Positions 1 through 64,000 of a stretch of 64,000 nucleotides of DNA are shown piece by piece; within the stretch, counting starts at the first letter, position 1, and the number at the start of each line of letters is the position of its first letter. The notes under the pieces were generated by a model. That model worked only from the letters and a program-made list of their open reading frames with translations. It had not been told where the DNA came from and did no database searches. This stretch comes from Utricularia gibba (lineage: Eukaryota > Streptophyta > Magnoliopsida > Lamiales > Lentibulariaceae), in assembly GCA_002189035.1 (NCBI GenBank), contig NEEC01000002.1, positions 1,860,001 through 1,924,000 of the forward strand, written 5' to 3'. A program made the position numbers and the translations under genes.

Positions 1-43
1 AGTGTGGTGTCCTAACAAGCAGATTGGTCCCTACGCTCTACAG

Positions 44-186
44 CTGAGAGGCGTGTAGTCATCCATCTTTGCAAAGTCTATGACTTGCATACCAGCATTC
101 AGACAGTTTATGAGGGACATGGAGAGGCGTTGAGAGCTCATCTCCTGTGTCTATCATTGGATTTGATCCGTAGGTTTAGAGTGTAA
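44..186 (+). CDS. Possible terminal exon of a gene cut by the left edge
   Basis: A reading frame stays open from about base 16 to a TAA at 184-186. It is preceded by a plausible acceptor (ctctacag, ending at 43). The peptide looks coding in composition (RRVVIHLCKVYDLHTS, then EALRAHLLCLSLDLIRRF). I do not recognise the family. If real, it is the last exon of a plus-strand gene lying mostly outside the window; it could also be a chance open frame, since it is only about 47 codons long. Confidence 0.25.
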
Positions 187-3100
187 TAACATAGGATTAA
201 GTGTCAATCAATGATCAATGATTCGATCTCAAGTAGCACCAAGTGTGTGTTCCATTCGATTCCCTTCATTTCTTTATTGCATCTTGTTCATTCTTTAGAA
301 TAGAGTACACGAGGAGAGTGGAGAACACTTTAAAAAGCTAGGTCAATATTCCAAGAGAAGAAAGAGTAACTTTTCCAAGTATATCATTGAAAATGCTAAA
401 ATCAATCAATTATTTTTACTTATGGTACCCTCACAGAACAAAGAAACTTGGGTAAACCCTAATAATCAAATCATGGATTCGGGTTCGACCCGGAACCAGG
501 AATACCCAGATGGTTCCCGGGTTCAAGCAAGGTGTATGCTATCCTAAACATTCTGTATGAGCATTGAAACTCAAGGATCCATAGCCTTTCCACCATGACT
601 CAACGCTCCAGATGGATGCATGGAATAATACAATAGGGGAAGGTGTACGTCATTGGTCCCTTTCTACTTGTATTAAAAAAAAAAAAAGAAAGTTTTTTTT
701 TTTTTTGGTTTTTGAGAAAGTTGGGCGCTCCAATGATCATCCTCGTTGTTTTGGGATGCTAAGAGTAGGCTGTCGTCTAGGGTTTGCAGAGTAGTCTGTA
801 GGCTTTTAGGGCTATGCATACATAAAGGCAGCGTTGTAAGCATACATGGTATGAAGACATGGCAGACATGGCTGGATCTGCACCAGACAAACCTAACGGA
901 AAGCATTGCAAATCCCGAGGCTCTTTCACCTGCTTTGCAAACTGGAGCCTAACAAGGTGAAAACTACACATCTATCTCATCACACATCCCCATGATCCCC
1001 CATCTCTAACCAGAACCCCATCAGATCGCGACATCCGCAGCTAACTCTGTTGAGCTTCTCACAGAGATCGTGCCCCTTTTTAGAAGGAATGGTGCAGCAG
1101 CATATAGAGAAGCTCCTGCCATGCGCAGCAGCAGAACCGTGAGTAGACTTTAGAGATGGACATGAAGCTCATCTGGGGTTGGAGTCCTGATGTGTTCGTT
1201 TTGCCTAATGGGATGATGAATTTGCTATAACCCAAAACATAACTTGAGGTTTGAGATACAATTCTAACTTATTTCGAAAGAGAACCATCTCATATTATTG
1301 TTCAAAATTTCGGTTTTTGGTGTGAATTTCGCCAAAGTTTGAAGATTGATATAGAAGCGAGTGCTATGTGTTGATGGTATTCAAAATATTTTTACTATTT
1401 AAGAGAAGGTAAGGTTTTACAATTAATTGGTTTGATATGTATGGGTGTAGTACTGTGAAGATGCTGCTACTCAAAAAAGGAGTGTGGCAGCCCTACAACA
1501 GCCTGGTCTATCATACAGTGAGGCTCTTTCCCATTGCCATTTCCCACTAGCTTTTCTTCTCACATTAAAGAATTCTGTTCTGTCACAACGTTGCAACATG
1601 GAAAAAGATGTATCCCCAGCTCCAAGCTACTATTCCACTTGCTCCTTGCTGGTTTAATTCACCACTAGCCTTTTCTCTTTATAGAAATTCATTCATTGAA
1701 TGCACATGACATCAATATTCAAATTGTGAGCACCCCTCCTTTCTACTGATTCAATGGTTCGCCAGGCAGGCACCTGCCGACGTCGGTGTACACAGGGACT
1801 CCGATGAGAATGCCTTTGATCCCTATGCATCAGGATCAACGGGATTGCTATTGCTATTCAACCTGAGATGCTCGTTTCCAGGGCATGTGGCATTGGTTTT
1901 CTTCATCTGGTACACTGCAGACACCCCGGTTTCGCTGATGCAGTAGATTAGATGGCAAATGAAGAAAGTGGCGAGGTGGGGAGGTTGGTTGTGATGATAA
2001 AAGAGATTGAATGAATACGTGAGTGCTAATTGAATAGTCCCTCCCCACCCTAGAGACACAACAGACAAATCAGCAGCGCATTTATAAGTATAGGCTCTCA
2101 GGTCTAGGAGCCGATTCACTGCATTGCAGAATCAATGACCACCCCCTCGGACCAGCGAGGAGCCACCCGGCCGCCTCTCTTATGGATACTTCAATTCTGG
2201 TTTCCTTCCTCTTAACGGGTTGACATTTCCCACAAAAAACCCATCTCTCTACCTGCATTCTCAAAGAATAGCAGCAGTAAGGATGCCCCAGGCTGAATCA
2301 CCAACATTCAGACCACAATTTAGTAGAAAATCAATACGAGTGATCGTATGAAGGTACAATCATGTCAATGTTGAAAGCCCATCACAGTAAAAGTTCGTTA
2401 GAATTGAAAGTAGAGCAGAGCAGTAGAGGGATCTGCGAGCCGAGACAGACAGGAGGGCGAACACAAGACAAGCTCCTGTCCTGTCAAGGAAGCTGCTGCC
2501 TTCGGGATCAGGGTTATCTTTTCTTCTCTGATGCATGCAGTCAGTCACGGCTCACGGGAAAGAGCCTCTGCGCCCTTCATTGGGAGGATGACTTCCATCA
2601 TTTATTTTATAAAAAAGAATCGAAATTATCTGATCGATTATATTACAATAAATACTGAACAATTTATGGCAATAAAATATAACTATAGCAATTGATTTGT
2701 GCAAGTTATGTTTTTTTATAATATGGACCATTCATATTGTAAGGTCATCCATGTACATAAATTTATTGAGATTCAAATTTTATATTAATCCGCGTTTATT
2801 TGTTACTCGATATGTCATTTGATATAAATCCATTAATCTCTGTAAATTTTCCTAATCGAAAATAAATCAATAAAGATTGTATGAGAATTCATGTTAATGA
2901 AACAAGATTATGAAACACGAACGATTTTTGTTTTAAAAAATATATGAATTTTAAAATATCTTTTGTTATTTTTTAAGTTTTGTATAAATCGAATTTTATT
3001 TTATTAAAATATTTTACTAAAAATCAATTTATGAAAAAACCGAACCAGACAAACACTAACATGTTGTCCTTTTTCACGTTATTACTGTCGTGTAGTTACC

Positions 3101-3559
3101 ATTAACCATGGCGTTGGACTTCACATCAGAGGGGGTAACGCATGTGCTATTTTCAATATAAATAAATACCAAGGCTTATGAAAGTATTTGGTGCAATATT
3201 CTTGTATTTTTATTTAACATTAAATTGTATTTTTTGTGATTTAAATATTCCGTAAACACAACCACACAAGAATGAATGAATTGCTGATCTGCCCCTCTGA
3301 GTCATTAAATTGCACAGAAAAAAGAAATTGATTAAAAAAAAAAAGTGAGCCCTTCTCTCCATAGGGTGCAGGTGGCGGGGACTGCCAAGTTTTTGTCGGT
3401 CCCCTGGTTTATTGTTGAGGTCGGTCCCCCACTCTTTACATTTTGCAATTTTGCCCCAGCCCAGCAGTCCAGATCCGTCACTGCTATGACTGGGCTGGAG
3501 AGCCCAATAACTGAAACGGGCCTGGGCTTGCTGTATCAGCACTTCACGTAAGGGATCCA
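187..3559. other. Intergenic stretch, no gene recognised
   Basis: No open frame here resembles a known protein; the longest are under 120 codons and have non-coding composition. A short coding-like patch occurs at about 1452-1530 on the plus strand (EDAATQKRSVAALQQPGLSY), but it has no recognisable family and no clear splice context. Bases 2,600-3,240 are very AT-rich. The last 300 bases before 3,560 are GC-richer and probably belong to the promoter of the GAR synthetase gene. Confidence 0.5.
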
Positions 3560-3679
3560 ATGGGTCTTTTTCGCAAGCTTCAGGGTAACCCTCCAGTTCT
3601 GGTGCCGGCGACCGGAGCGGCGGTACACTTCAGGAGCTTCGAGGAGGTTTTTCGCTCTTTTCGGGCCCCAATTTCATAA
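3560..3679 (+). promoter_or_regulatory. Possible upstream ORF in the GAR synthetase leader
   Basis: An ATG at 3560 opens a 39-codon frame (MGLFRKLQGNPPVLV...) ending at TAA 3677-3679, 178 bases before the main start. If the transcript begins upstream of 3560, this frame would be scanned first and could lower translation of the main frame. The transcription start is unknown, and there is no comparative evidence that this peptide is conserved. Confidence 0.25.
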
Positions 3680-3856
3680 GGACAATTTATATTTCTTGGG
3701 TACTGTATTTGGGGGTAATTTGCTCTCCTTTACGTTTCTAAGTCCTGAAAAATGTATGCTCTTAATTTGTTCCATCAGTTCATCAAAGACGCTATTTTAG
3801 CTCCCTTCAACTATTTTTGTTTTTTAATGGTTTTGTAATTGCCAGAGCCAGAAGCC

Positions 3857-5938
3857 ATGGAATGGACCTTGTCACAAAGTTTTGGTGGTATTCATTCCGT
3901 TCCATTAGGCTACCGTAGTCATCTTGTCAATGCATCAACCAAGGTTCCCAACTATTGCAGTTTTCATGCTGGGCGCGTCAGTTGGGCGGCGGCGGGTTTC
4001 TCGGATTCTGACTTTTGTAGAGTTAAACGTCCTTTTGGATTTAGAAGTCGCGCTTTTGGGCGACCTTGCTCACATACTTTGATTTGCCAGAGTTCGAGCA
4101 GCGGGACGCTTCCTCCCAATGGTGATTATGTTATTTCGGTTCTGTAGTCAACTGCTACATGACGCAACTTCTTCATGATTGAGAGTATTTGAATCTGCTG
4201 CCATTTTGGTCTTTTTGGCTTGATGAAGCAACTTTCGATCATGAATATCACCCTTGATAAATTTTCTCTATGTTTGAAGAAATACGCACCTGTTAGCTTT
4301 GAAACCTGTAGTTCCATTGAGCAACACAATCATTTAGTTATTTCAATCTATAGTTTGGTGATATTGCTATTTTATTGGTTCATATTCTTTGCTTCTGATA
4401 CTGTAGCAAAGAGAGTGGTGGTGTTAGTTATTGGAGGAGGTGGGAGGGAGCACGCATTGTGTTATGCCCTTAAACGGTCCCCATCTTGTGAATCTGTGTT
4501 TTGTGCTCCTGGAAATGCCGGAATTTCAGAGTCTGGTGATGCAACATGTGTCGAAGGCCTTGATATTTTTGATAGTGCATCTGTTGTAGCGTTTTGCCGT
4601 AAGATGGGAGTGGATTTGGTTGTAATAGGCCCCGAAGCTCCTCTTGTAGCTGGTCTTTCAAATGATCTTACTTCGGCTGGGATTCTTGCATTTGGCCCTT
4701 CATCAGAGGCTGCTTCGCTTGAATCTTCAAAAGGGTTCATGAAAGTTTTGTGCGAAAAATATGGCATTCCAACTGCTAAGGTGCACGCATTGCTTTGATC
4801 TTCTATGGATGCTTCTTTGATGCCTTTTTTTCTTCTTTATTTTATTTACTTCTTTTCGTTTTTCAATGTTCAGTACAAGACTTTTACTGATCCAGCAGCT
4901 GCTAAAGCTTATATCAAAGAGCAAGGTGCTCCAATTGTTGTTAAAGCAGATGGCTTAGCGGCAGGGAAAGGAGTCATTGTAGCTATGACTGTAGAAGAGG
5001 CATGTGATGCTGTTGATGCAATGCTTGTGAAAAAGATTTTCGGTTCCGCAGGTTGTCGTGTCATCGTGGAGGAATATCTTGAGGGTGAAGAAGCATCATT
5101 TTTTGCTATAGTAGATGGAAAAAATGCCATAGCTCTCGAGTCTGCCCAGGATCATAAACGAGTTGGTGATGGTGACACCGGTCCCAACACAGGCGGTATG
5201 GGAGCATATTCACCTGCTCCAATTGTGACTAAGGAACTGGAATCTGTCATCATGGAATCCATTATTTTCCCCACAGTCAAAGGAATGGCTAATGAGGGAT
5301 GCAAATTTGTTGGGGTTCTTTATGCAGGCCTCATGATTGAGAAAAAGTCTGGTTTGCCAAAGCTGATCGAGTACAATGTACGTTTTGGCGACCCGGAGTG
5401 CCAGGTCAGTGGAATCTCTGTGATCTTGATGCACTTGAGATTGCTTATTGATTACTTCATGAGGGCATATACATCAATGTGCGTTCTAGATGGAAAAGAA
5501 CAGTTCAGAACAGCGTTCTTGTAGGTGTTGATGGCCCGTTTGGATTCTGACCTCATCGAAATTATGCTGGCAACATGCAAGGGTGAGCTGCATGACGTTT
5601 CCTTATCCTGGTCACCTGGCTCAGCCATGGTGGTGGTCATGGCGAGCGATGGCTACCCTGGAAACTATAGAAAGGGGACAGTTATCAAACATTTGAGAGA
5701 AGCAGAGAATGTTGCACCAGATGTAAAGATCTTCCATGCTAGCACTGCTCTTGACGGCAACAAAAACTTTGTTGCAACCGGTGGCCGTGTTCTTGGTGTC
5801 ACAGCGAAAGGCAGCAACCTTGAAGAGGCACGCAGTAGAGCTTACAAGGCCGTGGAGCAGATTGACTGGCCGGAAGGATTCTACCGGCGGGACATCGGGT
5901 GGAGGGCTTTGGAGAGAAGACAACAGGTTGAGTTTTGA
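3857..5938 (+). CDS. PUR2: Phosphoribosylamine-glycine ligase (GAR synthetase), organellar
   Basis: Second step of de novo purine synthesis: ATP-dependent joining of glycine to 5-phosphoribosylamine. Exons are 3857-4121, 4407-4780, 4874-5404 and 5525-5938, all with GT-AG borders and matching phases, giving 527 residues. Residues 1 to about 88 form a Ser/Arg-rich presequence, as expected for plastid or mitochondrial import. The N-domain follows with GGGGREHAL and [10 protein letters not shown], then the ATP-grasp region with [27 protein letters not shown] and [11 protein letters not shown], then a C-terminal domain ending in RRQQVEF. It is a stand-alone enzyme, as in bacteria and plants, rather than the animal trifunctional fusion. 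The frame is intact. It converges on the sugar transporter gene with only 142 bases between the two stop codons. Confidence 0.95.
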
Positions 5939-6080
5939 GGGCAGAATGGATGGTATCCTTTCCTTTGCCTCCATAATTTTTCAATTTTTCCCATTAGTTT
6001 TGGATCCAAAACAATGTATTCAGATTTCAGAACAGGTATTAATTAAAGATTGTTAGCAAAGGAGAACAGTTTCGAGGTTG

Positions 6081-7754
6081 CTATACGTTGCGGCTGGTGC
6101 TAGGGAGATGGAGCCCCTCCGCATCCTCGGGGAAGTACCTTCTCCAGAACCAGTGCTTCTTCCAGAGCTTGTTCACCTCCTCGATCGGCACCCCCTTCGT
6201 CTCCGGCAGGAAGAAATACACGAACGCCGTCATCACCACGACCCACCCGCGAAGAAGAAGAACAACCCAAACTTCATGCCGCACAGCATCGACAGGAAGA
6301 GCTGCCCGATCACGAACGTCAGCAGCATGTTCAACGACACGTTGATGGATTGGCCCGGCGATCGGATCTCCAGCGGATGAATTTCGCTCGGCACGAGCCA
6401 TCCCAACGGCCCCATGACCATGCGAATGCAGCTACGTAGAAGCAGATGAGGACCAGTGCAAGGTCTCCGGTGCTCTTGGAGAAGGACCCTTCTCCGTTAA
6501 CCCCGAACACCGAGCCTGTCAGGATTCCGACCGCCAGTTGGCACAGGATCATCTGGATTCCACCTTCCAGGAAGAGGAGCCGCCTCCCGAACCTATCGAC
6601 GACGATGATGGACACGATGGTCGCGAAGACGTTCACTAGGCCGGACACGACGGCCGACATTAGGGCCGCATCGTCCCCGAATCCGAGCGTTTTGAATAGC
6701 ACCGGAGCGTAGAACATGATCACGTTGATGCCGGTGAGTTGCTGGAAGATGGGGATCAAGCTGGTGATCACAAGTTGGGGCCTGTACCTCTGCTCCATCA
6801 CTGTCCTCCATAGGTTCGTGACTTGTTTCGAGACCTCGCTAGCTTCGACCATGTCGTCGAACTCGGCGTCGACATTCGTCGTGCCGCGGATCTTTTGCAG
6901 TACTTCCCGGGCATTCTCCCTTTCACCTCGATCGATCATCGAGCTGGGAGTATCGGGGAGGAGAACAGAGCCGATTGTCATGATCAATGCCGGTACGGCA
7001 GCTAGCCCGAGAGAAACTCTCCATCCATTGCTCTTCATGGTTGCTGTTCCGTAGTTCACCAAGTTAGCCGCGAAGATGCCGATTGTGGTAGCCATTTGGA
7101 AACCAATGTTCATCGCCCCTCTCAACTTCGCCGGAGCCATTTCCGAAAGGTACACAGGGACGGACTGATTGCCGTAACCGATGCCGACGCCGAGCAGAAG
7201 TCGGCCAATGATCAGCATTGCCACGTTCACCGCCGCTCCGTTTATAATGGCTCCGACTAGGAACACCGATCCTCCGGTCGCCATCGACACTTTCCGGCCG
7301 AACCGCTTCGTCGTGGCGGATGCGAGGAATGACGCGAAGAGGGCTGCTAGGTAAAGCGATGAAGTGAAGAGTGTCAGCATGTGGTTCTCGAATTTGCAGT
7401 ATTGGCTTTCATGACCAGATGCATTCTTCTCCTTCGCATACACCGACGGGAAGAACTTCTTCAAGAAGTCGTCCATGGACGTCACCCCACCTGCAATATA
7501 ATCGCTTATTCATCAATACCGAGGAATTCCCACTAGTCACAAGTCATCAGCGCATGCTAGAACAATCTCGCGCGCCTCAAGCCAAGGGAGACAAGACGGA
7601 TCACAGAAAAACACGTACCAGAAATACCGATATCGTAGCCGAATATGAGACCCCCGCTCGCAGCGACGATGCAGGTGATGATGACGAACCCGGTGACATG
7701 CCCTTCGTACATCTTGCCGGAGCCATCTCCGGCCACAACTCCCCCGACACCCAT
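6081..7754 (-). CDS. STP-type monosaccharide/H+ symporter, two single-base frame breaks
   Basis: Plasma-membrane hexose uptake carrier of the major facilitator superfamily. Exon 1 runs 7754 to 7619 ([14 protein letters not shown]..., first membrane helix) and exon 2 runs 7490 to 6081. Family signatures are present: RFGRK after helix 2, [25 protein letters not shown] after helix 8 and PETKG after helix 12; the extracellular loop near [11 protein letters not shown] is STP-like. The frame is lost twice: at the C4 run 6410-6413 (after AFAWSWG) and at the C3 run 6246-6248 (after FFFFAG). Adding one base at each gives an uninterrupted 515-residue protein, the normal STP length. The missing bases therefore look like homopolymer errors; a genuine pseudogene is the alternative. 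The exact paralogue cannot be assigned. Confidence 0.9.
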
Positions 7755-9011
7755 TTCGGTTTCGTCTATTTACCAGTAAATTAGCGAACAAGATCGAGTC
7801 TTTTGTTCCTCTCTTGACAAACTAAGTGTTTCCTTATGTTACAGTCTCTGAAACAACGGTACTTATAGAAACAGGGGCGAGCCTGATGTAATGGATAGGC
7901 GTGAAGCTGTGGAGAAAATAGCGGAATGCGGTCCATTTTCCTCCCTGTTTCAATGGCTATTGTTCTAAAACATTGTAACCACACAAACTCCCGAGTTCTT
8001 GCAAGAAATCCACCCCAAAAATGTAGAATGAGGTGTCTGACAATCCCATCCCACATCCACGGGGTGACAACAAATAATAAAACCAGGACGAAAAGAGGAG
8101 CATCGGCCTCCTTTCGCAGACGAGCAAAGCAAGATCTGCACAATAAAATCTAAAAATACAGATGATGGCGGACGTGAATGTCCCAGTAACTCAATAGCTG
8201 AACCCCAAATGAAGTATTTGAGCCGAAGATGCCATCCCAATGTCGTGTTTCAACAACATTGATTCATATCCATCCTACATCGTCTTTGAGCCTCACAAAT
8301 GATTGAGTTTATGTTAACAAAACCTTGCCATGCGTGCATAGGAGGACTCGAAGTAAGAACATGATGTATCATGATATTTGATAGTAAAGTCAAATCCAAA
8401 CGTGATGAGACAAACCTCGACAAGAATGATGTGATTAGGAACATTAAAACTGTATCATACATAGATTACGAAGAAAGAAATAGGTGAATCTTTCTAATAT
8501 ACTATGATATGTATTTTTTCAAAAATAAATAACGTAAAATCATAAAAATTTGATGTTATAAACCGACAATATCCTATGGGGTGAATCCTGAGTAACTATT
8601 TGGGAGAGCGGCCTGAGGTCTGAGATCGCCCTTTTGTAGTACACCATCCGCCTCCGGCTCTACGGGATTTCCACTCCCGTTTTAGAAGGGTGATAAATTT
8701 CAGGCCGTCCGCATATATTTGTCAAAGCAGTCACGGTTCGCAACTCCTGCGCTGCCTGATCCAGTAGTTTCAAAACGGGATCTTTGAAGCCAATTTTAAA
8801 TGAGGCAAAAATCATATTTGAATTTATTTATTTGTTTTTAGAGATATATTTAAATACAATATTTTAGAATAATAAATGAAGTGCATCAATGATTGGGGTT
8901 GAAATGGGAATAAGTTATTTGTAATTACGTCCCCATTGTGGCAATTAGGTAAAAACCAGAAAGATAGCTCGGGTATTCGCCCAGTCAAAGTTTCATTTTC
9001 TTGTTTCAACG
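7755..9011. other. Divergent promoter region between STP and RING genes
   Basis: The STP gene (-) and the RING gene (+) are transcribed away from each other across these 1.26 kb. No coding frame is supported. Bases 8,570-8,780 are GC-richer than their surroundings and contain short inverted pieces (gggagagcggcctgaggtc; acgggatttccactcccgt), but no recognisable element. Confidence 0.5.
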
Positions 9012-9974
9012 ATGGCTTCGAGCGGAGTCTCGGTGGCGGAGGGCGGTCCGCGGATGTACTTTTGTCATCAATGTGAACGCACGGTCACTATTACCCCTTC
9101 TCCCGGCGGAGATGTTCTCTGTCCTTCCTGTAACTCGGGTTTTGTTGAGGAGTTTCTAGACGATACCCCAAACCCTTACCCTTCTTCATCTGCAATACCG
9201 CTTCCGCTTTCCGCCGACCCGATTTCATTCTTCCTTTCCCAATTCCTGCTTCCCCATGGGAATCCAATGGTTGAGCCTCGTTCAGCTCCTGCGGCTGATC
9301 CCCACCTGGGGCAGCAAGGCGATTTTGATCCTGTTTCTTATTTGGTGAATCTTCTTGCTAGTCGCCGCGCTAGTGGGGTTGATTATCAATTCGTATTCGA
9401 CGACGGTGCCACGGCTTCCGGGTCTTCTTTTCCAGGTAATATTGGGGACTATTTTGTTGGGCCTGGATTCGAGCAATTGATACAGCAGTTAGCTGAGAAT
9501 GATCCGAATCGTTACGGCACCCCACCTGCTTCCAAAAGCGCTGTTGAGGCTCTTCCGAATGTGAATGTTGACGACGAATTGCTGAAATCGGAACTGGCGC
9601 AGTGTGCTGTGTGTAAAGACGATTTCGAGTTTGGAACAGTTGTAAAGCAGATGCCTTGCAAGCATGCTTATCATAATGATTGCATTATTCCGTGGCTTGA
9701 GATGCATAATAGTTGTCCCGTGTGCCGTTTCGAGCTTCCCACCGACGATCCAGATTATGAGAACAGGGGAGAATCTAGCAGGGGTGGACTTTCGGTAGTG
9801 AATGACAGTTCCAGTTATGGTGATAATTCTACTTCTGGGCGTCCAGACAGGCAAAGGGTAGTGCAAAGGAGGTTTACTATAACATTACCCTGGATGTTTG
9901 GAGGCTTTGCCTCAGGATCAGGACCAGATTCAAGTAATGAGTCAGCGGGGCACAGTAATCGGGAGCAGAATTAA
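9012..9974 (+). CDS. Zinc-ribbon / RING-H2 E3 ubiquitin ligase
   Basis: Intronless 320-residue protein resembling plant RING1/RDUF-type soluble E3 ligases. An N-terminal zinc ribbon (MYFCHQCERTVTI...VLCPSCNSGF) uses C18, C21, C37 and C40. A low-complexity middle follows, with the conserved FEQLIQQLAENDPNRYGTPP segment just before the RING. The RING-H2 domain has C198, C201, C216, H218, H221, C224, C235 and C238 (CAVCKDDF...CKHAYHNDCIIPWL...CPVCR). The tail is Ser/Gly-rich with a conserved RRFTITLPWMF patch. There is no signal peptide or membrane helix, so it is probably cytosolic or nuclear. All metal ligands are present. The substrate cannot be inferred. Confidence 0.93.
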   Translation: MASSGVSVAEGGPRMYFCHQCERTVTITPSPGGDVLCPSCNSGFVEEFLDDTPNPYPSSSAIPLPLSADPISFFLSQFLLPHGNPMVEPRSAPAADPHLGQQGDFDPVSYLVNLLASRRASGVDYQFVFDDGATASGSSFPGNIGDYFVGPGFEQLIQQLAENDPNRYGTPPASKSAVEALPNVNVDDELLKSELAQCAVCKDDFEFGTVVKQMPCKHAYHNDCIIPWLEMHNSCPVCRFELPTDDPDYENRGESSRGGLSVVNDSSSYGDNSTSGRPDRQRVVQRRFTITLPWMFGGFASGSGPDSSNESAGHSNREQN

Positions 9975-11562
9975 GTGTCTTACGGTAATTAAATCTTTCC
10001 TATCCATATTGTAGGCTAGGATGTATCTTTGCTTTCTGAATGGCTGTTGTGCATCATGGGGATTCAAATATATGGCTGAGCATATCTCAAGATAGCTTTT
10101 TTTTTTGCTCTATTAACATATGCAGTCGGTGTAGCTTGCTCTATATGTATAATTCGATTCATTGGTTTGAACGCACAATCTAACATGAATCGTTACAGTA
10201 TGAGTTCACGACTGGTGCAACTTAGACATACGAACATTATTCCTGAACAATGGCTTTTGAAGTTTGTGAACAGAACCCTTTGTCATCTTTCCTTTCGAGT
10301 GGTGGTATGTATTATGTGCTCTAAACATTCCATTGTATGGTAATTTTGTTCTGTTGAGAATTTCATACTTTACACTATCAGAAGGCGCCTTCTAGGAAGC
10401 TGTGAAGCCACTTATGGCTTCCCAGTATCCTGCTATGCCGAAATTTGAATGAGATGGCTAGATTTTCCCCATGATATTTTCCGATCCCGGACTTCCCTCC
10501 AAAATTGTTCTGTTCGCATTGGTTGCGCTATTTTGTGAATATCCTCGCGATCTTAGGTGCTGGTTGAAGACAACACTATGCCTTTGTTTTTTCTATATAA
10601 ATGTCATGCACTCTGCATATTTCAAACATGGGATGTTCATTTGCTCTCATTTCTTGCTAATATTGGTTCCTTTGCTTCTCTTCCTTGATACTAGAGAGGT
10701 TCAATGGAAATTCCAAGGATACTGGAGAAATCGGTGTCCGTCTGATGTCAGGTAAAGGATAATACATTCGTGAAAAGAGGAATCTTGACACATTGTTAAC
10801 TCGGGACCTGGTCCATCAATTCACTTTTCCAGTTTTCCCACCCTTTGGTAACTGAACTACTGCAGGTGGATGCATTTGCTTCTATGCTTTTATGAACTTG
10901 TTTAGTTACTTGTATATCACTTACGTGATGTCAAAACCAGTTGCACACATGCTTTCGCGTTGAGGATAGAGTTGCTTTGTTTGCAAAATCCTTATAGTTG
11001 ATGGCCTTGGCCTTTTCTCCACAATGATTTTCCAGCTTGTATTATCACATATTTAAACAAAAAATTAATATTGGAGAGTATCAATTTTTTAACACATGCA
11101 TGAGCAAATTTTTAGATCATTTGGTATTATTAGGATCACTTGTGGGTTATTTCAGGACTAAATGGATAATTTTTTAATTTTAGGTGATTAATTCTATATT
11201 AAGTAAATCAATGTATTTGAACCGTTTATGTTCATCATTATTATTATGACACATACATTTATTGTAATATGATTATATCATATTAATAATATCATATAGA
11301 GTATGTTTTTACTTAGTACCATTTATTATCGTCACTATATCCAATGTATTCTTATTAATACTATTATTTAATTTATTAAAAAATAACTAATTTAATAATC
11401 TGCATATAATATAAATAAAGTAGTGGTTTTTTAGCGCCAAAAAAGGAAGTCGTGGCTTTATTCGTATTCCGAAACTACCCTTGGAAAGCCTAGGGATTTA
11501 CTATTTTTTCTCTAAATAAAAATGTACTGCCAAGTGTTCGCACCTCGACATTGACAAAAAAA
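9975..11562. other. 3' region of the RING gene and AT-rich spacer
   Basis: The first several hundred bases are T-rich and probably include the 3' UTR of the RING gene. From about 11,040 to 11,440 the sequence is strongly AT-rich and without coding character. No supported gene. Confidence 0.5.
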
Positions 11563-13556
11563 ATGGAACCTCCGTCGGAAAACGTCGATAGCCGCCGTGA
11601 AGAGGCGCAACCCTCGTTCCAATTCCGATCTTATACTTCAATTTCGTCCTTTGGAAAGTGCAGCGGCCCGAAGTGTTTTCCGACCCCGCCGCCGTCCGCG
11701 AACCCTTTCCCCATCCGTCGTCCCACCGTTAACCTTACGAATCCACCTGCAAACACTCGGGAGGTTATCCTTCGCACACCGGTGCCGCATGCGGAGAAGG
11801 TGGATCCTGTAACTTTTCCTCACCACTTCACCGTTCCGGAAAGAAAATCCGATCCCCCGATGACTTAGCACACTTCCATTCCTCGCCATCATGCCGCAAT
11901 TTTCTTGGCTTTATTGTCTCCCTTTCAGAGTCTGTAAAATCGTGCAAGATCTCCGATTCTTTCTATGTGTCTCCCGTCGTTGAAGTATTGTTATCCATTC
12001 TCCAAAGGCTTACGGATTACGTGGATGAAATCCCACCGGCGCCGCAGACTGCGAGGTACGGCAACGTGGCTTTTCGTGAATGGCAAGAGCGTTTGAACGG
12101 CGAGGCTGAGTCGTTCATGCTGAGGCTTCTGGAGCCTGCAATTCAGGAAGGCGCCGCGGAACTTGTTCCTTATTTCACTGACAGCTTTGGCAATGCTACT
12201 CGCATCGATTATGGTATGAAAAATGAATCAGCAATTGCTATATGTCTTTATATGCAAGTTGGCATTGAAATTAGCAGTTGGCCCCTTACATATGTCTCTT
12301 TTTCTGCCCTATTCATGCCTGTACCTTGTGCTTCTTTCTTCAAGGCCGTTTTAGGGACTTCTCAATTGTAAATTTAGTCAAATTCTAAGAAAATGAGTCG
12401 TGCCATCATGTGCAAAACTAGTAGCCCCAACTTTAATCATGTTTTCCGTTGCTAGCCTTGTGATTTTAAAAGTATTTTGTACTTAATAGGCACTGGCCAT
12501 GAAACGAACTTCGCTGCGTGGCTCTATTGCCTTGCAAGGTTGGGCATTTTGAGAGAGGAAGATTTTACAGCTCTGGTATTGAGGGTTTTTGTAAAATATC
12601 TGGATTTGATGAGAAAGTTGCAACTGACTTATTGCTTGGAGCCAGCAGGATCTCATGGTGTGTGGGGACTTGATGATTATCATTTTTTACCGTACATTTT
12701 TGGCTCATCCCAACTGACTGGCCACAAGTATATGAAGCCATCATCCATCCATAATGATGATATTTTGGAAAACTTCTCCAAAGAATACATGTATATGTCC
12801 TGCATCCTTTTTATAAAAAAGGTGAAGAAGGGATCATTTGCCGAACATTCGCCTCTGTTAGATGACATCAGTGGAGTCCCAAACTGGAATAAGGTGAATA
12901 GTGGGCTTCTAAAGATGTATAAAGTAGAAGTTCTGGACAAGGTTCCCATTATGCAGCATTTTCTCTTTGGCTCCATCATTCAATGGTATGCATCCCCACT
13001 CCATCTCCTTTATGCATTGAATACTTGATACAGGGATGTTTTTGTCGGTCCTGCTGGATATCGATTTTCTCTGTGTTTAAAGGCAGATTAAAATACTTTT
13101 ATTTCTTTAGCCGTGTTTGTAACTTCTTTTTTATGGCATTTTTTTTTTGTTTATGACCTTTCCCAAGGAAGTGACTTTGTGAAATCTTTGCATTTGATCA
13201 TCGGGTTAAGTTTCAGAAAAGGATGGAGGTGTTCTAGCGGTTTATATGCGATATTAATTAGGTAGAATTAGGCAGTTAAATATGGAATCTGTAGTATCCA
13301 TAGAAATTCTACCAATCTAGAAATATTTTTCTTGTTCGTCAAAAGACTTATTGAGCACTTAGAAGGAGTTGAAAGGCGTCTAAAACATCTGTCTGGCTCG
13401 CTACTATGATATTTGAAGCCTGTCCTCGTGTTTAAGAGATGAATAAATCAAGCTTCTGTCTGAATATATTTGTTGCTATTGTTTATTGCATCAATCGATC
13501 TGTTTAAATTGTAACGGCAGTGACTACAGTTTCTCCTATGCTGCAGGTTGGAATGA
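11563..13556 (+). CDS. PTPA: PP2A phosphatase activator (PTPA), one frame break
   Basis: Peptidyl-prolyl isomerase-like activator of protein phosphatase 2A. Exons are 11563-12213, 12490-12985 and 13547-13556; the last supplies only the terminal Trp-Leu-Glu-stop, in phase. Family motifs are clear: FGNATRIDYGTGHE, GVWGLDDYHFLPY, KVKKGSFAEHSPLL and KVNSGLLKMYKVEVL. An N-terminal Ser/Pro/Arg-rich extension of about 90 residues precedes the core. The frame breaks between FTVPER and SPDDLAHF. Adding one A to the A4 run 11844-11847 gives PERKIRSPDDLAHFH, matching the family; one C added to the C5 run 11853-11857 would also restore the frame. The protein would be about 385 residues, normal for plants. 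Confidence 0.9.
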
Positions 13557-14826
13557 GAAGTAAGGGGTAGCTTGTTCAATATTATTCCTCAAGGTTGTTG
13601 GTGGTTATGAAGTCCCCATCTTCTATATAGAACCGGCTTTTCATTTGTAGAGCAGGTTTTGATGTAAACTCTGTTACTCAGATGCGATAAATCACTGTTG
13701 GGGATGGCGAATGTGTTTAGCTCATATTTGTAGGAATTGAGAACTAGCAGCATTTGGACCCGAGAAGAAGTTTTCTCTTGTTTATTTTATAAGTTGTTTG
13801 AACGATTGCTTTGCTTGTTGTGAACCCATAGGAGATCATATCGATCATTGTGTTCTGTTTTTGTGTTTCCACTTTCAAGATAGCCTCCATGTTATATATT
13901 TGTTTATAACACAAGTTGGTCTTGTCATTTGCAGTCAGAGTTGCCTTTGTTTCTTCATCAACAGCTTTACATCCGAAGAAACGAAGTTGGTTCACACAAC
14001 AGAAGTGTCACCTGGGGTGGTGAAGTGATTTCTGGAGGTACCGTAATGCTTCATGATGGTTCAACCAGAACTTAAAATCGTCATTTCTCAAAGTCTCAAG
14101 TACTTTTGACTTGGTTTCTAAACACTCTCTCTTTCTATGACTCCTTCAATATTTCTGAATGGAATCATCACCTGCAAATACTTTGTGATTGCTTATTTCA
14201 TGCCCTCTAGGGATTAGACAAGACTATGTCATACTGCTGACCCTATTTCCCATTGGCCACTGGAGGAATGATTTTTGATGCACTTCGGAATGCATCTCTA
14301 TGGTTGGGGGTCAGGGATCCAAATAATCTTTCAAAAAAAATTCACAAATTACAGGTGGGCTTCAAGCATCTTTCGAGAGTCTTCTGCACTGATCCCAGGT
14401 GCGCTTAAAGTATACAGAATCAGATGTCCATTTATAAACTAATCCATGGTATGTGTTGCACAAGTATCCTTTTTTCTAAGTCCCGATGTCCCAAAACAAG
14501 ACTTGGGATGTTGACACTGACTGATTTAGATTTCTAATCATTTCGTGATGTGTCTGAGAAAATTAATCATTTTTATATTTTTTTTAATTTTAATATGTAA
14601 TAATAAATTAAAGAAAATTAGATTTGTGAGTGATCCATTAATTCATGTGCTAACATCGGTTTTTTCGGGTTACCCGGCGGCCACAAAAACACTGTTTGAA
14701 AATGAGTTCAGGTATTTTTCTTACTGATCAATAAAAAAAATTCGCAAATTGCGTGAAGTGATCGGATCCTTCACACCAAACGCAATCGGGTGGCCGGGCA
14801 TTTTTGCTTCACTGGATCCTACTTGA
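13557..14826. other. Spacer between PTPA and MYB genes (convergent)
   Basis: Contains the PTPA 3' UTR and the 3' region of the MYB gene on the opposite strand. Open frames of up to 83 codons occur on both strands but have no recognisable content. Confidence 0.5.
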
Positions 14827-16143
14827 TCACCTTTGTGGCTGGGCGTGCGGTACCGGGTACGTCATCGGCGCACCGGGGACGACTCCGTAAGCTAGATGAG
14901 TTGGCGGTGGGAGATTCACCGGGGTCCCTACGGCGGAGACTCCAATCGGTTGCCCTATCGTCGGCGCACCATAAACAGGACCACCGATCGCCGCCGGTTG
15001 CGGATGCTTGGGTTTTCCAACAGCCGTACCGTTGGCTTGGCCGGTGATCGGGGGTTGGGGAACGACGACGTCCGCCGTGTTGGCGTTGGTGATGTCGTGG
15101 ATGCTTGATCTCCGGCGATCCTTGTTCATGGAATTCAGACGAATGAAGTACTTCTGAGCATGGCTGGCCACCTGTGTAGGCGTTCTTGTTACCACGAAAT
15201 TGCGAGCAATGCTTCTCCAGTCTCCTTTCCCGTACTTCTCCAGTCCAAGAAGAAACAACCTGTTTGTTTGTCCAATCACAACAACACAGGAGATATTATT
15301 AAGGCAAATGAACCTGGACAAGAAGCATGTCTGAAAAACGCACACACCCCACATCGGAATCCATGAACTGCACATTAGACACAAATCACTGACCAGCTGA
15401 TTTCAAGTCTACTCCCACACATACACCTCGCAGACAGAACAGAGCCGCGTTCATGTAAGTTAACCGGAGTTGACCTAATGGGGAGGCTGGCCAATGAACT
15501 GAATTTACAGTGGTCGGTGGTAGAAAAGATTCATAGAACTCTAGTATCTGAATTACTCTTCCTATTGTGATTCTAACTATTTTCTACTCCCAATCCCGAA
15601 CAGGCATCAAGACTCATAAAGACACTTTTTGAGTCAAGCCATCCAATGCTTAATCCCATCAAACAACACCCAGAAAACATCTTCCTTGTAGTTTGCGCCA
15701 ATGATCATCACGAGGAAAATTTAATCACAAAGCACAGGCGCAGTTCATCAGCTTCAAGGGGGACCAAGCAATACTTACCGGTGCTCATCTTCCGTCCAGG
15801 CAATCCCCTTCCGCCGCTCCTGATCCGCCTTCGAGCACTTCCCCCCGGTATTCGTTTCGCCTCCGCCACCCACGTTCCCGCCTCTCTTACCCTCGTGACT
15901 GGTCGACCCATCGGAGCCGGAACTGTAACAGGGGAGCTGCACGAACCCAGATTCTATCCGACTCACATCCTCCCGCAGAAGCTCATAGTGATGCTTAACA
16001 TCTTCCGCGGATTTTCCAGCGACTTCCGCGGCGATTTTCTCCCATCTGTTGGGGCAATGGTCGCCGTAGGTAATCAGCGCCCTTTCGAATTGCTTATCCT
16101 GGTCCCATGTCCAGATCAAGCTACTTGATTCTTGCGCTGGCAT
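14827..16143 (-). CDS. SRM1/DIVARICATA-like MYB transcription factor (two SANT/MYB repeats)
   Basis: Nuclear DNA-binding regulator. Exon 1 runs 16143 to 15779 and exon 2 runs 15259 to 14827, with GT-AG borders and a shared Arg codon, giving 265 residues. The first repeat spans residues about 11-58 ([17 protein letters not shown]...W), and the second about 113-165 ([20 protein letters not shown]...[12 protein letters not shown]). The SHAQKYF signature places it in the R-R plant class with salt-related MYB SRM1 and DIVARICATA, which bind I-box/TATCCA-like elements. A Ser/Gly-rich linker joins the repeats; the tail is rich in Pro, Gly and Ala ([15 protein letters not shown]). The frame is intact. 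Which subclade it belongs to needs a tree. Confidence 0.92.
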
Positions 16144-17807
16144 CTAGAACAGGATAACTGATTCAGCAGCAAATTCTGGGGATCTGGGAGTTTAGGATAA
16201 GAAATATCCAGAACAGTTGATGAGAAAGAAAGCATAAAAAGAGGCAGGGAGGAGAGAGAGATCTTTGTTTTCATTAGAAACTATGGATCTAAAGAAATAG
16301 AAAGAAAGCTGGTAAAAAGGTGAACTCCTGCTATTCCAGGCCGTGAAAAGTGAAAAAGGAATACCAGGTTTTTGTTATGTTTGTTTCTTTTTTTAACTTT
16401 CATCTCGTTTACTGACCGACCACGGTAAAAAAAAATACAAAGCAGAATTAATTAATGTATTTTTAAATTTGATGAAATATACCTCAATTTTTTATCAATA
16501 TTTCCGTACCTACGATGTTTTTTACTATTTAGACATAGACAAGAAAAATAGAATAATAAAATAACTATTTAAAATTGCAAAAATTATTTTTCATTGAACA
16601 ACATAAATATTGGATTCTATTTAATTCATATCGAATGTATGCTTTTTCCAAATACTTTTTTAAAAATCTAATTCATTTAATTAATTAACATAATTGAATA
16701 CTTTTAATAAATAAATAAAATATGTTTCGTATTTATTATAATTTATAATATATTTTGAATTTCCTCAAATGTAAAATATCTTTTGAGCGCTAAAGAGCTT
16801 CTAAACATTGCAATTGCATGAAATTTAAATTCATTGCCTATGAATATGCATCTATAATATGTTATACAATATCTCATATGGATTAGAATATTTAATATTA
16901 TATTATAATTAACATAATTGATCAACATACAAAAATATCACGAAAAGAACTAAAAGTATAGCATTATAAAAAAATATTATATAATTTAATGTTTTCGATA
17001 AAATATGAATAGTATAATTTTTTATTTAATCACTAAAATAAAGATTTAAAAAAATTAATCACGTTCATTTCAGGGGGTGATGCGTAAATACTGAGTGGAG
17101 GAGGGGGCAAGATGTAATTTCCGGAACGATGTTGATGCGTTGTCTAAAAATGAGCGACGGCCCCACGCAGACAGAAACCACACAACCTTGTGACAGGCAG
17201 CGTGTGCGTGTGTCTGTCACGGAGAGCGAAATGTGGCGGGGCCCGTGAGAAAATTATCAGGAATAAAATAATTTTAATATCCTAAACAATTTTCGATGAA
17301 AAATAAAAAAAAGCCCTATTTTGACCTTTGGATGTTTATCCTTCGATGACCAAATAATGGATGGAAAATAGAATTTGGTTCAATTAATGATTATCAATTG
17401 AAAAATAATAAAAATTTGATAAATGAAAGAAAATTAGTAAGTATCTATTTGAAAGAGATTATAGAAAAGAGCTTTAAATTAATAAAAATATAAGAACATT
17501 TTTTATGTGTAAAAGGTTTCAAATTTTAATTTCTATTTTATTAGAAGTATTTCTTTCAAATTATATTTAAATCAAATAAACAAGTTTAATATTTTTATAA
17601 AACTGAAGGCTTCCAAGTTTTGGAAATTATTTTTAAATTAATAATTTTTTTTTTATCATGGATATCCCTTGTAAGAACCCAAACACAAGGTTCTAGAGAT
17701 TTCTTCAGCATATGAGATATGGGCCATCTGTAGGGGATTCTGTTGGACCATAGATTGGATCGCCAGTATCGCAGTCCCAAGTTGGACGCCTTCGTTGCCG
17801 GGCTTCC
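16144..17807. other. MYB promoter and AT-rich spacer
   Basis: Bases 16,430-17,070 and 17,250-17,640 are very AT-rich. A GC-richer island at about 17,080-17,250 includes a GT-rich patch (gtgtgcgtgtgtctgtc). From about 17,650 the sequence becomes coding-like as it approaches the NOP56 remnant. No complete gene seen. Confidence 0.5.
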
Positions 17808-18920
17808 ATGGCGCTGTATGAGTCGGCCTAGGGATACTCCTTGTTTGTGGCTAAGGGGATTGATGAAATCGGCGAGAATACAGAAGCTGTTCGTGGGTCC
17901 GTTTTGGAGAGGTGGTGAATTTGGCTGCATTCTGTTCCTTCGTCTCCGCGCTCGATTCTCTTAGCCAGTGCAATGGAGTCTCGGAGGGTAGGTTCCGAAC
18001 GCTAACTTGAACTGCATCTTGTAAATAGTTGAAGCGAGGGTTGGTTTTTATGTTCTGTGCATGCCTTTTCTTTTCCGAAGATATTATACCCTGTTTGTTG
18101 CGTTTTGAGTATTGTGAAATTTACGCGATCAGGAAGAAGAGGAATACCTAACTGTATGTGTTTTTAGTAGAGGTGCTTGTTTTCATCATAATAAGGGGGC
18201 TCAGCCTCATTCTTTGGAGAATGTATTGTTTATATTTATAGTTTACTCGTACCTATTTGCTGCTTTACGTTGGTAGAAAATTGTCCATTTAGACTACTAG
18301 TGCCATCTGTTTTGCACCCTGAAACTCCTTGTTGCTACTATACTCACATATCTTCTGTTTATTGATAATTACTCTATGTGGATAAGCTTTTGAATACGTG
18401 ATAGCAGTTCCTGAGTAATTTTCCCTATTGTGGGGACCTGGTCAGATGACAGATGAACTGAGGAGTTTTTTTGTGTCAAAGGAGTTAAGAAACAAAGATT
18501 CAGCTTGTGATTTGTATGATTTGAAGCGTATCCCGTTTATATTCTATGTTTCCCTCAGGGAACTTTGCTTACAAAGATTTCTATTTTCAGGTCCGGATCT
18601 ATCACTTGTTGATTTAACTAATGCCAAGCTATTTGCACCCACAGTGATGGATCTTGCCGAGTACAGAAAGAAGCTGTATCACTATTTGGTCACAAAATGA
18701 ATGACATAGTCCCCCATTGGCCGCCTTGATCGGTGAATTAGTTGGTACGCGTTTAATTTCTCATTCTGGTAGCCTTACAAGCCTGGATATGTGTACTTCA
18801 TCGACTCTTCTGATTTGGGCAAACACAACTTCTGATGCTCTTCATATCTGCAGGGCAATAAAAACTCATGTAAGTACTCCAAACTGTGATCTTATTTTTC
18901 AATCTTCATTCATCGGTCCG
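17808..18920 (+). pseudogene. NOP56: Unprocessed NOP56 pseudogene, internally deleted
   Basis: Remnant of the box C/D snoRNP core protein NOP56. The start (ATG 17808) reads MALYESA-stop-GYSLFVAKGIDEIG, then GENTEAVRGSV. It then jumps frame to FGEVVNLAAF and SALDSLSQCNGVSEG, ending at a donor-like GTAGGT. After an intron-like gap, a segment at about 18,445 reads MTDELRSFF; after a further gap, 18,590-18,700 reads GPDLSLVDLTNAKLF and VMDLAEYRKKLYHYLVTKMND. LAALIGELVGTRLISHSGSL follows in another frame, then DLIFQSSFIG. Stops, frameshifts and loss of the central coding region show it is dead. Exon-like blocks separated at splice-like borders mean it is a decayed gene duplicate, not a retrocopy. 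Confidence 0.88.
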
Positions 18921-20226
18921 GGTGCTGTTGTATGCGCTGAAGACTGTAGATATCGAAGGTTTTGCCCTCATCAGAACACACAATTGCTCACAAGTGGAGA
19001 TACTTTTATTCAGCCCCTTGTTGATGATACAATGCCATTTTTCATCATTTATCTTATGGTTTGCTCTGGTATCCACCATCTGCAGATGATGGGTGAGGCT
19101 ACTGAACCAGTAAACGGAGATACAGAGAGAGCGAAAGATGCCGTTCATTCTAATGGGAAAACATGAAGATGTAGGCGTCAAAAAGAAGAGTAAAGCCGAC
19201 CATCCCTTGTTGAAAGTGCGGGCCTTTGCAACGCTGCCACTACCCGGTCGTTTGACGAGGACCATGTTTCTTTTCTCGGTTAACATAGACGACGGCGGCG
19301 GCCAAGTGTGCCCACCGCCCTGCGCCTGCCGCCGGTGTGAACAACTACCAACTACCAAGCCCACGGATACCAGTTTCTGAGGATACGGGCACGCGGCATC
19401 CAGAACGTGCAATTATCACAAGCATCGTTAGGTTTGTCGCAGACATGGTATTTGAAAATAATTAAATATATATAGGATAAATATTACAATTTATCCATTT
19501 TAGTTTGAGAATTTTTAATTTGTGTCATTTTTTCTAACATGCAATAATACAATCTCAATGCATATATTTGGTCAATACATTGTAATTTATATGTTTTAAA
19601 GTGAAACTGTATATTATTTTTAGGTCGTTTTGGTAATTTGGCATATAGACTAACATTTTATAGAGGAATCTTAGAATATTAATAGGTGTCACAAAAGTTT
19701 GGCAGGGTAGGCATCTGATTCAAAGTTGATGCATCATATTCTAGGGATCGCTTTGTAAAACTTTTCCAAAAATACTTTTTGATAATTAATTATATTACAA
19801 TAAAAAAACTGGAATTTTGTAAGTTTTTTAAAATAATAATATATTAATTCAGTTTTAGTAATATCAATTTTATTATTTTTTGAAATATTTATTGAGAATG
19901 ACAAATTGTTATAACTGTACAATTCATTTAAGTGACGTAAGGGGGATGAATTTCAATTTATTACCATTTAAAGCAGCTAATCCTATCTGTCTCATAACTC
20001 ACGCTCTTCAACGCTCTTGTGGACCCCACCGTACGTCAAACCGCCAAACGCTGTTAACTAATCGAGCTCTCGAATCAACGTGCGGCTTGCTTCAGAAGTC
20101 ACCGCCGTCAAGCTTTAACGATAACGACGACCGAGGAACCGGCATCTTCCGAGTTCCCTCCTCCCCGTCTCCACCTTCAAAACACTTGCCCGTTTTCTTT
20201 TGCTCCGCTGCTCGGCAATCTTGACC
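18921..20226. other. Spacer 3' of the NOP56 remnant
   Basis: Bases 19,085-19,165 read MMGEATEPVNGDTERAKDA and could be a decayed NOP56 acidic tail, but this is uncertain. Bases 19,190-19,440 are GC-rich without recognisable coding content. Bases 19,450-19,900 are AT-rich. The promoter and leader of the PMI gene occupy roughly the last 250 bases. Confidence 0.4.
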
Positions 20227-21748
20227 ATGGGTGCGCAGCTTCCAGGACCCGTTCAACTCAAATGCTCCGTCAAGAAATACGACTGGGGGAAGCGCGGGAA
20301 GGACTCCACAGTCGCTCGGCTTTATCGTAGAAACGGCGGGGAAGAAACCGCCGATGATGAGCCGTACGCCGAGCTGTGGATGGGGTCACACGAGTCTGGG
20401 CCCTGTTACGTGGTATTCATCGATGGTGCGAATGACGATCACAAACTGAGCTTGAAGGATTGGATCGGCCAAAATCCGTGTGTTCTTGGAGAAAAAGTAA
20501 TCCAACACTGGGGCTTGAATCTACCTTTTCTGTTCAAGGTACACAGCTTCTCAAATGCTTTTCCTTGTGTTCAAAAATTTACATATCCTATTCTGATTTT
20601 GACTTGAACACAAAAGGTGCTTTCTGTGGAGAAAGCTCTGTCATTGCAAGCTCACCCGGATAAGGTTTTGGCCTCTGTCCTTCACAAGAAGCATCCGGAT
20701 GTTTACAAGGACGATAATCACAAGCCTGAGATGGCTTTAGCGATTACAGGTTTTGAGGCTTTGTGTGGCTTCGTTTCTTTGGAGGAACTTAAAGGTGTTG
20801 TTGTGACCGTGCCTGAGATCACTAAAGCAGTGGGAGATGTTTCATTAGCAGAGAGAGTCTTGAATTTGAGCAAACAAGATGAGGAGAAGACGTTGAAGGA
20901 GGCTTTGCAATCCCTGTTTACTCAGCTCATGAGTGCAGACAAGGATACCATCTCTGAGTTAATCCCCTCTTTGATTTCTCGACTCAATTCTGACTCCAAG
21001 GTAAGTTACACCAGAGTACTCGCCTACAGTTGAAGCAAATTTCAAGCATGATTTGGTTTAGCTATCTGATAGGTAAGGGAGCTTACAGACAAAGAGGAGC
21101 TGGCTGTGAAGCTAGCACACCAATATCCAGGTGACATTGGTGTGCTAGCAGCTTTTCTCTTTAACTATGTGAAGCTTAAACCTGGGGAGGCTCTGTTCTT
21201 GGATGCGAATGAGCCACATGCTTACGTACACGGCGAATGCATCGAATGTATGGCGACATCCGATAACGTTGTGCGCGCTGGACTTACTCCTAAGTTCAGA
21301 GATGTGGAAACTCTCTGTTCAATGCTCACATACAAACAGGTGACGCCACTGGACTTGGCATTTCTCCCTGCATCCTGTGTTTAGTCCCCTGACTTATCTT
21401 GGTTTTGCATTGCAGGGCTTCCCTGAAATCCTTAAAGGGGTTCCTTCAGGTCCCTACACCATGAAATATAGTCCGCCATTCGATGAATTCGAGGTCGACT
21501 GGTGCCATCTTCCGCCTAGCGTCAGTGGGAGTGTTGTTGCTTTTCCAGCAGTTCCTGGGCCTACAGTGTGGATAATCACAGCAGGAGAAGGAGCAATCAG
21601 CACCACTTCCTTCTCTGAACTCGGCATTGCTGCGGGCGATTCCTTTTTTGTGCCTGCAAGTATTGCCATCACAGTGCAAACAAACTCTGGTCTGGATCTA
21701 TTCCGAGCAGGAGTTAGTTCCAGATTCTTGGAGAAATCCGGCACCTGA
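20227..21748 (+). CDS. PMI: Mannose-6-phosphate isomerase (type I PMI)
   Basis: Zinc enzyme interconverting mannose-6-phosphate and fructose-6-phosphate; it supplies mannose for GDP-mannose, cell wall, glycan and ascorbate synthesis in the cytosol. Exons are 20227-20538, 20617-21000, 21073-21339 and 21416-21748. Every border is GT-AG in phase 0, giving 431 residues, as usual for plants. Motifs are [11 protein letters not shown] at the N-terminus, [21 protein letters not shown] and HKPEMALA (zinc ligands Gln, His, Glu), and [25 protein letters not shown]-type sequence carrying the last His ligand and the active-site region. The frame is fully intact. Short introns are all recognisable from the T-rich acceptor tracts. 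Confidence 0.96.
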
Positions 21749-22738
21749 AAACACCTACCCATTTACTTCTCCTTTGAATACTCCCCATCAACACATTGTA
21801 ATAAATTTGCAAGGATGAGCTGCAGTTGAGAGTTCGGCAGGTGAGATGATGGGGCTAGAGTTCTGTATTTGTGCTTCCTGATATATACCATGCTTTTATT
21901 TAGATAACAATCCCATTCCAACCAAATTCTATAATCAGAATCCAAACCATGAAAGAAGACTGAGACATCCATGTAAACTAAAGAAACTTCATGTACAGTC
22001 CTAATCCACTTCATAAAGCAGCATCCAGTTCACAAGGAAAGGCGGATCTGGTAAAGCTGGGATACATTTGGCTTCTGGGTACAGAGAACAGCGTACCTTT
22101 TGAACATTCAGGTTAATAAATTGCAGAAAAGAAGTGACATTTGACAAGCTCTTCACGATCATGCTTTCTTTTGAGTATTATCGACAAGATTGCAAGTCTC
22201 TGAAGAAACCACAAGTCACTTCTGAGCGACTGCGTGCCGCCCCTGCAATTTACCTGGTGGATCTTGTAGTTAAATTATTCCCCACCACATTACTTACAGA
22301 GTGCAGCTGTATGTGAATCCCAGATCCAGAGGGGCAGGCAGTGGGCTCCCCCCACTACCCAGCTTTTTATCGAAATTTCCTATAACAATGTGCATTGTGT
22401 TTCAGTTGATCGAAGAAGAAAAATGCTTTTTTTACAGTTTCGGATTTAGGGTATTTGTATTCAGTTTCACGGCAATTGGCCCCTGCTTCTTGAGACGGCG
22501 GTGAGCAAAGGAAAGGCTGAAGCTTTCAGCTCCTGTTGTTCCAGGCGAGACAAAGAGGAAAGTGGATGCAGAGGCGAGACTGGCCCAAAGGCCCAGTTAT
22601 TTATGAAATTCGATAATAAAAGCCCATAAATATTGGGCCACCGCAGCAATTTGGGCTTTATTTTGTGAAATTTCCGAATGATGTGACGGAGTTCTTCTGA
22701 ACTGGGGTTTTGGAACCAAAATAACGCTTAGACAAGCT
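21749..22738. other. PMI 3' region and spacer
   Basis: Includes the PMI 3' UTR and the upstream region of the next gene. No frame longer than about 83 codons, and none resembling a protein family. Confidence 0.5.
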
Positions 22739-22819
22739 ATGAATTCCGTCGGCAATCGTTGCTTCTCCGTGACCCTGTTCTTTTCCTCTAACAGTGCTAT
22801 TTTACTCCACTGGCGTTAG
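22739..22819 (+). promoter_or_regulatory. Possible uORF in the leader of the KH-protein gene
   Basis: An ATG at 22739 opens a 26-codon frame (MNSVGNRCFSVTLFF...) ending at TAG 22817-22819. It lies in what looks like a non-coding first exon: a strong donor (gag|gtaagt) follows at 22854/22855, and an acceptor (gtctgcag) lies just before the main ATG at 23239. If transcribed, this frame precedes the main one. Conservation has not been tested. Confidence 0.3.
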
Positions 22820-23238
22820 GAAGGTGTTTGTCCACCGTATTGGAGTCTTTTGAGGTAAGTTGAGTACTGTCAAATGTTGGGAGTGAGAATGTAGAAGATG
22901 GACTGCTTGTATTGAGCCTTTAGTTCTTTGACCTTTTTTAAGTGTAGAAAGAATTGCGGAAGTGGTGATAAATATTGATTTGAAGTATGCATATTGCAAT
23001 TTAGGGTTTAGTCGCTGGATGCTTGCTTTTTAAGTTGGGATCCATCGTTTTTTTTTTTTTTGAAAGGTAGAAAATTTTTTAGGAAATGCTCTGTGATTCT
23101 TGGGTGCATAGTTTTAGGTCTCATTTTCGTAACTCCAATAGCTGAAAGATGTGAAAGCAGAAACATCTGGAAAACTGTTTGTTTCCACATAATCATCATT
23201 GCATAATAATCCAGGGTGAAACATGTCTGCAGATTAAG

Positions 23239-26200
23239 ATGGTTGTAGAGGCTGACCATGCGAATGAAAAAGTTCAGACTGCTACGCCAACCCCTTCAAA
23301 ATCTACCGCATCACCAGCTGGCGCAAAGACATCTTTCTTCGTTAAAAAAACAGGATTTGTTATCCCAAAAAACAAGCTTTCAGGTTCATTAGTGCCGGTG
23401 ATTCGAGGATCTAAAGGACCTGATGGGAAACTTTTAAATGATGAAGCTGTGAATGCGCTACAAGGGAAAACCAAATGGGGACCTGATTTAACGCTGGATT
23501 CCAGTGTTCGAAAAGGGAGAGCAGCGGCATATCAGGTATGCAGTATTTGCATTTTTTTCGCCCACAATGGTCTCAAATTTTGTTAACTTTTGTTATATCC
23601 TTGTCTGTTAGTACTACTTTGGAATAGAATTAGTGCATTTATTTTCAGAATATGGTTCACCCCAAGGGTACTGAAAACACATGTATCCTTAGTATAGCAG
23701 ATTTACTCTAATTATTGCAATATCAGAATCTGGAGTGAATGAAATGCAGTTGTGTTGCGGATGTATAGCTTGCACTTCGTATTATGAGGCCATAGTGATG
23801 TCAGTTATATTTACTTTGTGCAGACACGGATCACTCAAATATCAGAGCAGCTGGCTTCAGGCACTCTGGAGGCTGAGGATAAGAAATCATTTTCGGCAAC
23901 TGAATCTGAGTATGGGAAGAAGTCGGAGCTTCATCATAGCAATGAGGTTTAGCATATTTTCATCAAAGACATTGCCTTTTGTAGTCTTTGCATACACATG
24001 TTACTCACACTGAACTGTCTATATATCAGGAAGCAGAATTACTGATGCTTGAAAGGCGTGAACTCATTGGTAGGGACAACAGTAGCTATGGAATGCTTAT
24101 CTCGCGTATTATTTAAATGTATAAATGAATTTCCAGGCGAATTAATTAAGCTCAATCCTGCATACAAGGCTCCAGCTGATTACAAACCTGTGATGAAGGA
24201 AGCAAAAGTTCCCATTCCTGTGAGTAGGGAGGGGTATTTTATGGTTCTGATCAGGCTTTAAAATGGAAAAACTTTTTTTAGAGTTGAAATTTTGGAAGAA
24301 ATTATTTACAATCTGCTATTTACAATTCAATATTTGTTTGGATTGGGACATCAACTAATTTTTTGTTCTCGCTAATTCAGTGTCGCTATTGTCTCTGCAG
24401 TTGAAAGAGCATCATGGCTATAATTTCGTGGACTCAGTATTTGGTCCTGCAAGTGATACCTTAAAAAAAATAGAAAAGGTTGTTTCATGCTTTTCCTTCA
24501 GAATATTGTGTAATCTGTTGCTTTTATACATAATTTACTGGGCAAGCCTCGTTGTAACATTTCTTTATTTGATGGCTCTCTAACCAGGATACTGGAGCCA
24601 AAATAAAAGTTTATGGCATAAAACCAGATACAGGGGTGAAGGTATTACCCTCCAGCAGCAACCCGGGATTTTCCATGCTTTCCCCTCACATCCTTCCATA
24701 TGCTTTCAGGTTGAAATTAGTTCCTTGGATGGAAAAGAAATACGTGATGTTTTTGAAGAGTATTACGCACATGTATCAGCAGATTCGTTCGATAAAGTGG
24801 ATGCTGCTGCAGCTTTGGTTGAATTGCTTGCTACTACTCTTTCAGTATGTTCTACACTCTAAATCACTCGCTTCTCGATGGCTGCTTTTCTACTTTTTTG
24901 TTTATTATTCTTACTATCCCTTCTTAGGTGAATCCCATATTGCCAGCCAAGTCGATAGTCCTGGCATCTGATGATGATGTGAAAAATATATCAAGTTCCA
25001 CAGCAACCGCTCCACTGGTTGGTCAGGAGCCGGCTAAACTTTCCAAAGGGTCCTTAGAGCCACCTCAAGATCAGTCTCCATTTTATCATCAGGCATGGCC
25101 TCCTGTGGGTCTTAATCAAGGTGCTCCTCATTTACAGTCAGGATTATTAGTTCCCAATGCAAATTCTACTGTACCACAAGGGGGGGCTAATATTGAAACA
25201 TCTCTTGTGCATTTGAACTCTTCAAACATGCCCCCCGTGCCTCCAAGCTTTGTTTCCGGTTCCTCTTCAGTTGCCATCCATAGACCTCAGTTGCCTCATG
25301 GTTTGCAGTCACCGTACATGCAACAGGAACCCGGATTGAGAAATTCCCAGGCGTCACACAGGCTGCCTGCGCCCATATTCTCCACACCCACTCAGGCTTC
25401 ACCTCAGGTTGCATCCAATACAGTACTGCCCATGCCAATGATTCGTCCCCGGCCACCACATGTTCCCGTAGAAAGCTCAGTTGCGTCTGGCTTGTCAGCC
25501 ATGAGTTGCAACCCGAACAATTTATTTCCAATGCCTCAGGGTGGCTCCTTGCCGTTGCCTCCATTAGTGGCATCAGAGGCTGCACCTTCAACAAGTTTAC
25601 CTCCACCAGCTGGGCCACCTGTACATATGTTAATGCCAGCATCATCCCGGGATGTGATCACTCCGGCACCTGCTCCCGCCCCTATTCCCTTCAAGGTACT
25701 ATCTGTCTGACATAAATTTTCCTTTTTACTGCATCTGTAATGATTTGCCTTTTGTGTGCAATGCCTCTCAGGCGTTTACTTCAAGACCTCTGCAACCTGG
25801 CACTGATTTCCTCTTACCCCATCACCGACCACCAGCAATGCCGCCCCTGCCCCAGGTTTGGCAAGGGAGGCAGCCTCAGAATTTGATTCAACCAGGTCAA
25901 GCAACGTTCCAGCCGCCACCGCAGTCTCTGTTCGTGCGGAGGCCGATGCCATATGATTTAGGCCATCCAATGCAGAAGATGAGTAACCAAGCTGACCATC
26001 TGAGGCCGCATACACCTGCATTCTTTGCAGGAACTGGAAGACCACCCCCTCACAACTGCCACCGCGCCATGCAGGATCACCCACTCTGCAGCACCATCGG
26101 CCGTTCCTTCCTCACAACCCGGTTAATAATGCTCCCTTCCCTCCAAGCCCACGGAGCCAGATGCATCACCTTGCTGGTGTAAACCCCATGCAGAGATTTC

Positions 26201-26406
26201 CTATGCCGATGGCTCATAAGCCACCAATGCACCCAGGCAGACCACTTCCTGGCACCATGGGTACCCCTCAAGTATACGACCCATTTTCTCCTTCAACAGG
26301 AAGTCTCAATCCCCAGATGGGCAGCAGAGCAGCAGCAGCAGCAGCAGTGCAAGGTGATGGTGACCCGGAGTATGAGGACCTAATGGCTTCCGTGGGAGTG
26401 AAGTGA
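23239..26406 (+). CDS. KH-domain RNA-binding protein (SF1/BBP-like KH), one frame break
   Basis: Probable nuclear pre-mRNA-binding protein. Nine exons: 23239-23535, 23824-23946, 24030-24069, 24137-24219, 24401-24478, 24588-24641, 24710-24844, 24928-25695 and 25772-26406. The N-terminal part contains SFFVKKTGFVIPKNKLSGS and KTKWGPDLT; then LLMLERRELIGELIKLNP leads into a KH fold of the splicing-factor-1 type (YNFVDSVFGPASDTLKKIEK, TGAKIKVYG). The KH loop reads GPAS instead of GPRG. The last two exons are Pro-rich, with an Ala run from a GCA repeat, ending DPEYEDLMASVGVK. In the last exon, one missing C in the C5 run 26045-26049 shifts the frame; adding it yields GRPPPSQLPPRHAG and a 737-residue protein. 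The family is assigned by the KH context only. Confidence 0.85.
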
Positions 26407-27008
26407 TACCATCTCAGTGTCAGATTTTGTAGCACTGCTTATCATCAGTTGCTGTTGTCAACTATCTGTCTATTTCTGAAGGTCATCTGGTGGGAAATGA
26501 AGGCTTGTATGGCAGATTGACTATTAATCGACTATGCTGCAACCTATTGGGCGATGTTTGGGATCAAGGCACTTGGATCACCTGGACAAGTGGGGTTAAG
26601 GAGACTTGTGTGAAAGAAGTTGTATGTATTAGATTTAACTAACGACAAAATAAATTTCTAAGTTTAAGTACATTTTTATTTTGTTCAGAATACCATTACA
26701 TAATTGAAGTTATTATCAAATGTAACTAATTTCTGTTTCATTATTTAAATTTAGTATTGTTTATGTTTTGAAAGCTATATACTTAGATTTTATTTTATTA
26801 TAATTATTTATCAAAAAATACTTTTGAAAAATAGTTTTAGGATATATTTTGATAGTGTGTTTTCATATGATAAATGTATTTTAATATGTTAAACAAACAC
26901 ATCTAGTGAATTCATTTTTTTTTTTTCAATAAGTATATATATCAATTTAATTTTTTATCAAACACTTATATTAAATTAGATAAATTATCATCTGTTAATG
27001 ATGAAAAT
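26407..27008. other. KH gene 3' region, AT-rich
   Basis: 3' UTR followed by strongly AT-rich sequence (about 26,640-27,000). No gene recognised. Confidence 0.5.
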
Positions 27009-27660
27009 CGGTGTCCGAGATGAGACCGATTTTTAGGTTATGGGTGCAATCGAAAATATCACACCTTGTTATGCTTTTTTACGATTTGCTTGATTTGATC
27101 AACATAAATAAAGATAGATAGATATTTTTATGTGGAAACCGCCATTGATGGAAAAAACCATGGAGCTATCGAAACTCGCTAGAGAAAGTCTTTATTAGAT
27201 GGAGGTTGTGAAGAAAGGTACAAGTTAGGAGGCTTAAGGTCGAATCCTTTCTTCGCTATAATTTTTTCTATTTATAGAAGAGTTCGGTCTGATAGAGTCC
27301 TAAATTCTACAAACATCGGTTGCTTTCTGCGCCTATCATGTGATTTCATTTTTCAGATATCGGACATCTACTTTGCCGTAATTCAACTGCTTTTCAGATT
27401 GTGTCGTACGATCAGCGCTGCCAGATTTCTGACACATATCAATCTATCAACTGGCGTTATCCCGTCAGAACTCCTTTTGATAATCTTTTAGGAGCTGATT
27501 ATCTTCAGCCAATTTATACCCCATTATCATTCAAACCCATTTCAAAATTATCCACCAAACATATTTTAGTATTATTTCCAAATCTATTATGCCACTCCCA
27601 ACTCCACCCAAGCAAGCTAGGCATTTTAACAAGGTCAAGACTTGGCGTTGAAGTCACATG
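27009..27660. repeat. Possible transposon-derived repeat
   Basis: This stretch differs in composition from the AT-rich DNA on either side. It carries phrases often seen in plant LTR or non-autonomous element ends (atgtggaaaccgccattgat, then ggaaaaaaccatggagc). It encodes nothing recognisable, and I cannot define terminal repeats or a target-site duplication by eye. The repeat assignment is inference from resemblance only. Confidence 0.25.
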
Positions 27661-29001
27661 ACCCACGTTGACTCACTAAACATTTGGGGTTAGGGTTAAG
27701 TTGAGAGTGGGTTCCCACCTTTCTTGATATCAACAATGAAAAGTAGATGGATGCCTAGTAAGTGTAACAACTTCATTGAAAATAAAATATATCTGAAAAT
27801 AAAAATATTGCCTTTTTTTTTCTAGGTGGAAGGGTATGGGCTTGACATGATGGGGTGCCAAATTGGGGATGCTCATTTGTTCATTGAACCTTCTATTTTT
27901 AGACAAACTAAAAAAGGTCAAGAACTCTCCATCCCCTTGGACTTGTTCAGTGTGGATAGGGAGGGGTACTTCTGCGATTTGAAGTAAAAAGACAAAATAT
28001 AAACATATTATGAGCAACATAATAAGATTTACAAATGAATCAAATTCTAATTAACGTGTCGAAACATTGAAATGGATCGCTTGATTAGTTTGAATTGCTT
28101 TGTAAGATTGTTAGGGGAATGGAAGCAATGTCACAGTTTAGGAAAAATTTTAAATTTAATCTAAAAAAACTAAATTTGGGAAAAAAATCCAAAATTTTGA
28201 TAAAACTTCTCCAAATTAAAGAGAGAAATTAGTTTGGGTATTTCAGGATGAAATAAATTTAAAAATAGTAAAACTGTGTTTATGATATATAATAATATAA
28301 TATTATAAAATTTAATATGTTGAAATATCAGAAGAATTTCTAATTTAATATGAAAGAGATAAAACTTAAAATATTTAAAAATTAGACAGGATAAATTCAA
28401 AAAAAATTAAGAAAACAAAATGTTAATTTAATGGTAGTGGCGACCGCCATTGTTATCCAATGAAGCAATCCAGGCAGCCACTCCCACACCCACCCCCATC
28501 GCCTGCCACCTGCCCACGCCTCGCCTGTCATCTTCTGCACCTTATTCCATGGACTGGACTGGTGTGGGAGATGCAACACAAATGCGAATGCAATTCTGAC
28601 CTCACCAGGCCCCGCCTTCCCTGTATCTATCTCCCCTTAAAATACATCAACCCTACTTTCATCTCTCTTTCATTTCTACCGCGGCTATGGGTAACCGTTG
28701 AACACTTGAGGATATTGGTCGCCTCCATCTTCCTTGTCTGGGATCTGCCTTCGGTTTCAGTGGGTAGATTTTTGTTTTTAAGTACTGGTGTGAAGGCTGT
28801 TCAGATCTGAAAGCCCTTTGTTTCTCTCTTTTCTTTTATGAGGGACACTTGCGTCGCATTCCTGTGGGTTCTGGTGTTCTTTTAGAGCTCGACTTAGAAT
28901 TTCAGCTTTTTGTGGCAGGGAGGTGGTGATTAGAAACAATTTCCGATATCGCTGCCGGCGGGGATTCCGGGGATACGAATGAAGGTTTAGATGACCAGAA
29001 A
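27661..29001. other. Spacer and leader upstream of the first AHL gene
   Basis: Bases 28,140-28,400 are extremely AT-rich. From about 28,440 the sequence becomes C/T-rich and then carries the likely 5' leader of the AHL gene at 29,002. No coding frame is supported. Confidence 0.5.
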
Positions 29002-29759
29002 ATGGCGGGCTTGCAGCACGGCGGTTCTTCACTAAACCCTGGTAATCTCTTTTTTTTTTTGTTTGCGTAAGACGTGTGTTTATGAGCGTGTGTGTGTATT
29101 TATCAGGTTCACCGACGGTTTCTAAACCGGAGGAGTCGGAATCGGCGGGGAGTGGGCGGAGGCCGAGAGGGCGTCCCCCGGGGTCGAAGAACAAACCGAA
29201 GCCTCCGGTAATTGTTGCACATGACAGCCCTAACGCGCTCCGGTCTCACGTTCTCGAAGTGTCTTCCGGAAACGACGTCGTAGAGAGCCTATCGATTTAC
29301 GCGCGGCGAAGGGGAAGAGGGATTTGCGTCCTCAGCGGCAGAGGCACCGTGACGAATGTGACTCTGCGGCAGACGGCGTCGCCATCGGAAAGCGTGTTCA
29401 CGTTGCAGGGACGTTTGGAGATTTTATCCTTATCAGGAACCGTTCTTCCACCCCCGCGCCGCCTACATACGGCGGATTATCCATATTTCTCGCCGGGAGC
29501 CAAGGACAGGTCGTCGGAGGATGTGTGGTGGGGCCACTGATAACATCGGGTCCTGTAGTTCTCATCGCCGCGTCGTTTGCGAATGCGGTGTTTCAACGAT
29601 TGCCGTTAACAGAGGAAGAAGAAGCGAATGCGGTGAGGGGCCACAGCCGGCAGCCTCCCAGTCATCTGGCGTCACCGTCGGCGGGAGCAGAAGTGGGCGT
29701 GCGATTGACGGCGACCTGTTCGGCTGGGCAGTGGCCCTTCTACCCGGCCAGCCTTGTAA
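29002..29759 (+). CDS. AT-hook motif nuclear-localized protein, type-I hook (AHL), three frame breaks
   Basis: Nuclear AT-rich-DNA-binding protein; the PPC domain mediates AHL trimers and contacts with other factors. Exon 1 (29002-29041, [13 protein letters not shown]) joins exon 2 (29107-29759) in phase. A single type-I hook, [17 protein letters not shown], is followed by the PPC domain ([68 protein letters not shown]). The frame breaks at the C5 run 29451-29455, the G4 run 29637-29640 and the C3 run 29735-29737. One added base at each gives [28 protein letters not shown] and [15 protein letters not shown]-stop. The last two match the canonical AHL C-terminus (SGVT...GW...RPPF type). The restored length is 231 residues. 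Three homopolymer losses look like sequence error; true decay is the alternative. Confidence 0.88.
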
Positions 29760-31175
29760 CAACTTCCGATCAAGGATTCTTCTTCTTCCCTTTTCCATTG
29801 AAAATCAATTGCTTTTCAGATGGGAACCGCAATCGGAAAATCTCTTTTGGCTCCTTGTGTTATGACAACCCGACAGGCATCCGATGCATGCACCGGATTC
29901 AATTTGGTATAATTTCCGTTTCTATAAAAGAGAACGATACAAGGAGCCTCCACGTGGGCCCCCCTGGCATATCCTTACATTTGTCTCTAGCGGGAACTAA
30001 TCATCTTGTGTGGTAGTTTTAAGACCATTTAACATTGCTCAAAAATAAGATTATTAAATTTATGATCGAATAGTTTATTTTTTAAAAAAATATAATTTTG
30101 TTATAAAAAAATTAAATTATAAAAAAATGCGGCTAGGCGACGAGCTACATGTGAGTAATGAGTGGGCGGTGCCGAATTGATTGAAAAAAAATGATTTTTA
30201 AATATTGAGAATAAATTATAATTGATAAAAAAGATTTAATTAATAAAAATTGAGAACTAATTATGTATGATACTTGAGAATATGAAAACTAAATATGAAC
30301 AGTACTTAAAATATGGAAATTAAATATATCTGATACATCAAAATGTGTAAATAGAAATTAATTATATTATTTTTATTAAACATTGAAATTTAAGCATGCT
30401 AATTTTAAAAACATTGGAGATGTAGGCGGTAGAGGGTCCATTGGAATCCATAATTCATTAGATTAGATTTAATAATTTTTTTTAAAAAATATTATTATTT
30501 ATATTTTATAATAATTATAATTAAAAATTAATGAATCCTAGTCAAAGTATCGGTTAAATGGAATAATGGGCTAAAATCATTTTTAAGAGAGTAGATAATT
30601 GAAGTGAAACGTGGGCCAAAAAGAGGATGATAAATGAAGAGTAACATTCACGAAAAGGCTTTCTTCTCAAAGCCCCATTTTGGTGTTCTACTCAGAATCC
30701 CTAAAAATTTACTTCGCCTCTCCCCTCGCGCGCAGAATCTTCTCGCGCTGTTGGTTACCTATTTATTATTTTTCTTCTTTTTTTTTTTCAATGTTTTTGT
30801 TGAAATGGTCGAAATTTATCATTTACAGTAAATGCGCGGATTATGTCGGAGTTATTTTTCTTTGTCGTTTTTCCGTCTTGATGTTTTTTGATTCTGCTGG
30901 AGTTTCTGGGTTTTATTGTAACAGGTTTTGATTTACTTACTGCTGTTCTCCAGCTAACTCGTTTTTGGGCGTTTTTGTTTACTGGTTTATGACTGTTGTT
31001 ACACCCCCAAATCTTTGTTGATCCTTTGTAATATTTCCATTTCTAGAATTTTTTACTGATGAAGCACGCCCGGCAGAATGAGGGGCTTGTTGTTTTGCAT
31101 TTTTAGCTGGTGAAAATTCTTCCATTTCGTTGATAAGTCCTCTGGTTATTGCAGTTTAGCATTGAAATCCAGCGG
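29760..31175. other. Spacer between the two AHL genes, including the second gene's leader
   Basis: Bases 30,030-30,600 are AT-rich. From about 30,640 there is a C/T-rich leader-like sequence. A T-rich tract ending ttattgcag at 31,154 suggests a spliced 5' UTR for the next gene. No coding frame is supported. Confidence 0.5.
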
Positions 31176-33243
31176 ATGTCGGGTATCTCGGAATCCACCG
31201 CCATAGTTACCGGTCACGAGGGGTTTACACTAACTTCAGCGGGGCAGAACCAAACCGTGATTCAGACTCATCCGGACCAACATATCCCTGTGTACGATAC
31301 CTCTTACAGGCGTGAAGGGTCATCGCTATACCACTCCATTCAAGGCGGTGCCTCCAGTGTGAAGTCCACAATGAATTTGAACTCGTCTGAGCAGAAGCGT
31401 AAGAGAGGACGACCTAGAAAATACGGCCCAGATGGTAGTATGGCCATGGCTACCGCTTCCGATCCGCAGTCAGCAACCGTCCCTGTGCCGCAAGAACAGC
31501 CTTTTTCACCGCCATTGGGTGGTCCACCTGCAGATACGCCAACGGGAGTTGGTGGATCGTCGTCGCCGGTGGCGCAGAAGCGACGGGGAAGACCCCCTGG
31601 CTCCAGCAATAAGAAAAAGCGAATTGAGACTATGGGTGAGTGGAAAAGGCTGGCCTTTATTTATGGCCGGAAAATTTCTTGGTATTGGAATACAATTCCT
31701 TTAATGGTATTACATGCCGACTAATACATCAGAGTTTTTCCCATTAACCCTGTTCTCAGTTGGGTTGATTTATATGTTCATTTTTCTATTCAACCAATTT
31801 GCCTTGGCGAGGCATTTATTTTTGCCTTTTTATTAGTTACTGTGTTTTCCCCTTACTTTTTTTTCCTTAATTATTTTATGAATTTACTTTACTGAATGCG
31901 GTTCTGGTTGATTCAACTTGTGATTCTGCATCTGTTTTGCTTTCTGCTAAGTTTTAAGACTCCCTCGGTTTACCACTCCAGCGCTGCTTTTTAGAGTATA
32001 TTGCATTGGTTTTCTAATTGATATCATTATTTATCATTTATGCAGTGACTTGGAAATATTCGATTGCAACTCCTCATTCATTGGTCCCATATGAAAGTTT
32101 CATTCTGCATTTTGCTTGCAGGTTCAACTGGAATTGGATTTATGCCTCATGTACTCGATGTACAATCAGGGCAGGTTAAAAAACATAGCGTTTCTCAGCC
32201 TTTTCTTTTGGTTTCCTAATGCGATTTTTAGCTTTGAAACAGTAGAACTGCTTTCGATTTTATGCTTTGGAATGAATCATTTAGTTTGATGTGTTAACGA
32301 ACGTTAGTTCTTAAATTTCAGGATGTAGCTTCAACTTTAATGACATTTTCTCAGCACAGTCCAAGGACAATTTGTATATTGTCTGCCACAGGTGTGGTAT
32401 CCAGTGTAACTCTCCGCCATGCTGCGTCTGCTTCTGGAACTGCAACCTATGAGGTGTCTTGAATGTCTTTTCTAACCATACCGTCCAAGTCATTTCCTGG
32501 ATTTAGTGTCTCCATCGTGAACCATGGATATGATTCCTTTACTGTAGGGAAATTTTTATATCTTATTGCTATCGGGATGCTACTTCCCATCAAATGTCAA
32601 TGGTCAGATAAGCCGAACTGGTGGATTGAGCATTACATTAGCTGGTGCTGATGGCAGAGTTTTCGGTGGCTGTGTTGCTGGTGTACTAACAGCTGCATCC
32701 CCTGTTCAGGTAGTTTTTGTTCCTTTTTCATATAACACGGCTCTGTATCGTATTCTTCATCACTGTGCTTCCACCAATTGGACCCTGTTTGACTATGATA
32801 CTATTCACATTGATGTTGGTCTGAGTTTGAGATTGGATAGCAAAACGAATCCACAAACTCCAATCTGGTTTTACAAACAGAACACTAGTCCTCTATTTTA
32901 TTGGCCCATTGGAATTGGCTTGATATTGTCCTTCTGCTCTTGTCTTCTGTGAAATTCTCCATGGTTGCATCATGCCAGCTTCCCATCAATAATGCAGGTA
33001 ATAGTTGGAAGCTTCATTGCTGAAGGAAAGGAGGATTCAAAAAAGGAGGCTCTGGTCGATCAGTCATCAGACCCACCGAAAGGGAACCAAGGTGATGGTG
33101 GGGTTCGTTCGCCTTCGCAAGGCGCATTCGTGGAACATTCGGGTGTGTCGGCCAGTCCGCCGAACCTTAGCCTGGAGGCGGCGGCGGCAGCTTCCAACAA
33201 CCACCACCAGCCCCAAGGGTTCTCAGGAATGCCATGGAAATGA
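31176..33243 (+). CDS. AT-hook motif nuclear-localized protein, two hooks (AHL, intron-bearing class)
   Basis: Second AHL, of the class with two AT-hooks. Exons are 31176-31635, 32122-32174, 32322-32453, 32548-32709 and 32998-33243, all GT-AG and in phase, giving 350 residues. Hooks: KRKRGRPRKYGPDG at about residues 74-87 and QKRRGRPPGSSNKKKR at about 130-145. The PPC domain follows: GSTGIGFMPHVLDVQSGQD, ICILSATGVVSSVTLRHAAS, LLLSGCYFPSNVNGQ, TGGLSITLAGADGRVFGG and VAGVLTAASPVQVIVGSF. The tail has an acidic/Ser region and an Ala run from a gcg repeat (LEAAAAAS), ending GFSGMPWK. The frame is intact, in contrast to its neighbour. Same strand as the first AHL, 1.4 kb downstream. Confidence 0.94.
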
Positions 33244-36200
33244 TGAGGTATGCTTTTCCAAACAAGGAAGACATCATGTAACACAGAGTTGTAACCTTAG
33301 CATCCATGTAGATGAAAAGACATGCCCTGTTTCTTCTGCTTTAGAATTTGGAGATACCAAGGTTGTTAGACACCAGACCTTTTGCATCCAAGTTAAAAGA
33401 TTAATATCAAATTTTAAAAATGTTTTCTTTATTAAACTTATTTCTCAAAATTTCTTGGTTTTGAATTTCTTGGATGTAAAAAAAAAAAAAAAATTTTGTT
33501 CAAAATTTGATGCTTTTTTTTAAAAATTTTTTTTGATCAATCCAATTAATTTTTGTTAATTTGTTTTTCAAATTTAATTTCGAATATTAGCTGTTAGCCT
33601 CACCCCACGTGTTTTTATGTCAAGTGGTGGCCCAAATTGGCTTAGGATATTATATTTTTTTTAATAAATTATAAAAAATGAATATAGCCCATGAGCTATG
33701 GTATCGGGTGCAATTAAAATACTAAAATAATTTTCATAAATAAATAACATTGAGTGTGGAGGAGGGTTGGGAGGACAACTCACGAGCCCTCCATATTTAA
33801 TTTGAAAAAAGACTTGTACTAGTCTCTAGACGGGACGGGTCCGTCAGTGATGCCGTCGGGTACGGCAAACCAGCCACCGGCCCGTCCGTTGTCGCGTACC
33901 GGACACCGGTTTTGACTCCCATGCTGCCAAAACGTTTTTCGCTTTTTCTTGTAATATGGAATTATTTATTCAGTTTATGCAGCTCATAATTTTCAATCCA
34001 CCATTATAAAAAAAAAAAAATCATTCAAGGGCTTCGGTGCTCCTTTTTTTTTTCATATTAAAATAAGGCTCCTGTAAATTATTAAACGATAAATATCATG
34101 TTTGATAAATTTATTTACGATTTCAAACACGTTTGAAATATATTTGTTTAAAATAAATAATTCCATATGAGAAAATTAAATTAAAATAATCAAATATATA
34201 ATACATTATAAATAATTAATAATCAATTAGGACTATTTTTTTCTAAATATGATTTTATATTTCTTGTGTAATTAGATTTTATGTGTGTTAGTTGGATTTA
34301 TGGGATCTTTAATTTTAATAAAATATATATTTATAAAAATCAAAATTTAAATTATATCTGCATAATAACTTTAAATTTATTTACGTGTGTAAATAATAAT
34401 AAGCGAGTGGCGTCCTGGATGCGCATATGAAACATGATCACGTAATGCAAAGTCCCGAGTTCCGACATCGCGGGCGAGCAGAGATGCGTATTGCCTTCAA
34501 AATCAGACAAAACCACACAGGGAATCAGAAATGTCTGATCCTTAAGGAGGAGAGCAGATTGAGAGCAGAATGTGTCCAGATGGATGGGCGCCACGTTGCA
34601 GGTTTGGGCAACGCAAATTACCACTTTTGAGATATTTTTGTGGGGTGATTAAAAAGGGGGATTAGCATGAGAGATAATGGCACCCCACGATGATTAATGA
34701 ATTAATTGTCCCATTCATGCAGTCAATCGTATCCTGGTTGGATAAGATCCCATCCCCATGATGCCAAAAGTCGGCCCCTTAGCCCTCATCCACATCACAC
34801 AATGACTCGGGCACATACCCCTAGCTAAGCTTTGCTTTTGCCCCTTACTTTTGGAAATTACTTTTTAACCACAAGTTTAATCTTTTTTTAACAACAAAAC
34901 GGGGTTGGCGTAAAGCCACTTTAGATCCCATGTAGTGAGTTGAGTGAGTCGTGGGGTGCCTATTTTTTGTTTAATCCATCAGGCACTTGATTTAATCCCA
35001 ATTCTTTTATAGTATGAGTTGTGTGACGAGGTAACTTGTGATAGTTACGAAATCTCATATTGATTATGGACAAAGAATGAAACATACTTAAATAAAAGAA
35101 TTCTTCTAATTTTGCATATAGTCTTTTTTTAGTAAAGAAAAAACACAATATCGTAAAAATTAATTATCCGAAACGAATAATATCTTGTAAGATGAGGATA
35201 CATCGCAACATGTGTTGTGTGTGTTGTGAGCCCTTCCAAACCCCAATTCTTCCAATTTCGAGCCAAGTAAACAAAATGATTGGTATCCAACTTTTTAACT
35301 CGAATAAAGTAAATATTGTTAAGATAAATATACATTCGATGGTTTTGATCAAAAGACATTGAAAGACAAAAATGTAAAATTTGATGACTCGAAAACTCAA
35401 AGAACAAATTGAAGGTGCTCAACACACCATACAAATTGGTTTCACTAAAACTGAATTAATCAATATAACAAGAAGATCAACACAAGATCATAGAACCAAA
35501 TACGATATTAAAGATACAGATGCACGTATTAAGCCCTCAAGAATGTAATGTCAACTCTTTGGAACATTAATATTTCTTTAAATGTTGAAGATACATTGAT
35601 TACTAGATAAAATCTAGATATGATGCAGATGTATCTAGATATTATCATATGTATAAGATAGATATACTTTCAAATATTTGGATTTGTATCTTGATTACTC
35701 AAATCTATTGTTCAATACATTTATAGGATGTGCTTTGAATGAGGTATACTGGCCCACGACCATTTAACAAGTTATCTTAATGAAGGTGTAAAAGATAGAG
35801 ATTGAAGAAAAATAAAGCAAGTGCAATATAAAAAATGAAATTGACATTTTGTACCAGGTTCATGTTTCGAAATGAAGCCACAACGGGGGATTTACACCAC
35901 ATGATATGCTTTATTCTAAAGGAATGGTGTTTCCAAAAATGAAAAAGAAAAAACAAAATAGAAGGGTGATTTTGTTATTGAGGTTTTTGTGGTCTTTTGA
36001 CCCAACATTTGACAAATTTTTACTTTCAAAATATATTATTACATTATTTTTTCCGAAATTTCGAGTTCTGGATCCAAAATTTTAAAAAATTGCATTGTTG
36101 GGAAAAGGGATGTACATAGACTTACTTGTTGTTCATGTGCGTTTTGTGGTTTGTGGCTAATATTTTTTGTATTCAACACAAAAGTGCTTTTGATCAAGAT

Positions 36201-38817
36201 ATGAAAGGTTTGCATTGGTAAAGTGGGAGAGTGGTCCCATCTTTCTCTGCTTATTCTTGTTGATACTGCCTACAGTATTATTCCTACAAAGAAGGCAAAA
36301 AGGATGCTTTTATCTTGTCCACTCAAATGCCTCATTTTTACTTTTTGTTTTTTTGAGAAAATGATCTGATTGAAATGTTATAATCTAGATATTATCTATT
36401 TTTTAAGAAAAAAATGTCAAGTATAATATTGCATTTAACCTGTTCTTTTCCCCCTAGAAAATTGATACCAGATTCTTTTTCCTTGGGCAGGGGCTTACAC
36501 TCCCATGTGTATGGTCATTATTTCATGTGTTCTAGGATGTTTTGACACACCTTTAAACTTTTGTCCATTTTTTTTATCAAATAAAATGAACACTCTATTT
36601 TCTCATTTTTAGGGAAACATATCAAAACTCATAATTTTCACATACTTTTTTTTGATATTTGGCTAGTCTTTTCCAAGCTTAAATCAAGTGTCACATGTTT
36701 ATTCAAGTTGTGAGTTTGAGTGAAATGCACTACTAGACCATGTAGCCATTCTAACCACCAAGTCCGTGTTTGGTATATCAGATAATATTGGTTTTCATTA
36801 GGTAGAAAATTCGTATAATATGTTTGATAACAAGGACATTTTAATCTCGAATTTCATATACATATGTGATTTGCAACCTCCATAGGGCTTTTTAATATTT
36901 TGCAATTTCTCAATTCAATCCATCAAATATAACTAACTCTAATCTAATTATTTCATATTCAAGTTAAGGCCCAAGCTTGGAGGATGAACTTGGGTTTATC
37001 TCATACATGCACACCCACAAATTTGAAGCCTTTTGAGATCCGAATGGCATTTTGTTAGTGATTCCATCGAAAAAGGCCACGAAGATCCTATGGTTTCAAG
37101 AATTCGATCGTCAAATATCAATTCAAGATGAGATGGTTCTCAGGGCATATACTGAGAATTCCAGAATCCATCTAGGGTTAGGGGTTTGATATCCACCAAA
37201 TTCTACTGCACGATTAATAACTTCACACAGAATAAAGAGTAATATGATCTGAAATCGATGCATTGCTATCATAAAGTAGGAAGAAGATGAAGAAGAGCAA
37301 GCCGTGGTATGCGCATCTGATAAAACTGCTGCAGTATGAATGATTGAAGAAGATTAAAACCGACGATGAACCATTTTTCAACGCCGCCAACGGATCGCCT
37401 CCCCGCCGCCGCAACCATCGCTTTTCATCCTCATTTTTATCACATATTGATCACATTTGGCAAGAGCTGTTTGGTAGGGATGTTTTTATTGGGTTTGGTT
37501 TAATATTATACATGTTTGATAGAAATGATTAATTTAAATTCAGATTTAAATTATATACCATTTTTCTAAATTTCTTGGATTTAAACTCAATCCACCCTGT
37601 ATATTTAAAATAAATTGAATATTTTCTATTAAATAAATCATATTATAAATCAGAATTTAAATAAACACACCATCAAACTCGTTTTTATCTAAAAAAGAAT
37701 AAAATTAAACTCAATTCTAAATTTTAATAATTCTATCTTTTATTAATCCAGACCTCCTACCAAACACGTCAAGTTTCCAAGATTCAACCCATCATGAATC
37801 TTTTAACACATTTGATAAGTTGGTTTTGATAAGGTGCACATGTTTCTAAATTCTCATAAAATGATTTATATAAAATTTATTCATTTTTTATAACTCTTTA
37901 TATCAAAATCATAATTCATATAAAATTAAATAGTCATAACGATTTATGAATAAGATGCGAGTATTACAATAATGCATACTTATTTTTGCACAAAATTTCC
38001 GGATCGAATAAGGAAGTAAATTGGCTCCACGTGAATGGGGTTACAAAATAGATACTAGAAAAAAAAATCTTTGAAAAATATTGTAAAAATCAATGAATAA
38101 TAAATAATATACGCCAGTAGGTTTGGCATCTTTTACTTTTAGTTGGGAAAGGCGCACACTCCACCTAACCAAGTGGTCCACCCGAGGCCGACGGGCGGGT
38201 TAGAACCTGACCCATCTCTAAACTGCAGTCCCACACATACATTTTTTTTTTCTTATTTAAATATTTTTGTATTTTTAACTCCAATATATTTCATAGTATA
38301 CGAAATGTATCATTTTTTTTTATTTTTGGCGCAAATTTTGTACAAAATAATAGTTTAATAAAACAACCATTCAATTTTTTGCTTACCAATAGAAATTTAT
38401 TTTATTTTATTGAAGATAAAAAGAATTAAATACCTAAAATCAAATAAAAATTTAGTTAATTATATAATTCTTTAAATTATTAAATGAATATAATATTGCA
38501 TCTATTTAGATTATTAAATATATTAATTATAGCATCTACTTTCATCAATACCTTGTAAATTGTGTATTTTTTTATAAAGATTAATTATTATTTTTTGAAA
38601 TCTTGGATTTCAAATATCACTTATAAGGTAACATTTATATTCATAATAGGATAGTTATTTGGATAAAGACAACACCTCCATCTGATGTTGAGTATATATT
38701 ATTATTATGGGATAAAAGTAATTTATGCAGGTATTTTTAAATTCAGTGGTAGGCTGGAGTCCCACATTGGAATCCTCAGGAGTATTGAATCTGTGACTTG
38801 GCTTTACTTGATTTCCA
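33244..38817. other. Gene-free AT-rich stretch of 5.6 kb
   Basis: No frame here has recognisable content on either strand. The first few hundred bases are AHL 3' UTR. A GC-rich patch at about 33,825-33,925 (gggacgggtccgtc; gtcgcgtaccggacaccgg) and another at about 34,390-34,620 interrupt the AT-rich DNA. Runs of T and A are frequent. A short proline/arginine-coding patch at 37,380-37,420 sits in a 62-codon frame I do not trust. Likely intergenic DNA with degraded elements. Confidence 0.5.
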
Positions 38818-38825
38818 TATAAATA
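38818..38825 (+). promoter_or_regulatory. TATA box of the ATL gene
   Basis: TATAAATA lies about 124 bases upstream of the ATL start codon, in a normal position for a plant core promoter with a leader of about 95 bases. Confidence 0.55.
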
Positions 38826-38948
38826 AGTGACTTCAGTAGGACGGACGTTTACTCATTTCGCATCCAGGGGGCTTAGCTTCGATTCCCTTCGATTGACGTG
38901 AACCTTACCCCGAAACTTTTCAATTCTGCACCACTTTTCTCTCTCCAG

Positions 38949-39515
38949 ATGAACCAACGGCACCTCCTCGACGGCGCTACTTCCCCGCCACCGCAGTCGG
39001 CGTCTGGGAACCTCACCTCTCAGCCGCTGGAGACTCTGAACCTCAGCTCCGACGTCGTCGTCATCATTGCTACGCTCTTCTGTGCGGTGATTTGTGTCCT
39101 AGGGCTTGTAGCCGTCTCTCGCTGCGCCTGGATCCGCCGCCTTGGAGGCGACGACTTGGAGTCGCAGTCGTCAACGCGGTCTCCGGCCGCCGCGAACAAA
39201 GGATTGAAGAAGAAAGCGCTCAAGGCGATTCCGAAGCTCATCATCGGCGATGACTCTGCCGCGGCAGCGAAGCTGTCGGAGTGCGCCATTTGTCTGGCTG
39301 ATTTCGAATCCGGAGAGGAGGTTCGGATCCTGCCGCAGTGCGGTCACGGATTCCACGTCGATTGCATCGATACCTGGCTCGGATCTCATTCCTCGTGTCC
39401 GTCCTGCCGCCAGATCCTTGTGGCGACACGGTGTCGGCAGTGCGGGAAAGCCTCTGCCGCGTCCATTCTTCAGCCGATGCCGCGAGAAAGCCACGTAAAC
39501 GCTTTTTTGCCTTAG
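38949..39515 (+). CDS. ATL-family RING-H2 E3 ubiquitin ligase
   Basis: Intronless, 188 residues, typical of membrane-anchored ATL ligases. One hydrophobic helix (about residues 36-56, [21 protein letters not shown]) follows a Ser/Pro-rich start. A basic [13 protein letters not shown] segment takes the place of the GLD motif. The RING-H2 ligands are C112, C115, C131, H133, H136, C139, C150 and C153 ([21 protein letters not shown], then HVDCIDTWL). The Cys-rich tail [12 protein letters not shown] resembles the ATL72-81 group. GC content is well above that of the flanking DNA. The start was chosen at 38949 because it gives the normal ATL N-terminus and follows a TATA box at a suitable distance. 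Confidence 0.93.
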
Positions 39516-41500
39516 CCTCTTTCGATTTCCTCGGTTACACGCTTGAATTGGTGGAATGTAAACAAATCGAAGACGATGACAAAGCTCCTGTACATATATC
39601 TGTGAAGAATTTCTCCAATTTTCAATCCCTGCCTACAGCTTTCAGAATCCCTCCCCAGTGAGGCGTCCCTAAGGCCCATTGGTCTTCTGATTCTGGAGGA
39701 TTCGCTCACGTCTTCTGGAACGACGCTGCACAGAGGTAGATCCTTATCCGCGAGGTACTTTACATGATCATTTCTAGTAGTTCAATCCGGTAATAAATTC
39801 GGATAACGGGGCCCGTGTCTTGCCGACACGAACCCCCCGCTTGCAGTTTTATTTTTTCTCCTTTTGTCTTAGAAAAATGATTTTAAAAAGTGGGCAGGTA
39901 CAAAAAAGGTATGAACTTCGAGAAATATATATATAATACGAAGGAGCTAAACAAACGTGGATAAGAAAGAATTGAATGAATACACTTTTCCATTTTGCAT
40001 TCTCATCTTCTCCATGCCGAGATTGATTCCTTCTTTGGCCTCGTCTATCGTAAAGCTTTGAGCCAGAGTCCACACTCCACAGCATATTTACAAATATTGA
40101 GCTGCTGCTTTTCCATTGAACACATGTTTGGGGACGCTTTGTGTTGGAAAAATGATGATGGCATTTGCTGTAAAAGAAATGGCATTTAAATACATGTAGT
40201 TTATCACGTACACTGAAATATAATATTAATATTAAAAATGATGCTTTTTATCATATATATATATATATAATGATTACTTTTCTAAATATTTGCATGTTAG
40301 AATGCAGGATATATCATCAGTGTAATAAAATGGTGATGCCCTTTTGCTGGAATTGGTAGGCTATTTTTTATAACAATAAATAAAATAAGGATTTAAGTTT
40401 CTTAGCAAGAAATAATTAATTACATTCCCAGCATATTCCCGATGCTGTGTGTTTGGTGGAGTGGAGGAGAAAGGGGGCGAATTGGGAGGAGAAAGGGGAG
40501 TGTGGGCGGGGAGCTTGATCTTGTTTCTCCTCCCAAGCCTGTTTTCTGATGATTTCATGCAACTTTCTTGGAGGGAAGTTGCAACGCCCCCATGGACTGA
40601 ATGGAATGCAAGAGGGTTATTTTGGGAGTCGAAATATTCACTGCATCCTTGTTGCGAGAATCTCTCATGTATCAGCACAGTACAGAGGGTTAATGGAATC
40701 AGGATACATCAAATTTAACAACTAGAGGGGTGGCTTAATGGACATTCTGGCACACCCAAATAGAAGAGTAGAGTAGAGAAGAGAAGAAACGAATCAATCA
40801 TGTAGTGTGTGGGGAATGGGCAAAAAGCAACGATGGAGTTGTATCACGACAAAAGAGTGAGCATGCCTCCAATGTGTGTTCTTTTGATGTTTGTGCAACG
40901 TCATAATGACCCAGTGAGCACATGCGAAGCTGCCCCCATTCAGAGCCCTTTAGAGTTTCAGATGGGAGTATAAATGGAGAACCAAATGGATCTGAATAGT
41001 GAAAAGAGTACTTTGTGTTGTTACTAAAGCTGCCTGTGCTTCTTATGGAATCAAATTACCAGCGCACTCTTTGAAGATTCTGAATATGGATGGGATGTGG
41101 TTCTTAAAATAGAGAAACAGTGCAGAAATAACAAAAACAGAGCTCAAAATGCATCAAGGTTGTTGCCTAGTTCTACAGATTCAATAAGATTGCCATCAGA
41201 CACTTTAATCCAACGAGAAAATTGTATTACTGCAACAACTGGTTATTTGAACCAAAACAAAATCTAGAAACACAGCAGAAGGAGGCATAGTGTAAGTGGG
41301 TAGAATAGATCTAATCACCTGAGTGAAGCTCAGTTACTGTAGACGGCTTCATCTGCAAATCATGCTTGTTGCAATGATCTGATAATGCCTTCCTGTGGAC
41401 GGCTGCTCGAGATCTGATTGTATACAATCAGCTCGGACCTAACATAAAGTGGTACGAGTTATCCAAGGGAATCACATCCTTTTCAAAGCACCAAATTGTA
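39516..41500. other. Spacer 3' of the ATL gene
   Basis: No supported gene. A (TA)n tract lies at about 40,253-40,268 and a purine-rich patch at 40,455-40,510 (gaggagaaagggggcg). The rest has no recognisable feature. Confidence 0.5.
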
Positions 41501-41522
41501 AGGCAAAAGGGCTAAAATCACA

Positions 41523-42110
41523 TGAAGGATGCTATCATCGCTTCCATCTTCCTCTCCTGCATACATCATCAGAAGCAGTCTGATTTAATTCCTAGCTATT
41601 CGAAACAGCAAGCCAGATATGACATATACTGCTTAAATCACACTGTCGAATTGATACTATGAAATGATACTCAAGAGTTCTTGCATTTTTCTTCAGTAGT
41701 ATTTAAGCTTCTCTTTAGAATCGAGAACAAAAAAAAGGTATGCAAACAACATTCTACCATTCCAAAATAGAATACACATTTTTAGCAAGATCAACGTAGA
41801 CGCATGGACAAGCTGATTGAAATTGTCAGTCTCCAGTTTCTTCTAAAAAAAAAAAAAATCCTTCTCGGATCTTTGTGGAACTAGAGTTAACTAGACTAAT
41901 TAAAGAGTAGCAGGATAAAGACAAATGCAGTAAAGAATTGCTGTCCTACAACTCATTCCATGTGAAAGAAAAAAAAACCATTGCAGATCACCTTTGAGGG
42001 CAGCACGTACCTTTTTAATTACCTCATTATCCCGGTCATTGTTATCCAAAGGCTTCTCTTCCCCACGTAGGGGTTTCTGAAAATTATCCACATCAATTTC
42101 TCTCGCAGGT
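41523..42110 (-). other. Coding-like exon pair of unknown family
   Basis: On the minus strand about 42,105-41,991 reads REIDVDNFQKPLRGEEKPLD, then DNEVIKKVRAALK, and ends at a possible donor (aaag|gtgatc). A downstream acceptor (tatgcag) near 41,560 would continue it as GEEDGSDDSILHVILAL. I do not recognise the family. It may be part of the EH-domain remnant next to it, of another gene, or chance. Confidence 0.2.
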
Positions 42111-42151
42111 TTTTGATTGATGGCACCGAAACATTTAGCTGGGCAAGAGTG

Positions 42152-43070
42152 TCAGGTATTTGCAGGTGCATTCACTGGAGCAGGTACAAATTGTTGGCTG
42201 ATGCGTGTACCTGAAGAATCCTGAGCTCTTATGCCAAAATTTTGAGAAGGTACAACAATGACTTGTGAGGAAGTAGCCACAAAGTTGCTCTGCTGAGTGG
42301 TCACTGGAGCGAGACTTATATGTGGTGCTGGAATCTTTGCTGAAGCAGGAGCATATAATGCTGCCCTGACAACATCAGGCGTCAATTCTCTCTTGCAAGC
42401 TTAAGAGCATTACAAAACTCAGGCCGACCAAGAAAACCCACCCGATTCTGGTGTCCAAATGCCTGCATCTGAAACTTAATGGAGACATTAGAGGGATGCC
42501 TGTATGTCTTAATATATAACCGCTCTGATCATCAAAATGAGATAGAAAAAAGACTTGAAAGAGAAGCAAAATGCTGCATATGTCCTCTTCCTCATACGAA
42601 GTTAGTGAAATATGAAAGCAATGAAACCAATCCAAACAACGCTACCCAATAGATCCATTCAATTCAACTTATCAAAACATTGTTGAAAACTTCACATGAA
42701 AGTAAATAATGTCCAAGGCAATCTTGAAGCACGTAGTGATGAATGCATTGCTTGTTAGTCCATAACTCTTAGATGAATCATCGGCAAAGCAGAATGTAAA
42801 GCGATATGAGAATCTGGGTAAGAATAACTCATCCAGAATACGAGGAAGTTTAAAGTGTCAAAACACTTTCACATATTCTATCAGATCAACTTTAGCTAAT
42901 CTGGGACACAAGCCAAGCTCGAATCACAACGAACACACATTCAACAAGGAAAGAAGCCAGCACGGAAACAACCATTTTCTGCAGAACTGATCAACACCTC
43001 GTTAACTTGTAACCTCGGAAGAATGCAACGGCATCAGTTCCACTGATCCCGCATCTCGATCCAAATCAGC
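42152..43070 (-). pseudogene. EH-domain (EH1/Pan1-like) protein gene fragment
   Basis: Remnant of the N-terminal EH domain of a plant endocytosis protein. On the minus strand, 43,070-43,050 reads ADLDRDA; a frame change gives GISGTDAVAFFRGYKL, followed by a stop. After an intron-like gap, 42,467-42,385 reads FGHQNRVGFLGRPEFCNALKL. The usual VTVAQSK-like segment is missing and a frame change follows. 42,385-42,152 then reads LTPDVVRAALYAPASAKIPAP and SQNFGIRAQD, as in intact EH1 proteins, ending at a stop. No start codon, no second EH domain and no coiled coil are found. Some breaks could be sequence errors, but the stop and the missing parts indicate a dead fragment. Confidence 0.72.
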
Positions 43071-44750
43071 CCTCAGTGGCGCCCATTTGCAAAGTTTCCC
43101 CAGCGATTAAAATGGCCGAACCGCGATGCAGAATAGGGGGACTACTTCCGCCGCAAACCAAGTTGACATCAAGTTGGTTCGCGGGAAAATTGAGAATCGA
43201 GTCGAAAGAATTCCGCGGACAGGTTCAGACTCCGCCACAGCCTGATGCCCCCATTTTTTTCGTATTCAAAGCCGATTAGATTCAGAACACGTTCCTGCAA
43301 TTCAGCCCAAATTACAAGTTGATCTAGTGGCACCTGATAGTTGTTCCGGGTGCAGGAGTACATGGGCTTGATCCGCTTCTTCAGAACAACTAAAGTCACC
43401 CCTTTTTTAATGCATCAATTTAGCACTAAACTTCTCTAGTGTCTACAGAACTCCAAGAATACCCAAAGATATTCTTACATCTCAGTTTTAGCACAGGCAG
43501 ATGAGTCCTCATATCTAAAAGATCAGGTTTTGCACCAAATACAATGAAGGGGATTCGCCTTTTAAAGATAGAACTAAGTTCACATTTCCTTCCTGGTGAT
43601 GAAGGTAACACCAACAACAAAGGGAAGGAATGCCTCCCACAATTCAACTTTGCAAGGCCTGATGTCAACTGTGTTCCTAGTTCAGAACCCACGAAGCATT
43701 TACTTATCGTGCAGGAAAAACGACCGGATGAAAATGCCCCTGTCCCTACCCAGCATTTCCCATGACAACAGAGAACATCGGGTTTCTTCTCTGAAACCTG
43801 ACCTGACTGCAAAGACCTTCGACCAGAAAGCACCATGTTCATGGATTTTTCATACGAAAGCATGATGGAAAGATTTTGCAGAAGACCTTCTGAACATATG
43901 TGGGCCCTACATTGACGAGAAAACCTTCTTAACCCAAAATAGCGTGTTTAATATTAATTAATTATATTTCCACCGACACGTAACATAATGATAGAGGCGA
44001 TGGAGATGAGAAAAGGTCGTTCAAGTCCACAGCACACGCCTAGACTTTGGAAAATTTGAACTTGTCCTTGTGCACACAAACTCCAAGACCAAGTCAATTT
44101 TTTTAATTTATAAAAACATGTATTTTAAAATCATATAAATTATCAATATACGCATTATGAAAACCTATTTATTAAATATATAAATACGAATGATATGATT
44201 TTTACTGTAGATTTTATGAAACGAATTGCTCCAAGTAAAATAAATAAGAATATTGAAATAAAAAATAAACATAATTCATATCATATACACACGTTCATTG
44301 AAATAAATTATCCATATACGTGTTTATTTAGGGTGTGTTTGGTAGCATATTATAATTAATAATGTGTTTTGAGTTATTTGTGTTTAGATAAACATGTATT
44401 ATATGATTAAAACTAAATTTTATTTGGTATATAGATTTTGCATATGTACATTTAAAATAATACTATATTTGATAGATATGTCTAAAACAAAAAATTTATA
44501 AATTAAGTTGTTTAACAAAACCTATCTAAAATTTGGTTTTTGCAATATTTAGTTCTAAGTGTTTTACAATAATTTTGTAAAATATTCGTGTATTTTTAAA
44601 TTAGTTCATTAAACATATATTATTATTAACACATAAACCAAGCAATAAAATATTTAATAAGTGTAAACCATTATCACTAAATTATTTAATTTTCTATTTT
44701 TGTATAATGGAAATTATAAGAATACGTGTCTACGGGGGTGAGAGTGCGGG
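43071..44750. other. Spacer upstream of the kinase gene
   Basis: A 145-codon minus-strand frame (43863 to 43426) has no recognisable motif and is not called. Bases 44,100-44,690 are AT-rich. No supported gene. Confidence 0.45.
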
Positions 44751-44758
44751 TATTTAAG
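44751..44758 (+). promoter_or_regulatory. Possible TATA element of the kinase gene
   Basis: TATTTAAG sits 146 bases upstream of the kinase start codon, at the switch from AT-rich DNA to GC-richer leader. The position fits a core promoter; the match to consensus is only moderate. Confidence 0.35.
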
Positions 44759-44903
44759 TGAAGGTGCTGCGGTTCTTCCGAGTTCCTACCGCGGGCCGAC
44801 CAACCGCTTTCATGCGCGTTTCCTCGCTTGTTCTCGGGATCTCTCCTCGGCAAACCCTCGAGGCTCGAGCAGCAAACTTCCGGGAACTGCAGAGGAGCCA
44901 CAG

Positions 44904-46829
44904 ATGGGAAACTGCTGCCCGAAGCCCGTGAACAATCGCCGGGACACCGGAGGGGTCTACTCTCGCAGGGCTCCTGGTAACGAAAATAGTGTTTCTTGTG
45001 CTTCGAATCACGGTCATTTGAGTAGCATCTTTGTGTGTGCTTCGGCCTCCTTTCAGCCCGCGCTAATGGAGTCGTACAAGAGAATCGCACACAGTCACCG
45101 CCTGAAGAAGTTGCTAATGGAGGCGTGGAAGGGAAAATCGTCACTCCTAATCTCAAAATGTTCACGCTGCAGGAGCTCAAAACTGCGGCCAAGGATTTCA
45201 AACCGAATTCTCTTCTAGGAGAGGGCGGATTTGGCCGGGTTTTCAAGGGATTCGTGGACGAAAGGACTCTTGCGCCTTCTAAATTCGGAATTGGAATGCC
45301 GATCGCCATCAAAAAGTCTAATCCTGATAGCGAACAGGGGTTCAAGGAATGGCAGGTAACTATATTTTTTCATCGTCATCTTCATATCACGGAATGAAAC
45401 CTCTGTCAGGGATTATATGCTTCACAGTGGTTTAAAATGATATGAGAACTTGCCCACTTGAGATTTTTGGAGAATCACTTGTTTCAAATTTGTTGGTTTT
45501 GCAGACAGAAGTTAAGTTTCTGGGTAAATTCAGCCACCCAAACCTTGTTAAACTCATAGGTTATTGCTGGGAGGATAACCAGTTCCTCCTTGTCTATGAG
45601 TTCATGGCTAAGGGAAGCTTAGAGAATCACCTATTCAGGGGTAAGTAAAACCATTATAAGGTATAAGGAAATGATATTCGAGTGATGAAGTTACATATGA
45701 AACTGCAGTGGGTAGTGTTGGAGCAGAGACATTGACATGGAAAACAAGAATGAAGATAGCAATTGGTGCAGCTAGAGGGCTAGCGTTTTTGCACTCTACC
45801 CATAAAAAAGTTATCTATAGGGACTTTAAGGCCTCCAATATCTTGTTAGATGAGGTGACGAATGTTTCTTCATTCTTAATATTTGTTGTATTTAATGCTA
45901 TGCTTTCTGATTCTGGAGTTGCCAGGTTTCATATTCTTTGAGTAGCATTCGTTTTCTAGGTTTCAGCTTTTTGGTGATAGAAATCCGACGCAAACTTTCT
46001 GATTTTCAGATTACCAGGTTTCTTACGTTTTTTGTGTGGCATTCTTTCTTCTCATTCTCAGCATGATGATGATAGAAATTGAATGCAAAACATTCTGATT
46101 CTGTAGGTGCCAAGTTTCTGATCTTTTTCTCCGTAGCATCCCTTCAAAAAATCTCAACTTGTACATACTGCACGTTTTCTCGCGTTGTTTCACAGTCTCA
46201 TCCTGCTCTTGATTGTTATGACCATAGGAATTCAATGCAAAACTGTCTGATTTTGGGCTTGCCAAATTTGGTCCAGAGGAGGGAGAATCCCATGTCACAA
46301 CCAGGGTCGTCGGCACAACCGGGTACGCCGCGCCCGAGTACCTTTCCACTGGTAACACTCATTTACAAACCCTTCACTTACTGCGGAAGATCCAAAACAT
46401 GGCGCTGAGTTTGTCTGCGGCACAGGGCATTTGTATGTAAAAAGTGATGTGTACGGGTTCGGAGTGGTTCTGCTAGAAATACTAACCGGGCAGCGAGTGC
46501 TTGACGCGCAGCGGCCGAGCAAGCTGCTGAACCTGCTGGATTGGGCTGTCCCTTGCCTGCGTCAGAAGAGCAAGCTGAAGAAGATAATCGACCCTCGTCT
46601 TCTGGGGCAGTGCCCTTCGAGGGCAGCCTGCGCCACCGCCCAACTCATCCTTGAATGCCTTGAGCAGAACCTCAAGCTTCGCCCCAACATGGACCATGTC
46701 TTGAACACGCTGGAAGACATCAGCTGCATTCCGATGAGGACAAAAACGCCCACTGAAGGCGGCCGCATCGACAGGGTTGCAAACAACACACGCCCACCCC
46801 CTCGATCCGCCCTCTACGGGCCGCCATAA
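44904..46829 (+). CDS. Receptor-like cytoplasmic kinase (RLCK VII / PBL-like)
   Basis: Membrane-tethered Ser/Thr kinase of the class that relays receptor-kinase signals. Exons are 44904-44976, 45057-45355, 45505-45640, 45709-45854, 46228-46351 and 46426-46829, in phase, giving 393 residues. MGNCC supplies a myristoylation Gly and palmitoylation Cys residues. The pre-kinase [17 protein letters not shown] is RLCK-VII-like. Kinase motifs: GEGGFGRV, the IAIKK lysine, [15 protein letters not shown] (YRD catalytic loop), [18 protein letters not shown] with the activation segment [13 protein letters not shown], and [16 protein letters not shown]. All catalytic residues are present. Intron 4 contains decayed copies of the exon 5 edge, described separately. 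Confidence 0.94.
45889..46120 (+). repeat. Tandem decayed copies of the DFG-exon edge inside kinase intron 4
   Basis: The start of exon 5 (46228 on: gaattcaatgcaaaactg, then tctgattttgggcttgcc) recurs upstream at about 45,889-45,930, 45,976-46,022 and 46,071-46,120. Copy 1 translates as [13 protein letters not shown], copy 2 as [11 protein letters not shown], and copy 3 is degraded. Copies 2 and 3 keep the preceding gatag acceptor. About 45 bases after each copy are also shared (gtagcatt / gtggcatt then ctttctt-like), so the unit is about 95 bases. Spacing between acceptor-like sites is 95 and then 152 bases. Confidence 0.8.
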
Positions 46830-47480
46830 CCAGCCTCCCCTTTGAATGGGGAGGGTTTCATGTGTGACACGAGGGTAAGTTTGCTCTGGACAGATTTGCA
46901 TATTTCTGTTCGTAATCGTTTCATTTTATTTTTAGGGGTGCATTGTAATTGTAATTTTCCTTCCAAAATAAAAAAAATAACGTATTGTATGATCCTGATC
47001 CAAAAAAATTAGATTTTGTCAAATGGGTTTGGTATGGAATTTGTACACTTATTGCATTTTCAAGTAACTATTTTATTTAAGTTTGAGTTTATGGATTTAT
47101 AAGTTAGTTATATAAAATAATAAAAGTGTTCGAATTGCGATTTTAAATTGTTTATTGGGTTGAAGACAAAACACATTTTCTTGTTTTTCATGGGCATATG
47201 TACGAAGTACAAAATTAATATAGACAGTGTCTTAGATAAGAACCCATTTTCGTTTTCATTCTCATTTTCCTGTTTCTTTCATCCTTGAGAACGAACAGCT
47301 TTGAGCTTTGTGCAGATGCATTCTTTGGAAAATGGCAGTTCAAGACAACTATTTCGTCATTTACATTTCAGGTATGTTCCTGGAATCCCATGTGTGTGTT
47401 CCCTTGAGCATCTTTCGGTGTAATATACTTCATTTCTCGTGCAGATTACAGAAACATCCAGTGCAGCTGCCTTGTAAGAC
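46830..47480. other. Spacer between convergent kinase and PPR genes
   Basis: Contains the two 3' UTRs and AT-rich DNA. No coding frame is recognisable. Confidence 0.5.
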
Positions 47481-49298
47481 TCATCTCATGGTCTTAACAT
47501 TATGTTCGGAGATGACGGACGTTTCATTCGCAACGTCACATTCAAGTGCACTGCTGCTGCTGCAACCTGGAAGCTTCTTTGCTCCAAGACTCACCATCGT
47601 CGATCTTAGCTTCGTTGCATCCTCCCATCTACTTGCTGCTGCGTAAGCGTTGGCTAGCAGCGTCTGACTCCAAGAATCACTGGACTCTACTGCACCAAGT
47701 TGCTTCGCGATACGTTCAGCGACATCAACACTTCCGTAGTTCCTACAAGCACTAAGCAGAGCACCGTATAGTGGGATCACAATCTTGTTCTCTTTACCAG
47801 GAACGCTATTTATGAGCTTTTCAGCTTCATCCAAAAGTCCAGCTCGAGCGAGAAGGTCTACCATGCATCCATAATGCTCCAGCTTCGGCTCTATCTGATA
47901 AGCCTCACTCATTGAGGCAAAATGTCTCCGACCTTCCTCTACTAGCCCTCCATGGTTGCAAGCGCTCAACACACCAATGAACGCTATGTCATCAGGAAAA
48001 ATACCAGCTTCTATCATTTCTGAGAACAACTGTAAAGCCCCAGTTGCATTTCCATTCATAGCCAATGCAAATATCATTGATGTCCATGATGCTGTATCTT
48101 TCTGGTTCATTTGATGAAACACTTGCAATGACTTGTGTAAGCAGCCACATTTGGCATACATCTCAACAACAGCAGTGCCTATCACAGCATCAATTGTAAT
48201 CTTATTTTCTAACAAGTAATCATGAATCCATTCACCTTGTTCTAGAGCCCCTAATTGCGCACAGCCAGTAAGTAATGCCACAAGTGTATATTTGTCTGGC
48301 TTTACCTTCTCCATCTGCATGAGCCTAAACAATTCGAATGCATCATCAATCCTATTAAACTGTACATACCCATTAATCATTGCTGTCCAAAGAACAAGGT
48401 CTCTAACAGGACTACTATCAAACAATGCTCTTGCTCCATCCAAATCACCAATATTTACATATGCAGTGACCATACTAGTCCAGCACGCAACGTCTTTTTC
48501 CTGGTTAGCATCAAATAATCCCCTTGCCATGTCTAGATCCCGACTCTTGGCATACATATCCAACAATGCATTCCTGATTACATTTGTGATTCCGAGATGG
48601 GTAGAGACATACTTGTGAATCTCACGTCCAAGATCAATATTTCTTACAGCTGTGCAAGCAGATAAAGTGCTCACAACTGTGGCCTCATCAGGGAGGATAC
48701 TTGTCTCAGCTCTCATTCTCTTATAAACACCAATAGCCAGCTCAAACCTTCTGTTCTTCACAAGACCAGAAATCAAGACATTCCATGAAATTAAACCTCT
48801 AGTAGGCATTTCATCGAACAGTTTATCTAAGCTCTCAAGGAAACCCAACTCCCCGTACATATCCAAAACCGAAACGCAAACATATTGATCATACAACATC
48901 CCACTCTTCAATGCAAACCCATGAATCGTCTGTCCTTCAAAAACTAACCTTAATCTCCCTAGAGCCTTAAAAACAAAAGGGTAAGTGTAATTATCAGGCC
49001 ACAATCCCTGTACCCGCAATTCGTCGAACAAGAGAAGCGCTTTCTTGCAAATTCCAGAACTCACAAGCGCCTTGATCATCACATTATATATGAACAAGCT
49101 CGGGCGCGCAACTCGCGCTGCAATACGCTCAGCGTACGGCAAATTCTCCATTGCTGTGAAAGCCACCAGCTTGTGTAAAACGTCGATGTTGTCGTGTAGG
49201 CCATGTCGGTAGACCTGAGCGTGGATTTGCAGTAAATGGATCGATGATGCGCATGCTTTCAGGAGATGTATTGCTGAGTTCTTGGTCAATAGAACCAT
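47481..49298 (-). CDS. PLS-class pentatricopeptide repeat protein, E type (At1g31430-like)
   Basis: Intronless, 605 residues. PPR proteins of this class bind organellar RNA in a sequence-specific way and take part in C-to-U editing. After an N-terminal LLKACASSIHLLQIHAQVYR segment, PPR motifs run to about residue 500, including PSLFIYNVMIKALVSSG, RGLISWNVLISGLVKN, KDVACWTSMVTAYVNIGDL, RDLVLWTAMINGYVQFNRID and KDTASWTSMIFALAMNGN. They alternate in P, L and S forms. The C-terminus has E1/E2-like motifs (YGALLSACRNYGSVDVAERI, then LLANAYAAASRWEDATKLRS) and stops without a DYW domain, so it would need a DYW partner to edit. Targeting to mitochondrion or plastid is expected, but the N-terminus is not decisive. 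The frame is intact. Confidence 0.92.
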   Translation of the reverse strand: MVLLTKNSAIHLLKACASSIHLLQIHAQVYRHGLHDNIDVLHKLVAFTAMENLPYAERIAARVARPSLFIYNVMIKALVSSGICKKALLLFDELRVQGLWPDNYTYPFVFKALGRLRLVFEGQTIHGFALKSGMLYDQYVCVSVLDMYGELGFLESLDKLFDEMPTRGLISWNVLISGLVKNRRFELAIGVYKRMRAETSILPDEATVVSTLSACTAVRNIDLGREIHKYVSTHLGITNVIRNALLDMYAKSRDLDMARGLFDANQEKDVACWTSMVTAYVNIGDLDGARALFDSSPVRDLVLWTAMINGYVQFNRIDDAFELFRLMQMEKVKPDKYTLVALLTGCAQLGALEQGEWIHDYLLENKITIDAVIGTAVVEMYAKCGCLHKSLQVFHQMNQKDTASWTSMIFALAMNGNATGALQLFSEMIEAGIFPDDIAFIGVLSACNHGGLVEEGRRHFASMSEAYQIEPKLEHYGCMVDLLARAGLLDEAEKLINSVPGKENKIVIPLYGALLSACRNYGSVDVAERIAKQLGAVESSDSWSQTLLANAYAAASRWEDATKLRSTMVSLGAKKLPGCSSSSALECDVANETSVISEHNVKTMR

Positions 49299-49914
49299 CG
49301 ACAGTACGGATAACAGACATGAACGTGAAGAGAAAAACCTTGAGGCAAAAGCAAACGCACAAACCTTTCTGGGCCGCCCATCATCTCAGCAGCCACCATG
49401 GACCATGCCATGTTCAGTCATCAATGGAGGATGCCGGATGGGTTCATGGGCTCCATAGATTTTTTTTTTCATTATAATAAAACGCAATATTATTTTTCTA
49501 TTTTAAAAATTTTTACATTCAACTATTTATTATGAACATTATAGAAATAGAATACATCAATTTAAAAATAAAAGTTTTTACTAGATACATGATAAATAAC
49601 TTTTTATTAAATATAATAATATGATTTCAAATTATTAATTTTTGTAAAATTTTAAAAAACTCAATTCAGCAAATTGACATAAAAATCATTCCTGCATGCA
49701 TGTAAACATTTTCTAGCGTAGCAATAAAAAATTTGACTAGTTAACATTTCAAAGAGAACATTACGTTAACATTTAAGAATTTAGAAGCAAGGGGCATGAA
49801 TGAGGTCATGCTACACTTAAGAGAGGAGGTTAATGAACACAATGGGATGTCCAAACGCTCACCTGGGTGCGTTCGACGGCGTGAGGAGTCGTGAATGCCT
49901 GCCCTCTTGAGTGG
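49299..49914. other. Spacer between PPR and the upstream minus-strand gene
   Basis: AT-rich, holding the PPR promoter and the 3' region of the next minus-strand gene. No coding frame. Confidence 0.5.
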
Positions 49915-51127
49915 TCATTTGTCGGAATGTAAAGACTGAGGTGATTGAAGCAAGACCGTACTTGGAGAAGACTTTGCCAGAATTCCCAGTGTCTTCATAC
50001 GTTCAATCTCATTGCCTGCATCAAAAAAAAAAAAAAAAAAAAAAAGAGGTGCAACAAATCAAGAAACCATAGAGAACTTTCTCTTAAAAAAAAACCATAA
50101 AGAAAGGCAACTAGACAGTCATGGCGGCTTCCACTGGGCTGAAATTCAGTAAAACAATCAGACTGATCACAAGCTGTGACAAATGAATGAAAAGATAATA
50201 CTTCCTAGAGCAATAAGGCAATCCTTCTCAAGTTTAGCGCTCTATTTTTGCACATGATACAAAAATTTCAGTGCAATCAAATGTTGATAAAAAAAGCCAC
50301 GAGTCAGTACCTTCATCAAAGGTTAATTGGATAGCTCTTTTCTCTAACTCTACAGCATGTTTACTGAGCTCGGAGGAGGTCATACGCAACAGTGCTGATG
50401 GATTATGTACAAATAAAACAAAACATTAAGGGCTATTTTCCTTTAAACCAAATACTCAAAGTAGCATTCAAGCACACTCACTCTGTATGTACTCTTTCGG
50501 ATTAGAATCATTGCATTGCTTCATAAATGCTTGTAAATGAATGAAGCGTTCTGCTGACAACCTTTCCCTGGTGCTCTTAGTATCTTCTCGAGCAACCTCC
50601 GGGGAAATCTTAGCAGCAGAATTGCTATTTTGATGCTTTCCTAAAGTGCCCGCAACAGATGAACCACTAGATGGAAAGACCATCGTCAATGTTGTAGAAC
50701 TTGGAGCAGTCACAGGAGGTTGACTAAGACTGAAATCTTTCAAATGAGTTGTGGTTGGACGGAATAAATGCCTCGGTGGGCCTAAGTACTTTGACTCAGA
50801 AAATTTTTCGATGCTATTCTGAAGTCTCCCCCTTCCAAGTTCTAAGTCTAATCTCCTGTTCGCATTCATAATATTCTCATTCGTTCCGTTGTATGCCAGT
50901 GACTGGGAACTCAGGTGACGTTCAGACCGTTTAGCCACAGAAACCTTAACAGCATCATCAGATGACTGCCTTCCTTTGGCTGAAAAATTCTCTTGTTGCC
51001 TGGGAATTGATCCCACGTTTTCATTTTGAACATCTTTCAATGCTAATTTTTTGGGAGCAGCTTGAATTGGCTTCTCATCAAGAGAAGGGCTGGCTCCAGC
51101 ACAGCTCCCTCCATTAGCATTGATCAT
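49915..51127 (-). CDS. Uncharacterised conserved plant protein
   Basis: Three coding exons: 51127 to 50482, 50394 to 50311 and 50015 to 49915. Borders are GT-AG and phases match, giving 276 residues. The start MINANGGSCAGASPSLDEKP was chosen because an intron acceptor (gattttag) lies about 60 bases upstream, so the frame further up is leader. The first two-thirds are polar and probably disordered (KKLALKDVQNENVGSIPRQQ). The C-terminal third is helical and coiled-coil-like (SAERFIHLQAFMKQCNDS, SSELSKHAVELEKRAIQLTF, NEIERMKTLGIL). No membrane helix, no catalytic motif and no known domain are recognised. It shares its non-coding leader with the next gene upstream. A role in nuclear or chromatin complexes would be speculation. 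Confidence 0.75.
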
Positions 51128-51639
51128 GTTGCGATTAAATAAAACTTCAATAAGTAACAAGCACTTCAGCGAAATATCACAACCTAAAATCGTATCCAAA
51201 AAAAACATCAGTAAACTACTTCTAAATTAAGCGCCTGATTATCAAATACCCCATGCATATGAGCAAATGGGATAAGCACTCACTGGAAGCACTTGGTATT
51301 TCTAATTAACGAACAAAATACGCACGTGAAGTAAAGCAAAAAAACAACTATTGTAATTCTGATGCCATCAAAAGACGAGCAAAACAGGATGGTAGCAAAT
51401 AGGAACAGCCAACTCCATCGAAGCACTTCTCTCCAGTTTCAATTAGAGTAAACTCAACCATCTTTCATTGGACAGAGTTGCAAAAGAAATAGCAGTACAA
51501 AGGAATGACCGCTACAGTATGACTATCTACGCTAAACACCAAAACAAGAAAAGGCGAAGACAGCATTTTCTACACTAAACATCCACAATTTGCGACATCG
51601 AAGGAGATAGCGAACCATTTTCCAAAATAACTCAATCGA

Positions 51640-51975
51640 AATAAATACTCAATTCCCATAACCCACGAAAAACTCCAAAAATATTAACAAACAAATCATT
51701 CCTGAGGCAAAGTAAACCCAACTTCCGCAAGTTTAACTTTACGCAGAAACTTGAGGTCTCCGAGTGAAAAGATACCGCGGCACAAGAGAAGCTACCGAAT
51801 GAGCTCCCATATAACAGCTCCAACTCTAGAAATTGGAGGTGTGGAAGCGTAAACGATGCAAAGCAGTAACTGAATTTGGTAATTAATGGAGAAAGACTCA
51901 CCAGTCAACGGAGGCGCGGCCGCAGATCAATCGAGGGTCTTAGGTAGGGAGCACGGCGGCGCCAGAGAGAAATTG
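51640..51975 (-). repeat. Duplicated 5' leader module, copy A
   Basis: Non-coding 5' exon, intron start and proximal promoter of the uncharacterised gene. On the minus strand the exon ends cctccgttgactg at a donor gtgagt (51902/51901). The sequence from about 51,640 to 51,975 matches copy B at 53,682-53,990 in the same orientation, with shared blocks such as caattcccat, gcacaagagaagcta, ataacagctccaac and agtcaacggaggcg. Divergence is moderate, by eye about 75-80 percent identity with small gaps. Confidence 0.8.
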
Positions 51976-52576
51976 GTTTCAAAAAGCGGGCGCTCGGGAT
52001 TTTCCTTATTGTTCCCAGTCCCTTTTATACCCCAATTTATGGTTATTATTCTACTCTTTATTTGTGAATTTTTTTTTCCTTTTCGTCGTCAGACATTCAT
52101 AAAAATGATATTTTTGGATCTTTAATTAATAAAATAAATGCTATAATCTAAAATACTTTTCATATTATTTGAATTTAGATAAAAATATATATATAAAAAA
52201 AACCTCAAACCCCTACTCTGTTCCAGTGGGAGTGTCAAAACACCCTGTAAAAAAAATCCAAAGAGTTTTTCTGACTCCAAGGATGGGAACACTTGCCCTG
52301 ATGTTGAATGGGAGTGCAAGCTGACTCCAAGGATCCACATTCTATGGCTGATGATAGAACTGTTGAGCCAAGTTCTCTGAAGTAAACTCACTCCTTCAAT
52401 GCACGAAGATAGGAGGATCGGCAACAGAAACTAGAGTTGCCAAAGGTGCTGAAAAACTCCACCACAGTGCAATCCTGACATCATTTTTTTAGGATCTAGA
52501 TTCCACCTTAAACACAAGCTATTTTTTACATCTTTGTATGATCTGAAGCACACTAAGAAAGACTTGAACCCGCCGG
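51976..52576. other. Spacer between copy A and the TXNL4B-like gene
   Basis: Holds the promoter start of the uncharacterised gene and the 3' UTR of the TXNL4B-like gene. No coding frame is supported. Confidence 0.5.
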
Positions 52577-53382
52577 CTAGACATCTTTGTACAGCAACTG
52601 AAACTTGGGTATCCGTTCAGGAGGGAGTGGGCAAGTCACAATAGACTTGCCCTTCATTGCCCCTCGGTATATAGCCTGCAAATACATTGCTTCTGAACAT
52701 AAATAGGCATTATGGTGTAAATGATGAATGACAACAAGAAAATCCATGCAAGATGCGTCATCCGATGCACTCTGGAAAGAACATATGTTTACATGCATAG
52801 CGTAAATTGACTGAGGCATTCATGAAAAGAGTGATACCTCCACAACATCGATGAAGTCCTGCTTACTTTGAAATTTACCAACCCACTTAGTATGATCGGC
52901 ATTTCTGTATGAGGGTGCAAAACTCAGTCCATCAAAGAGCAATCACTAAGGGAAATACGTTAATAATCTTGTCAGTGAATTTAGGCAGTAGAGGATCCTA
53001 CCCCGAATCCATCTTCATGTGGTGAGCATTGAAGAAGAAAACAACCGATGGGATAAACGTGATGTCAAAATAATTGATGTAAACTCGCATCTCTTCAGAA
53101 TCCACATCTACCAATGCTACTGTTGCAAATCTGGACACATCTACTGCGGATCTGCATAGCTGATGTTTTTAAAAATTCCAGTAGGCAATTCATGATTATA
53201 ATTTCCATCACCAATAAACAAATAATGAAAACAAAAGGAAAAGATCTTACAACGTCATCAAGCTGGAGACAGATAGTATCAGAGGCTCGACCGAACCGGA
53301 GGACAAGTACTTTATCGATGGTGTCTTTGATTAGAGAGTCTACCTGCCGTTTCTCCCGCAGTGTTGGAAGCAAAAACTCCAT
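52577..53382 (-). CDS. DIM1-family thioredoxin-like spliceosomal protein (TXNL4B-like)
   Basis: Small thioredoxin-fold protein of the DIM1/U5-15kD family, the TXNL4B branch, implicated in pre-mRNA splicing and cell-cycle progress. Exons are 53382-53251, 53159-53002, 52904-52838 and 52675-52577, in phase, giving 151 residues, the family length. Sequence: MEFLLPTLREKRQVDSLIKD, DKVLVLRFGRASDTICLQLDD, then LCRSAVDVSRFATVALVDVD, IPSVVFFFNAHHMKMDSG, KQDFIDVVEAIYRGAMKG and a C-terminus LPPERIPKFQLLYKDV typical of this branch. The exon 2 acceptor was set at catcag (53160), because the alternative gcag ten bases on breaks the frame. A non-coding leader exon (copy B) lies upstream, with an acceptor at 53391. 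Confidence 0.92.
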
Positions 53383-53681
53383 TGACAGCGCTGTGGAATG
53401 TGGGCATTAAGAGTGCAACAATGTTATAAAAATCTAAAAGAGGACGAAAGACCAACAAAATTAACAAAATACACGAAGAAGAAATGCTATCTTAAAATGA
53501 ACTGGAAATATTTGTCACAATAAACATTTTGATGAATAACAATCTCTCAAGTTCCGGGCTTTTGTTTGGTGTTTAGCTCTTTACTAGAAAATGGCATTTA
53601 GAAATTTAGGAATTACGTTAGAATCATGCCAACAATATTCTTCAGTAGAAAAAACAAAACCAAAAGAACCCACCGGTAATA

Positions 53682-53990
53682 AATAGTCAATTCCCATTAC
53701 CCACGAAAACCACAAGAAACATTAACAAATACATCATTCCCAAGGCAAAGTAAATCCAAGTTGTGCAAGTTAACTTCACAAAAAAAACTTGAGGGCTCAG
53801 AGCGAACGAGATACTGCAGCACAAGAGAAGCTAACGAACGAACCCCCCTAAATAACAGCTCCAACCCCAGAAATTGTTCGCGTGCAACAATCGTAAATGT
53901 TGCCAAAGAGTCTCACAGTCAACGGAGGCGAGGCCACCGATCGATCAAGGAGGGTCTTGGGTTTCAAAAAAGTGAGCGGGCGGTGATCGG
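53682..53990 (-). repeat. Duplicated 5' leader module, copy B
   Basis: Matches copy A in the same orientation. On the minus strand the leader exon ends cctccgttgact at a donor gtgaga (53917/53916), the same position as in copy A. It sits upstream of the TXNL4B-like coding exons, so two unrelated proteins appear to be driven by copies of one leader and promoter. Confidence 0.8.
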
Positions 53991-53999
53991 GTTTTCCGT

Positions 54000-56640
54000 T
54001 TTTTCTTCCAGCAAGAATCACCATTTTCTTTTAGTTGTGTTTGTGGGCTTGCCCAAGGCCCGCTCTTAGTGCCTGGCTGCCTACGTCACCAAAGCTGCTT
54101 TTTAAGAAATGAAGAAACGAGAAATGCTGAGATCAGCGTGACGGGGCATTTGGCGGGGCCCGGGGCCTCCCATCTTGGTAAACGTCCACTTCGTAATCCA
54201 CCACTCCCAATATCTCCCTTCTTTCTTTTATTTATTTAACAAAATCCACCCACGCGTACTCACCTTCCCCACACATTTACACAAAACTAGTTGTTGCGTC
54301 GTACTCCATCCCACGCGTACCCATCTAAATCATTTCTTACTTGCTTCAATTTTAATAATCGACATTTTTTAAAAAACTTTTTCAATAATTATTTTTCGAG
54401 AAACAAAACTAACGAGAAACTAAAATCTAAACAACGTTCTATAAAATTTTTAGAATCTATTTTTATTTTTAAAAAATACTTTAAAAAAGTAAAAATAGTT
54501 AATAAAAATATAAAAAGATTGTAAGTGTTATATAAAACAGTAAAAATAGATGCTTTGTTAAACCAAAAAAATAATGAAAAATCAGAATACATGTAAAAAT
54601 ATACCATTAATTACTTTTCTAAAATGAATTTTTGTAATAAAATTACTTTTACATTGATATTGTTATCAAATAAAATAATTTTTATTTTTTGAAAATTAAA
54701 AATAAATTCTTATTAAAAAGTTTAGTATCTATTTAATTAGAATCGTTTTGAGAATGGAAACCTCTAAATTTGTCTTTTTTTCAAAAAAGAAGTAGTTTTA
54801 TGTTAAAACAATCTAAAAAACAAAAACGTTGTTTTGTGTTTCCGACCTATAAGTATACATACATTTGCGTGCGTGCCGGTTTTTTCTTGTGTGTGTCGTG
54901 GAGACGAGAATGCAAAGCATTGAATGCAAAAAAATATGTTGTTTGTTTTGTTTTGCTTTGTTTTAAATGAAGAGGAACTGGGGTGGGTGGGCAGAGTAGT
55001 TGGGGACGAAGAAAAAACGTAATGGGTGGGACTGCCACGCCTGCACGCCAACCATCCCATCCCACCCTATCCCGATTCCTCACCGTGTTTCTTCTAGAGG
55101 CTTCTTGCCGCGGCAATGCGTCTGTCTCCATCGCCGGCTCCACATACACGCCATCCATGACGCACAACTGCATTTCTAACAATGCAGCAAAACCACACCG
55201 CTTCCTTCAATTTCTCACGTGATCGTGCCTCTGTGTCTGTGTCTGTGTCTTGTTGGGGCTATGTGACGGATTCACTACCATTTATATGGTATTGTGATGC
55301 CATACATTATTGTTAGGTCTCGTTTGGTATGCTTGTTTAGATATCTTAACAAGAATTCTAAATTAAAACTCTATTTGGTAATGGTTGTTAAAGTACACAA
55401 TCTTGTTTATCGAACAAATTTTGATGTGTTAAGTTTAACGTAGAGGGGATATGACTTTAATCTCACAATCTCTCCTTATTCTTGTTTTATTACTTTCATC
55501 ACTACAATTCATTTTTTATTACTCGTGATTTTTCTCACCAAAACATTGTACTTATTGTTATGGATTAGATTCCATCACTTAACTTTAGGTAATTGTTTGT
55601 ATTCTTTAGATTTTTATAATTAATTGTCGTTTTTTACAATAGACAAGATGATTACTATTATTACTAGAAGAGACGAGTGCAGTAGATGATGTATCCATCA
55701 CGAAATAATTTCATCTTCTATGAGTTTCGCAAGGGTTTATTCAATTTATCATCAGAATGGGTTTTATGAAACTTTGCTATATTTATATGGTTTATAAGGT
55801 AAATAATTGTAAAAAATCTTTAAATAATGAATTTTGGATAATTTTTATTCAACTATTTATTTAATAATAATTTATCAACACATGAAATATTATAAATATT
55901 AAATTAAGATATAATATTATCAAACACATATTCAATATAAATAACATATGTATGTTTATCTAAATAATAATAATCTTATCAAACCGTAAACTAAAAAATC
56001 ATATCAATCTAGACCTGAATCTTGGATGAGATCTTTAATTTCGAGGGAAATCATGTAAAATTATAATTATTTGATGTATAAAATGGACAATATTCTGACA
56101 CTTCATTGAGATCTATGGACCATGGTAAGGTGGAATGTAGTTTAAGTCACGAGCTCCGTACAAAGATTCGCCCATGATCTCCTCTCTCTCGCCTCAATCA
56201 CACATTAAGTCATGGGGTTTGGTGATTATTTCGATGGTGGCTCCAAGGGCTTGGTTCTGTCCTCTTGTGCGTTTTTTTTAATTAATAAATATACTTTTAA
56301 TTTTTGTTTATTATAAAAATACTTCATTGTGAGATATAATAAACAAACTATTAAATCGAACTAGTTTTAAAAGCCTGTCTACTTTATTGCATTATATATC
56401 TGTGTGTTTTATTTCAGTTATGATGGTGATTTTATAATTTAAATTAAATAGAGGGATAAAATGGTAATTCAAAAGAGAATAAACGATGAATAATAAAAAT
56501 CCTATTTCATAAAATTAGACGAATTAAAATTATAAACCCTTTCATTTCTAAATTCTCAAAACGACACCGGGGCAACGTCAGTGCCTCTTGGTCAGAAATG
56601 GGAATCATAACCGCGCCAAAGCGGCCAGCTGGCGGTTAGC
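54000..56640. other. Gene-free spacer upstream of the ERF gene
   Basis: AT-rich except for about 54,060-54,310 and 54,960-55,260, which are GC-richer. Frames there reach about 111 codons on both strands but lack family content. Homopolymers and T-rich tracts are frequent. No supported gene. Confidence 0.5.
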
Positions 56641-56663
56641 GTACCGGCAGCTGTCGGTACCGG
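56641..56663 (+). promoter_or_regulatory. Inverted repeat containing a DRE/CRT core in the ERF promoter
   Basis: The two arms gtaccg and cggtac flank gcagctgt in a near-perfect inverted repeat. The right arm includes gtcggt (56653-56658), the reverse complement of ACCGAC, the core bound by DREB-type AP2 proteins. It lies about 80 bases upstream of a TATA box. Binding is inference. Confidence 0.45.
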
Positions 56664-56740
56664 AAGACAGGTGTCGGATAACAATTGCCTGGCATCTGCT
56701 TGAGATGGGCGTTTCGAGGTCCCAAAAGTCGCACGCCGGT

Positions 56741-56747
56741 TATATAA
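56741..56747 (+). promoter_or_regulatory. TATA box of the ERF gene
   Basis: TATATAA in a GC-rich setting (cgccggttatataatgcgcc) is a strong core promoter candidate, implying a long leader. The leader probably contains an intron from 56944 (g|gtaaat) to 57055 (ttttttgcag). It also has a three-codon upstream frame, ATG GTT TTT TGA, at 57148. Confidence 0.65.
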
Positions 56748-57209
56748 TGCGCCCGGAATACCGCTCTAGAGCGCAGAAAAAAGTGGGAGCAGGAAAATTA
56801 TTTGCAGGACAGGAAAATCTCTCTTCTCCATCTTCTTCTCACCAGCACACACATCACAGATTTGTGATTTGTAAAGGGCTCTTGCTTTGGGTTGGTTTCC
56901 CCCCTCACCCCTCTGATTCACCCCGCTTCTTGGATCCCTTTCGGTAAATCAACTGTTTTCTGAGGTGTAGGTCGAGCAGGGTTTCTAGAAATCCAGGTGG
57001 TTTTCCGTTTGAGATCTGTTGCTGTGTTTTTTGGGTTTTTTTTTCTTTTTTGCAGCAAGCAGGATTCCAGGGGTTGTGTATTTGAGACCTCCTGATCCGA
57101 AAATTTGAACCTGTTTTTGAGTTTTTCAGAGAAACAGGTGTTTTTGTTATGGTTTTTTGAAGTTTTCAATCCTCTTGATTCACCGCTGTTTCTTCCCCCA
57201 AATTTTAAG

Positions 57210-58154
57210 ATGGCAGCAACTATGGACTACTGGAGTAGCAGTGCCTCTGTGTATGATCCATTCAGTGGCGGTGAATTAATGGAAGCACTTGAACCTTTTA
57301 TGAAAAGTGCTTCTTCTCCTTCTTCTTCTTCTTCTGGTAATCTTTTCCCCTGTTCTTCACCTTTCCCCTGTACGCCGAACTCAGACCACTTGTTTGGTAT
57401 CCCTTCATCCTCGTTTTCCTTTGAAACCCAAAGCCAACCTCAACCGCAGAATGATTTCTGTTCTTATGAAATCCCTCCCCAGTTCCCAGTCTACCAGATG
57501 AATCATGATATGGGTGTTTCGTTCCCGTTTCAGCCTCAATCCCACCACTATTCTCCACCTCTAGGACCACGGCACGCTCCCATGAAGCAAGTGCCTTCTC
57601 CAATTAAGTCCACAAAGCTCTACAGAGGAGTCCGGCAGCGCCACTGGGGTAAATGGGTGGCGGAGATACGTCTACCCAAGAACCGGACACGTCTCTGGCT
57701 CGGCACCTTCGACACAGCCGAGGAAGCCGCTTTGGCTTACGATAAAGCAGCTTACAAGCTTCGCGGTGATTCCGCGAGGCTCAATTTCCCTCACCTCCGC
57801 CACAACGGCTCCCACATCGGCGGCGATTTTGGTGAGTACCGGCCACTCCATGCCAGCGTCGATGCCAAACTTGATGCCATTTGCCAGACTCTGGCGGAGG
57901 GCAAGAGAATCGATGGTCAAAAGAAGAAGAACTCGAGATCGAAAAAGGAGGAGGTTGAAACCCAGATTGAGATGCCCGAATTTGTGAAAGTAGAGAAGGG
58001 TGGAAAAACTTCGGGATCCGAGAGCGAAGATGGGTCTTCTTCTCCGGTCTCTGATCTTACTTATCCAGAGTTCGCGGAGGAGGAGGAATCATATTGGGAG
58101 ATGGGGTTCCTGCCAAAATACCCATCAATTGAGATCGATTGGGATGCTCTATAG
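57210..58154 (+). CDS. AP2/ERF transcription factor, RAP2.4-like (DREB A-6)
   Basis: Nuclear stress-response regulator, 314 residues in one coding exon. The AP2 domain covers residues about 137-194: [40 protein letters not shown] and [27 protein letters not shown] and the following [20 protein letters not shown] are hallmarks of the RAP2.4 group, whose members bind DRE and GCC elements and respond to light, drought and wounding. The N-terminus is Ser-rich (a tct/tcc run) then Gln/Pro-rich. The C-terminus is acidic and ends [11 protein letters not shown], a likely activation segment. The start [11 protein letters not shown] was chosen because the in-frame upstream sequence (from 57105) is leader with no family similarity. 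The frame is intact. Confidence 0.94.
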
Positions 58155-58713
58155 CAACGTTGAAAGCAGTTGCAGTCGTCTCCTCGTCCATGCTAGTAGA
58201 CGCAGTTGGTGTGTCCCTTAGGGAGGGGCTTGCAATGGGTTTTTGGCAGTTGCAAGTCCCTGCAAAATTTCAAGCTTTTTTTCCGGTTGATGTTGTAATG
58301 TCCCCAACTCCTCCCTCCCATTTGGGCAGGGCGGCTTAGCCTAATTTTTGCATGGCTTTGCCTCATGGGGTTCGGGTGTCTCCTTCATGATCTGTATGCT
58401 GTTAAGTAGTAACTTACGTATCGAAGCAAGTCTTTGTCTTGGTACATCGCCATGATCAGCGCACAGCCTCTTTGTAGGTGTTGAATTAGCAGCCACTTGT
58501 GTAGAGAATGAATTGTGCATGTCGGAGAACTGTAGGGATAAAGAGTCGATTTTGAGAATGAAACCTGTCAAGCAGTTCTCTAAGAAGACGTGCTACCAGT
58601 ACACAAAATGAAAACAGGAGAAACGATCAATTATTTTACTAACAGGGAGGCAATACAGGTCATTGAAAGGCAGCTAGATACTGGATAAGATGATTGATGT
58701 AGGGACAATGGAG
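58155..58713. other. Spacer between convergent ERF and NudC genes
   Basis: Contains the two 3' UTRs; no coding frame is supported. Confidence 0.55.
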
Positions 58714-59607
58714 TCAAGTTGAACGGATACCGCCCATGAAGGTCTTCGGATCAGGGCAGGCACCAGAGAACTGTGCTTGTGAGAAATCGAACCCTGGGTT
58801 CTGCATGGGAAAGATCAAAGTTCAAGGTTCCATTGTACCATGGCCCGAAAAGTAATGCTAGGATAAAAAGAAACTTGAAAACAAAACCTCTTCCTGAAAC
58901 CGTTGAAGCATGAGGCGCTTCTGCTCAAGATCGGTTGTGTATGAATCCAACTGCCCATGCCCTAAGATGGGTGATGACCATGTCTGGCCTTTGTCCCTTT
59001 TCTGCAAGGTAATGTGCATGACCTCATCTTCTGCAACCACAGGGTTATATGTTAACATAGCTTGAAGATCATGGACGGGCCAAAGCTCTCGAAATCTTTT
59101 AGAAATCGAGATGAAAAAAAAAAACTTAATTTGAAGATCTCAGATGTGCGGTAAAATATTCTAAAATATCAGTAGCACAATGTCATCAAATAGTATGAAC
59201 AAGATGAGAATACCTATGGTCCAAAATGAGCAATCTGTCTTCACTGGAGACATAAGATCATGCTGGAGTCAAGGAAACAAGTGAGGCTTATCAACAAAAC
59301 TTTAGGGAAAGTTTATGAGTTGAAGAAGTAGACACACGTTGAGGTATGGAGGGTTGCCTTTGATCCCAACTTCAATATGCTTAGACTCGATCTTGCAAGA
59401 AAATAGCTTTTTTGGAACACTTTCTGGAAGAGTAATGTACATATTCACCTCTTCCAGCGTCTGATCCCATTCAAAAACCTTCTGGCCTGACAATGTGCGT
59501 TCCAGGAAGCTGAGAATCCACGAAAAAAAAAAAATAGCAGACTTTGAAATTAGTTTACCATTATGGATGAAGTTATGGCGCTTCTCAGGAGCCAACTTCT
59601 CTGCCAT
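58714..59607 (-). CDS. NudC-domain protein (NUDCD2-like, CS domain)
   Basis: Small p23/CS-fold co-chaperone. Exons are 59607-59559, 59486-59338, 59262-59214, 59030-58888 and 58800-58714, all GT-AG and in phase, giving 158 residues. Residues 1-17 read MAEKLAPEKRHNFIHNG. The CS domain has KVFEWDQTLEEVNMYITLPE, KHIEVGIKGNPPYLN, then DLMSPVKTDCSFWTIEDEVM and ITLQKRDKGQTWSSPI, all characteristic of NudC proteins. The tail is LEQKRLMLQRFQEENPGFDF, ending CPDPKTFMGGIRST. The protein is shorter than the BOBBER-type NudC proteins because it lacks their N-terminal extension. Expected partners are Hsp90 and folding clients; this is known for the family, not shown here. The frame is intact. Confidence 0.93.
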
Positions 59608-61178
59608 TTTTTTTCTCAATTAGAGCTCCCCTCTTGCTTTCCTGTTTATGAAACTGGAACTACTATCAAATCCATGCTGACTATAAGCTTGCCAAAAATG
59701 GTAATTATTTTTACATTTAAAAATGCACATGCCAATGATCTCGTAACAAGATAAAAATGATACAACATTTTGTTAGCTTCAACACAGTACAAAGAAATCC
59801 AATTATATATTGGAAAAAAACTTGTTCGTAAACACTAGCAGAAAAAAATCAAACAATGTCAATTTGAAGCAAGGATGTCAATACATGAACTCAAGCTGGA
59901 GCATCATCGACACTAATCTCAAAAAGGGGAAAAAATCATGCCATAGCAATGTTCTCAACAAGTTGGGATCTTTGTGCCAATAACGACCCACTCAACATTC
60001 CTCAACATATCTCCCCAGGATATAACTGCTTACAAATAGACAAAAAAGTTATGCGCTTTTCGAAATTTTATTTATCAGATGATGATCCAAATGATAGGGC
60101 TCAAGAAGTCGAATTTAGCAAGTCGCAAAATCCTTCTAGCAATCACTTAATTGAAGGGTGATCATTGGGTTCAGAACGAACCAAAATCCTAACCCTAAAG
60201 AAGACAAGTTCAGGCTTTGAGTTAATACCTAATACCATAAAATACTACTGAATCAGATCTATTTGATACCAGGAAGAAGCTCAATATCTGTGTTTGATCG
60301 ACTATCTTTATCTGGGCATTCAAATAAACAGCACAAAAATTGCAGCAGGAAGTTGCCTAAACCTTCAATCAGCGAAAAAAATGAGTCCCCGAGGCGCAGA
60401 GCACCGGCAGCGAAGCTTCACGAAAAGCTGGTGAACAGGAAGGGTGGGGGATATCAATTCATCGTATATTCTGTTTCAGTTTGTTTCACGCGACTTCAAT
60501 ACAACCCGCGGGTCGGGCCGTGTCGAGTTGTTTCCTTCGGATTCGATCGGACCGGGCCGGTCCGACCCCTGACAGTGTATTATTTCCCTCTTGTTGTAAC
60601 AATTTTAGACAAGCATTGCAATCAGCATTTAAAACCCTTATGAAATACTCGTTTTTTTAAAATAATAATAATTTTTGTTATAAAAAAATTATATTATAAT
60701 TAAATCATGATTGAATTATAATTCAGTTTTTTTTATTTTAAAACGATTTGAATTTTAAATCTACGAACGATTCGCAATTCAATCACAATTCAATTGCGAT
60801 TTTTAAAACATTGATTACAATCATGAGCTCTTGTTGCCCTGGCGCCAGGATTCTGTTCAAAAGCCACTGGTACAAAGTAGATATCCTCATGTGTATGGGT
60901 ATAGTTAAGATGAAAGGACTGTTTTCAAGCTGGTAGAAGAAAATGTGATTTTCTTTTTCAGAATAAGAGACCTGGGCATCGTTGATGGAAGCAACCACAG
61001 ACATGATGCCATTGAAGAAATCAAAACAAGGGGAATGGTGACCGTGATGAAAGTTCCTGGATGGCTATGGCTGCGACTACTAGCGCTGCAAATGGATGAG
61101 CAAGCAACCAGTCAGAGGATGAAAACAGACGACTGTAGAGTTTGCATCAAATGCCAAAAATTGTACACACACCTCTTC
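59608..61178. other. Spacer between NudC and 14-3-3 genes
   Basis: Includes the NudC promoter and the 14-3-3 3' region. A GC-rich island at about 60,490-60,580 contains a near-palindrome (tcggaccgggccggtccga) in otherwise AT-rich DNA. No coding frame is supported. Confidence 0.5.
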
Positions 61179-63412
61179 TTATGCCTCATCCACCTTTGAG
61201 GTCTCACCTGTTATTTTGCATATTGAAAGCTTCAGATTTCTGAAGGTACAAGTACAGATAAATAACAGCTAGAGTTGCAACATGCCATCTTAAAATGGCA
61301 ATTCCAAGGAAATTCCTCAAAATGATTTCCTCTGCTCTGGGGAAAGGGGAGTTGTGGGAGAAAATTACTACTTTTAAGTTGGAGAAAGAGGGACCCTACT
61401 TTTTTTTGAAGAAGAAAAAATGGAGAAAGAGAGTGTAAAATGGGGATGGCGCTGGAAAACTGTTTTGACCAAGAAAAAGAAGCTTGTAGTGAAGCTCAAT
61501 GGAGAAGATGAGCGCGATGATGCCATTGAAGAAAGTGAGGACTGAGCTCAGGTGCCATAGATACACAACAGAAGAGAAACCCAATTGTTTGAAGAGTTTT
61601 AGCCTGCAGGCTCAGTGGCTACAGTGTAAAACAACGGGAAGTATGTAGAGCTTTAACAGTTTATGAAATAAGAACTGGACTTCAACTCCTCTTTCCCCTC
61701 TTCCTTTTTGGTAAAAAACAAGATAAAAAAAATAGGTTCATAACAAATACACGCCTGAATGAATCACATATATTATATGGAAAATAAAGAGGATCTTTAA
61801 ATTTACTTCATATGACACAGATTTATCATTAGTAAACAGATTAGGCATACCTCCATCTTCTGGAAGTTCTGTGGTCCATAAGGTAAGATTGTCCCTAAGA
61901 AGCTGTAAGATGAGAGTGCTCTCTTTGTAGGACTCTTCATTAAGATTATCAAGCTCAGAGATGGCTTCATCAAAAGCTTGTTTTGCAAGGTGGCAAGCTC
62001 TGTATAAAATATATCAGTTATAACATTCGAGAATTATCAATATAACTTGGGATTCCTGGCCAAGCATGTAAAACAAAAAAAAAAAAATCCGGTTTCATGG
62101 ACAAAGTCAGAGATAACCTCTCAGGAGAATTTAAGATCTCATAGTAGAAGACAGAGAAGTTGAGTGCCACACCAAGTCGGATGGGATGCGTTGGAGGTAG
62201 ATCATTAGTGGCACTAGTGGCAGCCTGCAACATAAAATATCGATGATGTGGATAAAATATTTCTGATGTCTGTCAAGCCAGGGATGGAGAAAAGTCTTCA
62301 GGGGAATGCAACCCCAAACCACGTGGGACTGGGAAAAAAATAAAATGCACGCAAACCTCATATGCCTTGAGGGACTTTTCTGCTACCTCTTTTCGATCAT
62401 CTCCTGTTTTGAACTCAGCTAAATATCGATAGTAGTCCCCCATCCTATATTAGCATTTGGAAAAACGAAAACAAAAATGTTTTCTTAAAGGACAATAGAG
62501 CAAAAAAATTAAGAGCAGGAACACTGAAGTGATGCACAAAACCAACTGCATGAAAAAACCCTTTGTTCAGAAGCAAATGCAGTGCGGATGTAATATTGAA
62601 TGCGATAATGAAATCTTTTAACAACCACCACAAAGCAATAATGCATTGCCTTTGGAAGTCGTTTTAGCCAGTATCTATGCCAGAACTTACATTTTGTAGT
62701 AAAAAACAGACGATTCCCCGGATGATGAAGGAAGGAGGTGCTCATCAATCACTGATAATATATCCAGGCATATCTTAGTAAGCTCATCTTCAACACTCTG
62801 TCTGTACGTCTTAATTCTCTTCACATTCAGTTCATGGCCCCTGGTTTCCTCTTTTTGCTCAATCGATGACAAGATGCGCCATGATGCCCTTCTGCCTCCA
62901 ATTACATGCTTGTAGCCAACGGAGACTAGATTTCGTTCTTCAACTGTCAGCTCAACACCAAATCTAGCCACTTGTTTCATAGCTTCAACCATCTCTGAAA
63001 TTAGAACTCCGTAAATGAAAAGTGAAGACTTCACCCAAAGCAAACCACAAATCATATTGAAAGCTGCTTAATACTTTTCATTTGTACACACTACAAAAAA
63101 AAAAAATTGAACAAAAAGGGAAAACACACACACAGACACACATATTCCTGAGGAGTGCAATTCTAACATCAGAATGAACACCACAAAATCAGAAATAAGT
63201 GAACTTGTATGTACGAACAAAGCCCAAAGGAAAATCGAAGAACAAGTTTTCTCGAGTACCCAGATCATGTTCTTTCTCAACTAAAAATGACCCCCACTTT
63301 CAAACCCATAAATGCCCAGGGGATTTGTCAAAGATAATGGTGCACCTTCATATCTCTCGGCCTGCTCTGCAAGCCTGGCCAAGTAAACTTGCTGCTCTCT
63401 CTCCCTCTCCAT
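61179..63412 (-). CDS. 14-3-3 protein, epsilon type (GRF family)
   Basis: Phosphoserine-binding adaptor dimer. Exons are 63412-63346, 62994-62691, 62444-62357, 62224-62118, 61999-61851 and 61207-61179, GT-AG and in phase, giving 247 residues. The start [20 protein letters not shown] is the plant epsilon-group N-terminus. The signature region reads [20 protein letters not shown], where most members have YKNVIGA or YKNVIGS. Also present are [17 protein letters not shown] (usually KMKGDYYRYL), [33 protein letters not shown] and [16 protein letters not shown]. The last small exon adds GETSKVDEA. Groove residues K, R, R and Y are retained. The final exon is placed by phase and sense; another tail exon in the 643-base intron cannot be excluded. 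The frame is intact. Confidence 0.92.
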
Positions 63413-64000
63413 TGCTGCCTCTGATGGAGGATGATGGGTTCTCTCTCAAGTTTTAAACTGTAAAATCGGAAACTGTGCCGGCTAAGGGGTAGAAGAATCT
63501 GCATCCCCCCTAGAATCTCTAGATCGACGGGTAAAGTCTTGGTGGATGAAATGGGTGGGCACAGGACAGCCGTTGGATCATCTCATCCTCCACAACTGCA
63601 ACGCGACGGGTATGGAGTGATCAGTTTCTCTCCTGTGTTTTTTATATTATTTACACGAAAAGCCATGAGCCGCCAACTCAACTCAACCCAATGACGCAGA
63701 CAGCGGTTTATCCTTGAAGCATTTCCGATGCGGACACAAAACAAGAAAAAGCTCATACATACAAATGGGAATATGCTTTGGGGCCTTACGGATTCTTTCC
63801 TTTTTCTGTACATGCAACGCTTATCGTTCTTATTGGACACCTCCGCCATGTCCTTGCAACAATCTGCCAACAGGGGTCCTCCTTTACCTATTCTCTACCT
63901 GCGTACACGGTCGCTGCATGCCCCCCATGTTCGCCTTGCGGCTCCACAGGAAAGGAATACCACATTGCCATCTTGTCCTTGAAAAAAGTTTTCACCTTCA
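63413..64000. other. 14-3-3 promoter region and right edge
   Basis: Upstream region of the 14-3-3 gene. A GC-richer frame near the right edge (from about 63,850) has no recognisable content. No supported gene. Confidence 0.45.

Follow-up and report, generated by a model that had tools for sequence, protein, structure and literature searches.

Intron 4 of a protein kinase gene of Utricularia gibba carries three decayed copies of the 5′ edge of exon 5, placed head to tail as adjacent direct copies upstream of the real exon edge. We consider it very probable that an intron that was once short was lengthened by serial tandem duplication of a segment of about 95 nt, in which the intron tail is joined to the first 42 nt of exon 5.

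The host gene and its repeat array

The gene lies in a window of 64,000 nt, the whole stretch of DNA that was analysed. Its joined exons match Pfam PF07714 and PF00069 (protein kinase), and the kinase domain is unbroken across them. In a listing of 120 of the 7,985 matches, many of the best named homologs are flowering-plant kinases of the PIX13 or NAK type. A tree was built from 20 rows (the focal kinase, 13 paralogs and six of the 120 listed homologs); in it the focal kinase groups with a Genlisea aurea protein (98/98) within the PIX13 clade. Homolog placement and kinase domain fit an RLCK-VII (PIX13-like) kinase, labels that follow in part the source names of the homologs. The features discussed below are the following:

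45709..45854, + strand: exon 4, catalytic loop; start placed from the reading frame and a ctgcag acceptor
45855..46227, + strand: intron 4, 373 nt, phase 0, gtgacg ... ccatag; position and phase as in the paralogs
45888..45929, + strand: edge copy 1, lacking an acceptor AG; retention of the intron would put it in frame with exon 4
45930..46021, + strand: repeat unit 2, an intron-tail piece, gatag at 45976-45980 and edge copy 2 at 45981-46021
46022..46117, + strand: repeat unit 3, an intron-tail piece, gatag at 46071-46075 and edge copy 3 at 46076-46117
46118..46227, + strand: last intron tail, exceeding those of units 2 and 3 by about 57 nt, with the true acceptor catag at its end
46228..46351, + strand: exon 5, placed by translation; its first 42 nt are the probable source of the copies, from a comparison of exon-5 heads

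The real exon-5 edge occupies 46228-46269, and a 41-nt core stands in register at 45900, 45992, 46088 and 46240, with 61-71% identity to the reference copy in the other three copies. Over the exon edge (41-42 nt) pairwise identity is 66-76% and K2P distances are 0.29-0.51, with wide errors on 41-42 sites; differences between the copies and exon 5 are spread over all three codon positions, in small numbers. The first-pass annotation had described three decayed copies of this edge with a basic period of about 95 nt; the copies themselves are borne out by the register and by the shuffle tests given below, and the period holds for the first two steps (92 and 96 nt) but not for the last (152 nt), where about 57 additional nt precede exon 5. 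These roughly 57 nt of the last intron tail (46118-46227) have no counterpart in units 2 and 3. As had also been described, copies 2 and 3 keep their gatag, and translation of copy 1 in the frame of exon 4 gives LSDSGVARF. Copy 1 has GTA at the place of the gatag, and its translation then runs into a stop. This open frame carries little weight, since its chance expectation is roughly 7% (0.22 x 1/3): frame 0 was open for 28 codons in 4459 of 20000 shuffled introns, before a further factor of 1/3 for register.

Statistical support and source of the copies

The six pairs of copies were compared by local alignment score with 2000 dinucleotide shuffles per pair. Five pairs were matched by 0/2000 shuffles each, and the score of copy 1 against the real copy was reached in 1/2000, so that the self-similarity of the intron exceeds that of shuffled sequence in every pair. 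A control scan covered 207,652 bases in 43 sequences of the same genome, namely the window and 42 loci, which are mostly kinase loci and thus a non-random sample; low-complexity 44-nt queries were skipped, and L001, L002 and L004 were excluded for overlap with other pieces. At least three neighbours of such quality were found for only 8 of 13,077 queries, three of them in the focal array and five in locus L028. A chance likeness of T-rich intron sequence might be argued from the shortness of the matches and from the silence of Tandem Repeats Finder, which reported no array in 43000-49000 at a minimum score of 30, presumably because the copies are too diverged; the shuffle counts and the control scan, however, leave this reading next to no credit.

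The five queries in L028 mark a second diverged tandem array in a kinase locus (L028:950-1650; G000:C304 near 2046043), whose steps measure about 159 and 183 nt; an NQML..SKKHG...A.G.L-like stretch is repeated on its minus strand.

The focal intron was further compared with 13 paralogous loci, hand-picked from a whole-genome DNA search and among further matches listed. Ten of these have an intron 4 of 66-139 nt with no clear self-copy; in L037 the intron, missed by motif, measures about 70 nt by eye. Two RLCK paralogs, L042 and L045, have no intron 4, and their catalytic-loop and DFG coding sequences are joined directly. In shuffle tests that keep base composition only, the best match of the intron to its own exon edge was reached in 23-456 of 500 shuffles for the ten paralog introns (lowest in L034) and in 0 of 500 for the focal one. 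The copy array is absent from intron 4 of the ten measured paralogs, which within this set of paralogs marks it as a derived state.

Among 14 exon-5 heads, the focal head is the nearest to every copy, with 31, 30 and 32 of 42 columns matching for copies 1, 2 and 3, respectively, against 19-29 of 42 for the paralog heads, and the source is therefore local. An ectopic source in a paralog was rejected on the same comparison. A dispersed repeat or transposon was also considered and rejected: a whole-genome DNA search (100 Mb, 516 contigs; very common words are skipped) returned only the locus itself and exon 5 of one paralog. All copies have TTT at a place where the focal and Genlisea kinases share Phe, Paulownia has Leu and Rehmannia has Ser; Phe stands there in 10 of 119 homologs, so that it is not unique to the focal lineage. 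Judged from these sequence comparisons, the copies most likely come from the focal gene itself. The array, the shuffle tests, the paralog introns and the nearest-head comparison together uphold the earlier proposal of repeated local duplication of an exon edge.

Extent of the repeat unit and growth of the intron

The duplicated unit reaches into the intron. Units 2 and 3 are similar over their intron part too (score 50, 0/2000 shuffles), and both contain an intron tail with its AG as well as an exon head; the tail of copy 1 is shortened and lacks the AG. The real copy and unit 3 have in common about 10 intron nt before the acceptor. The likeness of the last intron tail to units 2 and 3 was reached by 422 and 122 of 2000 shuffles, respectively, and is not significant; the tails are also linked by a 12-nt motif family, of a kind that the tool itself describes as often due to chance. 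Subtraction of three units of about 95 nt from the 373 nt of the intron leaves, as a rough figure, about 88 nt, which falls inside the 66-139 nt of the paralogs.

A larger unit can be imagined, in which the whole intron was duplicated with both exon edges, the tail of exon 4 included, and the upstream copies were trimmed later. The last tail, at 110 nt, is indeed about the size of a whole intron, and one multiple alignment matched the exon-4 tail to the beginning of unit 2. However, of 2000 shuffles each, 1996, 1854 and 1586 equalled the similarity of the exon-4 tail to the starts of units 2, 3 and 4, respectively, so that the exon-4 tail, performing no better than shuffles, was rejected as part of the unit, and duplication of the whole intron appears quite unlikely.

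Serial duplication of the shorter, boundary-crossing unit would have proceeded as follows. In a short intron like those of the paralogs, unequal exchange or slippage during replication would have duplicated in tandem, more than once, some 95 nt that begin within the intron and end at codon 14 of exon 5. The copies, their order along the intron, their register and their nearest source are observed; the mutational event, how many steps it took, and the order and age of the duplications are what we infer from the array. As the upstream copies hold only 42 nt of exon 5, splicing to them would break the reading frame. Only the last copy runs on into the rest of exon 5, so that the other copies could decay. 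The old protein would be restored by joining the old donor to the last acceptor, so that the upstream copies would become intron and decay neutrally. In sum, the intron would have gained length and several spare AGs, mostly functionless. Since intron 4 stands at the same place and in the same phase in the paralogs, it is not new. The array is local and old, and most likely neutral.

The copies had also been considered as a fossil of exon birth. This part of the earlier description finds no support, since an acceptor is missing from copy 1 and those at copies 2 and 3 do not share the frame of exon 5. An origin as a nascent exon, or as mutually exclusive exons at the DFG loop, could appeal to the ends of copies 1 and 2, which read ccag/gtttc with a donor-like AG/GT, and to a second in-frame DFG stretch in 2 of 120 homologous gene models (P0024 and P0107; unverified). 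On the other side, copy 1 encodes DSG and has no acceptor, copy 2 has lost one base, which shifts its frame, and as an exon would measure 37 nt, and copy 3 encodes DSV and has no GT at the donor place, all of which makes such an origin very improbable.

In P0024 (Eucalyptus globulus) and P0107 (Tanacetum cinerariifolium) the second in-frame DFG lies 72 and 127 residues after the first, respectively; these stretches are much larger and undecayed, and are either real duplications or model errors. The two unverified models may thus represent larger duplications of the DFG region in other plants. Copies retained in homologous proteins were looked for and rejected: among the 120 listed of 7,985 matches, 116 show a normal spacing from catalytic loop to DFG, out of 117 with both motifs, the one exception being a two-kinase protein, and the remaining three, with motifs unmatched, are normal by eye; P0024 and P0107 are among the 116.

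Splicing consequences and known duplications

An in-frame TAG stands directly before the GAA at 46228, so that an unbroken kinase can come only from the acceptor that ends at 46227. This true acceptor (46226-46227, gaccatag) is weak in comparison with the mostly cag-type sites of the paralogs. In a small acceptor model, built on 25 paralog sites gathered by motif and scored on its own training sites with no cross-validation, its score is 2.6, where the training sites range from 2.3 to 14.9. AGs were scored from about 45875 on; among the 15 upstream ones eight exceed the true acceptor, five of them at 5.5 to 6.1, and two of these five lie within edge copies 3 and 2, at 46107 (6.1) and 46010 (5.7), respectively. 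For the gatag remnants the scores are low, at 1.0 and -2.4. An acceptor at copy 2 would lie 247 nt upstream and one at copy 3 152 nt upstream, both out of frame with exon 5; reading from the former meets a stop after 33 codons, and from the latter 80 translated codons are open in another frame. Judging by their sequence, copies 2 and 3 may act as putative decoy acceptors. Since the true acceptor is weak and stands below 8 of the 15 upstream AGs, the model makes leaky splicing, or mis-splicing, plausible, though not mainly through the gatag remnants.

Two functional readings go further. In the first, the region would serve as a decoy: a share of transcripts would splice to upstream AGs, lose the frame and undergo nonsense-mediated decay, which would tune the dose of the kinase. 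The low score of the sole full-kinase acceptor, the higher scores of 8 of the 15 upstream AGs, the position of two high-scoring ones (46107 and 46010) inside edge copies and the TAG before 46228, which every upstream acceptor read in the exon 5 frame meets, speak for such a role. It is nevertheless unlikely, given the low scores of the gatag remnants, the small acceptor model scored on its own training sites and the absence of an unusual RNA fold (z +1.10, with folding as good or better in 85 of 100 shuffles). In the second, which we regard as quite improbable, the serially duplicated acceptor region and a weakened true acceptor would together form a leaky switch, in which competing upstream AGs, two of the best of them inside the old edge copies, set the dose of the PIX13-like kinase. 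RNA structure hiding the decoys was rejected, as nothing was seen beyond shuffles, and no known RNA family reached its gathering score in 44500-47500.

Tandem duplication as the source of the array has counterparts elsewhere. The first-pass annotation knew of no described case of this form; that view has to be given up, as a boundary-crossing duplication in potato provides a close precedent. In the potato RdRp gene PGSC0003DMG402000361, a tandem genomic duplication spans an intron-exon boundary (Ma, Lan and Niu 2016, PMC4974935), and the same paper mentions a further tandem duplication, of 83 bp, within the first intron. The potato unit, likewise from a plant, resembles the present one in joining the 3′ side of an intron, acceptor included, to the 5′ side of the next exon. 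At the DNA level the two cases work alike. They differ in that in potato one young copy is still partly exonic and a new intron arose, backed by RNA-seq (PMC4974935), whereas here three old copies lie wholly inside a lengthened intron. In Drosophila, tandem duplication and intron sliding cause novel intron positions (Lehmann et al. 2010, PMC2891723). There too, the duplication is local and one copy turned into intron sequence, but what was duplicated is coding and carries an AG/GY proto-splice site, and the intron takes up a new position, whereas here the position is unchanged. Fission-yeast introns that each cover two or four tandemly duplicated stretches (Zhu and Niu 2013, as cited in PMC4974935) share with the Utricularia intron the presence of several tandem exon-derived copies within one intron; their unit, as cited there, is 24 bp of exon with AGGT and without an intron part, whereas the present unit includes the intron tail. 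Tandem genomic duplication is treated as a source of intron change in a review (PMC3443670) and likewise by Lehmann et al. (2010, PMC2891723).

Searches of open-licence literature brought up no description of the same gene or of a threefold array of such form. What the present case adds to those already known is the absorption of several serial copies into an existing intron. It is a known kind of DNA scar and no new system, mostly ordinary intron evolution that happens to be nicely preserved, and it leaves known principles unchanged. Its value is that of a readable example of intron growth, in which a boundary was duplicated several times; as the last copy alone is complete, the protein stayed the same, and the other copies decay into intron. 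The intron is also a natural setting in which to test how the splicing machinery chooses the last among several related acceptors.
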